57,699 nt of DNA, taken from Elusimicrobiota bacterium. GTDB taxonomy: Bacteria > Elusimicrobiota > Elusimicrobia > UBA1565 > UBA9628. The stretch is taken from positions 1 to 57,699 of the forward strand of contig JAHFCE010000020.1 of NCBI GenBank assembly GCA_023249675.1, given 5' to 3'. Each line of letters opens with the position of its first letter. Positions within the stretch are counted from its first letter, which is position 1. The translations under genes were made by a program, and so were the position numbers. Below, one piece after another: positions 1 to 57,699 of the stretch. The notes beneath the pieces were generated by a model. The model had not been told where the DNA came from and searched no databases. It worked only from the letters and a program-made list of their open reading frames with translations.

Positions 1-311
1 AGAAGCTCCTGCGGGGGTGTTTTCCAGCCAGCTGGGATCTCGACGACGCCGGTGAAGGAACCCCACGCCTTCGGGTTGATCATCAAGTTCTCGCCGAGTT
101 CCCGGTGCAGCGCGGACCAGGAATCCGCGAGCTCTTTCTGAAAGGCGGGGCCGTCGAGCCCCGGCGGCAGCACGCGCGCCAGACGCTGCGGACCCGGCAG
201 GCCCCAGCGAATGCCCCACAACCCGAGCACGAGCCCGAGAAGGATCAAAGTCGCAACGAACGCCTTGCGGCCTGCGGGAAACAAGAGGCGCCATGGTATC
301 ACATTCTTCAT
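1..311 (-). CDS. Membrane protein N-terminus, probable GT-C glycosyltransferase (partial)
   Basis: An open frame starts with ATG at 309-311 and runs off the left edge, so about 103 residues are seen. It begins with a short basic stretch, then one hydrophobic helix (about residues 18-36), followed by a short W-G-L-P-G-P-like segment. A first helix followed by such a loop is usual in ArnT/Dpm-type (GT39-like) polytopic glycosyltransferases. The divergent neighbour at 349 is also a GT-C-type protein, which supports the reading. A TACAGT hexamer sits 5 nt upstream of the ATG. The catalytic region is outside the window, so the family assignment is an inference. Confidence 0.55.
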   Translation of the reverse strand, partial: MKNVIPWRLLFPAGRKAFVATLILLGLVLGLWGIRWGLPGPQRLARVLPPGLDGPAFQKELADSWSALHRELGENLMINPKAWGSFTGVVEIPAGWKTPPQEL

Positions 312-348
312 CGCGCACTGTATCCTGATTGCTACAATCCACTGGCAA
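312..348. promoter_or_regulatory. Short divergent promoter region
   Basis: Only 37 bases separate the two divergent start codons. A -10-like TACAGT (minus strand, 322-317) lies 5 nt before the leftward ATG. A TACAAT (plus, 333-338) lies 10 nt before the rightward ATG. Neither has a convincing -35 or ribosome binding site, so both mRNAs may be leaderless or nearly so. Confidence 0.35.
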
Positions 349-1926
349 ATGGACGACGCGCGCGCGAACGATTCAGGCCTCTATCGACCGCTCTCCTGGG
401 CCGCCGCCTTCGGCCTGACCGCAGGCGCACTCATGCTGTGGCGCAGCTTCTACTGCCCTGAGTGGATCAACCTGGGCCTGGTCTGCGACCGCGCCTTCCG
501 CATCACCCGCGGTCAAACCCCCTACCTCGATTTCTTCTGCCCGACGACGCCGCTGATGTACTACAGCCTCGCACTCTGGTTTAGACTCTTCGGCGTCTCC
601 TCCCTCACGTCGCAGGTTTATGCCGCGGCGCAATGCGGGCTCGTCGTGGCGATCACGGTCTATGTCTGCTACGTCGGGCTCGGCTTCAGCAAGACGCGCA
701 CCGCGTTTATGGGCGCCCTGCAAAGCATTTGGGCCCCCACCATGATGCTCGGCTCGATCACCTACGATGGAGACGCCTCCTTCTACACCTTGCTCACCGG
801 CCTCTTCTTGTTTGCAGCCGACCGACGACCCGAACGCAAGCATCTCTTCGCGTTCTTATCCGGGGCGGCCGCCGGACTTGCCTTCTGGTCGAAGCAGGAC
901 ATGGGCGCCGGCGCCGTGGCCGGCGCCGGCGCGGCAGTCTTTCTTCTGTTCGTCCTGCCTCCACAAAAAGGACGCCCCCTCCTCCTGCCCTTCGCGGCCG
1001 GGCTCGGCGCGGTCTTCGGCGTGGCCGCAGTGTTCTTCCTCCTCAAGGGAGCCTGCCGCGACATGCTCTACTGGGTGTTTCAGCGCGCCGTGATGGTGAA
1101 GTGGGGCGCAGAGAAGGGACCCGGGGGCTTGAGCAAGTTCATCTCCCCCTTCACAACCACGATCGACAAATCAACCAAGTACGTGGCCCTGCTCTATGCC
1201 GTTGCCTGCGCATCGGGTTGGATCAAGACGCTCACCGGGCGAGGTCAAGATGACCCGGCCCTCGGAGCAGTATGCCTGGTCTTTCTCGGCGCCTTTTACG
1301 CCGCGGCCCTGACGCACAACGGGCAGGGCTATACGGCCGGCATGTCGCATTTCGGCATAGCCTTGGCTCTGCTCTGGCGCCAAGTCGAGCGCGCAGGCAA
1401 AGACTTTGGGCGCCCGCGCCTCATCTCCTTCGCCTGCTTCGCCTTCTGCGGCGCAATCGGCCTGCGCGGTTGGCACTACCTTGACAACCTGCCTCACTAC
1501 CACGGCCCCTGGCACACGCTCACCGCCGAGCGTTTGCGCGGGATGCATGTGCCCAGCCGCGAAGGACCCGCGGTCGATCGCCTACTGTCCTTCATCCGCG
1601 AACGTATACCGCCGCAGGACTCGTTCTTATCTTTCGACCTCAACATGGTCCCCTATTTCGTGAACGACCGCCTCTGCCCGCTGCCCTTCACCAACCACAA
1701 TCCGAGCGAGGCATCACGCGAGCTCGATGAGGAAATACTGATCAAAGCCGCCTCCAAGCCGGAGATCCGGTGGCTTCTATCCATAGGGACGCCGGGGTCC
1801 TTGGGTGATCGCTTCTATCTTCGCCAGATGCCGGGTCTGCTCGACTACCTCCTGAAGAACTTCGAGGTGAAGGAAACCCTCGGCGGCCCCCCCGACCGGC
1901 AACTCACGGTCTGGACCCGGCGTTAG
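349..1926 (+). CDS. Polytopic membrane protein, GT39/ArnT-like glycosyltransferase candidate
   Basis: 525 residues from the ATG at 349. The frame is open further upstream to 211, but that extension would overlap the divergent gene and add an odd hydrophobic segment, so 349 is preferred. About ten hydrophobic helices occupy residues 20-390. A hydrophilic C-terminal domain of about 150 residues follows. An early acidic/aromatic loop (Y-L-D-F-F-C) after helix 1 resembles the first periplasmic loop of lipid-linked-sugar mannosyl/arabinosyltransferases. The expected role is transfer of a sugar from a polyprenyl-phosphate donor at the outer face of the inner membrane. Its TAG stop interlocks with the TAA of the convergent oxidoreductase gene. 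Acceptor and sugar are unknown. Confidence 0.6.
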   Translation: MDDARANDSGLYRPLSWAAAFGLTAGALMLWRSFYCPEWINLGLVCDRAFRITRGQTPYLDFFCPTTPLMYYSLALWFRLFGVSSLTSQVYAAAQCGLVVAITVYVCYVGLGFSKTRTAFMGALQSIWAPTMMLGSITYDGDASFYTLLTGLFLFAADRRPERKHLFAFLSGAAAGLAFWSKQDMGAGAVAGAGAAVFLLFVLPPQKGRPLLLPFAAGLGAVFGVAAVFFLLKGACRDMLYWVFQRAVMVKWGAEKGPGGLSKFISPFTTTIDKSTKYVALLYAVACASGWIKTLTGRGQDDPALGAVCLVFLGAFYAAALTHNGQGYTAGMSHFGIALALLWRQVERAGKDFGRPRLISFACFAFCGAIGLRGWHYLDNLPHYHGPWHTLTAERLRGMHVPSREGPAVDRLLSFIRERIPPQDSFLSFDLNMVPYFVNDRLCPLPFTNHNPSEASRELDEEILIKAASKPEIRWLLSIGTPGSLGDRFYLRQMPGLLDYLLKNFEVKETLGGPPDRQLTVWTRR

Positions 1927-3263
1927 ACGGAGTTTTGAAGATCTTTCAGGGCCAGCTCCGCGACACGCCGACCGATGCCCACGGCGTGGTTTGTCCCCCG
2001 ATCCCAAGGATAGACTTGGCTCATGCTGGCAAGATAGAGGCCACGCAGAGGAGTCCGCAGATTCGGAATGTTCCGGGAATGATTGACCCCGGGTATCGGC
2101 TGGGCGTAGGGCGTGCGAAAAAGCCAAGAGGCCCTGATCCAGGACCTGTCGAAGTCCGCCCGAAATTCCGGCAAGGCGCGCAAAAATTCTTCCCGCAGGT
2201 CGCCTTGGTCCATGGTCATGCGCGGGTGATCCGCGGGAAGATAGTCTCCGCAATACACGATGTGGTCTCCGCCGTAATGCGACGGGTCGATCATATTCGT
2301 ATGCTCGACAAGGACGAGAAATGGAATACGACTTTTCTCCTTCGATGGGCCGGTCGCAGGCAGGTTGACCCAATAAGTTTTCTCAAGGAGCGGCTTTTTA
2401 AGCGCAAGGACATAGACCACCGCCCCCAAGGACTTCATGCTGCGCAGCGCCGACAAATAACTTTCCGGCATATCCGGCGTCATGCGCTCCAACAGCGCGG
2501 GGGAAGTGGTACTGATCACGGCATCGTATTCTTTCCGTGCTCCCGCGCAAATGACAGTTAACCGCCCTGAAGAGTCCGGGATAATGCGTTCTACAGGACT
2601 CGACGTGCGCACGACCCCTCCGGCTTGCCTAATGTGATCCGCAAAAATATCGAAGAAAGACTGAAACCCTCCGACGAAATAACCCAAGCGCGGGCTCCGA
2701 GAAGCGATGCGCGCCCAGAACCAGGCCATATTCACTTCGTCGTAATGATCCCCGAACTTGGCGATGAGCATCGGTTTCCACAACAACTCATAGGCTTCCT
2801 GGCCCATGAATCGGGGCAGCCATTCGTTGGCCGTATGCTTTTCAAGATTCTGCCAATTCTTGGTTTTGCGTAAGTAAGCGACCACGGAGCCCAGGCGGAA
2901 TTTAGCCCCCCAGGAGAGATAGGGGCAGCTTAAGACGGCCGCGGGACTATCGAAAGCGAATGTTTTTTTATCATCGGGATGCCAAAAAGACGATATGGGC
3001 CGGGGAAAGAAGACGCGGTCCTGGATGTCAAACTCCCGCATTAAACCCATGATCTCCGCATCGGATTCGAACCAATGGTGGTAGAACCTCTCCAGAGGCC
3101 ACTCCCAACCTTTGTCCTTAAATCCACTGGCAAGCCCGCCGACCAAAGACGCGGCCTCCAACACCTCGACATCGTGTCCCGCCCGGGCAAGCACATACGC
3201 GGCCGTGAGGCCGCCGGGGCCTGCTCCGATCACCGCGATCTTGCGTCTTTCCAAAGCTCGCAT
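1923..3263 (-). CDS. FAD-dependent amine-oxidase-type oxidoreductase
   Basis: 446 residues. The N-terminus carries a Rossmann dinucleotide motif G-A-G-P-G-G (residues 13-18), followed by a V-L-E-A end of the ADP-binding fold. The C-terminus has a second FAD contact typical of protoporphyrinogen-oxidase/phytoene-desaturase-like flavoproteins. The length fits that superfamily. It is the last gene of the operon started by the glycosyltransferase at 6222 and begins 9 nt after the epimerase gene. Such flavoproteins are common in polysaccharide clusters, often annotated as UDP-galactopyranose-mutase-like or protoporphyrinogen-oxidase-like. I infer a role in making a modified sugar or lipid, not in heme synthesis. 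Substrate unknown. Confidence 0.8.
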   Translation of the reverse strand: MRALERRKIAVIGAGPGGLTAAYVLARAGHDVEVLEAASLVGGLASGFKDKGWEWPLERFYHHWFESDAEIMGLMREFDIQDRVFFPRPISSFWHPDDKKTFAFDSPAAVLSCPYLSWGAKFRLGSVVAYLRKTKNWQNLEKHTANEWLPRFMGQEAYELLWKPMLIAKFGDHYDEVNMAWFWARIASRSPRLGYFVGGFQSFFDIFADHIRQAGGVVRTSSPVERIIPDSSGRLTVICAGARKEYDAVISTTSPALLERMTPDMPESYLSALRSMKSLGAVVYVLALKKPLLEKTYWVNLPATGPSKEKSRIPFLVLVEHTNMIDPSHYGGDHIVYCGDYLPADHPRMTMDQGDLREEFLRALPEFRADFDRSWIRASWLFRTPYAQPIPGVNHSRNIPNLRTPLRGLYLASMSQVYPWDRGTNHAVGIGRRVAELALKDLQNSV

Positions 3264-3272
3264 TGATCTCAG

Positions 3273-4217
3273 CTAGGAGCGGGCGTCTTTGAGCATCGAT
3301 TCAACGAGCCCCTCGAAGTCCACGCTGGGCTTCCAACCGGTCAGGCGCATCAGCTTTTGCGAAGATCCAACAAGGCTCATTGTCTGCTTGGTGAGAACGC
3401 CGCGATTCTCGCGAACGCAGGAGCGCCAATCCAATCCGAGGCGGGCGCATACCCGCTTCACGAAATCGCGGACGGTGTGCTTTTCCCCGCTGGAAATGAC
3501 GAAATCGTCTGCCTTCGAGTGGTTCAGGATCCGATGCATCGCTTCCACGTAATCGGGCGCATAACCCCAGTCCACTTCCGCCGCCAGGTTGCCCAGGACC
3601 AGGCGATCCTGCCGCCCCTTCCTGATATTGATTGCCCCTTGAACGATCTTCTGAGAGACAAACCCGGGATCTCGCAAGGATGATTCATGATTATAAAGGA
3701 TGCCCACGGAGGCAAAAAGGCCGTGCTGGTCGCGATAATGTCGGCAAGTCATGAGCCCAGCGGCCTTCGTGATACCGTAGACGTTATTGGGCGCCAACGG
3801 AGTGGTTTCGTCCTGCACAGGGGCCTTGGGCGATCCGAACACATGAGAGGAAGCCGCATAGAAAAGTCGCGTCGTCTTGGAAAACCTCCTGACCGCCTCC
3901 AGGAAATTGACCAAAGAAAGAACATGCACTTCCTGGCTTTTCTGAAACAGCTTCAGGAGATCCATCGGGGAATCTTGGGCGGAATGATGAAAGGCCGCCA
4001 GGTAGTAGATCTCATGGGGCTGAAATCGCCGCACCAGATCGAAAACGGACCGGGCCTTCGAGATGTCGATAGGCCTCTTACGGTGAGACATGTTGCTTCG
4101 TGTCCGACCGCGCGCAATACCGAGAAGAGCGTAGCCCTTGCGAGACAATAAGTCGTAGAGAAGGCGGCCGTCCTGGCCGTCACAGCCGATGATGGCCGCT
4201 TTTTTCTGGAAGCTCAA
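3273..4217 (-). CDS. NAD-dependent sugar epimerase/dehydratase, GDP-mannose 4,6-dehydratase-like
   Basis: 314 residues of the extended short-chain dehydrogenase family. The nucleotide-binding motif reads G-C-D-G-Q-D-G (residues 11-17), close to the G-x-x-G-Q-D-G of GDP-mannose dehydratases. The catalytic pair is Tyr147/Lys151 in Y-G-I-T-K, and an N-H-E-S-x-L-R-D-like substrate loop follows. It is slightly shorter than typical GMD proteins (about 340-370). The ATG overlaps the stop of the methyltransferase gene by 4 nt, so the genes are translationally coupled. It probably makes a deoxy- or keto-sugar nucleotide for the neighbouring glycosyltransferases. The exact substrate cannot be read from sequence. 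Confidence 0.8.
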   Translation of the reverse strand: MSFQKKAAIIGCDGQDGRLLYDLLSRKGYALLGIARGRTRSNMSHRKRPIDISKARSVFDLVRRFQPHEIYYLAAFHHSAQDSPMDLLKLFQKSQEVHVLSLVNFLEAVRRFSKTTRLFYAASSHVFGSPKAPVQDETTPLAPNNVYGITKAAGLMTCRHYRDQHGLFASVGILYNHESSLRDPGFVSQKIVQGAINIRKGRQDRLVLGNLAAEVDWGYAPDYVEAMHRILNHSKADDFVISSGEKHTVRDFVKRVCARLGLDWRSCVRENRGVLTKQTMSLVGSSQKLMRLTGWKPSVDFEGLVESMLKDARS

Positions 4218-5470
4218 TAGACTTTGAGGGAAGGCAATGGGAACAATAGGCGTCCCGTTTTCAGATACCGCGCCTCTTTTTTGAGGATAAAATCTTTAAA
4301 GTGCCAGGGCAGGACTATGAAATAATCCGGATTCCGCGCCTTCGCCTGACGCTCTGAGACGATGGGGATCAAGGTGCCCGGAGTGTAACAGCCGAATTTC
4401 TCGGTATTGACCTCGCCGATGCAGGGAATATCCTTGGAGGTAACACCGCAGAACTGGAGGATGACATTGCCCTTCGTGGAGGCACCGTAACCGATGACCA
4501 TCTTGCCCTGCGAGCGAGCCTTTCTAAGAAAGCGCCGCAAGGCCTCTCGATGGGCCAAGGTCCTTCGCCTGAAAGTGTCGAAGGGTTTGCGTGTGGAGAG
4601 ACTTCTCTCTTGGCGCAACAACTTCTCGATGGCCGCCGAATTCTCGCGATAGGCGGAACCGAATTTCGCCAGCGTGACAGCAAAGCTTCCGCCGTTGATG
4701 TCATTGAGCTCCACGTCCACGATCTTGAGGCCGGCGCGCTGAGCCATCCATTGAACTTGCCTCAGGCCGTAGTACTCCAGATGCTCATGGCAGATGGTGT
4801 CATAGGCGTTCCTCTTGAGCATCGTCGGTAGATAGCTTTGCTCAAGAACCCAAACACCGTCATCGGCCAGGATCTCTTGCACCTGCTTCATGAAATCAAG
4901 GGGAGCCTCCAGGTCGTAAAACATGGCAATGGACGTCACCACCTTGGCTTTTTTATCCCCGAAATGCTTTCGCAGGGCTTCGCTCGAGAAGTATTCCGGA
5001 ATAAGCCGGATATGGCGCGGATAATATTTTTGAAATTGGTTTCCCGTCGGATCGATGCCGACCAGGAGCGGCCCTTTTTGAGGGTACGCCTTCAATAAAG
5101 TGGCGTCGTTGCTTCCAATGTCGACGACCAGGTCGCCGGGAACCAGCGAGATCCGCCCTAAAATTCTCTTCACCTGGCTGTGAAGGTGCTCGACCATGGA
5201 TTTGTTGAGGGCGGAATGATAGCCGTAATTTTTACCGTACATCTCGTCTTTACGATAAGACTGCCTCAGTTGCACCAGGCCGCAACGGTCTTTTTTCGAG
5301 GACCCGCCACATTGGACCAGCTCCAGGGGGCCGGAGGTGACGGGGTCGTCCTTTGTTTTCGGGAAGACTCCCGTCAGCGCTTGGCAGCCTAAGGAGAGAA
5401 TAGGGAGCAAGGTCTTGTTGCCGCAGATCCGGCACTGCGTAATCTCCCGGTAAGCCGTAGTTCGGTTCAT
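4214..5470 (-). CDS. SAM-dependent C-methyltransferase with N-terminal zinc-binding domain
   Basis: 418 residues from the ATG at 5470, which overlaps the upstream stop by 4 nt. An upstream extension to 5566 is open but would overlap the glycosyltransferase. Residues 13-16 give a C-x-x-C pair and further Cys lie near residues 31-70, matching the putative zinc-binding N-terminal domain of NDP-hexose C-methyltransferases (TylCIII/NovU type). The SAM motif V-V-D-I-G-S-N-D follows near residue 127, then the acidic C-terminal domain seen in that family. Next to a sugar dehydratase this suggests formation of a branched or methylated sugar nucleotide. Confidence 0.8.
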   Translation of the reverse strand: MNRTTAYREITQCRICGNKTLLPILSLGCQALTGVFPKTKDDPVTSGPLELVQCGGSSKKDRCGLVQLRQSYRKDEMYGKNYGYHSALNKSMVEHLHSQVKRILGRISLVPGDLVVDIGSNDATLLKAYPQKGPLLVGIDPTGNQFQKYYPRHIRLIPEYFSSEALRKHFGDKKAKVVTSIAMFYDLEAPLDFMKQVQEILADDGVWVLEQSYLPTMLKRNAYDTICHEHLEYYGLRQVQWMAQRAGLKIVDVELNDINGGSFAVTLAKFGSAYRENSAAIEKLLRQERSLSTRKPFDTFRRRTLAHREALRRFLRKARSQGKMVIGYGASTKGNVILQFCGVTSKDIPCIGEVNTEKFGCYTPGTLIPIVSERQAKARNPDYFIVLPWHFKDFILKKEARYLKTGRLLFPLPSLKVY

Positions 5471-6222
5471 CGTATTTGCGCGGAAACGGCGGGCGCGGCA
5501 AGCCTCAGACGCTCCGGAGCCAGGACTTGGAGGACGCAAAGACAAAAAAGGCGCCAGGCACCGCACGCCACATCGCGAGGAAGCATCTTCGAATTGCCCA
5601 AAGTGCGGGCGGGCAACGTAATGGGCACATCTTTAATGGTCATGCCGTTGGCTTGCAGAATGCAGAGGCTTTCGAAGAAGAACGGGTAGCTCTTGGATTG
5701 AACCAGATCGAAGATTTGCCGCGGGATCTGATCGAGTTTGTAAAGCCTGTAGGCTGTGGTGGCGTCATGGGGCATTCTGAGCAGGAAACTGGTCAGCGCG
5801 TAGGAGATATGGGTCAAGATCAGTCGCTGGAGAGCCCAATCCTTCAGGCTGTCTTCTCGCAGGTGCCGCGAACCCACGATGATCTGTCCGCTTTGAGACG
5901 CTTAGAGGAAGTCCGGGAGATATTGCGGGGGGTGGGTTTGATCGGAGTCCATGGTGATCAGCACGTGATAGCCATGGTCATAGGCCCAGCGGATGCCGGC
6001 CTGATGAGCGCTGCCGATGCCGGCCTTCCTCGGGCGGTGTATGACCTGGACGTTCGGATGCCTGCGGGCCAGGCCATCAAGGATCTCGCCAGTTCCATCG
6101 GGCGAGGCGTCATCCATGAATAAAATGTCGCATTCAACGCCCTGTTTCAGGATGTCGGCGCAGATGACTTCCACGTTTCCCCGCTCGTTGTACGTCGGGA
6201 TAAAAATTAGGGGCCGAACCAT
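5467..6222 (-). pseudogene. Family 2 glycosyltransferase (polyprenyl-phosphate mannose synthase-like), interrupted by in-frame TAA
   Basis: The reading frame from the ATG at 6222 to the TGA at 5467 would give 251 residues, but codon 107 (5904-5902) is TAA. Both halves are in the same frame and join smoothly. Before the stop are the GT2 start (I-P-T-Y-N-E), a D-D-A-S-P-D-G-T loop and the D-S-D metal motif (92-94) with T-H-P-P. After it come I-V-G-S-R and the acceptor-side D-x-T-T-A-Y-R-L-Y, as in dolichyl-phosphate mannose synthases. Other genes here end normally with TAA, so codon reassignment is unlikely. It is either a nonsense-mutated gene, a sequencing error, or two translated fragments. 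A C-terminal hydrophobic stretch could tether it to the membrane. Confidence 0.75.
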
Positions 6223-6260
6223 GGCGGAATTATAATAGATTTCTGATACGATAGCCCTCG
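6223..6260. promoter_or_regulatory. Divergent leaderless-type promoters
   Basis: On the minus strand a perfect TATAAT (6234-6229) ends 6 nt before the glycosyltransferase ATG. On the plus strand TACGAT (6247-6252) ends 8 nt before the ATG at 6261. Transcription starting about 7 nt after the hexamer would begin at or next to the start codon in both directions. No clear -35 is seen. Confidence 0.5.
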
Positions 6261-7691
6261 ATGAAGAGGGCATCCTGGTCGGAGGCGCAATCGACGGCCG
6301 CGGTGTTCGCCGCCGCCCTCCTCCTGAACCTGTCGATTCGGTCTGTTTTCTTTAACTTCGACGGTGTGGCCTGCGCGATCGCCGTGGAGTTGTCTGATTT
6401 TAAGCATTTGGTCCATGGCAACCATTTGGCGTATGGGATGATCGGGTGGTGCTTCGACCGTCTTTGGCGTATTTTCGGCTACCAGGGCCAAGCGTTGCTC
6501 CCGCTCCAGACGCTCGACTGCGTTCTCGGCGCCGCGGGCGCCGCGGTCTTTGCTTCGTTACTCCGCCGCGCTGGGCGCGGCGAACGCGAAGCCCTGCTCG
6601 GAGCCGCCGCGCTGGCGGTCTCCCACGCCTGGTGGTTTTGGAGCCTCGAGGCTCAGGTTTACATGTTGGGCGCGCTGTTTATCGCATTGACAGCCCGCGA
6701 AGCGTTGTCGGATAAGCCGCGTCCGGCCCTCGTGGGATTGTGGCACGCCGGAGCGATCCTGGGCCATGTCGGACATCTCATGGCATTACCGGCCCTAGCG
6801 TATGTTCTCACCCGCAAGAAAAACCGCGATACGCTACCCATCTACTTGACTTCGTCAATCGTTGCCGTCGCCGTTGCCTACATCTGTGCTGGACTTTTTG
6901 CCGTCCGCCCTTCCTCGTTCAGTGAATTCAAGCTGTGGCTGCTGGGCTCCGCCGCGCTGGGCGTCGACCGCGCCTTTTCCTGGCACTCGGCCCCGTTCTC
7001 TCACGCCATCGCGTCCTGGCTCAAAATGTCTCTACGCGTCTTCGCCGAGTTCTCCGGCCGCCGCGGCTTCGCCTGGTCCGCGGGCGTCGTCCTCGCGTTC
7101 CTGCCGATCGCCGCCGCCGCGCGCGGGGCCGCCGAGAAGGGCCGCGAGGCGGTTTTCTGGCTACTGTGGCTGGCGGGCTACGCGCTGCTCTTCATGGCCT
7201 GGGAACCGTACACGATCGTGTATCGCGTCACCGACTTGTTGGCGCTGTGGGCGCTCGCCACCCTCGGCCTGCAGGCAATGCCCCAACGCCTGCGTCTCGC
7301 CTCGCTCGCGGTCTGGACGGCCGCCGCCTTCGCCTTCAACCTTGTCTTCGTCGTACGACCCGCCTCCAACCCCGGGAACAACCCCGACCTCGTTGAGGCC
7401 GAGTGGACGAAAACAAGCGCCCCGCCCGAAGCCTGGATTCTCGCCGGCGGCAATAGCGCCGTGTATGTCCCTTATTTCGCGGCCCGCCGCCCGATCAACC
7501 TGCGCTACTACTCGGACCAATCCGCGCTGTTCGCGCGCCTTGACGCGCTCACAAAAGCGGGTGAAGCCATCTACGTGAGCGGCCGGACCCTGAAGGACGA
7601 AAGTCTCCATGCAAGGCTCGCGCGCTACGGCCTGAAGCCCGCCGCCTTGAGCGGCAACCTCTCCCTGTTCCAAGTCGCCCGCGAAAAATAG
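6261..7691 (+). CDS. Polytopic membrane protein, DUF2723/GT-C-like
   Basis: 476 residues with about ten hydrophobic helices and a soluble C-terminal tail of about 100 residues. The opening helix followed by an acidic loop (F-N-F-D-G-V, with D-F-K-H-L-x-H-G-N-H) resembles the first loop of DUF2723 (protein O-mannosyl-transferase-like) and related GT-C enzymes, where acidic residues bind metal and the lipid-phosphate sugar. It lies divergent to the glycan operon and shares the same promoter gap. I infer an envelope glycosyltransferase; acceptor unknown. Confidence 0.6.
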   Translation: MKRASWSEAQSTAAVFAAALLLNLSIRSVFFNFDGVACAIAVELSDFKHLVHGNHLAYGMIGWCFDRLWRIFGYQGQALLPLQTLDCVLGAAGAAVFASLLRRAGRGEREALLGAAALAVSHAWWFWSLEAQVYMLGALFIALTAREALSDKPRPALVGLWHAGAILGHVGHLMALPALAYVLTRKKNRDTLPIYLTSSIVAVAVAYICAGLFAVRPSSFSEFKLWLLGSAALGVDRAFSWHSAPFSHAIASWLKMSLRVFAEFSGRRGFAWSAGVVLAFLPIAAAARGAAEKGREAVFWLLWLAGYALLFMAWEPYTIVYRVTDLLALWALATLGLQAMPQRLRLASLAVWTAAAFAFNLVFVVRPASNPGNNPDLVEAEWTKTSAPPEAWILAGGNSAVYVPYFAARRPINLRYYSDQSALFARLDALTKAGEAIYVSGRTLKDESLHARLARYGLKPAALSGNLSLFQVAREK

Positions 7692-7696
7692 ACGGA

Positions 7697-7714
7697 ACTG
7701 TTTCCGGAAACAGT
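7697..7714. promoter_or_regulatory. Perfect 18-bp palindromic operator upstream of aldolase
   Basis: ACTGTTTCCGGAAACAGT is a perfect inverted repeat, 6 nt after the preceding stop. It covers the -35 position of the aldolase promoter. A copy with one mismatch lies at 52915-52932 upstream of cysS. A two-fold symmetric site over a -35 region is typical of a dimeric repressor. Confidence 0.65.
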
Positions 7715-7727
7715 GGTTTCGTATAAT
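7699..7727 (+). promoter_or_regulatory. Aldolase promoter
   Basis: A perfect -10 TATAAT lies at 7722-7727. Seventeen bases upstream the -35 position reads TGTTTC (7699-7704), inside the palindrome. The leader to the ATG at 7765 is about 30 nt and carries an AGGAG-like ribosome binding site, so this gene is leadered, unlike many neighbours. Confidence 0.6.
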
Positions 7728-7764
7728 AAACGCGATTTCCAGACCATAGGAGCCTCAGACCACC

Positions 7765-8820
<1,056 letters not shown>

Positions 8821-8827
8821 GCGTCAC

Positions 8828-9238
8828 CTAACGGCGCTTGCCGTGACTATTGAGCACGAACTCGATCTCGCCCCAGAGCTTCTCGATGGTGATCGGCTTG
8901 GGCAGGAACTGTTCGGCGCCGGCAAGAAGGCCTTCGATGCGGTCGCGCGGGTCGGCATACTGCGTGGAGGCGGAGACGAAGATGACCGGAGTGTCTTTAT
9001 GGTTCTCGAGGCGCTTGACCTTGCGGCACAGCTCGAAGCCGTGCATGTCGGGCAGCTGGACGTCCATGATGATGATCGAGGGCCGGCTCTGCTTGAGGGC
9101 TTTGATCGCCTCCTCGCCGGTGCGCGCGCCGGTCACCTCGATGCCCTTCAGCGACATGACGTCGATGAAGGTCTCGCGGAAGTGGTCGTCGTCCTCGACG
9201 ATGAACATCGGCGAAGCGATGAGGGTCTGCGGCATCAT
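8828..9238 (-). CDS. Single-domain response regulator (CheY-like receiver)
   Basis: 136 residues, receiver domain only with no DNA-binding output. The acidic pocket is E-D-D-D near residues 15-18, the phosphoacceptor is Asp59 in I-I-M-D-V-Q-L-P-D, the switch Ser is in F-V-S-A-S, and the conserved Lys is in L-P-K-P. The ATG overlaps the stop of the M50-S8 protease gene (ATGA), so the two are co-translated. No histidine kinase is in the window. It may relay a phosphorylation signal linked to the proteolytic system; this is inferred from the operon only. Confidence 0.9.
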   Translation of the reverse strand: MMPQTLIASPMFIVEDDDHFRETFIDVMSLKGIEVTGARTGEEAIKALKQSRPSIIIMDVQLPDMHGFELCRKVKRLENHKDTPVIFVSASTQYADPRDRIEGLLAGAEQFLPKPITIEKLWGEIEFVLNSHGKRR

Positions 9239-12168
9239 GGCGTCTTTCCAAACTTCGCCGCGAGCTTGTCGTAGGCGGCCTGAACGTTCAAGAAGCCTTC
9301 ACCTTCCTCATCGCGGCTGTTCTTGCCCGTCTTCTCGAGCGTGGACATGAGCGCGTTGACGACCGCGTCGAGCTTTTCGCCCTTCTCGGTCACGCCGAAC
9401 ATCATCGCCAAGAGCGCAATGGCGCCGGCCACGGCAGGAGTGGACATCGAGGTCCCTGAGATGGCCTTCACAGGTCCATTCACGCCGTCCACGCGGTCGG
9501 CGCCGAGCGCCTCGGGCCACGCGCCCTCGGTGTTGAGACCGACGGCCGTCAGATCGGGACGGTGCGGGTAGCCGGGAGTCTTCGCGGTGATGGGCGAGCC
9601 GGGGCCGCGCGAGGAGAAGTAGGCGATCTTCTTGTTACGGTCGGCGGCGGCCACGGACATGACGCGAATAGCGCCCGTCGCCGAATCTTGATAGGTCACG
9701 ATGGCCGGGGCGCCGATCGTATTCTTGCCCGAACCCGCGTTGCCGGCCGCGAAGACCATGATGTGGCCTTCCTGCGCCAGCTTCTTCACCAGTTGGGCAT
9801 CGGGACCATTCGGGTCGCCCTCATCGTCGCCCCACGAGTTCGAGATCACGAGGTTGCCATCGTTGCCGGCCTGAGTCAGCGCCCTGAGGATGTCGTCGAG
9901 CGTGGCACCGCCATCCACGAAAGCCTTGTAGTGCGTCAGATTGCGCAGCCACCGCGCCAGGGACTGAATCCACGAACTTACCCATGAGCCGTGGCCGTTG
10001 TCATCCACGTTCTCGCCGGAGGTCATATTGACCTTTTTAACGTACTTGAGCAAAGGGTGAGAAGCGTCGACGCCGCAATCGATCACGCCGAACTTGGGCT
10101 GCGGAGGCGCGGTCTTGAAGACCTTGGCCCACAGGCCGGACCAGAAGCCGAGAACAGGCTTGCCCCATCGCCTTTCGGCGATGCTGAGTACGGTGTCGGC
10201 CTTGATGATCTTCAGGTTCTCATCCATCGTGACGGCGCCGCGCGCCTCGGGATCCATCTGCTCGGGCGTGACGGGCACGGGGCGGATGATCTTGCGCTCG
10301 GCATTCGGGGAAACCTTGAAGCCGCGCCCGACCATCTGCCGGGTGAACTCGGCCGCGGAAGCGCCGTCCACGCGGATCGTGGCGGTGTTGATGCGCTCGT
10401 AGGTCGCGATAGGGGTTGCCTTGTAGGGCGCGAGGGCGGCCGCGTCGAGGCCGGCAGTCTCGAGCTGGGCCAGCATCGCCTGCTGCAGGCGCGTGTACTG
10501 CTCGACGCCGTCGGGCAGGTTCACGTCCACGTTCGAGATATGCGCGTCGTGCAAAACCGTCTTCTTCTCGCCGAACCCCACAATCAGGTTCACGGGGCTG
10601 TTGACGCCGCCCGAGGCCGCGCCGCCGTTGTCGGGCGCGGCCTTGCTCGCGCCGAGCTGGCCGACCGCGAGGCCAAGAGCCGCCACGGCCGGCAGGAAGG
10701 CGCCCGCCATCTGAACGCCGGTCACCGTCATCGCGCCGCCGATCAGGAGCTTGGCGACAAACATCGCCGCGCCCGCGACCGCGCCGCCGGCCATCATAAA
10801 GACCAGAACCAAGGGGAGAATGACGCCCATCGGACCCAGGCGCTCCATCAAGTTGTCCATCGCCGCACGGGCCTGATGGGGCAAGAAAGCCTTGAGTATG
10901 TGGCTGCCGTCAAACGGCGGGAGCGGGATCATGTTAAAGATCGCGAGCAGAACGTTCAGGAACACGAACGCCCCGAGCGTCGCAACGACGCCGGCGCCGA
11001 GTCCCGCGGCTACAGCGCCGGTGACGGCGAGCGCGCCCGCGACGGCCAGGCCCATATTGACGGCCGGGCCGGCCAAGGCGACGAGCGCTTTGTCCTTGAC
11101 CGGGTTCTTAAAGTAGCGTCCGCCCGGGTCCAGAGGGATAGGGCGAGCGCCGCCAAAGACGAAGCCTGCGGTCAGGAAGAAGAACGCCGGAAGCGCGATG
11201 GTCAAGAGCGGATCGATGTGCGAGCCCCAGGTCAGGGGATTGAGGCTGCCCCTGTCAGCATGCTTCACCTTTTTAGGGAGGCCGGTACTCAAACTCCATT
11301 GCCCGGCAATCAGACGACCAAAATCGATCGTCTCATAGGAGCTCAGACGAGGAGTCGGATCGCCGAGCTTGTCGGCCACGCGTGCGTGGCCGACTTCATG
11401 AAGAATGAGCGAAACGAGAATCATGGGGAACAGCGCGATCGAGCCGAAGGCCAAGCCCGCAGCCGTCGCCGCGGCCCCGCCAAGCAGACCCACGCCGAAC
11501 AGGCCGAAAAGGCCGTTGCCGCCGCGATCGCTCTGGTCGGGGTCGGAACGATCGTCGGGACCGCCCTCGCCGCCGATGCGGCGCGGATTGCCAATCTCAT
11601 CGATGTCGCCGTCTTTCCCCGCGCCGTCAACGGAGTCGTCCGAGTCGGGCATGGCCTTCTTGGACGCCGCCAGGAACGAGGCGTTCGCCGAAACGGACAT
11701 GTCGGCGCCGATCGCCGCGACGGCGCCGACCCTGAGGGCCTCGCCGTCGAAAGTCTTGCGCGCCTCGACGGCCTGCGTTTCAACGGGCTTCGATTCCGCG
11801 GACGGAACGGACCGACGGGCCTTCAACGTCTCGATCGCCGGGGTCTTCGCGGCGGCGGGCGCAGGTCGAAGGGCGGCCCGGGCGGCGTTTGCCGCAATGG
11901 GCGCAATGGCGGATACAGTCGGGACAATCGCAGGGGCGGACAGAGGGGCGGAGAGATTCGGGGCCGCAGGAGACAATGTTGGAATCCCGGAAACATCCGC
12001 CGCGCGGCCAAGGGTCGCTCCGGCCACGCCCGTGACGCCGGCCGCGGCGGAACCACTAGCGGCGGCTCCCGTCGTCTGCGCGGCGGCGTGATAGGCGCTC
12101 GAGCCCGGAGACAGAACGACAAGGGCAAGCGAGAGCGTGAGTGCGATTGCGGAACGAAAGCGCTTCAT
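9235..12168 (-). CDS. Exported membrane fusion: M50 site-2 protease plus S8 subtilase
   Basis: 977 residues. A signal peptide (1-31) is followed by an Ala/Pro-rich region to about 135, a K-T-F-D-G-E motif (F140), an acidic linker, then a site-2-protease domain. Zinc ligands are H257-E-V-G-H261, and N-x-x-P-x-P-P-F-D-G-S supplies Asp420; about six hydrophobic helices surround them. A prodomain-like segment (about 535-660) precedes a subtilase domain with Asp697 (V-I-D-C-G-V-D), His726 (N-G-H-G-S), an oxyanion N-S-W-G and Ser907 (G-T-S-M-S-T-P). All catalytic residues of both proteases are present. S8 and M50 are the families of site-1 and site-2 proteases of regulated intramembrane proteolysis. 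The mRNA has a leader with a GGAG site. Substrates unknown. Confidence 0.88.
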   Translation of the reverse strand: MKRFRSAIALTLSLALVVLSPGSSAYHAAAQTTGAAASGSAAAGVTGVAGATLGRAADVSGIPTLSPAAPNLSAPLSAPAIVPTVSAIAPIAANAARAALRPAPAAAKTPAIETLKARRSVPSAESKPVETQAVEARKTFDGEALRVGAVAAIGADMSVSANASFLAASKKAMPDSDDSVDGAGKDGDIDEIGNPRRIGGEGGPDDRSDPDQSDRGGNGLFGLFGVGLLGGAAATAAGLAFGSIALFPMILVSLILHEVGHARVADKLGDPTPRLSSYETIDFGRLIAGQWSLSTGLPKKVKHADRGSLNPLTWGSHIDPLLTIALPAFFFLTAGFVFGGARPIPLDPGGRYFKNPVKDKALVALAGPAVNMGLAVAGALAVTGAVAAGLGAGVVATLGAFVFLNVLLAIFNMIPLPPFDGSHILKAFLPHQARAAMDNLMERLGPMGVILPLVLVFMMAGGAVAGAAMFVAKLLIGGAMTVTGVQMAGAFLPAVAALGLAVGQLGASKAAPDNGGAASGGVNSPVNLIVGFGEKKTVLHDAHISNVDVNLPDGVEQYTRLQQAMLAQLETAGLDAAALAPYKATPIATYERINTATIRVDGASAAEFTRQMVGRGFKVSPNAERKIIRPVPVTPEQMDPEARGAVTMDENLKIIKADTVLSIAERRWGKPVLGFWSGLWAKVFKTAPPQPKFGVIDCGVDASHPLLKYVKKVNMTSGENVDDNGHGSWVSSWIQSLARWLRNLTHYKAFVDGGATLDDILRALTQAGNDGNLVISNSWGDDEGDPNGPDAQLVKKLAQEGHIMVFAAGNAGSGKNTIGAPAIVTYQDSATGAIRVMSVAAADRNKKIAYFSSRGPGSPITAKTPGYPHRPDLTAVGLNTEGAWPEALGADRVDGVNGPVKAISGTSMSTPAVAGAIALLAMMFGVTEKGEKLDAVVNALMSTLEKTGKNSRDEEGEGFLNVQAAYDKLAAKFGKTP

Positions 12169-12197
12169 CGAGTCAGTCTCCTTTTGCGTCTGATTGG

Positions 12198-12203
12198 ATT
12201 ATA
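12198..12203 (-). promoter_or_regulatory. -10 element of the M50-S8 gene
   Basis: Perfect TATAAT on the minus strand, 29 nt before the ATG at 12168. An AAAGGAGA ribosome binding site lies between, so the transcript is leadered. Confidence 0.55.
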
Positions 12204-12227
12204 ACGCCCGATTCGACTTCATAGACG

Positions 12228-12265
12228 GGTCATAGGTCCCAACGAGGCTCCGGCATTGGTCCCAA
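12228..12265 (-). promoter_or_regulatory. Two copies of a CATWGGTCCCAA motif
   Basis: CATAGGTCCCAA (12231-12242) and CATTGGTCCCAA (12254-12265) lie 23 bases apart upstream of the M50-S8 promoter. The 14-mer GGCATTGGTCCCAA (12252-12265) recurs exactly at 26589-26602, at the same 84-base distance from its gene's start codon. Probably a shared upstream regulator site. Confidence 0.45.
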
Positions 12266-12317
12266 GAAACAAGAGGCCATTAGACTCGAAAGGTAGGTCT
12301 GCGGTCGTCCATAGGGC

Positions 12318-15300
12318 CTAGCGATGGGGGGTCCTGTTGATCGGAAAGATCAGCGCGGGCGAGAGGAAATCGACCAGGGCGCAGAAAACCATCACGCCCC
12401 CCGCGATCCACAGCACCGTCATCGTCGGCAAGTCCGCCAGCCACCAGCTGTAAATCAACAGGCCGCCGATCGTGCAGATCATCTGGTAGAAGAACATCGC
12501 CGAGTAGATCTTGCCCTGGCTCTCGGGGTAGGAGCCCGCGACGACCTTGGTCGTCAGGCTCGTCCAGGCCACGCTCGCGGGCGCGCCGAAAATCGTCGAC
12601 AGAAGCATCAACGCCGCAGCCGCGTACAGGTTACCCGAGAAGAACAGCGCCGCATAGGCAAGCCACGACAGGCCGTGCACCCAAGAAGTCCACCGGCCCT
12701 GGCGCTGGAGCCGGTCCATACCGGTCGTCGCGTCGGCGTAGGCGTCCGCAAGCAGCTTGGCGCCCCGTAGAGAGGCCCACGCGCGCAAGTCGCTGGCAGC
12801 ACTCGTCGCCTCGAGCAAGGTGAGCGTCTCGGCTTCGGAGCGGCCGAGTGTCGCACCGACGGCCTTGACGGCCTCGGCGACCAGATCGACGCCGAACTGA
12901 CCGCCGTCGCGCGCCGCGCCGCCCTTCGTCCACTCCCCTTTATAACGGTCCAGCACCAAAGGCACGACGCCACGCAGAGCGGCGGAGGCCGCGTCGAGAG
13001 TCCCGGCGTCGAGCGCAGGCTCGCGCTCCGCAAGCTCGGAGCGAAACACGCGCGCCGAGGGCGCAAGCGCCATCTGCTCGGGGTCGCGCGCGAAGGCCAT
13101 GAGACCCGAGCCGAGGCCGGAACCGAGCGCAGACGCCGCCAGGAACAGCCCGAAGGAGCCAGCGCCCGCGTGCAGCACGTCCGTAAGGAAGCGAGACAGC
13201 GCCCCGAAGATCAGCACGTCACCCACCATGAACGAAACCGTCGTCGAGAGAAGGTACCGGCGCAGAAAGCGGTCGGAGAAGATCGTCTTGACGCCCGACA
13301 CGAACTCCTTGAGGACGCGGCGGCGAGCGACGGCCTTCACCGGAAAGCCGCCGAACTCGGCGGGCAAGACGGCCAGCGCGGGATCACCGTCTATCTCGAC
13401 GAGGAGGGTCTTGCGGCCTTTCACCTGACCGCCCGTCACGCCCGAGAAGCGCACGGGGCCGATGCCCTCGCGCTTGAGAACCTTGGTCAGCTCCCGGCGC
13501 GCCGCCAGTATCTCATTGCGGGGCAACTTCCGAAAGATCCCATAGACGACCGCGCACGCGAGCAGCATAACCCCGCACACCGCGTAGGACAAAGCGTTGC
13601 CGCTGAGCAGGCCGAAGTGCGCGCCAACCGCCGCGATGAAGGCACCGGCCAGCAGCAGCCCGACCACGCCGACGACGTTCATCACGATCATCGAAATCGC
13701 CTTGGCGCGGTTGTAGTAGCCGACCGCGCACGCGAGCAATAGGATCCCGTATACCTCGTAGGACAAAGCGTTGCCGCTGAGCAGGCCGAAGTGCGCGCTG
13801 ACTATCGCGATGAAGGTGCCGGCCAGCAGCGGCCCGACTACGCCGACGACGTTCATCACGATCATCGAAACCGCGTTGGCGCGGTTGTAGTGCGCGGCGT
13901 CATCGGCCAGGATGCGGTTGAAGGTGACCGACTCCGCGGTCGTGCCCGCCATCTGTAGGAAGCCCGCGACCGCGATTAGGCCCGCGAAGACGCCGAAGCC
14001 GAGGAATCCCTGGAAGAAGAGGACCGGGACCAGCAGCATCAGAAGCGAGCGGCCGACGTCCGTCCAGATGATAACCTTCTGCGTCGAGGTGCCGTCGACG
14101 ATCATGCCGGTGACGAGGGAAGCCCCGGCCTGCGCGCCCCCGTTGATCGCGCGGTTGTAGCCGACCTTGGCCGCATCTTCTTCCGTCGGAGCGACGAACT
14201 GGGGAAAGGCGGTGTAGTGGAAGTTGACGCCGAGCATCACGAAAGCCCGGTACGCGGTGAAGATCCAGAACTGCCGGTTGCGGCCTTCATCGGGGAGCAC
14301 GCGCAGGAAGCTGATCAGCTTCGCCCATGCGCCCTGAAGAAGACCGCCTCCGATATTCTCGGAGGCGGGCCCGGCGTGAGGAACGAAGGAGACCCGGAGG
14401 CCGCCCCCACCTCCACCCGGCTCAGGAGGCCGAGGTTTTATCGGGCGGGTTGTCTTCATGGCCTCGGACATGTCGTGGAGCTTTCGGATGCGCACGCCGG
14501 TGTTCGGGTGAGTAATAAACAGCTCGAAGATCAAGTCGTCGGCACGAGTCGCGCCGCCGGACGCCGACGTCTGTGGAAGAACGCCGGCATTCTCGAGCTG
14601 CTCCAGAGGGTTGACGATCATCATGTGCTGCATCGACGCCGCGCGCGGAATCGTCGCGCCGGGCAGGCGGAAGCCCGCCGCCGGCCGCCACGTCGTCAGC
14701 AGTCCCAGCGCGAGTGCGAGCGCCTCGGGGTCCTCGCTGAGAAGCGCGCCGTCCTCGTCCGCCATGCCCTCGTTATTGCGCGACGACGCCATCTGCAAGA
14801 TCTGAAGGGCGAGCGGAGCCCACAGCGCCGCGAACCACCGCAGCAAAGCGGGCAAAGACTTAAGGACGATGCCCGTCGAGATCGGGTCGAACGCCTCGGG
14901 CTTGACGCCCGCGCCCTCGGAGCGCGCCGCGGGCGCATCTGAGGGGACCGGTTTCGGCTGCCATCCAAACGCCTTCTTGACGAGAATCTTCGCATGGCCG
15001 ACGGCCCACATGACGCCATAGGAGGCAAACTGGATGCCGGCAGCGATGGCGCCGCCGATCGAGCCTAGCAGCATGTGGCGATCTTCCACGTGCGACCACT
15101 CATGGCCCAGCACGCCGCGCAACATGCGCACGCCGAGCGCCTTGAGCTCGGAACGGTCGGCCTTGAGCACGGCGGCCGCCACCTGAGAGGGCGTCGCGTC
15201 GGCGGGGATGCCAGTCACCGAACCGGCGATCGCGCTCCGAAAGACCTTGAATTCCTTGGTGCCCGCGTCGGACGAGGCGATCAAGCGCACCACGCCGTCG

Positions 15301-17276
15301 CGGACGATCTCGGGCTCAAGGGTCATCGCCTTGATGCCCTTGGTCACGCCGACCATCGCGTCAAACGGGCTGCGGCCGGTCGCGTAAGCGTTCGGGGCGT
15401 CCATCGGGTCGATGACGATCTCGGGCATCGGGTATTCTTTTTTGCCGGCCGCGCGGCGCTTGGCGTTGCGCCCGGCAAGATAGTCTTCCACAATCTTGAA
15501 CACCTCAGGGTCCTGCTCCTTCGTCGTCGGCTGGGCCTTCATCACGAGCTTGATGATCTTCTTCGCGAAGAAGAACGGGATGAACGCGAGCACGGAGGCG
15601 ACGGCAAGATTGGTCAGCAGGCTTGTGATGCCGAATACGGTGAAGGAGAGGAGGACGCCGGCCGCCGCCATCGTGCCGAGCATCAGGACGGTCTTAGCCG
15701 CGTAATGGAATACGGGCCACTTCGGCGGCCGGTCGGCGAGCTGGTCTGGATCCGCGACGGGCGCCGCCTTCGTCGACGGAGCGGCCGGGGCCTTGGGCAG
15801 GATCTTGGCCAGCAATGTCTCCGTCCAGACCGAGGCGCGCTCGCCCGCGAAGACGATGACGAGGAAGGTGAGCGGGCTCGCGAAGCCGGTGAACGCCGTG
15901 TAGGCAAGAAGGCCGAAGTAAAGCCGGTTGAAGGTCACGAGGCTCAGAAGCTTCTTCACCAGGCTGCCGATCGAGTTCACTGTGGTCGATGAAGCCGCGT
16001 TGCCGGAGCGCCCGCCGAGCACGGTCCATAAGAGGAAGGCGATATTCGTGTAGACGGCGGAGTAGCCCGTCAACAGCGCGAAGACCACCCCGATCATCAC
16101 CCACTGGAAGGATGGGAAACGAACCTTCTGCAGCGAGCCGGGCACGGAAAAGGGTGCGCCGGTCTCGGCCGAATTGATCAGGCGGCCGAGGAAGAACGCG
16201 ACCGTGGTCATCACCGGCAAGGCCATGAGGCCGATGATGGGCGCAAGCCCAATGAGGCCCGCGACGGACGCGGCCCCGACAAGGGCCGGGGTGAGGCCGA
16301 GTGCGCCCCAAACAAGGACCGTGTCGATGAGCGCTGAGCCCGCGAACCAGCGTCCGCCCGCCACGGCCAGCAAGGGCGTCGCCGCCGTCAACACGCCGGC
16401 GGTCGTGAGCACCAGACCAAGGCTGGGTACGGCGATCACGACAGCGCCCAGGAACGCGCCCAAAGAAACATCGAGGATGGTCTTGACCTTGTTCAGGCGC
16501 GGAGAGTCGCGCTTGGCGAGACGGTAGCGCGCATACAGCGCGAGCGGAAAGAGCAGGAGACCCGAGCTGACGGCCCAGACGGCCGCGATGGGCACCACGC
16601 CGAACACAGCCGGTAGGAGCGCCACGGCCGCGGCCTGCAGGCCGATCGTCACACCCGCGCCGAGCGCTATGGCAGAGACAGACTTTAGAATACCGCCGAG
16701 CCCCGAGCGGCGGAAGCCGTTGCCGTCCGGCGCGTTCGGCGACGGGACCGCGGCGCGAAAGCCCGCGCGCTTGACGCCGGCCGAGGTCAGTCCGGCGGAC
16801 GGGAGGCCGGCTGAGGGCAAGCCTTCAACGATCGGCTTGCGCGGACCCGCCTCCTCAACGCCAAGCAGGTAATCCATCATGGACGCGGCGGCGGAACGGG
16901 AACCGGAGACCGAACCCTTCGCGATCGCTCCAGCGGCCTCGATGACCTCGACGTGGACCGCGGCCAGGCTCTTCGCGTCGGCCCGGACCGGGCTCAGCCC
17001 GGGCTTGGCGGCAGACGCTTCCAGCGCGGCGGCAGAAACCGGGCTGTTGGCCGGCGCGGACGGCGCCCCGCTGAGAGCCGGGGCCGCCAGGCTCATCGCG
17101 GGCATCGACAGCTGAGGAATCGCGGAAGGAGCAATCGTCCCGGCGGCGCCGGCGGCGGAACCCGAAACGCCCGCGGCGGCTCCGCTCATCGCGGAGGAGA
17201 CTTGGGACCAGGCCGGCAACGGCGCTGAGACGAGGATGAGAGACAGGGAGACGGCCGCCGCGATGAATCGTTTCAT
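12318..17276 (-). CDS. Giant membrane fusion: M48 metallopeptidase plus MFS transporter
   Basis: 1652 residues. Signal peptide (1-25), Ala/Ser/Pro-rich region to about 110, then about ten hydrophobic helices (190-600). An M48-type zinc protease follows: H725-E-W-S-H729, with the third ligand Glu836 in N-E-G-M-A-D-E-D. From about 980 to the end is an MFS transporter, with a soluble insertion of about 130 residues in its second half. Residues about 1128-1243 are two tandem copies of a 58-residue helix pair. The start is ATG at 17276, with TAGGAT ending 6 nt before it. HtpX-like M48 proteases degrade damaged membrane proteins; a covalent MFS partner is unusual. Transported substrate unknown. Confidence 0.85.
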   Translation of the reverse strand: MKRFIAAAVSLSLILVSAPLPAWSQVSSAMSGAAAGVSGSAAGAAGTIAPSAIPQLSMPAMSLAAPALSGAPSAPANSPVSAAALEASAAKPGLSPVRADAKSLAAVHVEVIEAAGAIAKGSVSGSRSAAASMMDYLLGVEEAGPRKPIVEGLPSAGLPSAGLTSAGVKRAGFRAAVPSPNAPDGNGFRRSGLGGILKSVSAIALGAGVTIGLQAAAVALLPAVFGVVPIAAVWAVSSGLLLFPLALYARYRLAKRDSPRLNKVKTILDVSLGAFLGAVVIAVPSLGLVLTTAGVLTAATPLLAVAGGRWFAGSALIDTVLVWGALGLTPALVGAASVAGLIGLAPIIGLMALPVMTTVAFFLGRLINSAETGAPFSVPGSLQKVRFPSFQWVMIGVVFALLTGYSAVYTNIAFLLWTVLGGRSGNAASSTTVNSIGSLVKKLLSLVTFNRLYFGLLAYTAFTGFASPLTFLVIVFAGERASVWTETLLAKILPKAPAAPSTKAAPVADPDQLADRPPKWPVFHYAAKTVLMLGTMAAAGVLLSFTVFGITSLLTNLAVASVLAFIPFFFAKKIIKLVMKAQPTTKEQDPEVFKIVEDYLAGRNAKRRAAGKKEYPMPEIVIDPMDAPNAYATGRSPFDAMVGVTKGIKAMTLEPEIVRDGVVRLIASSDAGTKEFKVFRSAIAGSVTGIPADATPSQVAAAVLKADRSELKALGVRMLRGVLGHEWSHVEDRHMLLGSIGGAIAAGIQFASYGVMWAVGHAKILVKKAFGWQPKPVPSDAPAARSEGAGVKPEAFDPISTGIVLKSLPALLRWFAALWAPLALQILQMASSRNNEGMADEDGALLSEDPEALALALGLLTTWRPAAGFRLPGATIPRAASMQHMMIVNPLEQLENAGVLPQTSASGGATRADDLIFELFITHPNTGVRIRKLHDMSEAMKTTRPIKPRPPEPGGGGGGLRVSFVPHAGPASENIGGGLLQGAWAKLISFLRVLPDEGRNRQFWIFTAYRAFVMLGVNFHYTAFPQFVAPTEEDAAKVGYNRAINGGAQAGASLVTGMIVDGTSTQKVIIWTDVGRSLLMLLVPVLFFQGFLGFGVFAGLIAVAGFLQMAGTTAESVTFNRILADDAAHYNRANAVSMIVMNVVGVVGPLLAGTFIAIVSAHFGLLSGNALSYEVYGILLLACAVGYYNRAKAISMIVMNVVGVVGLLLAGAFIAAVGAHFGLLSGNALSYAVCGVMLLACAVVYGIFRKLPRNEILAARRELTKVLKREGIGPVRFSGVTGGQVKGRKTLLVEIDGDPALAVLPAEFGGFPVKAVARRRVLKEFVSGVKTIFSDRFLRRYLLSTTVSFMVGDVLIFGALSRFLTDVLHAGAGSFGLFLAASALGSGLGSGLMAFARDPEQMALAPSARVFRSELAEREPALDAGTLDAASAALRGVVPLVLDRYKGEWTKGGAARDGGQFGVDLVAEAVKAVGATLGRSEAETLTLLEATSAASDLRAWASLRGAKLLADAYADATTGMDRLQRQGRWTSWVHGLSWLAYAALFFSGNLYAAAALMLLSTIFGAPASVAWTSLTTKVVAGSYPESQGKIYSAMFFYQMICTIGGLLIYSWWLADLPTMTVLWIAGGVMVFCALVDFLSPALIFPINRTPHR
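13547..13894 (-). repeat. In-frame 174-bp tandem duplication inside the MFS domain
   Basis: Two adjacent copies, 13547-13720 and 13721-13894, have a period of exactly 174 bases (58 codons). They encode a helix pair centred on M-I-V-M-N-V-V-G-V-V-G and H-F-G-L-L-S-G-N-A-L-S-Y. About four-fifths of the residues are identical. The copies are in frame, so the MFS half should gain two transmembrane helices. Confidence 0.92.
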
Positions 17277-17282
17277 GCGCCG

Positions 17283-17288
17283 ATCCTA
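17283..17288 (-). promoter_or_regulatory. -10 element, leaderless type, for the M48-MFS gene
   Basis: TAGGAT on the minus strand ends 6 nt before the ATG at 17276. No ribosome binding site fits in the gap. Confidence 0.45.
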
Positions 17289-17441
17289 TCAACTCCCCTT
17301 CGCGATCGGAGGGACCCAAAGGCCCAGCCGCACTTCGGCAAGCGGCCCCCTAAAATACTGGGCCTTTATCCCCAATACTCCCAACGCCGAAAACACTGAG
17401 GCGGACCGAATCGAAGCCCCGAAATAGATACACCCGAGGTC

Positions 17442-17461
17442 AACTTGGTATGTGCCAAGTT
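17442..17461. other. Hairpin AACTTGG/CCAAGTT
   Basis: Seven-base stem with a six-base loop, just downstream of the leftward gene ending at 17471. There is no T-run after it, so it is at best a weak terminator. The remaining gap 17277-17470 holds the M48-MFS promoter and several GGNCC words. Confidence 0.35.
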
Positions 17462-17470
17462 TGTGGATAA

Positions 17471-17815
17471 CTACGGATGGGCGGCGCGGAAGGCGGAGAG
17501 GACCGCGGGCAAGGTGCGCCGCGGCGTGTCGTAGCGGACGAGCAGCTGCTCGTCCTCGGCCAACATGTCCTTGGCGGCCTTGCGCGCGGCGGCGAGGTCC
17601 ATCCTCTTCAGGAACAGCACGGCGGGGCCGTAGTAGAATCTAAGACCAAGGCGCTGCGCCTCGCCCTTAAACCAGGACGGTGTCGCGGCGAGCACGGTGA
17701 ACTGGCGGCCGTCCTTCAGGTAAACCTCGATGACGCCGCTCGAGTGCTCCGGACGTGCCGGATTCGACAGGTGCGCAAGCTCGATGCGGGCGACAGCGCT
17801 CAGGACCGGAGTCAC
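17471..17815 (-). CDS. Small conserved-looking protein of unknown function
   Basis: 114 residues from a GTG at 17815 that overlaps the upstream stop by 4 nt (GTGA). A longer frame to 17845 exists but would overlap by 34 nt. No signal peptide or membrane helix is seen. The sequence alternates beta-like strands (I-E-V-Y-L-K-D-G-R-Q-F-T-V-L) with an Arg/Lys-rich helix near residues 75-95. It is paired with the upstream small gene, and the two may form a complex. I do not recognise the family. Confidence 0.6.
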   Translation of the reverse strand: MTPVLSAVARIELAHLSNPARPEHSSGVIEVYLKDGRQFTVLAATPSWFKGEAQRLGLRFYYGPAVLFLKRMDLAAARKAAKDMLAEDEQLLVRYDTPRRTLPAVLSAFRAAHP

Positions 17816-18102
17816 GTTTTTCTCCGGTGGTAGTAGCGCAGCCAATAGCCGCCCATCTCGGCGGCCATCGCGTCCACGGCGGCGCGCACGGTCTCGCGGT
17901 CAAGACTCGCGACGAACAGGATAGGCTCGGACCACCACGCCTTCGACTGAGCCGAGTCCATCCATGCCTCGGCGCGATCGAAGGTCGCGACCCGGAAGGT
18001 GGAGCCGCCGCCGCCTTCAAGGGCGACCGACAATTCGCAATCCCCCGAAGAGACGTCCGCCGGGGGCGCGAAGTCGATGGACGCGACTTGAGGCGCGGGC
18101 AT
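17812..18102 (-). CDS. Small protein of unknown function
   Basis: 96 residues, soluble, starting at the ATG at 18102. It has beta-like segments (C-E-L-S-V-A-L-E, F-R-V-A-T-F-D), a W-W pair and a C-terminal helix with an A-A-E-M-G-G-Y-W turn. It is co-translated with the next gene by a 4-nt overlap. Its TATAAT -10 lies in the 15-base gap after the HAD-MFS gene, so this two-gene unit has its own promoter. Function unknown. Confidence 0.6.
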   Translation of the reverse strand: MPAPQVASIDFAPPADVSSGDCELSVALEGGGGSTFRVATFDRAEAWMDSAQSKAWWSEPILFVASLDRETVRAAVDAMAAEMGGYWLRYYHRRKT

Positions 18103-18109
18103 GGCGGAG

Positions 18110-18115
18110 ATTATA
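18110..18115 (-). promoter_or_regulatory. -10 element, leaderless type
   Basis: Perfect TATAAT ends 7 nt before the ATG at 18102 and lies 2 nt after the TAA stop of the preceding gene (18118-18120). Confidence 0.5.
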
Positions 18116-18117
18116 AG

Positions 18118-21100
18118 TTACTTCTTGGGGTTTTTATTGACGCTGGAGTCGGGGAGTCCGGGCAGGAGCTTCGGCGTGAAGAAGAAGAACGCGCCCGCGG
18201 CGAGGAAGATCAAGCCGATCGGTCCGAGCACTCCCGGAAAGGCCGGCGTGAATAGGCCCACGATGAGGCTCGTCAGGCCGTAGCCGAAGGAAACCGCCGC
18301 GTTGAAGGTGGAGCCGTTGACGCCGATCGCGGCGCCGAGCTTGGAGTTCTTTGCGTGAGTCTGGAAGTAGCTGGAGAACACCACCAAGCTCGGGCCGGCG
18401 AACAGGCCGAGGAGCAGGACCCCGGCGAACAGCGCGGGCATCGAGCCCCAGAACGCGAAGGGCAGGAACACGCCCGCGAGGCCGACGCCGAGAAACTTGA
18501 TCCAGCCGCGCGCGCTCAACTTCGAGCTGCCGTAGAGCAAAGCCGCGCCGATCGCAACGGCGGCGGCCGCGGCGGCGAAGCTGCCGGGAAACAAGCGCAC
18601 GCCGGCCCAAACCGCCGCGAGACCCAGGACGACCCCTGAAACGAGACGCTCGAAGGAAAGGGCCTTGCCGATAAAAGGAATTCTGATGTCGGGCATCTTC
18701 ACCGCGCCCGTCGGAGCGGACAGCTGGCCCGCGTTGGCGATGAGCTGGCCGAAGAAGTAGGCCCCGAGCAGCTGGCCTAAGATCAGGCCCTTGCCCGCGG
18801 CGCCGCCCAAGGCCGAGGCCATCAGCGGCAAGGCCAGCGACTGCATTGGAAACACGAGACCCGCCAGCAGCGCCGAGAGGAGCATCGCCCAGCGCAGGTT
18901 CTTCTGCGCCCAGATCGCCCTAAAACCGCCGCTGCGCGCGATCCAGAACATAAGGGCGCCGGAGATCGGAAGCGCGGAGTGCCAGCTGAAGTACGCTCCG
19001 ATGGAGGCCGCAAATAAGGCTGCTTCCTTCCAGTACTTGGCGAAGAAAGCCCTCACGGCCTCGCCCCGAGCGCGCGCCGCCGCGGCGAAGTTCGCGGCGA
19101 CCTTCGCGGAGGAGGAAGCGGGCTTGATGTTCGGGATGGTCTTCCAGATGATCGGGATGACGAGCGCGGCGTGCACGGCGGCGGACAGGTAGAACGGCAG
19201 CAGCAGGCTGAAGTGGTCGACGTACTGTCCGACGCCGATGACGAGGCCGAGAAGAACCTGCAGCGTCAGGTAGTTGATCGCGGCAAGGCCGTTGACCATC
19301 GGCACGTTCTTGGCCCCGGCGAGGCGGCGGATGTACGTGCCTTCCGTGATCATCAAAGACGAGAGCAGCCAGCCGTTGGCGATGGAGGCGAGCAAAAGCG
19401 TCCAGAAGTTCAGCACGCCAAAGAGCGCGAACGCGGGAAGCGCCAAGGCCATCAGCCCGCGCATCGCGGCCATCAGCGCGAGGCCGTTGCGCGCCGACAT
19501 GCGGTCGGCGATGAGGCCGTTGAGCGGTCCGGTCGCGATCGCGGCCAAGGGTCCCAAGGCCATCAGCGCGCCGTAGCTGGCGACGCCGACCGCGGGGATC
19601 GTGATGAGCGGATAGGCGATCGAGGTCAGGATGAAGGCGACAATCGAGATCGTGCGCTGGGCGAACAGGCCGCCGATCGCCTTCTTGTCCATCTCTTCGG
19701 CCGCCGGCGCGATTTTCCCAAGGGCGGCGAGAATCTCGGCGGAAGCCGTAGCACCCTTCGCGGGCCAGACGAAGACGTTCGCAATGCGCGGGTCGGCGAG
19801 GCCGCCGACCGCGAGGGTCAGCGAACCGGCCCCGGCGGCCTTGGTCATGTCGGCGTCGACCATCCGGGTGCCGAAGAACGAGTCGCCCACCAACAGCATC
19901 GGACCCGCGAAGCCGCGCGCCTCGCGCAGGGCCTTGATGCCGACGGTCTTGTCAAGGAGCGAAATCCTAAGATAGGACGGGTTCTTCGGATCCACCGCCA
20001 AGCTGCCGCTGACGACGACCTGCGCGCCGGCCGCATCAAGCTCCGCCTGCATGAAGCGCACGGCCTCCTGAACGGTCTCGGCCGCCAGGCCGGGCGGCAG
20101 GAAACGCACCCACTTGACCTCGGAGAAAATCTCTTCCGCGCCGTCGTACTCGTAACGGCCGAACTTGTCGGCGGTCCGAGCCGAAGCCGCCGCGATCGCA
20201 GCGCGCTGAGCGTCGGTGAACTTGAGAACCGCGTCGAAGACGGTGACGGGCGCGCCCGCTGCGTCGAAGGCGAGGAGGCGCGCGCCGCTGTTCGCGCCGA
20301 CCGTGAGCTTGGCCTTCTGCTCAGGCGTCATCGGGACGATCGAGTCGAGGATCGTGACGTCCCGGCCACTCGTCTTAACATCGGATCTGTCGGTCAAGAT
20401 CGCGGTCCTGACTCCCGCGTCGTTCGAAGCCTGGAGGCCCGCGGCGACCGGGGCGGAGATCGGCTCGCGGAATTTCGCGAGCGTGTCATCGTAGTCGAAC
20501 ACAGCGGAGGCGGGCTTCCTGCTCACGAGGGAGGCGAGAATCTCGTCCTTGTGGGCCGCAGACACAGGGCGCAGGCTCTTGACGACGCCTTGCTCGGCGA
20601 GCGCGATCAGCGCCGCGCGGTGCACTTCATAGTCGGCGGCGCCGCCATCGGGGTTGGCGGCGGAAACGCGCTCGAGGCTTTCCTTCGCACCCTCGTATTT
20701 CGCGAGCTGGGCGACCGCGGCCTGGCGTTCGGCGAGCGGGGCCTTTGCGTCGAGCGCCATCGCCTCGAGCGTGATCGGGGTCGGCAGCGTGGCCTTGCCT
20801 TCGAGCGCCGAGGCGGCAGGAGTGTTCGGCGTCAGCGCCAGGGACGCCGCAACAGGGACGTCGAGGCGGCCGGCGCGTTCGCGTTCGCCTGTGAAGAAAG
20901 GTTTGAGAATGCCCGACGCGTCGGAGCCATCGGCTGCGGCGGCCGCGAGCTTCTCGCCAACAAACGCCAGCTGGGCCTGAGCATTGAAAGGAGCCTTGGC
21001 CGCGTCGACGGGCCGAATCGCCCCCTGGACAGACGCGGAAGCGAGGGGGCCGGCAGCGAGAACGGAAACGGGCAGGATGGGAATCGGACTTGCCGACGCC

Positions 21101-21309
21101 GGCAGGGTCGGGATAAGGCCGGTCTCGGGAGAAAGAAGGGTGAACGCCGTCCCAGACAGTTCAATGCGCGGCACGCCGCCCGCGGCGCCGAGGACTCCGC
21201 CCGGAACCGCTCCGCCGACGATGATCTGCGCGACGGCCTGGTGCGGAACGGCGGCCGCCGCGATCAAGAAGGAGAGCAGGACGACGAAGGCGCGGCGGGT
21301 GGTCTTCAT
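18118..21309 (-). CDS. Exported HAD phosphatase domain fused to MFS transporter
   Basis: 1063 residues from the ATG at 21309. Signal peptide (about 1-28), Ala/Pro-rich region to about 120 with an F-T-G-E motif, a helical linker, then a HAD hydrolase. Asp272-x-Asp274 in F-D-Y-D-D-T is the nucleophile pair, I-L-T-D-R-S is motif II, and V-G-D-S with a following D-A-D-M supplies the metal-binding motif. The catalytic set is intact. From about residue 545 to the end are about twelve helices of an MFS transporter. The chain could dephosphorylate a substrate and move it, or use the HAD domain to gate transport. With a cleaved signal peptide the HAD domain would be periplasmic. Substrate unknown. Confidence 0.82.
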   Translation of the reverse strand: MKTTRRAFVVLLSFLIAAAAVPHQAVAQIIVGGAVPGGVLGAAGGVPRIELSGTAFTLLSPETGLIPTLPASASPIPILPVSVLAAGPLASASVQGAIRPVDAAKAPFNAQAQLAFVGEKLAAAAADGSDASGILKPFFTGERERAGRLDVPVAASLALTPNTPAASALEGKATLPTPITLEAMALDAKAPLAERQAAVAQLAKYEGAKESLERVSAANPDGGAADYEVHRAALIALAEQGVVKSLRPVSAAHKDEILASLVSRKPASAVFDYDDTLAKFREPISAPVAAGLQASNDAGVRTAILTDRSDVKTSGRDVTILDSIVPMTPEQKAKLTVGANSGARLLAFDAAGAPVTVFDAVLKFTDAQRAAIAAASARTADKFGRYEYDGAEEIFSEVKWVRFLPPGLAAETVQEAVRFMQAELDAAGAQVVVSGSLAVDPKNPSYLRISLLDKTVGIKALREARGFAGPMLLVGDSFFGTRMVDADMTKAAGAGSLTLAVGGLADPRIANVFVWPAKGATASAEILAALGKIAPAAEEMDKKAIGGLFAQRTISIVAFILTSIAYPLITIPAVGVASYGALMALGPLAAIATGPLNGLIADRMSARNGLALMAAMRGLMALALPAFALFGVLNFWTLLLASIANGWLLSSLMITEGTYIRRLAGAKNVPMVNGLAAINYLTLQVLLGLVIGVGQYVDHFSLLLPFYLSAAVHAALVIPIIWKTIPNIKPASSSAKVAANFAAAARARGEAVRAFFAKYWKEAALFAASIGAYFSWHSALPISGALMFWIARSGGFRAIWAQKNLRWAMLLSALLAGLVFPMQSLALPLMASALGGAAGKGLILGQLLGAYFFGQLIANAGQLSAPTGAVKMPDIRIPFIGKALSFERLVSGVVLGLAAVWAGVRLFPGSFAAAAAAVAIGAALLYGSSKLSARGWIKFLGVGLAGVFLPFAFWGSMPALFAGVLLLGLFAGPSLVVFSSYFQTHAKNSKLGAAIGVNGSTFNAAVSFGYGLTSLIVGLFTPAFPGVLGPIGLIFLAAGAFFFFTPKLLPGLPDSSVNKNPKK

Positions 21310-21315
21310 GGGCAC

Positions 21316-21413
21316 ATAATACCCCGTCCCCGGACCTAGAAGGAGGGCCCTAGGACCCCTTTCCGTATAGCAAGAGGCCTAGACCTCCCTAGGACCTTGC
21401 CGCGGGCCGTCTC
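21316..21413 (-). promoter_or_regulatory. Promoter gap with leaderless -10 and CCTAGG/GGNCC words
   Basis: TATTAT (21321-21316) ends 6 nt before the ATG at 21309. Upstream, between about 21330 and 21405, lie several related words: GGACCTAG, GGGCCCTAGGACC, GGCCTAGACC and CCCTAGGACC. Similar words fill the gaps before the other large exported proteins. No other gene is visible here. Confidence 0.45.
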
Positions 21414-24233
21414 TCAGCTCTTCTTGAGCCGCCTCGGGCCGCTCACCGGGACGTCCTTGACCCAGAGGACGGCACCCGGCTTGTCGTTGCGCAGGACGTA
21501 GGGCTTGACCCGCGTCACGTGGGACAGGTGCCACTCGAAGGCGCCGGACTTGCCGGTGACCTTCTCGATGCGCGCGAATCCGACCACCTCGGCGGGACGC
21601 CCGGGCTCCTCATCGGTGAAGGTCTGGATGAGCGCCACGAACGGCTTCGGCTTGGTGGGAACGCCGCGGGACTCGCTCGTCTTCGTGCCCTTGATGATTT
21701 GCTGGGCGAACTCCTTCTTGATCTTGAGCCCGGGCACGACGCGCGGCAGCACGAGCGTATCAAAACCCGCCGTCTCCGGCCGCGACGGATCGACTCTCCC
21801 GATCAGCCTCGCGGCCTTGGCCTTCGCCTTCTCCTTCTCGGGATCGGGCGGCGTGGCCAGCTTGCGAAGCTTGTTGACCTGGTTGCGCAGGAAGCCGCCG
21901 AACGAGATGCGCGTCCACTCGTTGAGTATCGGCTGGCGCATGCCGGTCGGGTAGATGAAGCGGATGATGAAATCGACGGCATCCTTCAGCGCGCCGGTGC
22001 CGCCGTAAGGGAGAGGCAGGCGCTGCCACATCTGACGCACGATTGTATCGTAGAGCTGCACCTGCGTGTCCTTCTCGAGGTTCTGCAGCATGGGCGTCTG
22101 GCCCGTCTTGAAGTCCAGGACCGCGACCTCAAGGCCCGCCGGCGTCTCGCGGGCCAGCGCCAGGTCGAAGATCAAGCGGAAGATGTCGCGGTTTAAGGGC
22201 TCGCCCTTTTTAAAGCGCTCGACCACGAACAAGTTCGGCAGCTCGGAGCCGATCACGATGGGGTACTGCGCGATCTCCTTGGCCAGGTAGCCGTACATGA
22301 CCTTGAGCCGGGAGAGCATCTCCCCATGGTAGCCGGCCAGGCGCTTGCCGGAGCGGTCGAGCAGGTTTCGCGTGGCCGCGCCGATCTCCCGGTCCCACTT
22401 CCGCTCGGCAATCTCGGCGAGATCTTCCGCCGCAGGCAGAACGCCTTCCTGGCGGTACTTCCACAACGCCCAGTTAAAGGAAGCGTGCATGACATGTCCC
22501 ATCATCATGAAGATGGAGCCGCCATCGCCGAAGCCCTTGCCCTCGCGCTTCAAGCTCGCGATCTTCGAGGCCGAGGAGGCGAGATCTCCAGGCTTGTTCT
22601 CGCGATAGGGTCCGAGCAAGGAGGCGAGCGAGGCGTCCACGAGCTCCGCGCCCTGGGCGTCGAGATGGGCCGCGGGCTGCAGAGAGCCCTTCATCGCCCC
22701 GAGCAAAGCGTCATCCCGGCTGATGGTCATGACGTCGCTTGGAAGGACGTAGAGATCCTGCTCATCGCGCAAGGTCTCGAAAAGATGCGGCAGGGCGCTG
22801 ACCAAATTCTGCGGGCGCACCGTGAGCGTCGCGCGGCCGTTAAGCTCGGAGGAGGAGAAGTGCCACTGGCCGGAGGGAAGACCCAGTTTGCTCATGTTCG
22901 CGATCAGCTCGCCGGCGAGCGCGGCACCCCGGCCCGTGACGTCGATATTGAACTCCGTGCCGTGCGCGCCGACCGTTCCGGACAGCCCCGTGAGCCGTGC
23001 CGCGAACTGCATGAGCTCTTGCTCCTGGCCCGAGAAGCTCTTCGAGGAGTGGAAGCGGGCGAACGAGCCGTCGAAGGACTGCAGCGCGTTGCCGTCGTCG
23101 GTGAGCGTGACGAGCTTGTAGCGCGAGACCTGGTCGCGCTGCTTCGTGGTGAGGCCGCGGGTGAGAAGATCCTCGGCGGAGCCGGGGCCCTCGCTGCGCT
23201 TGTCGGAGAGCAGGATGAAATACACGCCCGCCTTCATGAGCTTGCTCATGTCCTCGATGAGCGCGTAGGGTACTGAGTCCTTGAACAGGCGCATGTCGAC
23301 GAGCACGGCCTTGGGCAGCATATGATTGAGCCCCTGCAGCGCCGCGGGAAGCGCGATCTCCCGGCGCGGGAGCGCCGCGAGGCCGGAGCCTTCGGTGTTC
23401 TCGGGCAGCAGGCGCGCCGTGTTGAAGGGCAGGACCTTCACGACACGGACGAAGGAGTCGGCCGACATCACGCCCTTGGCGCCCTTCCCCTTGAGGATAT
23501 TGCGCTGGGTGAGCTCATCGATAAGCCGCGCGCGCAGCTGCTTCGTCGACTTTCCCTTCATCAGGGCCGGCGTGTAGAAGCCCTCGAAGTCTTTGCGGTC
23601 CAGCTCCGCGATGCGCTTCGTGCTCGCTTCGGCCACGCGGGACACGAACATGGTCTGGTTGCCGGTTTTCACGTACACCGAGCGTCCCTTTTGGTACTTC
23701 TCCCAATACCACTGCGAGTAGGAGACACGGTCTCCCTTCTTCTCCGCGGCATCGAACACAGGGCGGATCAGCGCGTAAACGTTGTCCTTCGAGAGCTCCT
23801 TGCGGTCCTTTCTCGTGAACCACAACTCGAGCTGCTCGTAAAGAGCCGGCGCGGCCGCGGCGGTATCGATGATCTCCGGCGATGCGGCGTCCTCGGGCCC
23901 CTCGACCTCGCCGTCGAAGCGGCGGCCGGCGCCGTCCGCGGCGGCGGCCGGCATCGCGCTCAAGGACTCAAACGCTGTCGGCGCCGCGGCCGCGAGAACG
24001 GGCACGGGCGCGAGAGCGGGCACGGCAGACAGAACGGCCGGAAGCGCGAGCGGAACGGCCAAAGATTCCGCGACCATACCAAAAGTCGCAATCGGCTGCG
24101 GCGCCGCGCTCATCGCGGAGAGGCCCGGCGCCAGGCGAACGGGCTGGGCGGCCCGGGATTGGGCGAGGGCCGATGACGGCGCGATCAGCGCCGCGGCCAG
24201 CAGAACGCGAAGGGCGCGCGCCGCGCAGCGCAT
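21414..24233 (-). CDS. Exported multidomain protein: degenerate HAD, PD-(D/E)XK-like and ASCH domains
   Basis: 939 residues. Signal peptide (1-24), Ala/Pro-rich region to about 100, R-R-F-D-G-E motif (F106). A HAD-like segment from about 305 has the strand A-V-L-V-D-M-R-L but lacks the second catalytic Asp, so it is probably inactive. Residues about 640-725 look like a RecB-type PD-(D/E)XK nuclease core: Asp707-F-Lys709-T-G-Q after an I-F-D-L-A strand, then a Q-x-Q-L-Y-D helix. The last about 110 residues match an ASCH (PUA-like) domain: I-K-K-E-F-A-Q-Q-I-I-K-G-T-K-T. ASCH and PD-(D/E)XK act on nucleic acids, odd behind a signal peptide. The ATG is 1 nt after the previous stop, so the genes are coupled. 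Domain calls are by eye. Confidence 0.65.
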   Translation of the reverse strand: MRCAARALRVLLAAALIAPSSALAQSRAAQPVRLAPGLSAMSAAPQPIATFGMVAESLAVPLALPAVLSAVPALAPVPVLAAAAPTAFESLSAMPAAAADGAGRRFDGEVEGPEDAASPEIIDTAAAAPALYEQLELWFTRKDRKELSKDNVYALIRPVFDAAEKKGDRVSYSQWYWEKYQKGRSVYVKTGNQTMFVSRVAEASTKRIAELDRKDFEGFYTPALMKGKSTKQLRARLIDELTQRNILKGKGAKGVMSADSFVRVVKVLPFNTARLLPENTEGSGLAALPRREIALPAALQGLNHMLPKAVLVDMRLFKDSVPYALIEDMSKLMKAGVYFILLSDKRSEGPGSAEDLLTRGLTTKQRDQVSRYKLVTLTDDGNALQSFDGSFARFHSSKSFSGQEQELMQFAARLTGLSGTVGAHGTEFNIDVTGRGAALAGELIANMSKLGLPSGQWHFSSSELNGRATLTVRPQNLVSALPHLFETLRDEQDLYVLPSDVMTISRDDALLGAMKGSLQPAAHLDAQGAELVDASLASLLGPYRENKPGDLASSASKIASLKREGKGFGDGGSIFMMMGHVMHASFNWALWKYRQEGVLPAAEDLAEIAERKWDREIGAATRNLLDRSGKRLAGYHGEMLSRLKVMYGYLAKEIAQYPIVIGSELPNLFVVERFKKGEPLNRDIFRLIFDLALARETPAGLEVAVLDFKTGQTPMLQNLEKDTQVQLYDTIVRQMWQRLPLPYGGTGALKDAVDFIIRFIYPTGMRQPILNEWTRISFGGFLRNQVNKLRKLATPPDPEKEKAKAKAARLIGRVDPSRPETAGFDTLVLPRVVPGLKIKKEFAQQIIKGTKTSESRGVPTKPKPFVALIQTFTDEEPGRPAEVVGFARIEKVTGKSGAFEWHLSHVTRVKPYVLRNDKPGAVLWVKDVPVSGPRRLKKS

Positions 24234-24234
24234 C

Positions 24235-26505
24235 TTACTTCCCCCGCCCCGCGCGCTTCGTCTTGACCGGCTTCTTCACTCGCTTCTTCGCGGCCTTGCT
24301 CGCCGCGGCCGCAGCCAGCTTCGCCTTCTTGAGGTCCTCCTGAGTCGCCGTCTCCTCCTGCAGCTTGTAGAACTCTTGGAACTCGGCGGAGGCCTCCTGG
24401 CGGAGGATGGCCGAGATGAGGTCCTGCGCGAGCGGGCCGTTCACTTCCTTGCCTTCCTCGATGCTGAGGAACTCCTCCGCGCTGAAGGTCTTGATGCGCG
24501 CGGTACCGCGAGACTCAAATTGCACATTCAAGCTCGAGAGCAAGGGGCCGGTCGGGGAGCCATAATGCCACTTCCCGTCCGCGCCCTTGCGCCCATGGCC
24601 GTACAGCAGCGCGAGCGCGTAGGTGCGGGCCAGGAACTCCTCGCCGTCGTTGGGCGACTCCTTGCCGGTGCGGTAGACATGAGCCGTGAGCGACAGGCCC
24701 ACCGCGTCGTAGTGCTTCATCGTCCGCGGGATGCGAATGTAGATCTTAAAGAGCTGACCCGTGGCCGCGGAGCGAAGCATAATGGTGATGAGGCTCTTGC
24801 CGTCCGTGGACAGGCCGACGTAGGTGTCGCGGATGACCGCCATCGCGCGGGAGAAGTCCCCGAACTCGCGGAGATAGAAGTCCACAAGGAACTGGTTCGC
24901 GTATCTAAGGAAACCCTTGCTCATGGACTTGAAGGCCGGATCCGCCATCCCCCGAGCCATCTCTTGGCTGATCCACACGCCGTACTTGAGCGGGTTGTAC
25001 CACATCTCACCGAGCTTCGCCTGAAGCGCGGTGAGCCGCGCGAGATGGTCCTGCCCCTGGAACACGTCATCGTAAGCCTGAGCCATCAACGACGAGATGA
25101 TAGTGCCGACATACCCGGAGAGCATCCGGCGCGTCTGACGATCCCCGCCCTGGGAGCCTCCGCCGCCGGACCAGCCCTCGGACCTTCCCGGCGAGGGGAC
25201 CGCGACGTGCCTGGGCTCCCAGTACTCGACGAACTGGCGCAGCTTGGCGAACTTAATCGAGACGGGCTTGAGCTTGCGGTCACCCAGGACGTCGCCGAGC
25301 ACGATCTCGATGGCGCCGCCGTCCTTGACCACCTGCAGCTCGGACTTGGGCGGGAAGGATGTGGAGAAACGCGGGGACTTCTCCGAATCGGCGAGGATGA
25401 GGAACTTGTCCGGGTTGCCCGGGATGTTCTCTCCCGCGAACTGCGTGTCGAGCGCCTGCATCACGCGCGCCAGGGAGAAGCGCAGCGGCATGGAGTGGAG
25501 GATGAGCGAGCCGTCTCCGCTCGGGTGCGCCTCGGCCTTGTAGCTGAGGCCCGCGTTTTGCAGCTTCTCATTGAGCGCCGCAGCCTGCGCGGAAGGCGAC
25601 ACGCGCCCGCCGGCGTCGACGGGAGCGTCGACGCGGATTCTCAGGGAGAACGCCTCCTTGTCGGTGGGCGAGGCCTCCAGGGACGCCGAGCCGCCGGCCT
25701 CCTGACTGAAGCTCTCGACGACCCCCTTGATCTTCGCGAGCGCGTCGGCCGGGAAGGCGCCGACGTTCTCGATGAGAGACGTCGGGTTCGCGGCGCGGCC
25801 GTGCAAAGTGATCTTGCCGCCGTTGTAGGACACCACGATGACCGGGTTGTTGCGCGATTGCTTCACGCGGGAGAGCAAAATCTCCTCGGCGGAGCCCGCG
25901 CCCTTCAGCGGGCGCCAGGTCAAGAAGACCACGTGGACTCCGGCCTTGACCAAGGTGTTCACGTACTTGACGCTGTTCTCGGACGCCGGGCCCGAGAACA
26001 CGTCCTGGATGAACACAACGCGCGGATAGAGCTGGCCGAGCGGAGAGCCGTCGGCGGCCGTGAGCGGCTCGGCATCGTCGGCTTCCCGCGGCGCGACTCC
26101 GTCGAAGGCCTCGTTGGAGGCGGCCTTGGCCGCGTCCCCACCTTCGGCGGATGCGGCGGGAAGGACGCGCGCGGAGAGTCCGGAGAGTGCTGTGATCGCG
26201 GCGGGCGCGGGAACGGCGGCGGCCGGGACCGCGGCCTGCGCGGGGATAAGAGTACTTGGCGCGCTCAAAGTCGGCGCCAATAGTCCCTGTATAGAGGGAA
26301 CCCCGCCGTTGAGGGCGGGGTTCAGGCCGGTCGGAACCGCGAAGAGAGCTGCGCCGACGGGCCCCGCAGGGGCGCTCGTACCGCCGAGTTCTCCGCGCAG
26401 GACCTGCGCGAAAGACGGCGCGGAAGCACCGCTCATGACCGCCAAACAACAAAAGATGGACGTCAATTGCTTCGCCGTTTTTCTCTTCACGATATCCCCG
26501 TGCAT
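24235..26505 (-). CDS. Exported protein with degenerate HAD-like domain and Lys-rich tail
   Basis: 756 residues from the ATG at 26505; a start at 26535 is also open. The shared upstream motif at an identical spacing favours 26505. Signal peptide (about 1-34), Ala/Pro-rich region to about 125, A-F-D-G motif (F134). From about 157 a HAD-like segment (V-V-F-I-Q-D-V-F, then V-F-L-T-W-R) lacks the D-x-D pair but shares a G-x-G-S-A-E-[ED]-[IL]-L stretch with the downstream gene, so the two are paralogous here. The C-terminal half is alpha/beta of unknown type and ends in a Lys/Arg/Ala-rich tail of about 35 residues that could bind an acidic polymer. Function unknown. Confidence 0.65.
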   Translation of the reverse strand: MHGDIVKRKTAKQLTSIFCCLAVMSGASAPSFAQVLRGELGGTSAPAGPVGAALFAVPTGLNPALNGGVPSIQGLLAPTLSAPSTLIPAQAAVPAAAVPAPAAITALSGLSARVLPAASAEGGDAAKAASNEAFDGVAPREADDAEPLTAADGSPLGQLYPRVVFIQDVFSGPASENSVKYVNTLVKAGVHVVFLTWRPLKGAGSAEEILLSRVKQSRNNPVIVVSYNGGKITLHGRAANPTSLIENVGAFPADALAKIKGVVESFSQEAGGSASLEASPTDKEAFSLRIRVDAPVDAGGRVSPSAQAAALNEKLQNAGLSYKAEAHPSGDGSLILHSMPLRFSLARVMQALDTQFAGENIPGNPDKFLILADSEKSPRFSTSFPPKSELQVVKDGGAIEIVLGDVLGDRKLKPVSIKFAKLRQFVEYWEPRHVAVPSPGRSEGWSGGGGSQGGDRQTRRMLSGYVGTIISSLMAQAYDDVFQGQDHLARLTALQAKLGEMWYNPLKYGVWISQEMARGMADPAFKSMSKGFLRYANQFLVDFYLREFGDFSRAMAVIRDTYVGLSTDGKSLITIMLRSAATGQLFKIYIRIPRTMKHYDAVGLSLTAHVYRTGKESPNDGEEFLARTYALALLYGHGRKGADGKWHYGSPTGPLLSSLNVQFESRGTARIKTFSAEEFLSIEEGKEVNGPLAQDLISAILRQEASAEFQEFYKLQEETATQEDLKKAKLAAAAASKAAKKRVKKPVKTKRAGRGK

Positions 26506-26533
26506 CGTTCGAGTCTCGCGCGTCCTGGACGCC

Positions 26534-26539
26534 ATACTA
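26534..26539 (-). promoter_or_regulatory. -10 element for the 26505 gene
   Basis: TAGTAT on the minus strand lies 28 nt before the ATG at 26505, almost the same distance as the TATAAT of the M50-S8 gene. Confidence 0.4.
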
Positions 26540-26588
26540 TCACAGGCCCCTGAGCCGACCGGCGGGTCGAAGGGCCTGGCATCCCGCG

Positions 26589-26602
26589 GGCATTGGTCCC
26601 AA
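26589..26602 (-). promoter_or_regulatory. GGCATTGGTCCCAA motif
   Basis: Exact 14-base copy of the element at 12252-12265. Each copy begins 84 bases upstream of its gene's start codon, in the same orientation. Confidence 0.5.
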
Positions 26603-26625
26603 TTTTCTCTGGGCCCCGGAGTCCA

Positions 26626-27852
26626 TCAAATGTCTCTGCGTCCAACGGGGCCGAGCGGGGCCCGGTCGAGCGACTTGATCGCCTCGAGCACGAGAAGGTA
26701 CGCGTTCTTGTAGTGCGCCAGGTCGAACGCGGACATGTTGTCGCGCTCGGAATGGATGATGTCGAAAATAACGTCCTGAGAAGCCCCGTACACCGTGACC
26801 GCAGGAATGCCCGCGTCGCGGAAGGTCGAGGAGTCGGCGTCGCCGCCGTTCAAGTAGTCTTCCTTCAGCGCGTGGCCGCTCGCGCGCGCGACCTGGGCCA
26901 AGCGATCGAGCACCGCGCGCGTGGAGTTATTCTTCCAGGAGAAGGTGCCGTTCACCGCGAGCGTGTCGAGATTGATCATCGCGTCGATCTTGCCGCGCTG
27001 CTCCTTCGACAGCGAGCGGACGTAGGCCTGAGAGCCGAGCAGGCCCTCTTCCTCACGCGCGAACGCGATGAACACGATCGTCGCATCGGTGTCGAGGTCG
27101 TGCAAAGCCTGGTACAGGTTGGCCACCATCGTCGCACCCGTGCCGTTGTCGATCTTGCCTTCGCCCGCCCGCACCTTGTCGTGGTGTCCGCCGACCACGA
27201 TCACGCGGTCGGTGCGGCCCTTCTTGACGACCATGATGTTGTGCCGGCCGCGCCCCGCATCCTGCAAGACGACGTCCGCGTCCTTGGCGCCGCCGAGCTT
27301 GAAGAGATCGATCACAAACTTCTCGCGCTCGGGGTTGGTCGAGGGCAGGCGATCCAAACGGCCCTGCATGTCCTCGTCGCTCGGAATCGCGCCCTCGGGG
27401 CGCGAGACACGCTCGGCTTCGGAGAGGCGCAACGCCGTAAAGCGGCGTTGGGCCTCGAGGGCAAACGCCTCGGGCGTTGGCGCGGCGGGCGCGGCGACTG
27501 CCTCGGGCAACACCGCGGCCTTGAGGCCATCGAAGGCAGCCGCGAGCACGGGGACTTGGTCGCGGCCTTCGGCCGCCGCGGCGGAAAGCGTCGCGTGCAA
27601 AGTCTCGGCGACTCGAAACGGCGCGACCTCCGCGACGGGCGCCGGCACGAGCGCGGGAAACGCCCGCGTCGGAGTCAGCGCGAGCAGTGACGGCAGCGGC
27701 ATCGAGAGGCCGCCGCCAAGAACAGGCGCGGCCGGAACGATCGGCGCCGGAACTCCGCCGGAAAGGGGAACCACGACGCCCACGGTCTGAGCGAAAGAGG
27801 ACGAGGTCAGCAGAAGCGAGATGAGGGCGGCAAGGGGAGTTCGGAATTTCAT
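26626..27852 (-). CDS. Exported M28-family zinc aminopeptidase
   Basis: 408 residues. Signal peptide (1-22), Ala/Pro-rich region to about 100, A-F-D-G motif (F107), then an M28 peptidase. Visible metal and catalytic residues are the His in G-G-H-H-D (about 222), the Asp in I-D-N-G-T-G, the Glu pair in R-E-E-E-G-L-L-G-S (about 266), the Asp in N-L-D-T-L and a C-terminal His in I-H-S-E-R-D. This set predicts an active two-zinc aminopeptidase or carboxypeptidase acting outside the inner membrane. It could trim peptides released by the neighbouring endoproteases. The ATG at 27852 is preceded at 6 nt by TAGACT. Confidence 0.9.
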   Translation of the reverse strand: MKFRTPLAALISLLLTSSSFAQTVGVVVPLSGGVPAPIVPAAPVLGGGLSMPLPSLLALTPTRAFPALVPAPVAEVAPFRVAETLHATLSAAAAEGRDQVPVLAAAFDGLKAAVLPEAVAAPAAPTPEAFALEAQRRFTALRLSEAERVSRPEGAIPSDEDMQGRLDRLPSTNPEREKFVIDLFKLGGAKDADVVLQDAGRGRHNIMVVKKGRTDRVIVVGGHHDKVRAGEGKIDNGTGATMVANLYQALHDLDTDATIVFIAFAREEEGLLGSQAYVRSLSKEQRGKIDAMINLDTLAVNGTFSWKNNSTRAVLDRLAQVARASGHALKEDYLNGGDADSSTFRDAGIPAVTVYGASQDVIFDIIHSERDNMSAFDLAHYKNAYLLVLEAIKSLDRAPLGPVGRRDI

Positions 27853-27977
27853 GGCCCGAGTCTACTAACGCCGGGCAACGGCCCGGGGGTCCGAAAGGCC
27901 CGCCGGATCGGCGGGAAAGGGCCTAGAGTTTTGGGCCCGCAGGACCTGGGCCCGCTGCGCCGTGCTAAAATGAGCGC
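27853..27977. promoter_or_regulatory. Divergent promoter region rich in GGNCC words
   Basis: The leftward -10 TAGACT (27864-27859) ends 6 nt before the ATG at 27852. The rightward -10 TAAAAT (27966-27971) ends 6 nt before the ATG at 27978. Between them are at least six GGNCC words, including AGGGCCTAG (27918-27926) and TGGGCCCG. Confidence 0.45.
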
Positions 27978-28784
27978 ATGCTCAATCGCGCCCTTCTCTG
28001 TGCCATCCTGCTCGCCGCGTCGTCCGACGCCCACGCCGGAATACACCTGAGCGCCGATGAGGCCGCGGCCATCGGCAAGAAAATTTGGAAGAACGAGAGC
28101 GGCGGTACGATCGACGGCCTCACGCACTGGAACAAGGGCGAGAATTTCGCCTCGCTCGGCATCGGCCACTTCATCTGGTACAAGGCGGGCGAGCCCGGCC
28201 CGTTCACGGAGAGCTTCCCCGGCCTGCTCGACGCCCTCGCCGCCTCGGGCGGGAAGCTACCCGTCTGGCTCCAAGGCAAACCGCCCTGCCCCTGGTCCGA
28301 CCGCGACGCCTTTTTCGCCGACTTCCGCGGCCCGCGCATGAACGAGCTACGCCGTCTGCTCGCTGGCTCGATTGGCGTCCAGGCCCGCTACGCGGCCGAC
28401 CGCCTCGAAGCCGCCTTGCCCAAGATCCTCGCGGCCGCGCCGGCCGCGAAGCGACCGGCGCTGAATGTGCGCTTCGACCGCGTCGCCTCGGCGCCGAACG
28501 GCGTGTACGCGTTGATGGACTACGTGAACTTTAAGGGCGAGGGCGTCAGCCCCACCGAACGCTACAACGGCGAGGGCTGGGGCCTGCTCCAGGTTCTCGA
28601 GGGCATGACCGACGCGCCCTCCGGCCAGGCCGCAGTCGCGGCGTTCGTGAAGTCGGCCGACGCGGCGCTCACGCGGCGCATGGCCAACAGCCCGCCCGCG
28701 CGCGATGAAAACCGCTGGCTTGCCGGCTGGCGCAAACGCCTGCTCACCTACCTCGACCATGAGGCGGTCGCGCCGCCGCCCTAG
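27978..28784 (+). CDS. Exported protein, lysozyme-like candidate of unknown family
   Basis: 268 residues with a signal peptide ending near A-H-A-G (about 1-20). The mature N-terminus has a striking pattern: N-E-S-G-G, then L-T-x-W-N-x-G-E and S-L-G-I-G-H-F-I-W-Y. A Glu followed by Gly-rich and aromatic segments recalls lysozyme/transglycosylase folds, and a later G-E-G-W-G-L-L-Q-V-L resembles a substrate cleft. A peptidoglycan-acting role is only an inference. Its TAG interlocks with the stop of the convergent small gene. TAAAAT 6 nt before the ATG suggests a leaderless transcript. Confidence 0.6.
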   Translation: MLNRALLCAILLAASSDAHAGIHLSADEAAAIGKKIWKNESGGTIDGLTHWNKGENFASLGIGHFIWYKAGEPGPFTESFPGLLDALAASGGKLPVWLQGKPPCPWSDRDAFFADFRGPRMNELRRLLAGSIGVQARYAADRLEAALPKILAAAPAAKRPALNVRFDRVASAPNGVYALMDYVNFKGEGVSPTERYNGEGWGLLQVLEGMTDAPSGQAAVAAFVKSADAALTRRMANSPPARDENRWLAGWRKRLLTYLDHEAVAPPP

Positions 28785-28984
28785 AAAATAAAGAGGCTGC
28801 CGATGGTCAGCGCGGCGCCGATGATCATCTTCCGGATGTCTCCGTTCTTCTTCCCGTAGCCGAGATACAGCATCCCAGCAAGGCCCATGACCGCGCTGCC
28901 CCCCATCTTCCAGTAGGTCGACGCGTGGGCGGTGATGGTCGGCAGCGCATCCTCGCTCTGGAGGAGAACCGACTTAAGATCCAT
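28781..28984 (-). CDS. Small two-helix membrane protein
   Basis: 67 residues. Two hydrophobic helices (about 27-43 and 51-67) are joined by a basic loop (G-K-K-N-G-D-I-R-K). It is the third gene of the cytochrome c/PuuD-like operon, 13 nt after the PuuD-like gene, so it may be a small subunit of that membrane complex. Its stop overlaps the convergent stop in CTAG. No family recognised. Confidence 0.55.
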   Translation of the reverse strand: MDLKSVLLQSEDALPTITAHASTYWKMGGSAVMGLAGMLYLGYGKKNGDIRKMIIGAALTIGSLFIF

Positions 28985-28997
28985 CAGCGCGCCTCGG

Positions 28998-29813
28998 TCA
29001 TGCGTGCTCGCGAATCAAGTGGGCCGCATAGGCGCCGAGCGCCAGCAGAACGGCGAGCAGGATCAGCGGGTGGGGCCCGCCGAAGGTGATCGACGCCGAG
29101 TGGCTGCTCAGCATGAGAAAGAGCAGCGGCATCGACATCAAGGTATTGTGCTTCGAGCAGCGCTTGGCCGCGAGCGCCAGCTCGGGGCGCGGGACGCCGT
29201 TTGCCGCGGAAATCGCCATGATCTTCTTCTGGTTGGGGATGATCGTCATCCAGACGTTCGTCATCATGACCGTGCCCATCATGGCGCCCACATGCAGGTA
29301 GGCGGCGCGGTCGCTGAGGACGTTCCTGAGCGCGCAGCCCGAAGCGACCAGAAATAGGTACCAGGCGATTCCTCCCCCGATTTCGGTGCGGCCAAACGGC
29401 GTCTTCCAAATCAGCCGGTAGGCCCCGACCGCGCCAGCGAGCGCTCCCGCCGAGACCAGGACGGCCTTCCAACGCGGCAGTTCCGAGCCGTAATCGAGCA
29501 GCGGCGCGCCCGCCCAGTACAGGAGCGACAGCAGCAGGAAGCCGGACAGCCAGGTCAGCATCGCCTCCCATTTAAACCAGTGCAGGACGCGCGGCATGAC
29601 CTCCGGCCACTTCTGCTTCTCGACCAGATAAAACCCGCCGCCGTGGACCATCCACAGCTCGCCCGCGATGTTCGGCTTGGCCTGCGCGTCGCGGGGCGGC
29701 TCGAAAGCCTTCTCCATCCAATTGAACAGATAGGTCTGGCCGATCCACATGATCCCGGTGATCGCATGGGTCCAGCGCAGGAACAGGCTCAGCCATTCGT
29801 GCAGGTCGCTCAT
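28998..29813 (-). CDS. PuuD-like (urate hydroxylase/DUF989) membrane protein without its cytochrome domain
   Basis: 271 residues and seven helices. Family features are R-W-T-H-A-I-T-G-I-M-W-I-G in helix 1, G-G-G-F-Y-L-V-E-K-Q-K, M-M-T-N-V-W-M-T-I-I-P-N-Q-K, and the conserved K-H-N-T-L-M-S-M-P segment. The His residues in the helices could bind heme. Described PuuD proteins carry a C-terminal cytochrome c domain; here the protein stops after the membrane part and a separate two-heme cytochrome gene lies 3 nt upstream. An electron-transferring membrane oxidase is likely. Urate as substrate is uncertain, because no other purine genes are near. Confidence 0.75.
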   Translation of the reverse strand: MSDLHEWLSLFLRWTHAITGIMWIGQTYLFNWMEKAFEPPRDAQAKPNIAGELWMVHGGGFYLVEKQKWPEVMPRVLHWFKWEAMLTWLSGFLLLSLLYWAGAPLLDYGSELPRWKAVLVSAGALAGAVGAYRLIWKTPFGRTEIGGGIAWYLFLVASGCALRNVLSDRAAYLHVGAMMGTVMMTNVWMTIIPNQKKIMAISAANGVPRPELALAAKRCSKHNTLMSMPLLFLMLSSHSASITFGGPHPLILLAVLLALGAYAAHLIREHA

Positions 29814-29816
29814 TTG

Positions 29817-30452
29817 TTAGAAGTCATCCTTGGGATCTCTCTGGGCCAACGTCAGAAGATAATCCGCCAGCGCGTCAAGCTCGGCGTCGCTCAGGACGCT
29901 GTCCCAGGCGGGCATGTCCACGGCCGCGGTTTGGCCATCCTCCGCGTCCGCAACCGCGCCGCGCTTGAGCTTGGAGATGAGTTCGTCCTTCTTATAGGTG
30001 GCCAGCAACGGGCCCAGACGCGGGATCATGCCCCCGCGCCCCCCGGGGTTTGGGTGTCCGCCCTGTCCGGCCGGACCGTGGCAGGCGACGCAGCCGGCGC
30101 GGACGTAGATGACGCAGCCGTCGCCGGCGGTTCGCCACGGGCGAGCCGTCCCCCACGCCTGACCCTTCTGCTCGGACAGAAAACCGGCCAGGGCGGCGCG
30201 ATCCGCAGCGCTCAGGCCCTGCTCCGGCATCTGGGTATCGTGCTTGAACGCACGCGGACTCGCGAGCCAGTCATCGATCCACGCGCGCGGGCGGCGATGG
30301 CCGACCATGGTCAAATCCGGCCCAGAGTTCCCCCCGCGCTCGCCGATTTTATGGCAGGCGCGGCAGCCATGCGCGTCGAATAAAGCGGCCGGATTCGCCG
30401 CGGAAGCGGTCGATACGACGATGAGGAAGATCGTAAGGACCCGAAAGCTCAT
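29817..30452 (-). CDS. Exported di-heme cytochrome c
   Basis: 211 residues with a signal peptide (1-18) and two heme-binding motifs, C-R-A-C-H near residue 30 and C-V-A-C-H near residue 120. Each is followed by its own small cytochrome c fold, with axial Met candidates in D-T-Q-M-P and V-D-M-P-A-W. It should act in the periplasm as electron acceptor or donor for the PuuD-like protein encoded 3 nt downstream. The ATG at 30452 is preceded by TAGAAT with a 6-nt spacer, in the 21-base gap after the giant subtilase gene. Confidence 0.92.
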   Translation of the reverse strand: MSFRVLTIFLIVVSTASAANPAALFDAHGCRACHKIGERGGNSGPDLTMVGHRRPRAWIDDWLASPRAFKHDTQMPEQGLSAADRAALAGFLSEQKGQAWGTARPWRTAGDGCVIYVRAGCVACHGPAGQGGHPNPGGRGGMIPRLGPLLATYKKDELISKLKRGAVADAEDGQTAAVDMPAWDSVLSDAELDALADYLLTLAQRDPKDDF

Positions 30453-30458
30453 GGGCCC

Positions 30459-30464
30459 ATTCTA
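30459..30464 (-). promoter_or_regulatory. -10 element, leaderless type, of the cytochrome operon
   Basis: TAGAAT on the minus strand ends 6 nt before the ATG at 30452; the spacer is GGGCCC. Confidence 0.45.
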
Positions 30465-30473
30465 TCATTCGTT

Positions 30474-33400
30474 TCAGGGGGACGGCTTCTGCGCCGCACG
30501 CAGGGCGCGGCGTAGCAGGCCCGGACGAGGCGCCGCAGGCGGGGCCGTAAGCTTTCGGGCTTCATCGGCCAGGGCCTTGGCTTCGCGGACAAGCGCCTCA
30601 GGGTCATTGAGACGCGTGCGCAGGGCCTCCAAGGCGCGGTCCGCCGTGTCGAACAAGCCCGCGCCGACCTCGTGCTCGCGGTAAGCCGGGAGTGCCGTCA
30701 CCGAGCGCTTGACCAAGGCGGTTAAATAGGGAAACCAGCCGTCGGGCAAAGAGCGGCCCGCCGCCGTCATGCCTTCAGACAACACCCGCGCGAGCTTGGC
30801 CAACTTGGCCGCGCTGCGCTCGGCCGCCGCCGCCGTGCCGAGAATTTTGGTCGGCAAGACCGCTCCCGCGGCGGCCTCCGCCACGACGACCACCGCCTGG
30901 TCGATCAGCTCGCCAGGCTTCAGATCGTCCACAAGATCGGTCCAACTGATGCGCGGAGCCTCAGGCGTGCCGCGCCAGGAGTAGAACTGCAGGCCTTCGG
31001 TGCTCGCGGCCGCGACGACCGCCGCAAGGCCAAAATCGCCGGGCGCTGCAATGGAGGCGGGTTTGGGACCGGAGTTGCCGGCGCCGACCACGACGCCGAT
31101 GCCGGAAGCGACAAGCCGGTCGATCAGCCTCGAGAGCGGCGTGCGGCGCATCGTGGGCGCGCCCAACGTCAGCGCGATCACGACCGGACCCTTGCCCTTC
31201 GCGGCCGCGGCGACGCGCTCGAGCGCGGCCATCACGCGCACCTCGGACACTCCGGCGGCGGCGCGCACGCGCACAAGCGAAAGATCGGCATCTGCGGAAA
31301 GCTCGTCCGCCTTTTCGCCGTCGCCGAGGTCGATCGTCAAACCGCCCGCCTCGGCCGGGACGTTCGAAAGCGGATAATAAGGAAGCGAATGGCGAACGGT
31401 CCAGCCCCGATGCTCCAGAGCGATCGTCAGCGCGTAGAGCTTGTGCTCGGGAACCGACAGCCATAGCCCGCGCGACAGCGGCAAGGACGCCCTCGTCGTC
31501 GTCTCAAAGCGAGTCAAAGTCGCGGCGTCGATCTGAGGATCTTCGGCGCCGTACGGCGCCGAAACGAACAGGTCCACGGGGCCCATCGCCTCGTCCACGC
31601 CGGACACGCCCGAACCCGCGGGGTCCATCGGCGCGGTCGGCACGTCAAGCGGAATGCCCGCGGCCCGAGCGAGCAGCTGGACGAGCTCGCTCAGCGCGCC
31701 GGGCTTGCTGATGGCGTCGCGGTTCTTGACGACGAAATCCGTGATGATGGGCTTGAGCGGCTCGGCGCGCAGGCGCAGAACGAAGGCCTTGCTCCTGACC
31801 GCGACCGGGAAAACCTTCGCGACCGTGCGCGTCAGGGCGAGGTTCTCCGGACCGGCCGCGTCGAGCAGGTCCATAATGACGCGGTCGCTGATCGCCTCCG
31901 GCACGGCGTCGGCCAGGTTCGACAAAGCCGCCGAAGCGAGGTGACGGATGTTCCCGCGCTCAGCCCGGTCGCGCACGCGGGTCGAAAGGCCCTCGGTCTC
32001 AAGTATCGTCGCATAGGAGCCGATCTGGCCGAGCAGCCACGTCGATGAGAAGCGCACGCTCTTGTCCGCGTTGCCGAGCTCCTTGACGACGCGGGCGACC
32101 GCCGAGCGGTCGCCGTGGCGAGCGAGCGCGTAGGCGGCGTAAACGCCGACGTCCCATAAGTCGTTGGCCGCCGCCTTGCGCAGCAAGGCGTCCATCGCGT
32201 GCGTCGGGATCTCGGCGAGCGCTAGGAACGCCATCTGGCGCACGCGGGCATCGGGGTCATTGAGGCCGGCCTCGGCGAGCGCTGAGGCCGAGGCGGGCGA
32301 CCTGAAGTTCATCAATACAAAGGCGGCGCGCATGCGCACGAGCCACACTGGGTCCTTCAGCGCCTCAAGCAGCGCCGGGAGCTCCACGTCACGCGCCGCA
32401 TTGAAGCGCTTCTGGATTTCAGCCTGCACGATGTTGCCGGCCGCAGAGCGGTCCGCCGGCTCCTCAGAGGATTCATCGGGAGAGTCGTCCTCCTCACGCG
32501 CCCGCGCGTCGCTCTTCGCCAACCCGGTCTCCCGGTAGACGCGGTCCTCGGCGTCTTGAACGGCCTTGAGCCGCTCAAGCCAGGCCCAGCCGTCCGGGGA
32601 GAGCCCGCGTCCGGCACATTCGTAGACCAAAGATATGGCCGCCCAGGCGTTGACAAGGCCGGCACCCTGAAAGGTCAGCGGAATAGCCGTATCGGTCGCC
32701 GTCCGCATCAGAATCGCCTTCACGGCAAAGGGCAGGTTGTCCCGCAAGAAGGACGCCGGCTCACCGGCCTTCGCGGGAATCAAAGCGCCGATGGCTCGCA
32801 GCGCGAGCTTGACGAGAAGCGCAATGGCGGCCACGGCTGGGGCGGACATCGACGTGCCGGACTTGCCGGTATGCTTGCCGTCCGCGAGGTCGGAGACCGA
32901 ACGCGGCGCGTCCTTCGATTTCGCCGAGTACACGCCCTCCTTGTAGACGTTGCTCGATCCGGGCGAGGTCGTCACGTCGCCGCCGATGCCGATAATGTCG
33001 GGCTTGAAGCGGTCGCGCTTGATCGGATAGCGGCCGTCGCTGTCGAAGCCCGGCGACTCGAAGAAGGAAGCCTCCGGCACGCCGTCGTCCTTGCTCTTGG
33101 CGAAGGAGCCGACGGCGATCACGTCCGCCCCTGCGGCGGGCTGGCTCATCGTGCGGTCGAAAGGGCCGGCATTGCCGGCGCTCGCGAGGATGATCGGATA
33201 CTCGCCGACCGCATTTTTTTGGTGGGTCAGCTGGGAGAAGAACTCCGCCAAATTATCAGCTGAGGAGCCCCGGCTGCCGAGGCTCAGGGTGATCACGTCG
33301 ACGCCCCTCTTCTGGGTCGCGAGGGCCGCGGCCACGCGGCCGAGGTTCAGGCCGACTCGATTCAAACCCTTCTGCAGGATGCCGACAGTCAAGGCCGCAA

Positions 33401-35855
33401 TCCCGGAGAGGATATTGGGCGTGACCTCTATGCTTTTCTGCATGGCGACGACGGCCGCGGCCATGATGTCGCCATCCGTGGCGCCGGGCCTGTCACGCGA
33501 GAAGACCTTGGCCATAGTGCCGTGCCCGCCCTTGGCCATGCCGAAGAAACCCTCATTGCCTGATATGGAAATGCCCGCGACGTGCGTACCGTGGCTGATC
33601 CAGTCCTCCGGGCCCTCATCGACCATGTCGATGACGTCGAGGCGTCCGCCGAAGTCGGCATGCGTCTCGTCGGCGCTGGTGTCGATCCAGAAGATCTCGC
33701 CGCCAGCGCCGGTGATCCCGAGCTGCCAGACGGGCTTGACTCCCTGCAGTCCGGCGGAATCCATCAGGTGGGTCTCGAAATTCGCCTGCGAGGCGATGAC
33801 CTCGGCGGCGGAACTCACGTACTTGCTGATCTCGCTCTTATTGCGGCGCGGCACCGTGATGTAGATTTCCTGGCGGCCTACGTCCGCGCCTAACACATGG
33901 CGCACGATGACTTCCTTCTGGTCAAAAAGATCGAGCTGTTGGGCGAAACCAGCGTCTTCGAGAGACTTGCGCGCGGTCGCGCGCCCCTCTTCGGTGAACG
34001 AAGCGTTCGCAATCGAGGTCGCGATGCGCCCGCCTTGGATGGGACGAAGCCATAGGCCGACGCGGGGCTCGACCTTGCGCAAAGTCAGCAGGTGGCCGCC
34101 GTCCTCGAGATCAACGCGGTTCACGCGGAACTGGCCGCCATCGGCGGACTCCCAGTAACGCAGCAGCTTCTCCCAGGACACCACCCCAACGTCATCCGGA
34201 CCGAAGGACAAGAAGGCGAAGCCGTGGTCGCGCAGGCCGCCGTAGAGGCCCTCGATCAGATCCGAAACGCCCACGCCCTTGAGGCGCTGGGAAGCGATTT
34301 GCTGCCAGAACTTGCGCACCTCGCCCTGGAACGCCTGCAGCGCGCGAGGCGAGCCGTTCTCGCGCAGGCGCTGGGCGCGCCCGACAAGATCCGCCCAGGC
34401 CGAGGACTCGGAGGTCCCCTCAAACGCGGCGTCGCGCGCCACGAGGCGCGTCGCGAGCAAGTGGAGGCTGTCGAGCTGCTTGAGCGCCGTCTGCAGGCGC
34501 AGATGCTCCTTGGACTTCGGGTCCGGCAAGACGCGGGCCGCGCCGCCAAGCACGATCGCGCGGAATCGACCGCGCAGCTCGGATAAGGCCGGCGCTGGCG
34601 CGCTTTCCTTCAACAACGTCACGCGCGCCGTGCCATCGGAAAGCCCATTGTAGAGCTTCGGGTCCTCCAGCTCCTTCGTCTCGGGGTTGAGCACGAGCAC
34701 ATCGTAAGGGCGCTGGAGGCGCAAGGACATCTGGGTCGCGGTCAGAGCGCGCTGAAGACCAGACACCTTGATCTTCTTGAGTGCGCGGGGGCCCTTGAAC
34801 TCGCTCGCACGGGCACGGACTTCGGAGACGACCATCGACAGAAGACCTCGGAACGCGCCGCGCGGAGGACCGCGCGGCGCGCTCGCCTCCATGTGGGTCA
34901 GCTCATGCAACAGGACCTGGCGCAGCAGCCACGGTGTTGCCGCGAGCTCGGGACGAACCCAGATCAGGCCGCGCGAGGCGAAGGCAAACGTGAAATCCTT
35001 GTACCGGTTGTCCGGGAGGTGGGCCCTGCATAAGGCCGCCGCGTTTCCATTGAGGCGCCCCTCGAGCACTTCGGCTTTCAGGACAGAGTCGAGATCAGTG
35101 GCCGTGAAGCCGCGGCCGCGCCACATCGCCGCGACGAAGACGACCGAGTCGACGACCGCGTTGAGGACGAAGGCGCCGGTGAGGACCATCGCCGAGATCG
35201 CGGCGACGGCGAGAACCGTCCCTCCGGTTGAAGGCGCCGCCGAGTGGGCGCCGAACGCATGCGCGCCCCAGCGCGCGAACTCCGCGCCGCCCCACGCCAG
35301 GCCCGAGAAGCCCGCAAGCCACAGCGGGAAGAAAGCTCCGCGCTTCTCGCCCTCCGGCTTGGTCGGCACCGCGGGTTCCGCGCTGCTCTCGCGCTCAACA
35401 CGCGACACGGCCGACAGCGGCCGCAAGGCCGACGCCACCCCGGCCTCGACGGAAACCGGGTCGACCAAGTCGCCGCTTCCAACCGCAAGGGTTTCGCCGG
35501 TGATGCGCCGGGAGAAGTCCTCGGCGGCGGCGCGGCCGAAGGTCTCGCCGGGGGCCGAGGGCTTGACGGCCGCAAGCGCGGACGGGACGGCGATAGGCTT
35601 GGCGGCGGACGGCGCCGCGATCGACGGAGACAACGAGATCAACGGCGCGGGCAACGACAAGACGGATGGAGAACTCAAACCGGCGCCTGAACCCGCAGGG
35701 ACCACGCCCAACAGAGGAACGACGGAAACGGCGGAGACCTTGCCTGCGATCTGCTGCGCGAACGCGGAGGAAACAGCGGGACCCCAGGAAGACAGCAGAA
35801 GGATCGCGCACAGCGCGGCGGATAGGGAACGGCGGAATGACGACAATGTATTCAT
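30474..35855 (-). CDS. Giant exported fusion: membrane metalloprotease, S8 subtilase, HEAT repeats
   Basis: 1793 residues from the ATG at 35855; a GTG one codon earlier is possible. Signal peptide (about 1-34), Ala/Pro-rich region to about 105, I-T-G-E motif, two or three hydrophobic helices (175-245). A gluzincin-like site follows, H317-E-L-T-H321. After about 400 residues of unknown fold comes an S8 subtilase: Asp725 (W-I-D-T), His755 (S-H-G-T-H-V-A-G), Asn895 (S-A-G-N-A-G) and Ser1002 (S-G-T-S-M-S-A-P). Residues about 1155-1300 are HEAT-like repeats. Near 1560-1640 a second subtilase-like piece keeps G-A-G-N-S-G-P but lacks its own triad. The start overlaps the upstream beta-protein gene by 1 nt. 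Confidence 0.82.
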   Translation of the reverse strand: MNTLSSFRRSLSAALCAILLLSSWGPAVSSAFAQQIAGKVSAVSVVPLLGVVPAGSGAGLSSPSVLSLPAPLISLSPSIAAPSAAKPIAVPSALAAVKPSAPGETFGRAAAEDFSRRITGETLAVGSGDLVDPVSVEAGVASALRPLSAVSRVERESSAEPAVPTKPEGEKRGAFFPLWLAGFSGLAWGGAEFARWGAHAFGAHSAAPSTGGTVLAVAAISAMVLTGAFVLNAVVDSVVFVAAMWRGRGFTATDLDSVLKAEVLEGRLNGNAAALCRAHLPDNRYKDFTFAFASRGLIWVRPELAATPWLLRQVLLHELTHMEASAPRGPPRGAFRGLLSMVVSEVRARASEFKGPRALKKIKVSGLQRALTATQMSLRLQRPYDVLVLNPETKELEDPKLYNGLSDGTARVTLLKESAPAPALSELRGRFRAIVLGGAARVLPDPKSKEHLRLQTALKQLDSLHLLATRLVARDAAFEGTSESSAWADLVGRAQRLRENGSPRALQAFQGEVRKFWQQIASQRLKGVGVSDLIEGLYGGLRDHGFAFLSFGPDDVGVVSWEKLLRYWESADGGQFRVNRVDLEDGGHLLTLRKVEPRVGLWLRPIQGGRIATSIANASFTEEGRATARKSLEDAGFAQQLDLFDQKEVIVRHVLGADVGRQEIYITVPRRNKSEISKYVSSAAEVIASQANFETHLMDSAGLQGVKPVWQLGITGAGGEIFWIDTSADETHADFGGRLDVIDMVDEGPEDWISHGTHVAGISISGNEGFFGMAKGGHGTMAKVFSRDRPGATDGDIMAAAVVAMQKSIEVTPNILSGIAALTVGILQKGLNRVGLNLGRVAAALATQKRGVDVITLSLGSRGSSADNLAEFFSQLTHQKNAVGEYPIILASAGNAGPFDRTMSQPAAGADVIAVGSFAKSKDDGVPEASFFESPGFDSDGRYPIKRDRFKPDIIGIGGDVTTSPGSSNVYKEGVYSAKSKDAPRSVSDLADGKHTGKSGTSMSAPAVAAIALLVKLALRAIGALIPAKAGEPASFLRDNLPFAVKAILMRTATDTAIPLTFQGAGLVNAWAAISLVYECAGRGLSPDGWAWLERLKAVQDAEDRVYRETGLAKSDARAREEDDSPDESSEEPADRSAAGNIVQAEIQKRFNAARDVELPALLEALKDPVWLVRMRAAFVLMNFRSPASASALAEAGLNDPDARVRQMAFLALAEIPTHAMDALLRKAAANDLWDVGVYAAYALARHGDRSAVARVVKELGNADKSVRFSSTWLLGQIGSYATILETEGLSTRVRDRAERGNIRHLASAALSNLADAVPEAISDRVIMDLLDAAGPENLALTRTVAKVFPVAVRSKAFVLRLRAEPLKPIITDFVVKNRDAISKPGALSELVQLLARAAGIPLDVPTAPMDPAGSGVSGVDEAMGPVDLFVSAPYGAEDPQIDAATLTRFETTTRASLPLSRGLWLSVPEHKLYALTIALEHRGWTVRHSLPYYPLSNVPAEAGGLTIDLGDGEKADELSADADLSLVRVRAAAGVSEVRVMAALERVAAAAKGKGPVVIALTLGAPTMRRTPLSRLIDRLVASGIGVVVGAGNSGPKPASIAAPGDFGLAAVVAAASTEGLQFYSWRGTPEAPRISWTDLVDDLKPGELIDQAVVVVAEAAAGAVLPTKILGTAAAAERSAAKLAKLARVLSEGMTAAGRSLPDGWFPYLTALVKRSVTALPAYREHEVGAGLFDTADRALEALRTRLNDPEALVREAKALADEARKLTAPPAAPRPGLLRRALRAAQKPSP

Positions 35856-36916
35856 CACTGAAGAAAAATTATGTCCGAAGACTGCCCCGACTTCTTCGAC
35901 TCAGGAGCCGGGCGCTTCGCATCATCGAGGGCGCCGTGGACGCGCTTTTTATAGATGATCTTAAGGCCGCGGCCGATCTCATAAGGCAGGGCCACCCCGA
36001 TCTGGGCGATCCAGCTGCGGTACTGGAGCCGCCCGAGGGCCTTGACCTCCGCGTTGAAGAACGCGCTCCAGCCGGGACGAGCATACTGCACGCCCGCGAT
36101 CCAGCGCCCCTGGCTCTGCTCGGGGTGGTCGCTGTTTTCTCCGGAGACGGGCGAGATGTTGAAGTCCTGCGACGTCAAATCCAAACGCGAACGCACCGAG
36201 CCGGTGGCGTAGTTGTAGCCGAAACCAAGAAAAGGGGTCCAGGCGGCGTAGCTCTGGTGGGCCACGGCGGTCAGGCCGAAGCTGTTGAGGTTCCAATCGA
36301 TTTCACCATTGAGGTCGCTGTCGGACCTGTAGTTGGAATCGACGTTGACGTTGAACTTTCCCTTCATGCGCGTGCGCCCGCGCACATGATTGTAGTGCGC
36401 GCCGAGTGCGACCTTCGGAAGCTCCTCATCCCAGAGATCGAAGTGCTGGCGCAGGCCGCAGCCGTAAGAGTTCGTCTGAACTTGCGCGGTCATGGTCGGA
36501 GAGATTTTATAGCCCGGGGGCGTGGTCGCGTCGGCAAAGCGGAAGTAAGCGTCCCCCCGCCATGGCAGGCCCATGCGCAGATGCAGAGCCAGGTTCGGGA
36601 AAAGAACCTGGTTTGGGAAAATATTGGAGCCGCCTTGCGCATTGAGCGCCGGGACCGTCAAAGTCGGGAATTCTTGCTTATTGAACGGAATGCGGCCGAT
36701 GCCGAGCGACAGGTCCGGCTGCAGCGCCCAACCCTTCACTTCGCGCGGCGGATCGAACGTCGAACCGGCGTTGAACGCCAGGCCATTGGCCATTTCATGG
36801 CTCAGCCATTGCGTCATGCTCTGGAAGTCTCCCGAAAGGCTGGGATTGGCCGCCCGAACGGCCTCCGCCGAGAACAGAAAAAGCGCAGCCGCAGCGGCGA
36901 CTGAGCCGAGCTTCAA
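35855..36916 (-). CDS. Exported outer-membrane beta-barrel-like protein
   Basis: 353 residues from a TTG at 36916 that overlaps the small upstream gene by 4 nt (TTGA). Signal peptide 1-22. The body alternates short amphipathic strands rich in Gly, Asn, Tyr and Phe (for example G-F-G-Y-N-Y-A-T-G-S-V, W-I-A-G-V-Q-Y-A), as in outer-membrane barrels, though the last residues (F-L-Q) do not end in the usual barrel-terminal Phe. It is co-translated with the giant subtilase downstream, so it may be a surface partner or substrate. Family not recognised. Confidence 0.6.
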   Translation of the reverse strand: MKLGSVAAAAALFLFSAEAVRAANPSLSGDFQSMTQWLSHEMANGLAFNAGSTFDPPREVKGWALQPDLSLGIGRIPFNKQEFPTLTVPALNAQGGSNIFPNQVLFPNLALHLRMGLPWRGDAYFRFADATTPPGYKISPTMTAQVQTNSYGCGLRQHFDLWDEELPKVALGAHYNHVRGRTRMKGKFNVNVDSNYRSDSDLNGEIDWNLNSFGLTAVAHQSYAAWTPFLGFGYNYATGSVRSRLDLTSQDFNISPVSGENSDHPEQSQGRWIAGVQYARPGWSAFFNAEVKALGRLQYRSWIAQIGVALPYEIGRGLKIIYKKRVHGALDDAKRPAPESKKSGQSSDIIFLQ

Positions 36917-37071
36917 TGCTTGATGACGAGCCGCGAGCGGCCGCGAGCGGTGGTCCAGTGGTAGGCCTGCGACCCGGGTTCAAATGTGAGCGTCGTTTTC
37001 AGGCGATTCTCATCCGAGACTTTCGCTCGCATTCCATGCTTACGACCATTGGGAAAAGCGTTTTTCTTCAT
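36913..37071 (-). CDS. Small basic protein
   Basis: 52 residues from the ATG at 37071, which has a good AAGAGG ribosome binding site. Very basic: Lys-Lys start, R-K-H-G-M-R, and R-G-R-S-R near the C-terminus. No helix or known motif. Its stop overlaps the TTG start of the next gene, which argues that it is translated and couples translation. It could be a regulatory leader peptide or a nucleic-acid binder. Unknown. Confidence 0.5.
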   Translation of the reverse strand: MKKNAFPNGRKHGMRAKVSDENRLKTTLTFEPGSQAYHWTTARGRSRLVIKH

Positions 37072-37154
37072 CGTGGAACCTCTTGTCTGGATGGTAGCAG
37101 TCGCCCGGAACCCTGGCATGGGCCCGAGGTCCCACCCCCCCGGCGACAAATGGC

Positions 37155-37913
37155 CTATTGCCCATAAGCCAGGCGCAGGGCGAGATACTCAGGAAGCCCC
37201 GCGGCGCGAATCTTCGCCTGAACCGCGCCGATATCGTAGGGGACCCGGAGGACCCGGAACGTCCCCTTGTCCGAGTCGTAGAGGCCGCACGAGGCGCGGC
37301 TATCCTGGTCTCGCGGCTGCCCGACGGAACCCGGGTTCAACGCGACGGGCGCCATGGCGCCGCTCTCGACGCGTGGCAGCGTCTCTTCTTGATCGTCCAA
37401 AAAGCGCGATTCGATCTTCTCCTCGTCGCCTGGCGCGTAGCAGAACAGGAGCGGCATGTGGCTGTGCCCGACGAACAGCGGCCAGGTCTTGACGAGCGGC
37501 ACGTTGTCGCGAAACTGCGAAGGGCTCAGCAGGTATTCCTCGGGCGGATTGCGCGGCGTGCCGTGCGCCAAGGTGAACTTCGCAGTCTCGAGGCGGGCCG
37601 TCAGGCCCTCGAGATACGCGCGATTGACGCCCGAAATATTCGAGCGCGTCCACACGACGGCCGCGCGCGCGGATGGATTGAACCACTCAAGATCCATGCG
37701 CTCGAGCACGGCCAGATCGTGGTTGCCGCAGATGATCGAAAGATTCTCAAGGGCGCGAATGCGGTCGAGGCAGGCGTCGGGATCCGGGCCGTAACCCACC
37801 AGGTCCCCGCAGCAGATCCAGCCCTCGACACCGATGTCCTCGAGACAACCGAGCACGGCGCTGAGCGCCTCATGGTTCGAATGAACGTCGGAGATGACTC
37901 CGTAAATCACCGC
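37155..37913 (-). CDS. Calcineurin-like metallophosphatase (YfcE/MJ0936 type)
   Basis: 252 residues from the GTG at 37913; a TTG at 37922 is also open. The two-metal motifs are all present: S-D-V-H-S-N, G-D-L-V-G-Y-G-P, G-N-H-D, H-G-T, and G-H-S-H near the middle, with N-P-G-S-V-G-Q-P in the last third. Cytoplasmic, no signal peptide. It probably hydrolyses phosphodiesters or phosphomonoesters. It lies 16 nt after smc on the same strand and is likely co-transcribed. Confidence 0.9.
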   Translation of the reverse strand, partial: AVIYGVISDVHSNHEALSAVLGCLEDIGVEGWICCGDLVGYGPDPDACLDRIRALENLSIICGNHDLAVLERMDLEWFNPSARAAVVWTRSNISGVNRAYLEGLTARLETAKFTLAHGTPRNPPEEYLLSPSQFRDNVPLVKTWPLFVGHSHMPLLFCYAPGDEEKIESRFLDDQEETLPRVESGAMAPVALNPGSVGQPRDQDSRASCGLYDSDKGTFRVLRVPYDIGAVQAKIRAAGLPEYLALRLAYGQ

Positions 37914-37929
37914 TCTGCGCAAACCGCGG

Positions 37930-40900
37930 CTACTCGGGCGCGGTGAACGGCCCCTGCTGGACGATCTTCTCCTTCGGCGCCTCGCGCTCGGTGCCGCCGA
38001 CCTTCTTGCGGAAGTCGATGGAAATCAGCTGACTGATGCCCTTCTCCTCCATCGTGACGCCGTAGATGACGTCGGCCGCCTCCATCGTGCGCTTATTGTG
38101 GCTCACGATGAGAAACTGCGTCTTGTTCTGGAACTCGCGCAGAAGTGCCACGAAGCGCTCGATGTTGGCGTCATCCAGGGCCGCGTCGGCCTCATCGAGC
38201 ATGCAGAACGGGGAGGGCTTGACCATGAAGAACGCGAACAGCAGCGCCACCGCGGTCAAGGTCTTCTCGCCGCCGGAGAGAAGCGTGATGCTTTGGAGCT
38301 TCTTGCCCGGGGGCTGGGCGACGATGTCCACGCCCGTCTCGAGGATGTTCTCGGGATCGGTCAGGATCAGGTCGGCTTCGCCCCCCTCAAACAGCACCCC
38401 GTACAGGCGGCGGAAATGCTCGCGCACCTCGGTGAAGGTCTGGCGGAAGTTCTCGCGAGTCGCGTTGTTGATTTTGACGATCGCGGCCATCAGGTCGTCT
38501 TTCGCCTTGAGCAGGTCGTTGATCTGGCCGATCAAAAAACGCTGCTTCTCGGCGAGCGCTTCGTACTCCTCGGGCGCCGCCATGTTGATGTTGCCCATGC
38601 TGGAAATGCGGCGGCGCAAAGTCTCGATCTTCTCGACGTCGGCGACGACGTCCCGGTACTTGTTCTTGGCCTCCTCCGCCGTCAGCTGCCACTCATCCCA
38701 CAGCCGGGTCTTGAGCAGGTCGAACTTGGACCTCAGCGCCGAAGCGTGCACCTCGTGCTGATGCAGATCGGATTGCGCCTGGTCGTGCCGACCCTGGAGC
38801 TGCTTGATCTGTTCGCCCAAGCGGTCCATTTTGTTCTGCAGATCTTGCAAGTTCTCGAACACGGACCTCGCGGAGTTCTCATGGCCGGCAAGCTCGACTT
38901 GAAGAGCCGCGATCTCAACGCGCATGCGCTCCGATGACTCGAGGGCCTCGGCCTTGCGGCGGCCGAGCTCCTCGGTCTCTACAGCAAGACGCGCAATCGC
39001 GGCCTCAAGCGAGGCCTTCTCGTCGTCGAGACGCTTGCGGCTCGAGGAGTACGCGGACAGCTCCGCAAGGGCGCCGCGGCGGCGCTCATCAAGACCCGCG
39101 AACGCGGCGCGCTTGCCCGACAGCTCCTCGCGGGCGGCGGCGAGAGCCTCGGCGGCGCGCGTCTCGGAGAGGCGGACTTCGACGACGCGGGCTTCGGCTT
39201 CGGCGCGGCGCTCGCGGCGCTCGCGGATCGCTTCCTTCGAGAGCGCCGCGTCGGCCAACGCGCGCGAGGATTCCTCCGTGGACAACTCGACGTTGCGCGC
39301 GTGGTTGGCCAGCGACTGCTCGAGCGCTTTGACGCGGGCCTCGAGGCCGTGACGACGGCCGGACTCTTGAGACAGCGCCGAGGACGCGAGACGCGCGGCC
39401 TGCAAGGCTTCGGTCAACGAGACTTCCGTCTGGGAGCGCTCCTCGGCAAGCGACGCCCCGCGCAGCCGGAGCGTGGCGACCTTCTCCTTAACCTCACCCA
39501 GGTCCGCGAGCGTCGGCTGAGGCCCGTCCTTCGCGACCGCGCCGCCGAACACCCAATGCTCGCCGAACAACGAGCCCTCGAGCTCGTAGGCTTCGGCAAA
39601 AAGGTGGCGCAGGGCGACCGAATGGCGCGGATCGTACTGCAGGCGCGCAAGCAAGGGTTTGGCCTCGGCCGGATACGCCCGCTCCCCGACTTCGTCGGGA
39701 AGCGCCGATAACACAAGGAAGCGCGCGCGGCCCGTGCCGGAAGCCCGCAAAAGCTCCACGCCCAGGCGGGCGGCGGTCGAGTCTTCAACGACGACGGCAA
39801 ACAGACGATCACCGAGAAGGTCCTCGAGCGCAGGCTTGAAGGCGTCGTCGACCCGAAAAAGACTCCTGACCGTTCCGACGACTCCGGCGATGTTCGCGCC
39901 GAGCACGGCCTGAGCGCCGATCCAGTACGGATTCTGGCCGCCCTGGCTTTCAAGCGACTCGGCCCGCGCGGAGGTCTGCGCGAGAGCCGAATGAAGCGTC
40001 ACCGTCTCCTCAGACAGCGCGCTCTGGCGGGCGCGCTGTTCCTCGACGCGGGTGTCGGCTGCCGCGTTGGCGGCCTGCACGGCTTCGAAAGCGGTTTGCG
40101 CCGCAACGGCTTCCACGCGCGCCTCGTCCAGGCGGCCCCGGGCTTCCGCGGCCCCGGCCTCATCGCGTTCGAGACTCTTGAGTGCGGCACGCGCGCGCAC
40201 TTCGGCGCGAGCGAACTCAGATTCAGAGCCCGACAGCTCGCGGCCGAGCTCGTAGGATTCCTGCGTCTTCGCCTGCGCCTCGCGGCCGAACGAGTCCTTC
40301 ACCGATTGCGCCTCGACGACGGCCGCCTCGATGGCGGCCAACTCGGCGCTGGCGGCCTCGGCGCTGGCCTTGGCTTCGGACAGCGACGACTCCGCGCTCC
40401 GCATCGACGCCGCGACGAGAGCGATCTCAGGATCGATCGACGCGGCTCGGTCGCGATCGGCCTCAGCTTCCTGGCGGCACGACTCGGCGCGGGAATCCAT
40501 CCCAGCGACGGACTGCGCCAAGCTCTGCAGGCGCTCCTCGAGCCGGCCCGCCGCAGTCTTCACCTCGGCGACCTTCTGGTTCGCCTCGATCAGGCGGTTC
40601 TGCTCTCCAGTCTTCTCAAGGTTCAAGGCCGCGAGGTTCGCGCCCTCCGCTCCAATCTGGGAACGGCAGCGGCCGAGCGTCTCCTCAACGGGTCCAATGC
40701 GCTCCTGCATCGAAGACAACTCCGTCTCGATCGCTGCAGCCTGCTCGATGATGGACTTGGCTTCCATCGCCGTCAGCTCTTCCTTGTACTTCGCGTACAG
40801 CTTGGCGCGACGAGCGTCGCTGTCGAGCTTCTTGACCTGCTCCTCGATCAGCGCGACGGAATCCTGGAGGCGGCCCAGATCCATGTCCACGCGGTCGAGC

Positions 40901-41439
40901 TTGCGCAGGGCTTCCTCGCGCTTGGCGTTGTACTTCGCGACGCCGGCGGCCTCCTCGAAGAACGCGCGCCGCTCCTCGGGCTTGGAGCGAATCATCGCGT
41001 CGACGCCGCCCTGGTCAATGATCGCGTAGCCGTCGCCGCCGAGCCCGGTGTCTAGGAACATCTCGCGGATGTCGCGCAGGCGGCACTGGGTCTTGTTGAG
41101 GAAGTACTGCGACTCGCCGGAACGGAACAGGCGCCGGGTGATCGTCACCTCGGAGTACTCGACAGGCAAGAGGGTGCTGGCATTGTCGAAGGTCAAAGTC
41201 ACTTCGGCCAGGGACTGGGGCGACCGCTTGGCGGTGCCCGAAAAGATCACGTCCGCCATCGAGTCGGCGCGCAGCGACTTCCACGACATCTCGCCCAGGC
41301 ACCAGCGCACGGACTCCATGACGTTCGACTTGCCGCAGCCGTTTGGTCCGATCACGCCCGTGATGCCGGGCTCCAGGTCCACGTGGGTCTTGTCCGCGAA
41401 AGACTTGTAGCCGACAATGTCGATCGATTTCAGGTGCAT
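37930..41439 (-). CDS. smc: Chromosome segregation protein SMC
   Basis: 1169 residues from the ATG at 41439, which has a GAGG ribosome binding site; the frame is open to 41460. The Walker A site G-P-N-G-C-G-K-S lies near residues 32-39. Long coiled coils (about 165-500 and 640-1000) flank a Gly-containing hinge near 505-630. The C-terminal head carries the L-L-S-G-G-E-K signature and the Walker B site in L-D-E-A-D-A-A-L-D-D. Length and order are those of bacterial SMC. It organises and segregates chromosomes with ScpA and ScpB, which are not in this window. Confidence 0.97.
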   Translation of the reverse strand: MHLKSIDIVGYKSFADKTHVDLEPGITGVIGPNGCGKSNVMESVRWCLGEMSWKSLRADSMADVIFSGTAKRSPQSLAEVTLTFDNASTLLPVEYSEVTITRRLFRSGESQYFLNKTQCRLRDIREMFLDTGLGGDGYAIIDQGGVDAMIRSKPEERRAFFEEAAGVAKYNAKREEALRKLDRVDMDLGRLQDSVALIEEQVKKLDSDARRAKLYAKYKEELTAMEAKSIIEQAAAIETELSSMQERIGPVEETLGRCRSQIGAEGANLAALNLEKTGEQNRLIEANQKVAEVKTAAGRLEERLQSLAQSVAGMDSRAESCRQEAEADRDRAASIDPEIALVAASMRSAESSLSEAKASAEAASAELAAIEAAVVEAQSVKDSFGREAQAKTQESYELGRELSGSESEFARAEVRARAALKSLERDEAGAAEARGRLDEARVEAVAAQTAFEAVQAANAAADTRVEEQRARQSALSEETVTLHSALAQTSARAESLESQGGQNPYWIGAQAVLGANIAGVVGTVRSLFRVDDAFKPALEDLLGDRLFAVVVEDSTAARLGVELLRASGTGRARFLVLSALPDEVGERAYPAEAKPLLARLQYDPRHSVALRHLFAEAYELEGSLFGEHWVFGGAVAKDGPQPTLADLGEVKEKVATLRLRGASLAEERSQTEVSLTEALQAARLASSALSQESGRRHGLEARVKALEQSLANHARNVELSTEESSRALADAALSKEAIRERRERRAEAEARVVEVRLSETRAAEALAAAREELSGKRAAFAGLDERRRGALAELSAYSSSRKRLDDEKASLEAAIARLAVETEELGRRKAEALESSERMRVEIAALQVELAGHENSARSVFENLQDLQNKMDRLGEQIKQLQGRHDQAQSDLHQHEVHASALRSKFDLLKTRLWDEWQLTAEEAKNKYRDVVADVEKIETLRRRISSMGNINMAAPEEYEALAEKQRFLIGQINDLLKAKDDLMAAIVKINNATRENFRQTFTEVREHFRRLYGVLFEGGEADLILTDPENILETGVDIVAQPPGKKLQSITLLSGGEKTLTAVALLFAFFMVKPSPFCMLDEADAALDDANIERFVALLREFQNKTQFLIVSHNKRTMEAADVIYGVTMEEKGISQLISIDFRKKVGGTEREAPKEKIVQQGPFTAPE

Positions 41440-41510
41440 GGAACCTCGGCGCGGCGGCATTTGTCCATTTTTTGCTATCTTTTATCGGTCAGACGTGTTA
41501 ACGGCACGCC

Positions 41511-41539
41511 AGTGTAGCATTTCTCGTCGAGAAAATCAA
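41511..41539 (-). promoter_or_regulatory. smc promoter with palindromic spacer
   Basis: Minus strand: -35 TTGATT (41539-41534), 17-base spacer, -10 TACACT (41516-41511). Most of the spacer is the perfect inverted repeat TTCTCGTCGAGAA (41521-41533), a candidate operator. The leader to the ATG is about 65 nt. Confidence 0.6.
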
Positions 41540-41570
41540 GTTTTAGTTCCTGAACGCGCATCGGGGGCCC

Positions 41571-41599
41571 TTGACGAAAAAAACCTTTCTCTTTACGCT
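41571..41599 (+). promoter_or_regulatory. Promoter of the exported metalloprotease-like gene
   Basis: TTGACG (41571-41576), 17-base spacer, TACGCT (41594-41599). The hexamer ends 10 nt before the ATG at 41610, so the 5' leader is at most a few bases. Confidence 0.6.
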
Positions 41600-41609
41600 G
41601 TAGAAACCG

Positions 41610-43133
41610 ATGGGACCCCTCGCTCTAGTCGTCCTGCTGGCCTTTGCGCCCAGGGTTGCCTCTGCGACCGTCCCTGTCGCGACCGCCCAGGCCGACTGGC
41701 GCCGGGACGGGGTCGATGAGCGCGTCAAGGCGGCCCTGACCGGCTCAGGCTGGCGCCTCGAGAACGACGGCCGCGCGCTCGATCCCAAGACCAAGGCTCC
41801 GGCCACCAAGGCCGTCCTGGATCAAGCCGTGCTCGACCTCCGCCAGGATGCTCGGCGCGCGGCGCTCGAAATCGTGAGTCTGATGCTGGCGTCCCGGAAG
41901 CCCTTGGGGTTGGGGGACAAGAAGAAAATCGGTGTTTTATCCGAAGACCTTCCTCCCGAGCTCGTCGCCGCGATCCTCGCTCCTCGCTCCGACATCAATG
42001 TGATCAAGGCGATAGCCGATGCGGACCTCTCCCGCGTCGCGGCCTACTTCGACGGAGGACGGACTTTGGCCGATCGGCGGGCCGCGGCGCGGCCCGTCTT
42101 TGCCGGAACGCCGGGGCCGCGCATCAGTCTTCCCTATTACACCGCTCAGGAGCAATCCGTCGGAGAGGCTCTCCGCGCCTCTGCCGCAGCCGAGATCCAT
42201 CGGGACCCGTTTGGAAAAATCGTGTTGTCCCGGCTCAACACCAACGGCAAGCCCGACCTGCCGCCCATCATCATCGAAGATCAGAACGGCCCGGTCGTGG
42301 CGCAATACGACTTCCACCGCCGGGCCATCGTGCTCGATCGCGAGGAAGTCCTGTCCTCTGTCGTCGCGACCGCGCCCGCGCGCCAGGCGTCCGCGCTTCG
42401 CGCCTCGCTGTCCACCCGCGCCGCATTGATGTCTTATCTTGAGACGCATCCCGAGACGGTGAGCGCTGTCGTCAAGGGGAACGACGTCGTCCTCGTTCAT
42501 GAGCTGACCCACGCCTGGCAAGACCGCCGGGATCCGATCTTCCGCGAGATCGCCCGAGGGAATCTTCCCGATGTTCAGCCGCTCGAATACGAGGAGGAGG
42601 CGTCCATCGCCAAAAATCTCTATCTTCATTCGAAACTGACGCACGATCCGGCGTCCGTCAAGATGGATCGGGAGCTCGCCGACTATGTTTTGCTGATGCA
42701 CGGCCGGGAATCCTGGACGCTGGCTTTGTTCAAGGATTTAAGCGACACGTCGCCGTCGCGCGCCTTGCCGGTCCAGTCGATTCAAGACGTTCAGGCCTTG
42801 CGCATCCACGGAACGAAAGCGCGGACCATCGTCACTTTCGAGAATCAGCAGGCCAAAGCCCTCGACCTCCACGCGCTGGGCCGGGGACAACAGGAGCTCA
42901 TCGGGCTCAAAATCGCACATGACATCCGCATGGCTCCGCTCAACGCCGCAATCGACAAGGCCGGCCCCGCCAGCGATAGAGCGCTTGGGAATTACTATCT
43001 TATCCAAGCCCAATTCGCGCCAAGATCCACCGACCGCAGCGCCCTCTTGGACCAGGCGGAGCGGTACGCGAAGGCCGCCCGCAACGCCGCGCTGATCGCG
43101 AAGATCCGCCAGGCCAAGGGAAAGCAAGAATGA
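41610..43133 (+). CDS. Exported zinc-metalloprotease-like protein
   Basis: 507 residues with a signal peptide (1-19). The zinc motif is H297-E-L-T-H301, followed by A-W-Q-D. A Glu-rich E-Y-E-E-E-A segment about 30 residues later could give the third ligand, as in gluzincins. Upstream strands (I-I-I-E-D-Q-N-G, then A-Q-Y-D-F) fit a compact metalloprotease fold, and the last about 150 residues are helical. No membrane helix is seen after the signal. Its stop overlaps the start of a lipoprotein gene by 4 nt, so the two are likely partners. Family not recognised; activity inferred from the motif. Confidence 0.65.
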   Translation: MGPLALVVLLAFAPRVASATVPVATAQADWRRDGVDERVKAALTGSGWRLENDGRALDPKTKAPATKAVLDQAVLDLRQDARRAALEIVSLMLASRKPLGLGDKKKIGVLSEDLPPELVAAILAPRSDINVIKAIADADLSRVAAYFDGGRTLADRRAAARPVFAGTPGPRISLPYYTAQEQSVGEALRASAAAEIHRDPFGKIVLSRLNTNGKPDLPPIIIEDQNGPVVAQYDFHRRAIVLDREEVLSSVVATAPARQASALRASLSTRAALMSYLETHPETVSAVVKGNDVVLVHELTHAWQDRRDPIFREIARGNLPDVQPLEYEEEASIAKNLYLHSKLTHDPASVKMDRELADYVLLMHGRESWTLALFKDLSDTSPSRALPVQSIQDVQALRIHGTKARTIVTFENQQAKALDLHALGRGQQELIGLKIAHDIRMAPLNAAIDKAGPASDRALGNYYLIQAQFAPRSTDRSALLDQAERYAKAARNAALIAKIRQAKGKQE

Positions 43134-43717
43134 ACCGATCACTCACCGCGTTGTTTGCGCTCACCGTCGCCCTCTCGGCCTGCAGCCGCGGGACGCCGGA
43201 GACCGCCGATCCGACTCCGACCAAAGAAGTCATCGCCGGCGTCGAGATGATCGATTTCGATTCCGAGCAAGGCGCCTTCTCCTGCCGCGCGCCCCGGCTT
43301 TGGGGCATTCGCGCGGAGAAAATAAAGAAGAGCGACGCCGTCGTTTTCATCGGCCCCCGCGACCCCGAAACGGCGGGCGGTTCCTACATCACGATTCTGA
43401 AATATCCGGACAGCGCGCCCCAATACGCCGATGCCGAAAAGTACGCCGAAACATTTTGGACAATCGATCCCAAGATGAAACAGCCGGCTCTGGAACGACG
43501 GAAGATCGGCGATAAGATTGTGATTTTCTTCCATCAGGAGCGCCCTTTCTACAAGCTCCATTCGCATACAGTCGAGTACAGACTCCGTCACGATTACGCT
43601 TTGATCCCCATCAAGGGCGGCTTTTTTGAAATCGAACATCGGGCGCCGGCGACCGCCTACGAAAAAACCCTCCCCATTTTCGAAGCGGTCGTGAAAAGCT
43701 TCCAGCCGAAGAGCTGA
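43130..43717 (+). CDS. Lipoprotein of unknown function
   Basis: 195 residues. The N-terminus ends in a lipobox A-L-S-A-C (Cys18), so the mature protein should be lipid-anchored. The rest is a single small alpha/beta domain with a G-S-Y-I-T-I-L-K-Y strand, resembling PsbP/DUF-type envelope domains only loosely. ATGA overlap with the preceding metalloprotease-like gene suggests a functional pair. Confidence 0.65.
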   Translation: MNRSLTALFALTVALSACSRGTPETADPTPTKEVIAGVEMIDFDSEQGAFSCRAPRLWGIRAEKIKKSDAVVFIGPRDPETAGGSYITILKYPDSAPQYADAEKYAETFWTIDPKMKQPALERRKIGDKIVIFFHQERPFYKLHSHTVEYRLRHDYALIPIKGGFFEIEHRAPATAYEKTLPIFEAVVKSFQPKS

Positions 43718-43729
43718 CGCCGCGTTTGG

Positions 43730-43735
43730 TAGAAT
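43730..43735 (+). promoter_or_regulatory. -10 element, leaderless type, of mltA
   Basis: TAGAAT ends 6 nt before the ATG at 43742, in the 24-base gap after the lipoprotein gene. Confidence 0.45.
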
Positions 43736-43741
43736 GCGCGC

Positions 43742-44965
43742 ATGATCAGCGCTCTTTTTCTTTTCTTTCTTGCCCCCGCCGCCGCCCAGCCACCCCCCGT
43801 TACGGCGTCCACGCCGACCTTCACGGGCCCCGCGCTGAAACTCGCCGCCGAGGCGGACTACCCCCGCTTCGAGGAGTCGTTCAGGTCGAAGACAGGACTG
43901 ATCAAGGCCGCGCGCAAGGCGGTCAAGTACCTGGAGACCTTGCCGCCGACGAAGACGATCCGCGTCGCGGACCGCGACTACGGCCCCGCCCAGTTCATCG
44001 ACACCGCCAAAGCCGTCATCGAACTGGCGCAAAAGACGAAAACCGCCGACGAGTTTGACGCAAAGGTGCGCGAGAATTTCGACGTGTTCCAGTCCGCCGG
44101 TCTCGATGGAACGGGCCGGGTCGTGTTCTCTTCTTACTATCAGCCCCTCTTGCGCGCGAGCCTCAAAAAAACGGAAGCCTACCCATATCCTCTGTATCGC
44201 CGGCCTCCGGACATGGTTGAAGTGGACCTCGTCGCTTTTGGAAAGGCCAACGGCGAGACCTCGGTCCTAGGCCGCGTGACGAAGGACGGCAAGGTCGTGC
44301 CGTACTACACGCGCGCGGACATCGACCGGCGCAGGGCGCTGGCGGGCAAGGGACTCGAAATCGCCTGGCTCAAGGACCGCTTCGACGCGCTTGACCTGCA
44401 CATCCAGGGCTCGGCGATCCTCAAGTTCCCGAGCGGCAAGGAGCTGCTCGCCAAGTATGCCGCGACCAATTCGCAGGGCTACAACTCCGTCGGGCTCACC
44501 TTGGTGAAGGCGGGCGTGTTCGCGCGCGACGAAATCACGCATGACAAGCTGCGCTCGTATCTGCACAAGAATCCCGACGCCGAAAGCTGGATTCTCGCCT
44601 CGAACCCGCGCTACGTGTTCTTCGAGCTCGCGCCCCTCCCGGAGGACGGCGAGCCGTTCGGCGCGGCCGAGCAGTCGCTCGTGCCGGCACGGGCGATCGC
44701 GGTGGACCCCGCGTTCATGCCGCTCGGCGGGCTGTACTTCTTCTCGACGACCTCGCCGCAAACGGACAAAGACGGCCGCCTACTCGGCACGTCGGACAAT
44801 ACGCGCTTCGCCTTCGGCCTCGACACGGGCGGGGCCATCAAAAGCCCGGGGCGCGTGGACATCTACGCCGGACATGGTCTCCAGGCGGCGGCGACAGCAC
44901 GCGGACAATGGGCGGACGGCAAGCTGTACCTGCTCATCAAAAAACTGCCTCCGCGCGAACGCTGA
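43742..44965 (+). CDS. mltA: MltA-family lytic murein transglycosylase
   Basis: 407 residues, signal peptide about 1-15 without a lipobox, so probably soluble in the periplasm rather than lipid-anchored. The MltA core has the substrate-groove strand F-S-S-Y-Y-Q-P-L, then H-I-Q-G-S, and the N-x-Y-x-S-V-G-like N-S-Q-G-Y-N-S-V-G. The C-terminal 3D domain carries D361-T-G-G-A-I and R-V-D-I-Y-A-G, which supply the catalytic Asp. It cleaves the glycan strand with formation of 1,6-anhydromuramic ends during wall turnover. The stop overlaps the DUF309 start by 1 nt. Confidence 0.93.
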   Translation: MISALFLFFLAPAAAQPPPVTASTPTFTGPALKLAAEADYPRFEESFRSKTGLIKAARKAVKYLETLPPTKTIRVADRDYGPAQFIDTAKAVIELAQKTKTADEFDAKVRENFDVFQSAGLDGTGRVVFSSYYQPLLRASLKKTEAYPYPLYRRPPDMVEVDLVAFGKANGETSVLGRVTKDGKVVPYYTRADIDRRRALAGKGLEIAWLKDRFDALDLHIQGSAILKFPSGKELLAKYAATNSQGYNSVGLTLVKAGVFARDEITHDKLRSYLHKNPDAESWILASNPRYVFFELAPLPEDGEPFGAAEQSLVPARAIAVDPAFMPLGGLYFFSTTSPQTDKDGRLLGTSDNTRFAFGLDTGGAIKSPGRVDIYAGHGLQAAATARGQWADGKLYLLIKKLPPRER

Positions 44966-45336
44966 TGAGCCTCCAGGCCGCACTCGCTCGAGCCAACGAA
45001 CTCGGCGCCGTGGGGCGCTACTTCGACGCGCACGAAGCACTCGAGACGTTCTGGATGAAGGCGACGGGTAACGAGAAAATCCTGATTCAAGGCCTCATCC
45101 AGGTGGCGGCAGGACTTCACCGCTTGAAACACGATTCAAAAAAGACGACCGGCGCATTCTATCTTCTTGATCGTGGATTAGAAAAGTTAACGAGAACAAA
45201 GAGCCTGCTCGTCCCCGACACGCTCATCGCGCTCGAAAAAGCGCTCAAAAAAATACGCTTATCCGGGAAGGCCCCCGACGGTCTTGCCTTCGGACTCATC
45301 ACCCGCTCGCGCGGCGCCCTTGACATCGAACACTAG
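44965..45336 (+). CDS. DUF309 family protein
   Basis: 123 residues, helical, starting in the MltA stop (TGATG). It carries the family hallmark H-E-A-L-E-T-F-W and I-L-I-Q-G-L-I-Q-V-A-A-G-L-H-R. The buried His/Glu pattern suggests a ligand- or metal-binding helical bundle, but the function is unknown in the family as far as I know. The lexA promoter begins within its last codons. Confidence 0.85.
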   Translation: MSLQAALARANELGAVGRYFDAHEALETFWMKATGNEKILIQGLIQVAAGLHRLKHDSKKTTGAFYLLDRGLEKLTRTKSLLVPDTLIALEKALKKIRLSGKAPDGLAFGLITRSRGALDIEH

Positions 45337-45348
45337 TTCGACTATGCT
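45320..45348 (+). promoter_or_regulatory. lexA promoter
   Basis: Near-consensus TTGACA (45320-45325), 17-base spacer, TATGCT (45343-45348). The -10 ends 8 nt before the ATG, so the transcript should be leaderless or nearly so. The SOS operator fills the spacer. Confidence 0.8.
45326..45341. promoter_or_regulatory. LexA-binding SOS box
   Basis: TCGAACACTAGTTCGA contains CGAAC-N4-GTTCG, the SOS-box form known from Bacillus and actinobacteria. It sits exactly between the -35 and -10 of lexA, which predicts autorepression. Confidence 0.85.
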
Positions 45349-45356
45349 TACAGGAC

Positions 45357-45953
45357 ATGGAAAAGAACGGATTGACCCCGCGTCAGCAGCAGGTCCTCGA
45401 ACTCCTCGGCCGCTTCACCACGGATCACGGCTATCCGCCCACCGTCCGCGAGCTGTGCCGGCTGGCCGGCGTGAGCTCGCCCGACACGATTCAGTACCAT
45501 CTCGATAAGCTGCGCGAGAAAGGCCTCCTTGAGGAGGCCAAGGGCCGTTCGCGTTCCGCTCAGGTCACGAGCATGGAGCGCGTGTCCATGATCCCCCTGC
45601 TCGGCCTTGTGCCCGCCGGCCCGACTGCCGGCGCGTACGCCGAGCCGATGGGGCACATACCGGTCGTCGCCGACCGGGGCGATCCCGCGCAGCTGTTCGC
45701 CCTGAAGGTCAAGGGCGACTCGATGCAGGCCACCCTTCACGACGGCGACACCGTCGTCGTCCGCTGGCAGGAAACCGCCTCAAGCAACGACGTCGTCGTC
45801 GTGCGCTACGAGGACGGCGAGGCCACCGTCAAGCGCCTCAAGGTCAAGCCCGCGGGCCTTGTGCTCGTTCCCGACAATCCCCGCTACGATCCGTTTCCGA
45901 TCGGGGAAGGCCACATCGCGGGAAAGGTCCTTTCGCTGATCCGCAAGCTTTAG
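45357..45953 (+). CDS. lexA: LexA repressor, SOS regulator
   Basis: 198 residues. The N-terminal winged helix (T-P-R-Q-Q-Q-V-L start, D-T-I-Q-Y-H-L recognition helix) binds the SOS box. Self-cleavage would occur at Ala87-Gly88, and the catalytic dyad is Ser122 (G-D-S-M) and Lys159 (V-K-R-L). The 35- and 37-residue spacings match E. coli LexA. It represses DNA-damage genes until RecA filaments trigger cleavage. Its TAG interlocks with the stop of the convergent gene. Confidence 0.97.
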   Translation: MEKNGLTPRQQQVLELLGRFTTDHGYPPTVRELCRLAGVSSPDTIQYHLDKLREKGLLEEAKGRSRSAQVTSMERVSMIPLLGLVPAGPTAGAYAEPMGHIPVVADRGDPAQLFALKVKGDSMQATLHDGDTVVVRWQETASSNDVVVVRYEDGEATVKRLKVKPAGLVLVPDNPRYDPFPIGEGHIAGKVLSLIRKL

Positions 45954-46399
45954 GGAACCGAGCCGTGGCTCTTCTTCAGCGCGGCTTCGCAGAAGCCCTC
46001 GAAAATCGATGAGACTCCCATAAACTTCTCCTCGATCTTCGTGCTCAGGGCGTCGCGCACTTCGACGCCCGCCATCGGGATCACATCGGCGATGCCTTCC
46101 ATCACCCAGGACATGAGGTCCTCGGGGCCCGTGCGCATCATGAGACTCATATTGGGCAAGGCCTCCATCAGCGCCATGGCGGCATCGGGCACGTTCTGGC
46201 CACCGAGGAGTAGAGCCTTCATCGAGCCGCGGCAAACGGCGATAACGGCCGGTTTGGGGTCCTTGCTGATCCGGGCCGCGTGCGAGAGGTGCCGGCACAT
46301 GATCGGCACCGTCGACGCGGCTCCGGCCACGGGGTCCACGGTGATAACCGCCGCGACGGCGTCCTTCGCCTGCTTCTCGAAATCAGGAATATCAGCCAT
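45950..46399 (-). CDS. Helical protein of unknown function
   Basis: 149 residues from the ATG at 46399; the frame is open to 46435, but the promoter position fixes the start at 46399. Mostly helical with many Met and Ala residues, no signal peptide or clear membrane helix. A V-C-R-G-S-M-K-A segment lies in the middle. Monocistronic under a strong promoter. I do not recognise the family. Confidence 0.6.
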   Translation of the reverse strand: MADIPDFEKQAKDAVAAVITVDPVAGAASTVPIMCRHLSHAARISKDPKPAVIAVCRGSMKALLLGGQNVPDAAMALMEALPNMSLMMRTGPEDLMSWVMEGIADVIPMAGVEVRDALSTKIEEKFMGVSSIFEGFCEAALKKSHGSVP

Positions 46400-46406
46400 G
46401 AGGATC

Positions 46407-46435
46407 ATAATATCCAGTGGGTCGCGCCTCGTCAA
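46407..46435 (-). promoter_or_regulatory. Strong leaderless promoter
   Basis: Minus strand: TTGACG (46435-46430), 17-base spacer, TATTAT (46412-46407), then 7 nt to the ATG at 46399. This is one of the clearest cases where transcription should begin at the start codon. The rest of the gap to 46528 shows a CTATCC-TTGA-GGATAG hairpin near 46451-46466 and no gene. Confidence 0.75.
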
Positions 46436-46528
46436 GCTGGGGAGGTCGCGCTATCCTTGAGGATAGTGGTTTGGAGGTAACAGGAATGGGGCCCCCGGCG
46501 GCCAAAGACTTGGTAGGCTCTTCCGGCA

Positions 46529-47653
46529 TTGAGATTCCTCGCCCTCGCCATTCTTCTCGGCCTCACGGCAAACGCGTCCGCGCCTGAGCCTCTGTTCGAC
46601 GGCTCGGCTCGAACGTCGATGGCTCTTCCTCCCGCCCCCGCGGCTCCGACCGGCGTCGAGATCTTGGCCCAGAAGCCGACGCCCGTTCCTCCCGACCTGG
46701 CCGCCGCCCACACGCGCGTCGGCAATGACGCGATGCGGGCACGCCTAGCGCCCCGGTCCGCCGGCGAGACTTTCACCTTCGGCGTGATCGGCGATGCCGA
46801 GCACGGACGCTTCTGGTGGGAGCGGGTCTTCAGCCCCGAAAAAGCCTCGTTCGTCAATCAGTGGCGCGCGCTTCAGGCCTCGGACGCGGACTTCACGTTC
46901 CAACTCGGCGACTTCGTCAGCGAGGGCGACGTCGATCACTACCGGGAGCACGTCGCTCTCGTCGAGCGCGAGGCGGTCCGGCCGCTCCTGCGCTGCGTGG
47001 GCAACCACGACCGCTCGCGTCCCAACGGCGCAGCCGACAAGAACCTGTACGACGCGGTGTTCGGCGCGCGCGACTATTACTTCGACCACGGCGGCTGGCG
47101 CTTCGTGAGCCTCGACTCCTCGGACCGCCGGGTGACCGCCGCCCAGCTTGCCTGGCTCAAGACGACGCTCGCCGCGCCCGGCCCGAAAGTGATCTTCACG
47201 CACGTGCCGCCCGACTACATCAAGTCGATTGCGCCCCTGGGAGAAGTGGGCGAGCTCGAGACCTTGTCGCCGAACAAGAAAGCGCGGGACGAGCAGAAAA
47301 GCTATCTGGACGATTTCTTCACCAATTACTTCAAGAACGGCTCTCCTGAGTTCGAGGAGCTCGTTTCAAACGGCGGCGTCAAGGCCGTGTACATGGGCCA
47401 TATCCATGCCTTCTGGGCCGCGGATCATCGCGGCGTGCGCTACGTCATCTCGGGCGGCGGCGGCTCGCCGCTGTATCCTCTCCCGCCGGGCTATCCCAAG
47501 AAGCGCTTCGCGCACACGTTGCGCGTGACGGCAGGCCCGTCCGGGCTCGTCGAAACAGTCGTTCCCTACAAAGGAACGCCGTTCGTCCTTCCGCCCGTCA
47601 AGCCCGTAAACTCGCCGGAGCAATCACCCAGACGCGGCCTTCCCGCACTGTGA
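46529..47653 (+). CDS. Exported calcineurin-like phosphoesterase
   Basis: 374 residues from a TTG at 46529. Signal peptide (about 1-17), then P-L-F-D-G (F23), the same short motif found in the large exported proteins. The metallophosphoesterase motifs are complete: G-D-A-E-H, G-D-F-V-S-E-G-D, G-N-H-D, F-T-H-V-P-P and G-H-I-H. The expected site of action is the periplasm, on phosphate mono- or diesters. The last 56 bases overlap the convergent thiamin pyrophosphokinase gene. Confidence 0.85.
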   Translation: MRFLALAILLGLTANASAPEPLFDGSARTSMALPPAPAAPTGVEILAQKPTPVPPDLAAAHTRVGNDAMRARLAPRSAGETFTFGVIGDAEHGRFWWERVFSPEKASFVNQWRALQASDADFTFQLGDFVSEGDVDHYREHVALVEREAVRPLLRCVGNHDRSRPNGAADKNLYDAVFGARDYYFDHGGWRFVSLDSSDRRVTAAQLAWLKTTLAAPGPKVIFTHVPPDYIKSIAPLGEVGELETLSPNKKARDEQKSYLDDFFTNYFKNGSPEFEELVSNGGVKAVYMGHIHAFWAADHRGVRYVISGGGGSPLYPLPPGYPKKRFAHTLRVTAGPSGLVETVVPYKGTPFVLPPVKPVNSPEQSPRRGLPAL

Positions 47654-48227
47654 GCACGACCGTCCCTTCCGCGCGGTTGCCCAGGCCGCGGCTGCCTCGA
47701 CGTAAAACCTCTTTCTTCAGGACGTAGCGGGCGCCGCCGAGGCTCACGCGCGCGCGGGGAGCCGCCAGCAGAGAAAAGCGAGTCCCCCTCTTCAGCGCCA
47801 GCACATGACGACCGGGGCCGAGCAATCGCGCAACGCCGCCATCGATCACGGTCAGATCGAGACCGCCGGCGCTTTCCTCAAGTGCGGCGAAATTCACGAG
47901 CTCATGGTCGAGCCCTCCGCCCCGTGCGGCCGCGATAGACAACCGCTTGACGCCAAGGCGCCTCGCCAAATCGAGCGCCTTGTCGAGATCGGAGCGGCCT
48001 TGGTCAGGGTCGTTGATGAAGGTGATTCCCGACCGTGACTGCGCCAGCGGACGCGGGAGGGAATCCATGTCGCCGACAACGAAGTCCGGGACCAGGCGCA
48101 GGGCCGCGGCATGGCGCACACCCCCATCAGCGCAGATCACCGCGTCCGCGCGGCGCGCCGCGGCGCGCACGGCCCGCGGATCGCGCATATCTCCATTGAG
48201 AAGGATCAGCGCGGATTTTAATGTCAT
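47598..48227 (-). CDS. Thiamin pyrophosphokinase
   Basis: 209 residues. Characteristic segments are C-A-D-G-G near residue 33, V-G-D-M-D-S-L near 50, and D-x-x-K-A-L-D-L-A with the following A-A-R-G-G-G-L-D-H loop (here R-G-G rather than the common T-G-G-R). The C-terminal domain is all-beta. It transfers pyrophosphate from ATP to thiamin. It is the last gene of the cysS operon, with an ATGA overlap upstream and a convergent 56-base overlap downstream. Confidence 0.88.
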   Translation of the reverse strand: MTLKSALILLNGDMRDPRAVRAAARRADAVICADGGVRHAAALRLVPDFVVGDMDSLPRPLAQSRSGITFINDPDQGRSDLDKALDLARRLGVKRLSIAAARGGGLDHELVNFAALEESAGGLDLTVIDGGVARLLGPGRHVLALKRGTRFSLLAAPRARVSLGGARYVLKKEVLRRGSRGLGNRAEGTVVLTVREGRVWVIAPASLRA

Positions 48228-49693
48228 CGGGAAGCCGCGAACGCCTCGGTGCGCACCGCAGCACCCTCGCCAAGCGGGTAGTCGAGGCCAAGAAGGCGTC
48301 CGAGCGTCGGGGCTAAGTCCACGGTCGCGGCCGGAGACGCCGTGCGCCCGGCGCGCACGCCGCGGCCCCAGAAAATGAGGGGCACGCGCGCGTCATAGTC
48401 CCAAGGCGTGCCATGGCTCGTGCCGGGGACCATGTCGTGGAGCAGGACGTTTTGGCCCATGATCACGAACAGGTCGCCGGAGCGGCCGGGATCGTAGGAG
48501 CGACGGGTCAGCTCGGGAAATGGAGCGCCTTTTTCTCCCGGGACGTAGGCGGCAGCGACGCCGTCGACGCCGGACAGGAGCTTCGCAGCCCGGTCGAGGA
48601 AATCATTCCACTCAAGGCCGCGGCCCTCGGCTGCGCGGCGATTCAAGTACAGGTGCGGGATCTCGTTGGAAAGTATCCAGGGCGCATTTGGAAGCGGCCA
48701 TTTCTCCTGCATCGTCTTCTCAAGCGAAGCGCCGAACGCATCCCAGTCGAGGCGGCGCACGCCGAGCGCCTTGCCCGAGGCGTCCTCGGGCGCGGGGATG
48801 GCGCCGTGGTCCGAGGAGAAGGCCAAGGCGAGAGAGCCGCCGGAGGCTTTTTCGAGCCGCTTGAGCAGGCGTCCGAGGATCAGGTCGAGGGATCGCAGTT
48901 GAGCGTCCATCTCGGGAACCTCGAGGCCGTAGCGATGGCCGACCAGGTCGGTGCCCGAGTAGCTGATCAGCAGCAGGTCCGTCGCCGGGCCGCGGCCGAC
49001 GCGCTCACGCGCGATGAGCTCCGAGATGAGCAGGTCAAGCGCCGCGTCGTAGGCGGGACTGGCGATCAAGTCCTTCGGCACGCGGCCGCCCCGCACCGGG
49101 AGCAGATTTTTTTTCTTCAGCTCCGCGTTGAACGCCGCGAGCCAGGACGGACGCCTATAATAGGGAGACGTCGTGAACTCGCCTGAGAAGCGGTCGAACC
49201 ACAGGACAAGGTCCGCCTTGCGTCCGCCGAGCAGGACCGCGGCGCGGTCCTTGCCCGACACCGAAAACACGCGCGCCCGCGGCGAAGAGGCCTTCAGCGC
49301 GTCAGCCAGCGTCGGCCCGCGCAGATGCTCGGGGCCGATGCCATACGCCGAATCGGCCACGCAGTAGGTCTCCGTGCCCGCGACGCGGTCGTACCAGTCG
49401 TTGGCGACAATGCCGTGAACCGCCGGACCGCGGCCCGTCGAAATGGCGGCGTGGCCGGGGCCCGTCTCCGTCGGGATATGAAGGTGGCGGGCGTCCGTAA
49501 ACACCGCTCCCTCGCGGCGCAGGCGGCGGAAGCCGCCGTCGGGGAGATCCGAACGGTCCAGAGACTCCGGCCGCATCTGGTCGATGACGACGACCACGCC
49601 CAAACGAACGGCAGCTTGGGCCGGCGATCCCAAAAAGAGAACGATGGGGAATATCAAGTAGACCAGCATTCGCAGGGCCCTAAACGGAATCAT
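48224..49693 (-). CDS. Exported type I phosphodiesterase/alkaline phosphatase
   Basis: 489 residues, signal peptide about 1-27. This is the alkaline phosphatase superfamily: V-V-V-I-D-Q-M-R near 35-42 gives the first metal Asp, T-E-T-G-P-G-H-A has the nucleophile Thr as in PafA-type enzymes, and later S-Y-S-G-T-D-L-V-G-H and F-S-S-D-H-G supply the metal ligands. It would release phosphate from organic esters in the periplasm. The start overlaps the cation-transporter stop by 14 nt; an alternative ATG at 49669 has no overlap. Confidence 0.88.
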   Translation of the reverse strand: MIPFRALRMLVYLIFPIVLFLGSPAQAAVRLGVVVVIDQMRPESLDRSDLPDGGFRRLRREGAVFTDARHLHIPTETGPGHAAISTGRGPAVHGIVANDWYDRVAGTETYCVADSAYGIGPEHLRGPTLADALKASSPRARVFSVSGKDRAAVLLGGRKADLVLWFDRFSGEFTTSPYYRRPSWLAAFNAELKKKNLLPVRGGRVPKDLIASPAYDAALDLLISELIARERVGRGPATDLLLISYSGTDLVGHRYGLEVPEMDAQLRSLDLILGRLLKRLEKASGGSLALAFSSDHGAIPAPEDASGKALGVRRLDWDAFGASLEKTMQEKWPLPNAPWILSNEIPHLYLNRRAAEGRGLEWNDFLDRAAKLLSGVDGVAAAYVPGEKGAPFPELTRRSYDPGRSGDLFVIMGQNVLLHDMVPGTSHGTPWDYDARVPLIFWGRGVRAGRTASPAATVDLAPTLGRLLGLDYPLGEGAAVRTEAFAASR

Positions 49694-50549
49694 CTTTTTC
49701 TATCTGCAGCGTCACGTGCGTGATGTGAAATCGTTCAGCCAGAAGATTTTTCCCGGCATTTAATGCCTCGACGTGGTCGCGACCTTCCGCAAGGACAAGG
49801 TGCCCGCTCATGGCCTCCTGGCCCTGCGTCAGCGACCACAGGTGAAGGTCGTGCACGTCCTTCACGCCGGGAATTTCCGTCAGCGCGGCCCGGATGTCTT
49901 CGAGGTCGAGATGGGCCGGCGCGCCTTCAAGCAGGATGTGCACCGAGTCGCGCAGAAGCCAGAACGCGGTGAAAACGATGCCGCCGCAGATCAGGGCGGT
50001 GACAAGCGCGTCGGCCCGATACCAGCGCGTCTTGAGGATGATCGCGCCCGCGATCAAGGCGCCGACGGAGCCGGCCCCGTCGGAGAGAACATGCATCAAA
50101 GCGCCGCGCAGGTTGATGTTCGTGCGGCTCGCTTTCCACAGCATCGCGGCGGAGGCCAGGTTGCACAGCAGGCCGATGAACGCAACAACGATCATCGGCC
50201 CGGCCGCGATCGCCGTCGGAAACGTGAAGCGCGCCCACGCCTCGCGCAGGAGGAAGCCCGTGGCGACCATGAGCGCAATCGCGTTGCCGAGCGCTGCCAG
50301 GACTTCGACGCGGCGGTAGCCGTAGGTGCGCTTGGGGTCGGCGGGCAGGCGAGACAGCATCGCGGCGACCAAGGTCAGGCTCAGGCCCAGGAGATCGACG
50401 GCCATGTGCGCGGCGTCGGCGATCAGAGCCAGGCTTCCGCTCCACCAGCCGCCCGCGAGCTCCACGAAGAAGATCACTCCGGTCAGCATGATCGCGCCGT
50501 ACAGCGGGCGCTCGCCGGCGTCGCCGGCGCGGTGGTGATCGTGAACCAT
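49680..50549 (-). CDS. Cation diffusion facilitator (zinc/cobalt/cadmium efflux)
   Basis: 289 residues from the ATG at 50549, sharing one base with the rlmB stop. The N-terminus has H-D-H-H. Six helices follow, with A-D-A-A-H-M-x-x-D in helix 2 and H-V-L-S-D-G-A-G-S in helix 5, the metal site of CzcD/ZitB-type exporters. A cytoplasmic alpha/beta domain (about 205-289) has V-H-D-L-H-L-W. It exports divalent metal by proton exchange. Confidence 0.93.
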   Translation of the reverse strand: MVHDHHRAGDAGERPLYGAIMLTGVIFFVELAGGWWSGSLALIADAAHMAVDLLGLSLTLVAAMLSRLPADPKRTYGYRRVEVLAALGNAIALMVATGFLLREAWARFTFPTAIAAGPMIVVAFIGLLCNLASAAMLWKASRTNINLRGALMHVLSDGAGSVGALIAGAIILKTRWYRADALVTALICGGIVFTAFWLLRDSVHILLEGAPAHLDLEDIRAALTEIPGVKDVHDLHLWSLTQGQEAMSGHLVLAEGRDHVEALNAGKNLLAERFHITHVTLQIEKDDSV

Positions 50550-51478
50550 CAGGGCTGGGCTTTCCGGTTCTGTCGGGCGATCTCGTAGAGCAAAGCGGTG
50601 GCCGCGCATGAGGCGTTGAGGCTGCCGACACCGTGTTCCGCCTGCGGCACGCGCATCAGCTCGTCGCAGGAGGCGCGCACGAGCGGACGCATGCCGTAGC
50701 CTTCCGAGCCGATCACGAGCACGCAAGGCGTGTTGACCACGCAGTCCCAAGCGTCCTTGCCCGACGCGTCGGCGCCGTACACCCAGAACCCATGCTTTTT
50801 GCACAAGTCCAAGGTCTGGGCGATGTTGACGACGCGGTGCACCGGAATCTTGAGCGCGGCGCCGGCCGAGGCCTGGATGACGGCCTGCGTGACGGGCGCG
50901 GAGCGGCGTTCGGGAATGACGACGCAGCGTGCGTGAAGCTGGAGAGCGGAACGCGTGATGGCGCCGAGGTTGTGCGGATCCTGGATCTGGTCGAGCACGA
51001 CGACGACGAGACCCTTCTTGCGGGCGTCGTCGAGGCCCTGCACCCACTCGGAGAACGTCGCGGCGGGATCGTACGACGCGCGGATCGCGACGCCGCCGTG
51101 CTTGCCGCCCTTGACCGCACGGTCGAGCTCGGGGCGCGACATATACTGAATCGGCACGTCGAGGTCCTTCGCCTGCTTGATGAGAATCCCGATGTTTGGA
51201 TGCGCGAGCTCATGCTCGATCCACATCTCCCGGCAATCATAAGGGGTTTTGGTCAGCGCTTTTGCCACGGCCTCGAAGCCGCCAAGCCAGCGCGTCTCCA
51301 CGTTGCGCGGCCCGTCCTCGCCCTCCGCCGCCGCATCGCGCGGCGCGTCGCCGCGGAGGCGCTCGTGACGGATCTTGTCATGCTGGCGCTTCTTGTCGAA
51401 GTGGCGGTTCTTATCGAAGGGCTTCGACTTGCCGGGAGGATGCGTTCGGTCGGGGCGGCGTTCGAATTTCTTTTTCAT
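50549..51478 (-). CDS. rlmB: SpoU-type rRNA 2'-O-ribose methyltransferase
   Basis: 309 residues. A Lys/Arg/His-rich N-terminal extension of about 60 residues precedes the substrate-binding domain, then the SPOUT domain. Motif 1 is D-Q-I-Q-D-P-H-N-L-G-A-I, motif 2 V-I-G-S-E-G-Y-G-M, and motif 3 V-G-S-L-N-A-S-C-A. This matches RlmB, which methylates G2251 of 23S rRNA in E. coli. The ATG overlaps the cysS stop by 4 nt. Confidence 0.92.
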   Translation of the reverse strand: MKKKFERRPDRTHPPGKSKPFDKNRHFDKKRQHDKIRHERLRGDAPRDAAAEGEDGPRNVETRWLGGFEAVAKALTKTPYDCREMWIEHELAHPNIGILIKQAKDLDVPIQYMSRPELDRAVKGGKHGGVAIRASYDPAATFSEWVQGLDDARKKGLVVVVLDQIQDPHNLGAITRSALQLHARCVVIPERRSAPVTQAVIQASAGAALKIPVHRVVNIAQTLDLCKKHGFWVYGADASGKDAWDCVVNTPCVLVIGSEGYGMRPLVRASCDELMRVPQAEHGVGSLNASCAATALLYEIARQNRKAQP

Positions 51479-52857
51479 TTTTTGACCGCCTTGGCGCCGT
51501 CTTTGCCGTCCTTGACCACATAACCCAAATCCTCAATCTGCTTGCGGATGCGGTCGGACTCCGCGAAATCTTTCTTGGCCTTCGCTACCGAACGCCGGTC
51601 CAAAAGCGCGACGACTTCCGCGGGAACGGCCGCAACGGCCTCGACGTCGAACAGGCCCAGGGCCAACACAGACTCAGCTTCCTTGAGGAAAGCCCTCTTG
51701 GCGCCGCCCGGCAGATCCGCTTTTAACGCGTCCCAGACGACGGCCAGCGCCGACGGCGCGTTAAGGTCGTCGGCAAGCGCGTCCGCCAAGCGCTTCGAGA
51801 ACTCAGCACAGCCAGGCTTCGACGCCTCGCCGGACAGCCCGGCGGCGGCGTCCCTCAGACGCCGGCGCGCGGTCTTCGCGGCCTCCAAAGACTCCCACGT
51901 GAAGTCCAGCTGCTTGCGGTAGTGGGCCGTCAAACAAAGATACTTGTAGTCGAGCGGCGAGAAGCCCTTATCCTTAAGATCGGCGAGCCTCACGAAGCCG
52001 CCGGAGGACTTGGCCATCTTCGCGTTGTTCATCAGCAGGAACTCGCCGTGCAGCCAGAACCTGGCGAACGGCCGGCCGGTCGCGCCCTCCGACTGCGCGA
52101 TCTCGTTGGTGTGGTGCACGGGCACGTGGTCGATGCCGCCGCAGTGGATGTCGAGCGTCTCTCCTAAGAAGCACATCGCCATGGCTGAGCATTCGATGTG
52201 CCAGCCCGGGAAGCCCTTGCCCCAGGGCGACGGCCACTCCATCTGGCGGGCGGCCCCCTTCGGCGAGAATTTCCACAGCGCGAAATCGGTCAGATGCCGC
52301 TTCTCGGGGTTGGCCTCGACACGCGCGCCTGACTTCAGGCCCTCGAGGTGCTCCTTCGACATGAGCCTGCCGTAGTCGGGCAGCTTCGCCGTGTCGAAGT
52401 AGAGGCCGTCGGCGGTCTTATACATGAAGCCCTTGGCCTCAAGTTTTTGGACCAAGGCGATCTGCTCGGGAATGTGATCGGTGGCTTTGCACAGGATGTC
52501 GGCGGGAAGGAGCTTAAGCTCCGCGCAGTCGGACAGAAACGCCTCGGTGTAGAACTTGGCGATGTCCCACGCGCTCTTGCCCTCGCGCGCGGCGCCGACT
52601 TCCATCTTATCCTCGCCCTCGTCGCCCTGGCTCGTCAGGTGGCCGACGTCGGTGATGTTCATCACACGCTTGGGCTCGTAGCCGAGGAGCTGCAGCGCAC
52701 GCACAAGGATGTCTTCGAAAATATAGGTGCGGTAATTGCCCACGTGCTGATAATTGTAGACGGTGGGCCCGCAGGTATAAAGAGACACCCGCGGCGGAGC
52801 CGCGGGGACGAAGTCCTCCTTAGTCCGGGTCAGGCTGTTGTAGAGGCGGAGCGGCAC
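51475..52857 (-). CDS. cysS: Cysteinyl-tRNA synthetase
   Basis: 460 residues from a GTG at 52857. T-C-G-P-T-V-Y holds the first zinc Cys, H-V-G-N is the HIGH-type motif, H-I-E-C-S has the second Cys, and K-M-A-K-S is the KMSKS loop. Normal length. It charges tRNA-Cys. It heads a tightly overlapping operon down to the thiamin pyrophosphokinase. TAGAAT ends 6 nt before the GTG, suggesting a leaderless start. Confidence 0.97.
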   Translation of the reverse strand: MPLRLYNSLTRTKEDFVPAAPPRVSLYTCGPTVYNYQHVGNYRTYIFEDILVRALQLLGYEPKRVMNITDVGHLTSQGDEGEDKMEVGAAREGKSAWDIAKFYTEAFLSDCAELKLLPADILCKATDHIPEQIALVQKLEAKGFMYKTADGLYFDTAKLPDYGRLMSKEHLEGLKSGARVEANPEKRHLTDFALWKFSPKGAARQMEWPSPWGKGFPGWHIECSAMAMCFLGETLDIHCGGIDHVPVHHTNEIAQSEGATGRPFARFWLHGEFLLMNNAKMAKSSGGFVRLADLKDKGFSPLDYKYLCLTAHYRKQLDFTWESLEAAKTARRRLRDAAAGLSGEASKPGCAEFSKRLADALADDLNAPSALAVVWDALKADLPGGAKRAFLKEAESVLALGLFDVEAVAAVPAEVVALLDRRSVAKAKKDFAESDRIRKQIEDLGYVVKDGKDGAKAVKK

Positions 52858-52863
52858 GCCGCT

Positions 52864-52869
52864 ATTCTA
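52864..52869 (-). promoter_or_regulatory. -10 element, leaderless type, of cysS
   Basis: TAGAAT on the minus strand ends 6 nt before the GTG start. No good -35 is seen. Confidence 0.4.
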
Positions 52870-52894
52870 GAAAATAGCGGGCGATTCGAGGGGA

Positions 52895-52912
52895 ACTGAC
52901 GGCACCGTCAGT
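52895..52912. promoter_or_regulatory. Dyad upstream of cysS
   Basis: ACTGACGG and CCGTCAGT flank a two-base centre (CA). It sits 3 bases from the Gtttccggaaac-type palindrome. No T-run follows, so an operator is more likely than a terminator. Confidence 0.4.
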
Positions 52913-52914
52913 CA

Positions 52915-52932
52915 ACCGTTTCCGGAAACAGT
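52915..52932. promoter_or_regulatory. 18-bp palindrome, near-copy of the aldolase operator
   Basis: ACCGTTTCCGGAAACAGT differs at one base from the perfect palindrome at 7697-7714; the core GTTTCCGGAAAC is identical. It lies about 60 bases upstream of the cysS start. Probably bound by the same regulator. Confidence 0.6.
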
Positions 52933-52950
52933 CGCATGTTTCCCCTATTC

Positions 52951-53823
52951 TTACGAGCGGGAGGCGGCATACATGCCGCTCAGAACAAGCGCGCCGCCGA
53001 CTATGCTCCAGCGCGTCAGCGGGTCGCCCTGCAGGCCGACGCCGAGGAGGACTCCAACGACGGGCTGAAGGAAGATGAAGTTAGCCACCTTCGAGGCCTC
53101 CACCTTTTTGAGGGCGACGTTCCAGAGGATGACCGCGAGGAAGCCTCCGGCGACGGAAAGATAGCTCATCGCGAGCCACGCCCCGGGCGTCGCCGCCACC
53201 CAGGCCGAGGGGTGCGCCCCCGACCAGGCCCAAAACGCCACGCCGACAAAGCCGATGATCGAGGTAGCCGCCGTGAAATCAAGCGGGTCCACGCGCTTGA
53301 GCGCCGATTTGCCGAGCACGCTGTACAGCGCCCAACAGCACCCGTGCGCCGCCAGGATCAGATCGCCTTTGAGACGATCTGAAAAAGCTCCCGACAAAGT
53401 CGGAAGCCCCTGAAAGGCGATCAACAGCGCGCCGGAGAGCCCGAGCGCGAGCGAGATAATCTTAAGCCCCGTCAGCGCTTCGCCGAGAAAAATAGAAGAG
53501 AGCAGGACGATCGCGACCGGCTCCATGCCGACGAGAAGCGACGCGCTCGTCGCCGACGACAGCTTCACGCCGTACGTGCCGAGCGACAGCGGCAAGGCGT
53601 AGCCGAGCAGGCCGACGCCGGCGATGCGCGCCCAGTCGCCGCGGGTCGCCCGCGCCAAGCGCCGGCGTCCGCGCCAAGTGAACGGGAGAAAGAGCGCCGC
53701 GCACAGCGCCATGCGCAGGAGGATGAGGTCTTTCTCGGGAAATCCTTTCAGGGCCGCGGTCGTGACCGCATAAGTCGAGCCGCCAAGAATATTAGAAACG
53801 GCGATCAGCAAATAGGGCGACAC
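52951..53823 (-). CDS. EamA/DMT-family drug-metabolite exporter
   Basis: 290 residues from the GTG at 53823, 5 nt after the ispDF stop. A much longer open frame upstream overlaps ispDF and is spurious. Ten hydrophobic helices form two EamA repeats, with a G-M-E-P-V-A-I-V-L-L-S helix in the first and F-L-Q-P-V-V-G-V-L-L-G in the second. Role: export of a small metabolite or amino acid; substrate unknown. Confidence 0.88.
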   Translation of the reverse strand: MSPYLLIAVSNILGGSTYAVTTAALKGFPEKDLILLRMALCAALFLPFTWRGRRRLARATRGDWARIAGVGLLGYALPLSLGTYGVKLSSATSASLLVGMEPVAIVLLSSIFLGEALTGLKIISLALGLSGALLIAFQGLPTLSGAFSDRLKGDLILAAHGCCWALYSVLGKSALKRVDPLDFTAATSIIGFVGVAFWAWSGAHPSAWVAATPGAWLAMSYLSVAGGFLAVILWNVALKKVEASKVANFIFLQPVVGVLLGVGLQGDPLTRWSIVGGALVLSGMYAASRS

Positions 53824-53828
53824 GCGCG

Positions 53829-55010
53829 TCAGCGCGCCAACACAGTCGCGACCGCATGGCAGGCGATGGCCTCGCCGCGGCCGATCGCGTCGAGCCCTTC
53901 GTTGCTCTTCGCCTTCAGGCTCACGCGCGACAAAGGCAGGCGAAACACAGTGCCAAGAGAGGCCTTCAGCTTCCCGTAATGCGCCTTGAGCTTGGGCTCC
54001 TCGGCGATCACGGTCGCGTCGAGATGTACGATCTCGCCGCCGAAGGCGGCGACTTTTTCCAGAGTGTGGGCCACGATCTCTTTGGAGGCCAGTCCTTTGA
54101 ACTTCGGATCTGAGGGAGGGAAGGCGACGCCGATCTCGCCCAGGCCGAGCGCGCCCAGCACCGCGTCGCAGCACGCATGGAGCACGACATCGCCGTCGGA
54201 GTGGCCAAGCAGACCCTGCGCATGCGGGAGATTCACGCCGGCGAGCCATAACTTGCGGCCCTCGACAAGGCGATGAATGTCGTAGCCAAATCCCGTCCGA
54301 CTCTCACGCCGGCCCCCCCTCCGGGCCTCGATGATCGCCGACGCCATCGTGATGTCCTCCGGCGTGGTGATCTTGAAATTCTCGTAACTCGATGGCACGA
54401 CCGAAACCCTGTGCCCGCAGCGCTCGACAAGCTGACTCTCGTCCGTCGCGTCCGCGTCATCCTTAAATTTCTCGAGGGCTTCCTTCAAAATAGCGTAGCG
54501 ATAGGTCTGAGGCGTCTGTGCGGCCCAGAAGCGCGCGCGCTCGGGCGTCTCGCAGACAAAGCGCCCCCCCGTTTCGACGACCTTGAGCGTGTCCTTAACG
54601 GGAACGGCGGCCACCGCGGCTCCAGACCGGACGGCGGCGTTGATCGTCGCGCGCACGATCTCGGGCGTGATCAGCGACCGCGCCCCATCGTGCACGGCCA
54701 CGACCGCAACACCGGACGGCAGGGCCGCGAAGCCGTTACGCACCGAGCCCATGCGCGTCGCTCCCGCCGCGACGACCGTGACCTTGCCGCCGGACAAACG
54801 GGCGCGGTGTTCTTTATAGGAATCCGCGCCCAGAACGAGAACAACGCTCTCGACCTCCGCCATTTCGACGAAGCACTGCAACGACAATTCGGCGACCGTT
54901 GAGTCCGCCAGCGGCAGGAATTGCTTCGGGCGGCCCATCCGGGAGCCCGAACCGCCCGCGACGATGATCGCCGCGGCGCGCGGAAGAGAAGAACGCCTGC
55001 GCGCACTCAC
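53829..55010 (-). CDS. ispDF: Bifunctional IspD/IspF isoprenoid synthesis enzyme
   Basis: 393 residues from a GTG overlapping the PIN-TRAM stop by 4 nt. The N-terminal IspD part (1-230) has I-V-A-G-G-S-G-S-R-M-G and V-H-D-G-A-R. The C-terminal IspF part (235-393) has G-F-G-Y-D-I-H-R with the zinc Asp/His, G-H-S-D-G-D-V and K-S-N-E-G-L-D. These catalyse CTP-dependent formation of CDP-methylerythritol and its later cyclisation in the MEP pathway. Natural fusions of the two are known. Confidence 0.95.
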   Translation of the reverse strand: MSARRRSSLPRAAAIIVAGGSGSRMGRPKQFLPLADSTVAELSLQCFVEMAEVESVVLVLGADSYKEHRARLSGGKVTVVAAGATRMGSVRNGFAALPSGVAVVAVHDGARSLITPEIVRATINAAVRSGAAVAAVPVKDTLKVVETGGRFVCETPERARFWAAQTPQTYRYAILKEALEKFKDDADATDESQLVERCGHRVSVVPSSYENFKITTPEDITMASAIIEARRGGRRESRTGFGYDIHRLVEGRKLWLAGVNLPHAQGLLGHSDGDVVLHACCDAVLGALGLGEIGVAFPPSDPKFKGLASKEIVAHTLEKVAAFGGEIVHLDATVIAEEPKLKAHYGKLKASLGTVFRLPLSRVSLKAKSNEGLDAIGRGEAIACHAVATVLAR

Positions 55011-56005
55011 GCGGGCTGGCGCTCCGCGGGTCTGGCCTTCGCGAAGATCATCCGGCCATTGGAGGTCTGGTGGATCGAGGTCACCGTCGCCTCCAGGCGC
55101 TTGCCGATGGAGCGGCGGCCATCCTCGACGACCACCATCGTGCCGTCGTCCAAGAAGCCCACGCCCTGCTCGCGCTCTTTGCCGTCCTTCATGACGAACA
55201 CGCTCATCGTTTCGCCGGGCAGAACGACGGTCTTGAGCGCGGAGGAGAGATCGTTGACGTTGAGCACGGTCACCCCCTCCAGGGCCGCGACCTTGTTGAC
55301 GTTAAAGTCGGTGGTGACGATCTTAGCGCCCATCTCTCGGGCGAGCTTGACCACTTTTCCTTCGATCTCGGCGATCTCGGGAATTTCCTTGTCGAGGATG
55401 CGCACCGGAACGCTCACATCTTCCTGCAGGCGCGCGAGCACATCGAGGCCGCGGCGGCCGCGCGCGCGCTTCATCGAGTCCTCGGAGTCGGCGAGACGGT
55501 GCAGCTCGGTCAGAACGAATCGGGGAACGACCAAGGTCCCCGACAGGAAATGAGTTTCCACGACCTCGGCGACGCGGCCATCGATGATCGCGTTGCAGTC
55601 GAGGATCTTGAGATCGGATCCACGCTTCCTGCCCATTTTGAGCAGATCCTTATCCAAGTCATCGAGCTCAGGAAACTTGCGGATCGCGCTGACAAGGCCG
55701 AGGATTCCAAGCGCGAAGAAACGCAGCATCGCGAACTTGTCCCAGGTCTTGTACAGCTCCTCGTTGCCGATCTGGAACACCATGTAGTCGAGAAGGCGCG
55801 CGACGATAACGCCGACCGCGGCGCCAAGCACGCCGGCCATGATGGTCAGCAGGTTCAACTCGGCGATCACATACTCGACGGCGACGATCAGCAGGCCCAC
55901 GCCGACGCCGATGCCGATGCCGGCCGCGTTGGGCGAGATCTTGCCGAAATAGACGATGACGGGACAGATGAGGACGACAGCGGCGCGAAACAGCCAAGTG
56001 TACAT
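55007..56005 (-). CDS. PIN-TRAM membrane protein (YacL-like)
   Basis: 332 residues. Four N-terminal helices (about 5-120), then a PIN nuclease domain with L-D-C-N-A-I-I-D-G-R, an L-T-E-L-H acidic position, and T-T-D-F-N. A TRAM domain (about 265-325) follows. Family members are membrane-bound candidate RNases of unknown target. A GGAGG ribosome binding site lies 6 nt before the ATG and forms an inverted repeat with CCTCC just upstream. First gene after radA. Confidence 0.9.
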   Translation of the reverse strand: MYTWLFRAAVVLICPVIVYFGKISPNAAGIGIGVGVGLLIVAVEYVIAELNLLTIMAGVLGAAVGVIVARLLDYMVFQIGNEELYKTWDKFAMLRFFALGILGLVSAIRKFPELDDLDKDLLKMGRKRGSDLKILDCNAIIDGRVAEVVETHFLSGTLVVPRFVLTELHRLADSEDSMKRARGRRGLDVLARLQEDVSVPVRILDKEIPEIAEIEGKVVKLAREMGAKIVTTDFNVNKVAALEGVTVLNVNDLSSALKTVVLPGETMSVFVMKDGKEREQGVGFLDDGTMVVVEDGRRSIGKRLEATVTSIHQTSNGRMIFAKARPAERQPA

Positions 56006-56054
56006 GGGATGCCTCCGACGGAGGTTATAACGGAATGGGGTATTCTACGAAATC

Positions 56055-57446
56055 TTACTCGACGCCGAAAGCGGCCTCGGCCGCCTCGCGCAGGTCCGAG
56101 ACGCCGGTCACGCTCAGGCCAAGCGTCTTGGGCAAGTCCTTGACCGCGCGCGCGGGGACGAGCGCGCGCCGAAATCCCGCCTTCGCCGCCTCGCGCAAGC
56201 GCAGCTCGAGTTGGGGCACGCGGGCGACCTCGCCGAGAAGACTGACCTCGCCGAGAAGAACTAAATCAGACGGCACCGACTTGTCGCGCCATGAGCCGGT
56301 CACCGCCAGGCAGGCGGCCAGATCAAGCGCGGGGTCCTTCAGGCGCAGGCCGCCGGCGAGACTGACGAAGCAGTCGCGGTCCTCGAGCCGCAGGCCGATG
56401 TGGCGCTCCATCGCGGCGAGCAGGACCAGGACGCGGTTTAAGTCGAGGCCGGTGGCCATGCGGCGCGGAAGAGGATAGCGCGTGGGCACGACCAAGGCTT
56501 GAACTTCGACGAGAACCGGCCGCGAGCCCTCAAGCGCCACGGAGACGGCTCGCCCCGGCGCGGCGGAGCGGCCCAATTCGGCCGCGAAGAAGGCGGTGGC
56601 ATCTTTGACCTCTTTCAGGCCGCTTTCTCCCATCTCGAATAAACCCAATTCATCGGTCGGGCCGAAACGATTCTTTTGAGCGCGCAGCACGCGGAGCAAA
56701 TCGTGATTTTCGGTGTCGAAGTACAGCACGGTGTCCACGATGTGCTCGAGAACTTTCGGGCCCGCGAGCGAGCCGTCCTTGGTCACGTGGCCGAGGAGGA
56801 AGACGACGGTGTCCTTGGCCTTGGCCGCGCGCACGAGTTCCGCCGCGCATTCGCGCACCTGGCCGACGGAGCCGGGACTCGAGAGAAGCTGGGGATGCGT
56901 CACGGTCTGAATCGAGTCGAGGACCATCGCCCAAGGCTTGACCTGCTCCATGGCGGCGAGGATCTTAGAGAGCGAGGACTCGGACACGAGGTAAAGCTGT
57001 TCGGAGGAGAGCCCAAGGCGCTTGGCGCGGCTTGACACCTGGCGCAGGGACTCCTCACCGGAGGCGTACAGGAACGGTCCCTTCTCGGCGAGCTTCGCCG
57101 CGGCTTGCAGCATGAGCGTCGACTTGCCGATGCCGGGAGGCCCCGCGAGGAGGATGACCTGGCCGGGAACGACGCCCCCTCCGAACAAGCGGTCGAGCTC
57201 TGCGATGCCGACCGGCGTGCGCTTTTCGGGCGTCTCGTTCGCGTCCTTAAGCGCGGTGACCGCCGAGGAGAAGGAAGTCAGCTGTCCCCGCGCCTCGGCG
57301 ACATTCTCCGCGAGGCCGCCGGACCTCGCCTCGATGACCTCTTCAGCCATCGTGTTCCACTCGGAACAGCCGGGGCATTGCCCCATCGGCTTCATCGCCG
57401 AGTGGCCGCAGGCTTGGCAGCGGTAAATCGTTTTCAGGCGCGCCAT
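56055..57446 (-). CDS. radA: DNA repair protein RadA
   Basis: 463 residues. N-terminal zinc finger with C-Q-A-C and C-P-G-C, Walker A G-P-P-G-I-G-K-S-T, Walker B V-L-D-S-I-Q, the RadA-specific K-N-R-F-G motif, and a C-terminal Lon-like domain. It promotes branch migration and processing of recombination intermediates. It starts 5 nt after the stop of the partial upstream gene. No SOS box is visible here. Confidence 0.97.
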   Translation of the reverse strand: MARLKTIYRCQACGHSAMKPMGQCPGCSEWNTMAEEVIEARSGGLAENVAEARGQLTSFSSAVTALKDANETPEKRTPVGIAELDRLFGGGVVPGQVILLAGPPGIGKSTLMLQAAAKLAEKGPFLYASGEESLRQVSSRAKRLGLSSEQLYLVSESSLSKILAAMEQVKPWAMVLDSIQTVTHPQLLSSPGSVGQVRECAAELVRAAKAKDTVVFLLGHVTKDGSLAGPKVLEHIVDTVLYFDTENHDLLRVLRAQKNRFGPTDELGLFEMGESGLKEVKDATAFFAAELGRSAAPGRAVSVALEGSRPVLVEVQALVVPTRYPLPRRMATGLDLNRVLVLLAAMERHIGLRLEDRDCFVSLAGGLRLKDPALDLAACLAVTGSWRDKSVPSDLVLLGEVSLLGEVARVPQLELRLREAAKAGFRRALVPARAVKDLPKTLGLSVTGVSDLREAAEAAFGVE

Positions 57447-57451
57447 CGGGG

Positions 57452-57699
57452 CTACTTCTTCGACCGGCCCTTTGAGCCCGCCGCGCCGAACGACACCATG
57501 CCGAACAGGTAGGCGATGTCGGTGTCCTCGAAGGCGACCTTCAGCCAGGTCTGATAGCGCGGGACTTCCTGGACGTCCTCGACGCGACCACCGACGCTGA
57601 CGTACTTCTGGACCTTGACTTGGGCGCCGAAGTCGTAGGCGGGCTTGGTGAACTTGCGGCCCTCAAACACGCGGTTGCGGCCGAAGTCGTGGGCCTGAG
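57452..57699 (-). CDS. C-terminal fragment of an unidentified protein (partial)
   Basis: The frame is open from the right edge to its stop at 57452, giving about 81 residues. A GTG at 57670 could be an internal start, but the frame continues upstream to the edge. The visible part alternates strands (V-K-V-Q-K-Y-V-S-V-G-G-R-V) with an R-Y-Q-T-W and ends in a basic G-S-K-G-R-S-K-K. It may be the end of an MCE/MlaD-like lipid-transport or barrel protein, but this is a guess. It is first in the radA run. Confidence 0.45.
   Translation of the reverse strand, partial: QAHDFGRNRVFEGRKFTKPAYDFGAQVKVQKYVSVGGRVEDVQEVPRYQTWLKVAFEDTDIAYLFGMVSFGAAGSKGRSKK

Follow-up and report, generated by a model that had tools for sequence, protein, structure and literature searches.

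A conserved fusion of an M50 intramembrane protease and an S8 pro-subtilase in one order of the Elusimicrobiota

Organization of the fusion gene

The window analysed here is a 57,699-nucleotide stretch of an Elusimicrobiota bacterium (GCA_023249675.1, contig JAHFCE010000020.1, positions 1 to 57,699), whose 2.6 Mb genome is assembled in 54 contigs and is 98.6% complete. On its minus strand, positions 9235..12168 form a single uninterrupted reading frame of 977 residues, from ATG to stop, in which both Peptidase_M50 (PF02163, E 5.3e-11) and Peptidase_S8 (PF00082, E 9.7e-30) score above the curated Pfam cut-offs. The M50 residues are H257-E-V-G-H261, with E258 as the glutamate, and D420 within an F-D-G motif; those of the S8 domain are D697, H726 and S907, with N810 as the oxyanion asparagine. 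Both Pfam domains are present in 16 of 16 aligned fusion members, and H257/E258/H261, D420, D697, H726, N810 and S907 are invariant in the alignment of these 16 species. In 23 of the 29 loci examined in detail, all nine of H257, E258, H261, D420, G421, D697, H726, N810 and S907 lie in a single frame. The original prediction that two intact proteases share one chain, with the catalytic residues as named, is thus borne out.

One might suspect an artefact of annotation or assembly, or a gene in decay, and one genome (G183) does have a frame break inside the M50 part of the gene, while another (G198) retains an N-terminal stub alone. Set against these are 23 independent genomes of three families with all nine residues in one frame; among them is G204, whose locus sits in a single-contig 3.8 Mb assembly and so cannot be explained by an assembly join. 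The recurrence of complete active sites in 23 single frames rules out a frameshift or assembly artefact, and the reading as a whole is extremely improbable; what stands of the concern raised with the prediction is the broken frame in the one genome.

The protein begins with a signal-peptide-like N-terminus (residues 1-31, MKRFRSAIALTLSLALVVLSPGSSAYHAAAQ; 12076..12168, minus), read from the sequence and presumably cleaved, in which the charge and the hydrophobic core are kept across the family, consistent with the proposal that the chain is exported. Between this and the M50 domain lie about 190 residues comprising a probably disordered Ala/Pro-rich region (residues 32-175; 11644..12075, minus; 28% mean pairwise identity, pLDDT <50) and an acidic linker (residues 176-219; 11512..11643, minus; 43% identity, mean net charge -6.8) with the motif GNPRR..GGPDD.SDPD.SDRGGN. 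We note that some relatives, among them those at loci L006, L008, L018, L022 and L027, carry one to several duplications of the motif core GNPRR..GGPDD..DP.

The M50 domain and membrane topology

The M50 intramembrane metalloprotease occupies residues 229-502 (10663..11484, minus). An AlphaFold model of the whole chain, of low overall confidence (pLDDT 62), places membrane helices at residues 229-267, 356-388, 392-412 and 447-486, and also shows a half helix spanning residues 320-334. HEVGH (257-261), with its two histidines and glutamate invariant, lies near the end of the first helix, and the NxxPxxDG motif, in which N412, P415, D420 and G421 are invariant and which includes FDG at 419-421, lies at or after helix 392-412. 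No PDZ domain is matched by Pfam in the window protein or in the 16 aligned members, and the RseP model gives the fusion 19 bits against a cut-off of 147.

The side of the membrane on which the S8 domain resides is suggested by relatives at the same locus that lack the M50 domain and are 55-66% identical to the fusion over the propeptide and S8. With the exception of one borderline window in G228, the stretch from the signal to S8 in these relatives lacks any hydrophobic segment, and their S8 domain must therefore be outside; the M50 insert adds four predicted helices, an even number, and S8 would therefore remain outside. The predicted topology, on which the original prediction had invited a check, fits as well: the catalytic site of M50 would lie close to the cytosolic face and the pro-subtilase at the outer face. 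The number of helices is somewhat uncertain, however, because residues 447-505 make up a long hydrophobic stretch with room for two crossings, in which case S8 would be inside.

The propeptide and the subtilase

The S8 catalytic domain (residues 661-977; 9238..10188, minus) is the best conserved part of the protein, with a mean identity of 62% among 16 species, and has the Asp-His-Ser triad in D/H/S order together with the oxyanion Asn. Directly before it is a beta-alpha-beta-beta-alpha-beta domain (residues ~524-632; 10273..10599, minus), seen in the AlphaFold models both of the whole chain and of residues 515-977 modelled separately, the latter with a pLDDT of 84 and a pTM of 0.88. Foldseek ranks pro-subtilisins first for both models, the top matches being unautoprocessed pro-subtilisin E (3whi, TM 0.61/0.78) and pro-Tk-subtilisin. 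None of the 16 members has a Pfam I9 sequence match at E up to 1, and we therefore refer to the domain as I9-like only. The stretch that follows it is modelled with low confidence and is variable in sequence, as expected for a processing loop.

I9 propeptides help the enzyme to fold, inhibit it and are cut off by it, so that such subtilases normally free themselves. The position of a pro-subtilisin-type propeptide between the two enzymes thus predicts self-cleavage and splitting of the fusion, and the mature enzymes are probably two polypeptides made 1:1.

Distribution and loss of either half

Among the matches listed for 341 genomes from the phylum, the fused protein occurs only in three families (f1, f2 and f3) of the order to which the window belongs; the matches listed from the rest of the phylum are mostly M50-only frames of ~210-270 aa. 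Among the matches listed from a scan of 85,000 species, none outside the Elusimicrobia has both domains, and the named relatives are Elusimicrobia MAGs such as GWA2_66_18. Similarly, in 119 genomes of the Acidobacteriota, the phylum to which a Pyrinomonadaceae locus belongs, none of the frames with M50 relatives has an S8 match, and nearly all are 211-512 aa long. As judged from these sequence searches, the fusion looks lineage-specific. The idea that the fusion substitutes for a stand-alone M50 gene does not hold in general, since several fusion genomes contain further, separate M50 frames 211-262 aa in length. In the genome of the window itself, an ordinary M50 gene of 375 aa exists apart from the fusion.

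A more varied picture is seen at the fusion locus in some relatives. Five genomes (G212, G213, G228, G230 and G233) carry the propeptide and S8 at the same locus without M50, the S8 frame of G228 being interrupted in the assembly, and two (G227 and G214) carry the prefix and an M50 domain with intact motifs without S8. In G198 (L117 3796-4443) a 215-aa stub of signal, Ala/Pro region and acidic linker ends at the boundary between linker and M50, followed by a stop and then the receiver gene described below. The M50-less forms fall into two groups in the S8 tree, with branching relative to the fused forms that lacks support; fused and M50-less forms require two changes in this tree, a count that carries no direction of change. 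The survival of M50 and S8 each alone is as expected of separable enzymes, and M50 catalysis is, by the sequence evidence, under selection, since its residues are invariant in 23 genomes and its motifs are intact in the two genomes with M50 alone.

Neighbouring genes

Immediately downstream is a gene for a single-domain response-regulator receiver (8828..9238, minus; PF00072, E 6.9e-25), whose usual residues, the phospho-acceptor Asp among them, are present as read from an alignment; its start overlaps the stop codon of the fusion gene (ATGA). Of the 29 loci, 26 have a receiver within 150 bp downstream of the gene, in several cases overlapping it in the ATGA manner, and one locus (L016) has two copies, one of them directly downstream. 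The three exceptions are G181 and G183 of family f2, with none near the gene, and a locus cut by a contig edge. Of the 53 genomes of the order, however, 49 have the receiver, which adjoins trxA-polA where the fusion is absent; this weakens the case for a dedicated partnership. Because the receiver belongs to this older trxA-polA neighbourhood, its link to the fusion is suggestive only.

The composite order derived from relatives is M48-MFS fusion, M50-S8 fusion, receiver, trxA, polA, rhomboid, coaE and rho, in which the rhomboid alone is confirmed by Pfam and the other names come from reading the sequences. The order receiver, trxA, polA, rhomboid, coaE, rho is conserved across the order of bacteria (L037, L040-L043, L047 and L050-L053). 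The upstream neighbour in the window (12318..17276, minus; 1652 aa) joins a signal-like N-terminus to M48 (HtpX-type) and MFS-like parts, and is shared with the genus of the window and several relatives; in the window copy, 58 residues within the MFS part are repeated through an in-frame tandem duplication of 174 bp (13543-13891, 88% matches). The adjoining M48 and rhomboid genes suggest a setting of envelope proteolysis, although they may reflect inherited gene order only.

Among various other unusual proteins, we note that a second, different fusion of metalloprotease-like and subtilase parts is encoded in the window at 30474-35858 (minus): a 1794-aa protein with a signal, HELTH near membrane segments, S8, HEAT repeats and an apparent second, degenerate S8-like stretch. 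A signal-like start and a long Ala/Pro-rich stretch also precede the membrane part of inner-membrane MFS or ABC exporters (window 18118-21315, minus; L122 2627-5548; L125 6630-9959), an exported prefix that is unusual for polytopic transporters. Frames of 1,800-3,365 aa with an M50 match are a recurrent feature of many genomes in the order, and a giant protein of at least 2709 aa (G000 contig C54 8002-16128, minus; equal to L062 3-8129) combines a signal-like N-terminus, M50, repeated small domains and a C-terminal ClpB-type double AAA+ ATPase. Such an M50-Clp fusion may be more surprising than the M50-S8 fusion.

A model for the fused proteases

A plausible scenario, to which we give about an even chance, is that the gene encodes a cell-envelope double protease made as one precursor, with a pro-subtilase that cleaves itself and a shared role in clearing the envelope. 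On insertion of the chain, the active site of M50 would come to lie close to the cytosolic face and the pro-subtilase on the outer side, where the propeptide would fold the S8 domain and block it until S8 cuts at the propeptide junction, at about residues 628-660. M50 with the propeptide would then stay in the membrane and the mature subtilase would be free or non-covalently held. The subtilase could trim the outer ends of membrane proteins or misfolded envelope proteins and M50 remove the membrane stubs, with the fusion serving mainly to secure equal amounts and a shared location of both enzymes. Simple separation of the enzymes leaves the retention of the fusion in 23 species unexplained.

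The main competing reading is regulated intramembrane proteolysis from one chain, in which S8 makes the site-1 cut and the linked M50 the site-2 cut in the same substrate, perhaps feeding the receiver. The predicted membrane sides match those of site-1 and site-2 cleavage, the catalytic residues of both domains are all conserved, the attached S8 could act as gatekeeper given that no PDZ filter is detected in M50, and 26 of the 29 loci have the receiver directly downstream. However, the intervening propeptide predicts that the enzymes part, the receiver is order-wide without the fusion and then lies with trxA-polA, and the receiver is found beside S8 alone in five genomes, beside M50 alone in two and with neither in one; we regard this reading as rather unlikely. 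An extended form, a single-gene machine in which the subtilase is both site-1 protease and a gatekeeper in place of PDZ, propeptide processing is the switch and the receiver acts in the same pathway, is distinctly unlikely. The earlier suggestion that both cuts would be made from one polypeptide does not fare well, for the propeptide predicts separation and either enzyme occurs alone at the locus; for the same reasons obligate one-chain proteolysis of the SREBP kind is not supported by the sequences and models, and co-localised site-1 and site-2 action is possible.

Alternatively, M50 may serve chiefly to anchor a tethered subtilase zymogen in the membrane and to help it mature, while cutting only to a minor extent or only the propeptide or signal piece left over from the fusion itself. 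S8 is the better conserved domain (62% identity) and persists without M50 in five genomes, as this would have it, but M50 catalytic residues that are invariant in 23 genomes, and intact motifs where M50 stands alone (G227 and G214), speak against a largely passive role, and we consider it unlikely. The natural and conserved fusion provides a ready-made system for asking whether a physical link between the two enzyme types can work, by what route substrates move from one to the other and whether an attached protease can replace PDZ gating, in an uncultured bacterial order that rebuilds envelope proteolysis through gene fusion.

Comparison with known proteases

Searches of the literature, mostly non-subscription and with few subscription papers covered, found neither M50-S8 fusions nor Elusimicrobiota M50 peptidases, an absence that is weak evidence; it agrees with the original statement that no described bacterial enzyme of this arrangement is known. 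Each half comes from a known family and the joined architecture is apparently undescribed.

The best-matching relatives of the M50 domain are small stand-alone site-2 proteases of ~215-250 aa, which we take to be of the SpoIVFB/COG1994 type. They have the same HExxH and DG motifs, are 34-46% identical within the phylum and match down to E 7e-45 in another phylum, but are single-domain proteins, whereas the fusion adds an exported prefix and linker before M50 and a pro-subtilase after it. The nearest solved relative by sequence is the MJ0392 site-2 protease (PDB 3b4r, E 2.3e-11), a chain of 224 residues that aligns over the later core region only and has no S8 part. RseP and RasP resemble the fusion in the catalytic motifs of M50 and in having both termini, as expected, on the outside, and differ in having PDZ domains, none being detected in the fusion.

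Pro-subtilisin E, Tk-subtilisin and Tk-SP have propeptide and S8 in the same order and fold as the fusion, although pro-subtilisins with an I9-type propeptide have no membrane protease attached and are 16-21% identical to it. Human MBTPS1 shares the S8 fold (query TM about 0.51-0.55) but is not the closest S8 relative, Tk-SP being better by sequence and pro-subtilisins by fold. As archaeal and bacterial subtilisins outscore MBTPS1, the S8 part shows no specific likeness to the human site-1 protease.

Regulated intramembrane proteolysis involves two cuts by separate enzymes. The SREBP pathway also pairs S8 with M50, but there, unlike in the fusion, site-1 and site-2 are separate proteins. The bacterial site-1 proteases DegS, DegP, SipS/T and Prc likewise cut before the site-2 protease and are distinct and separate from it; unlike the S8 domain of the fusion, they belong to other families and are separate polypeptides (PMC7593790).
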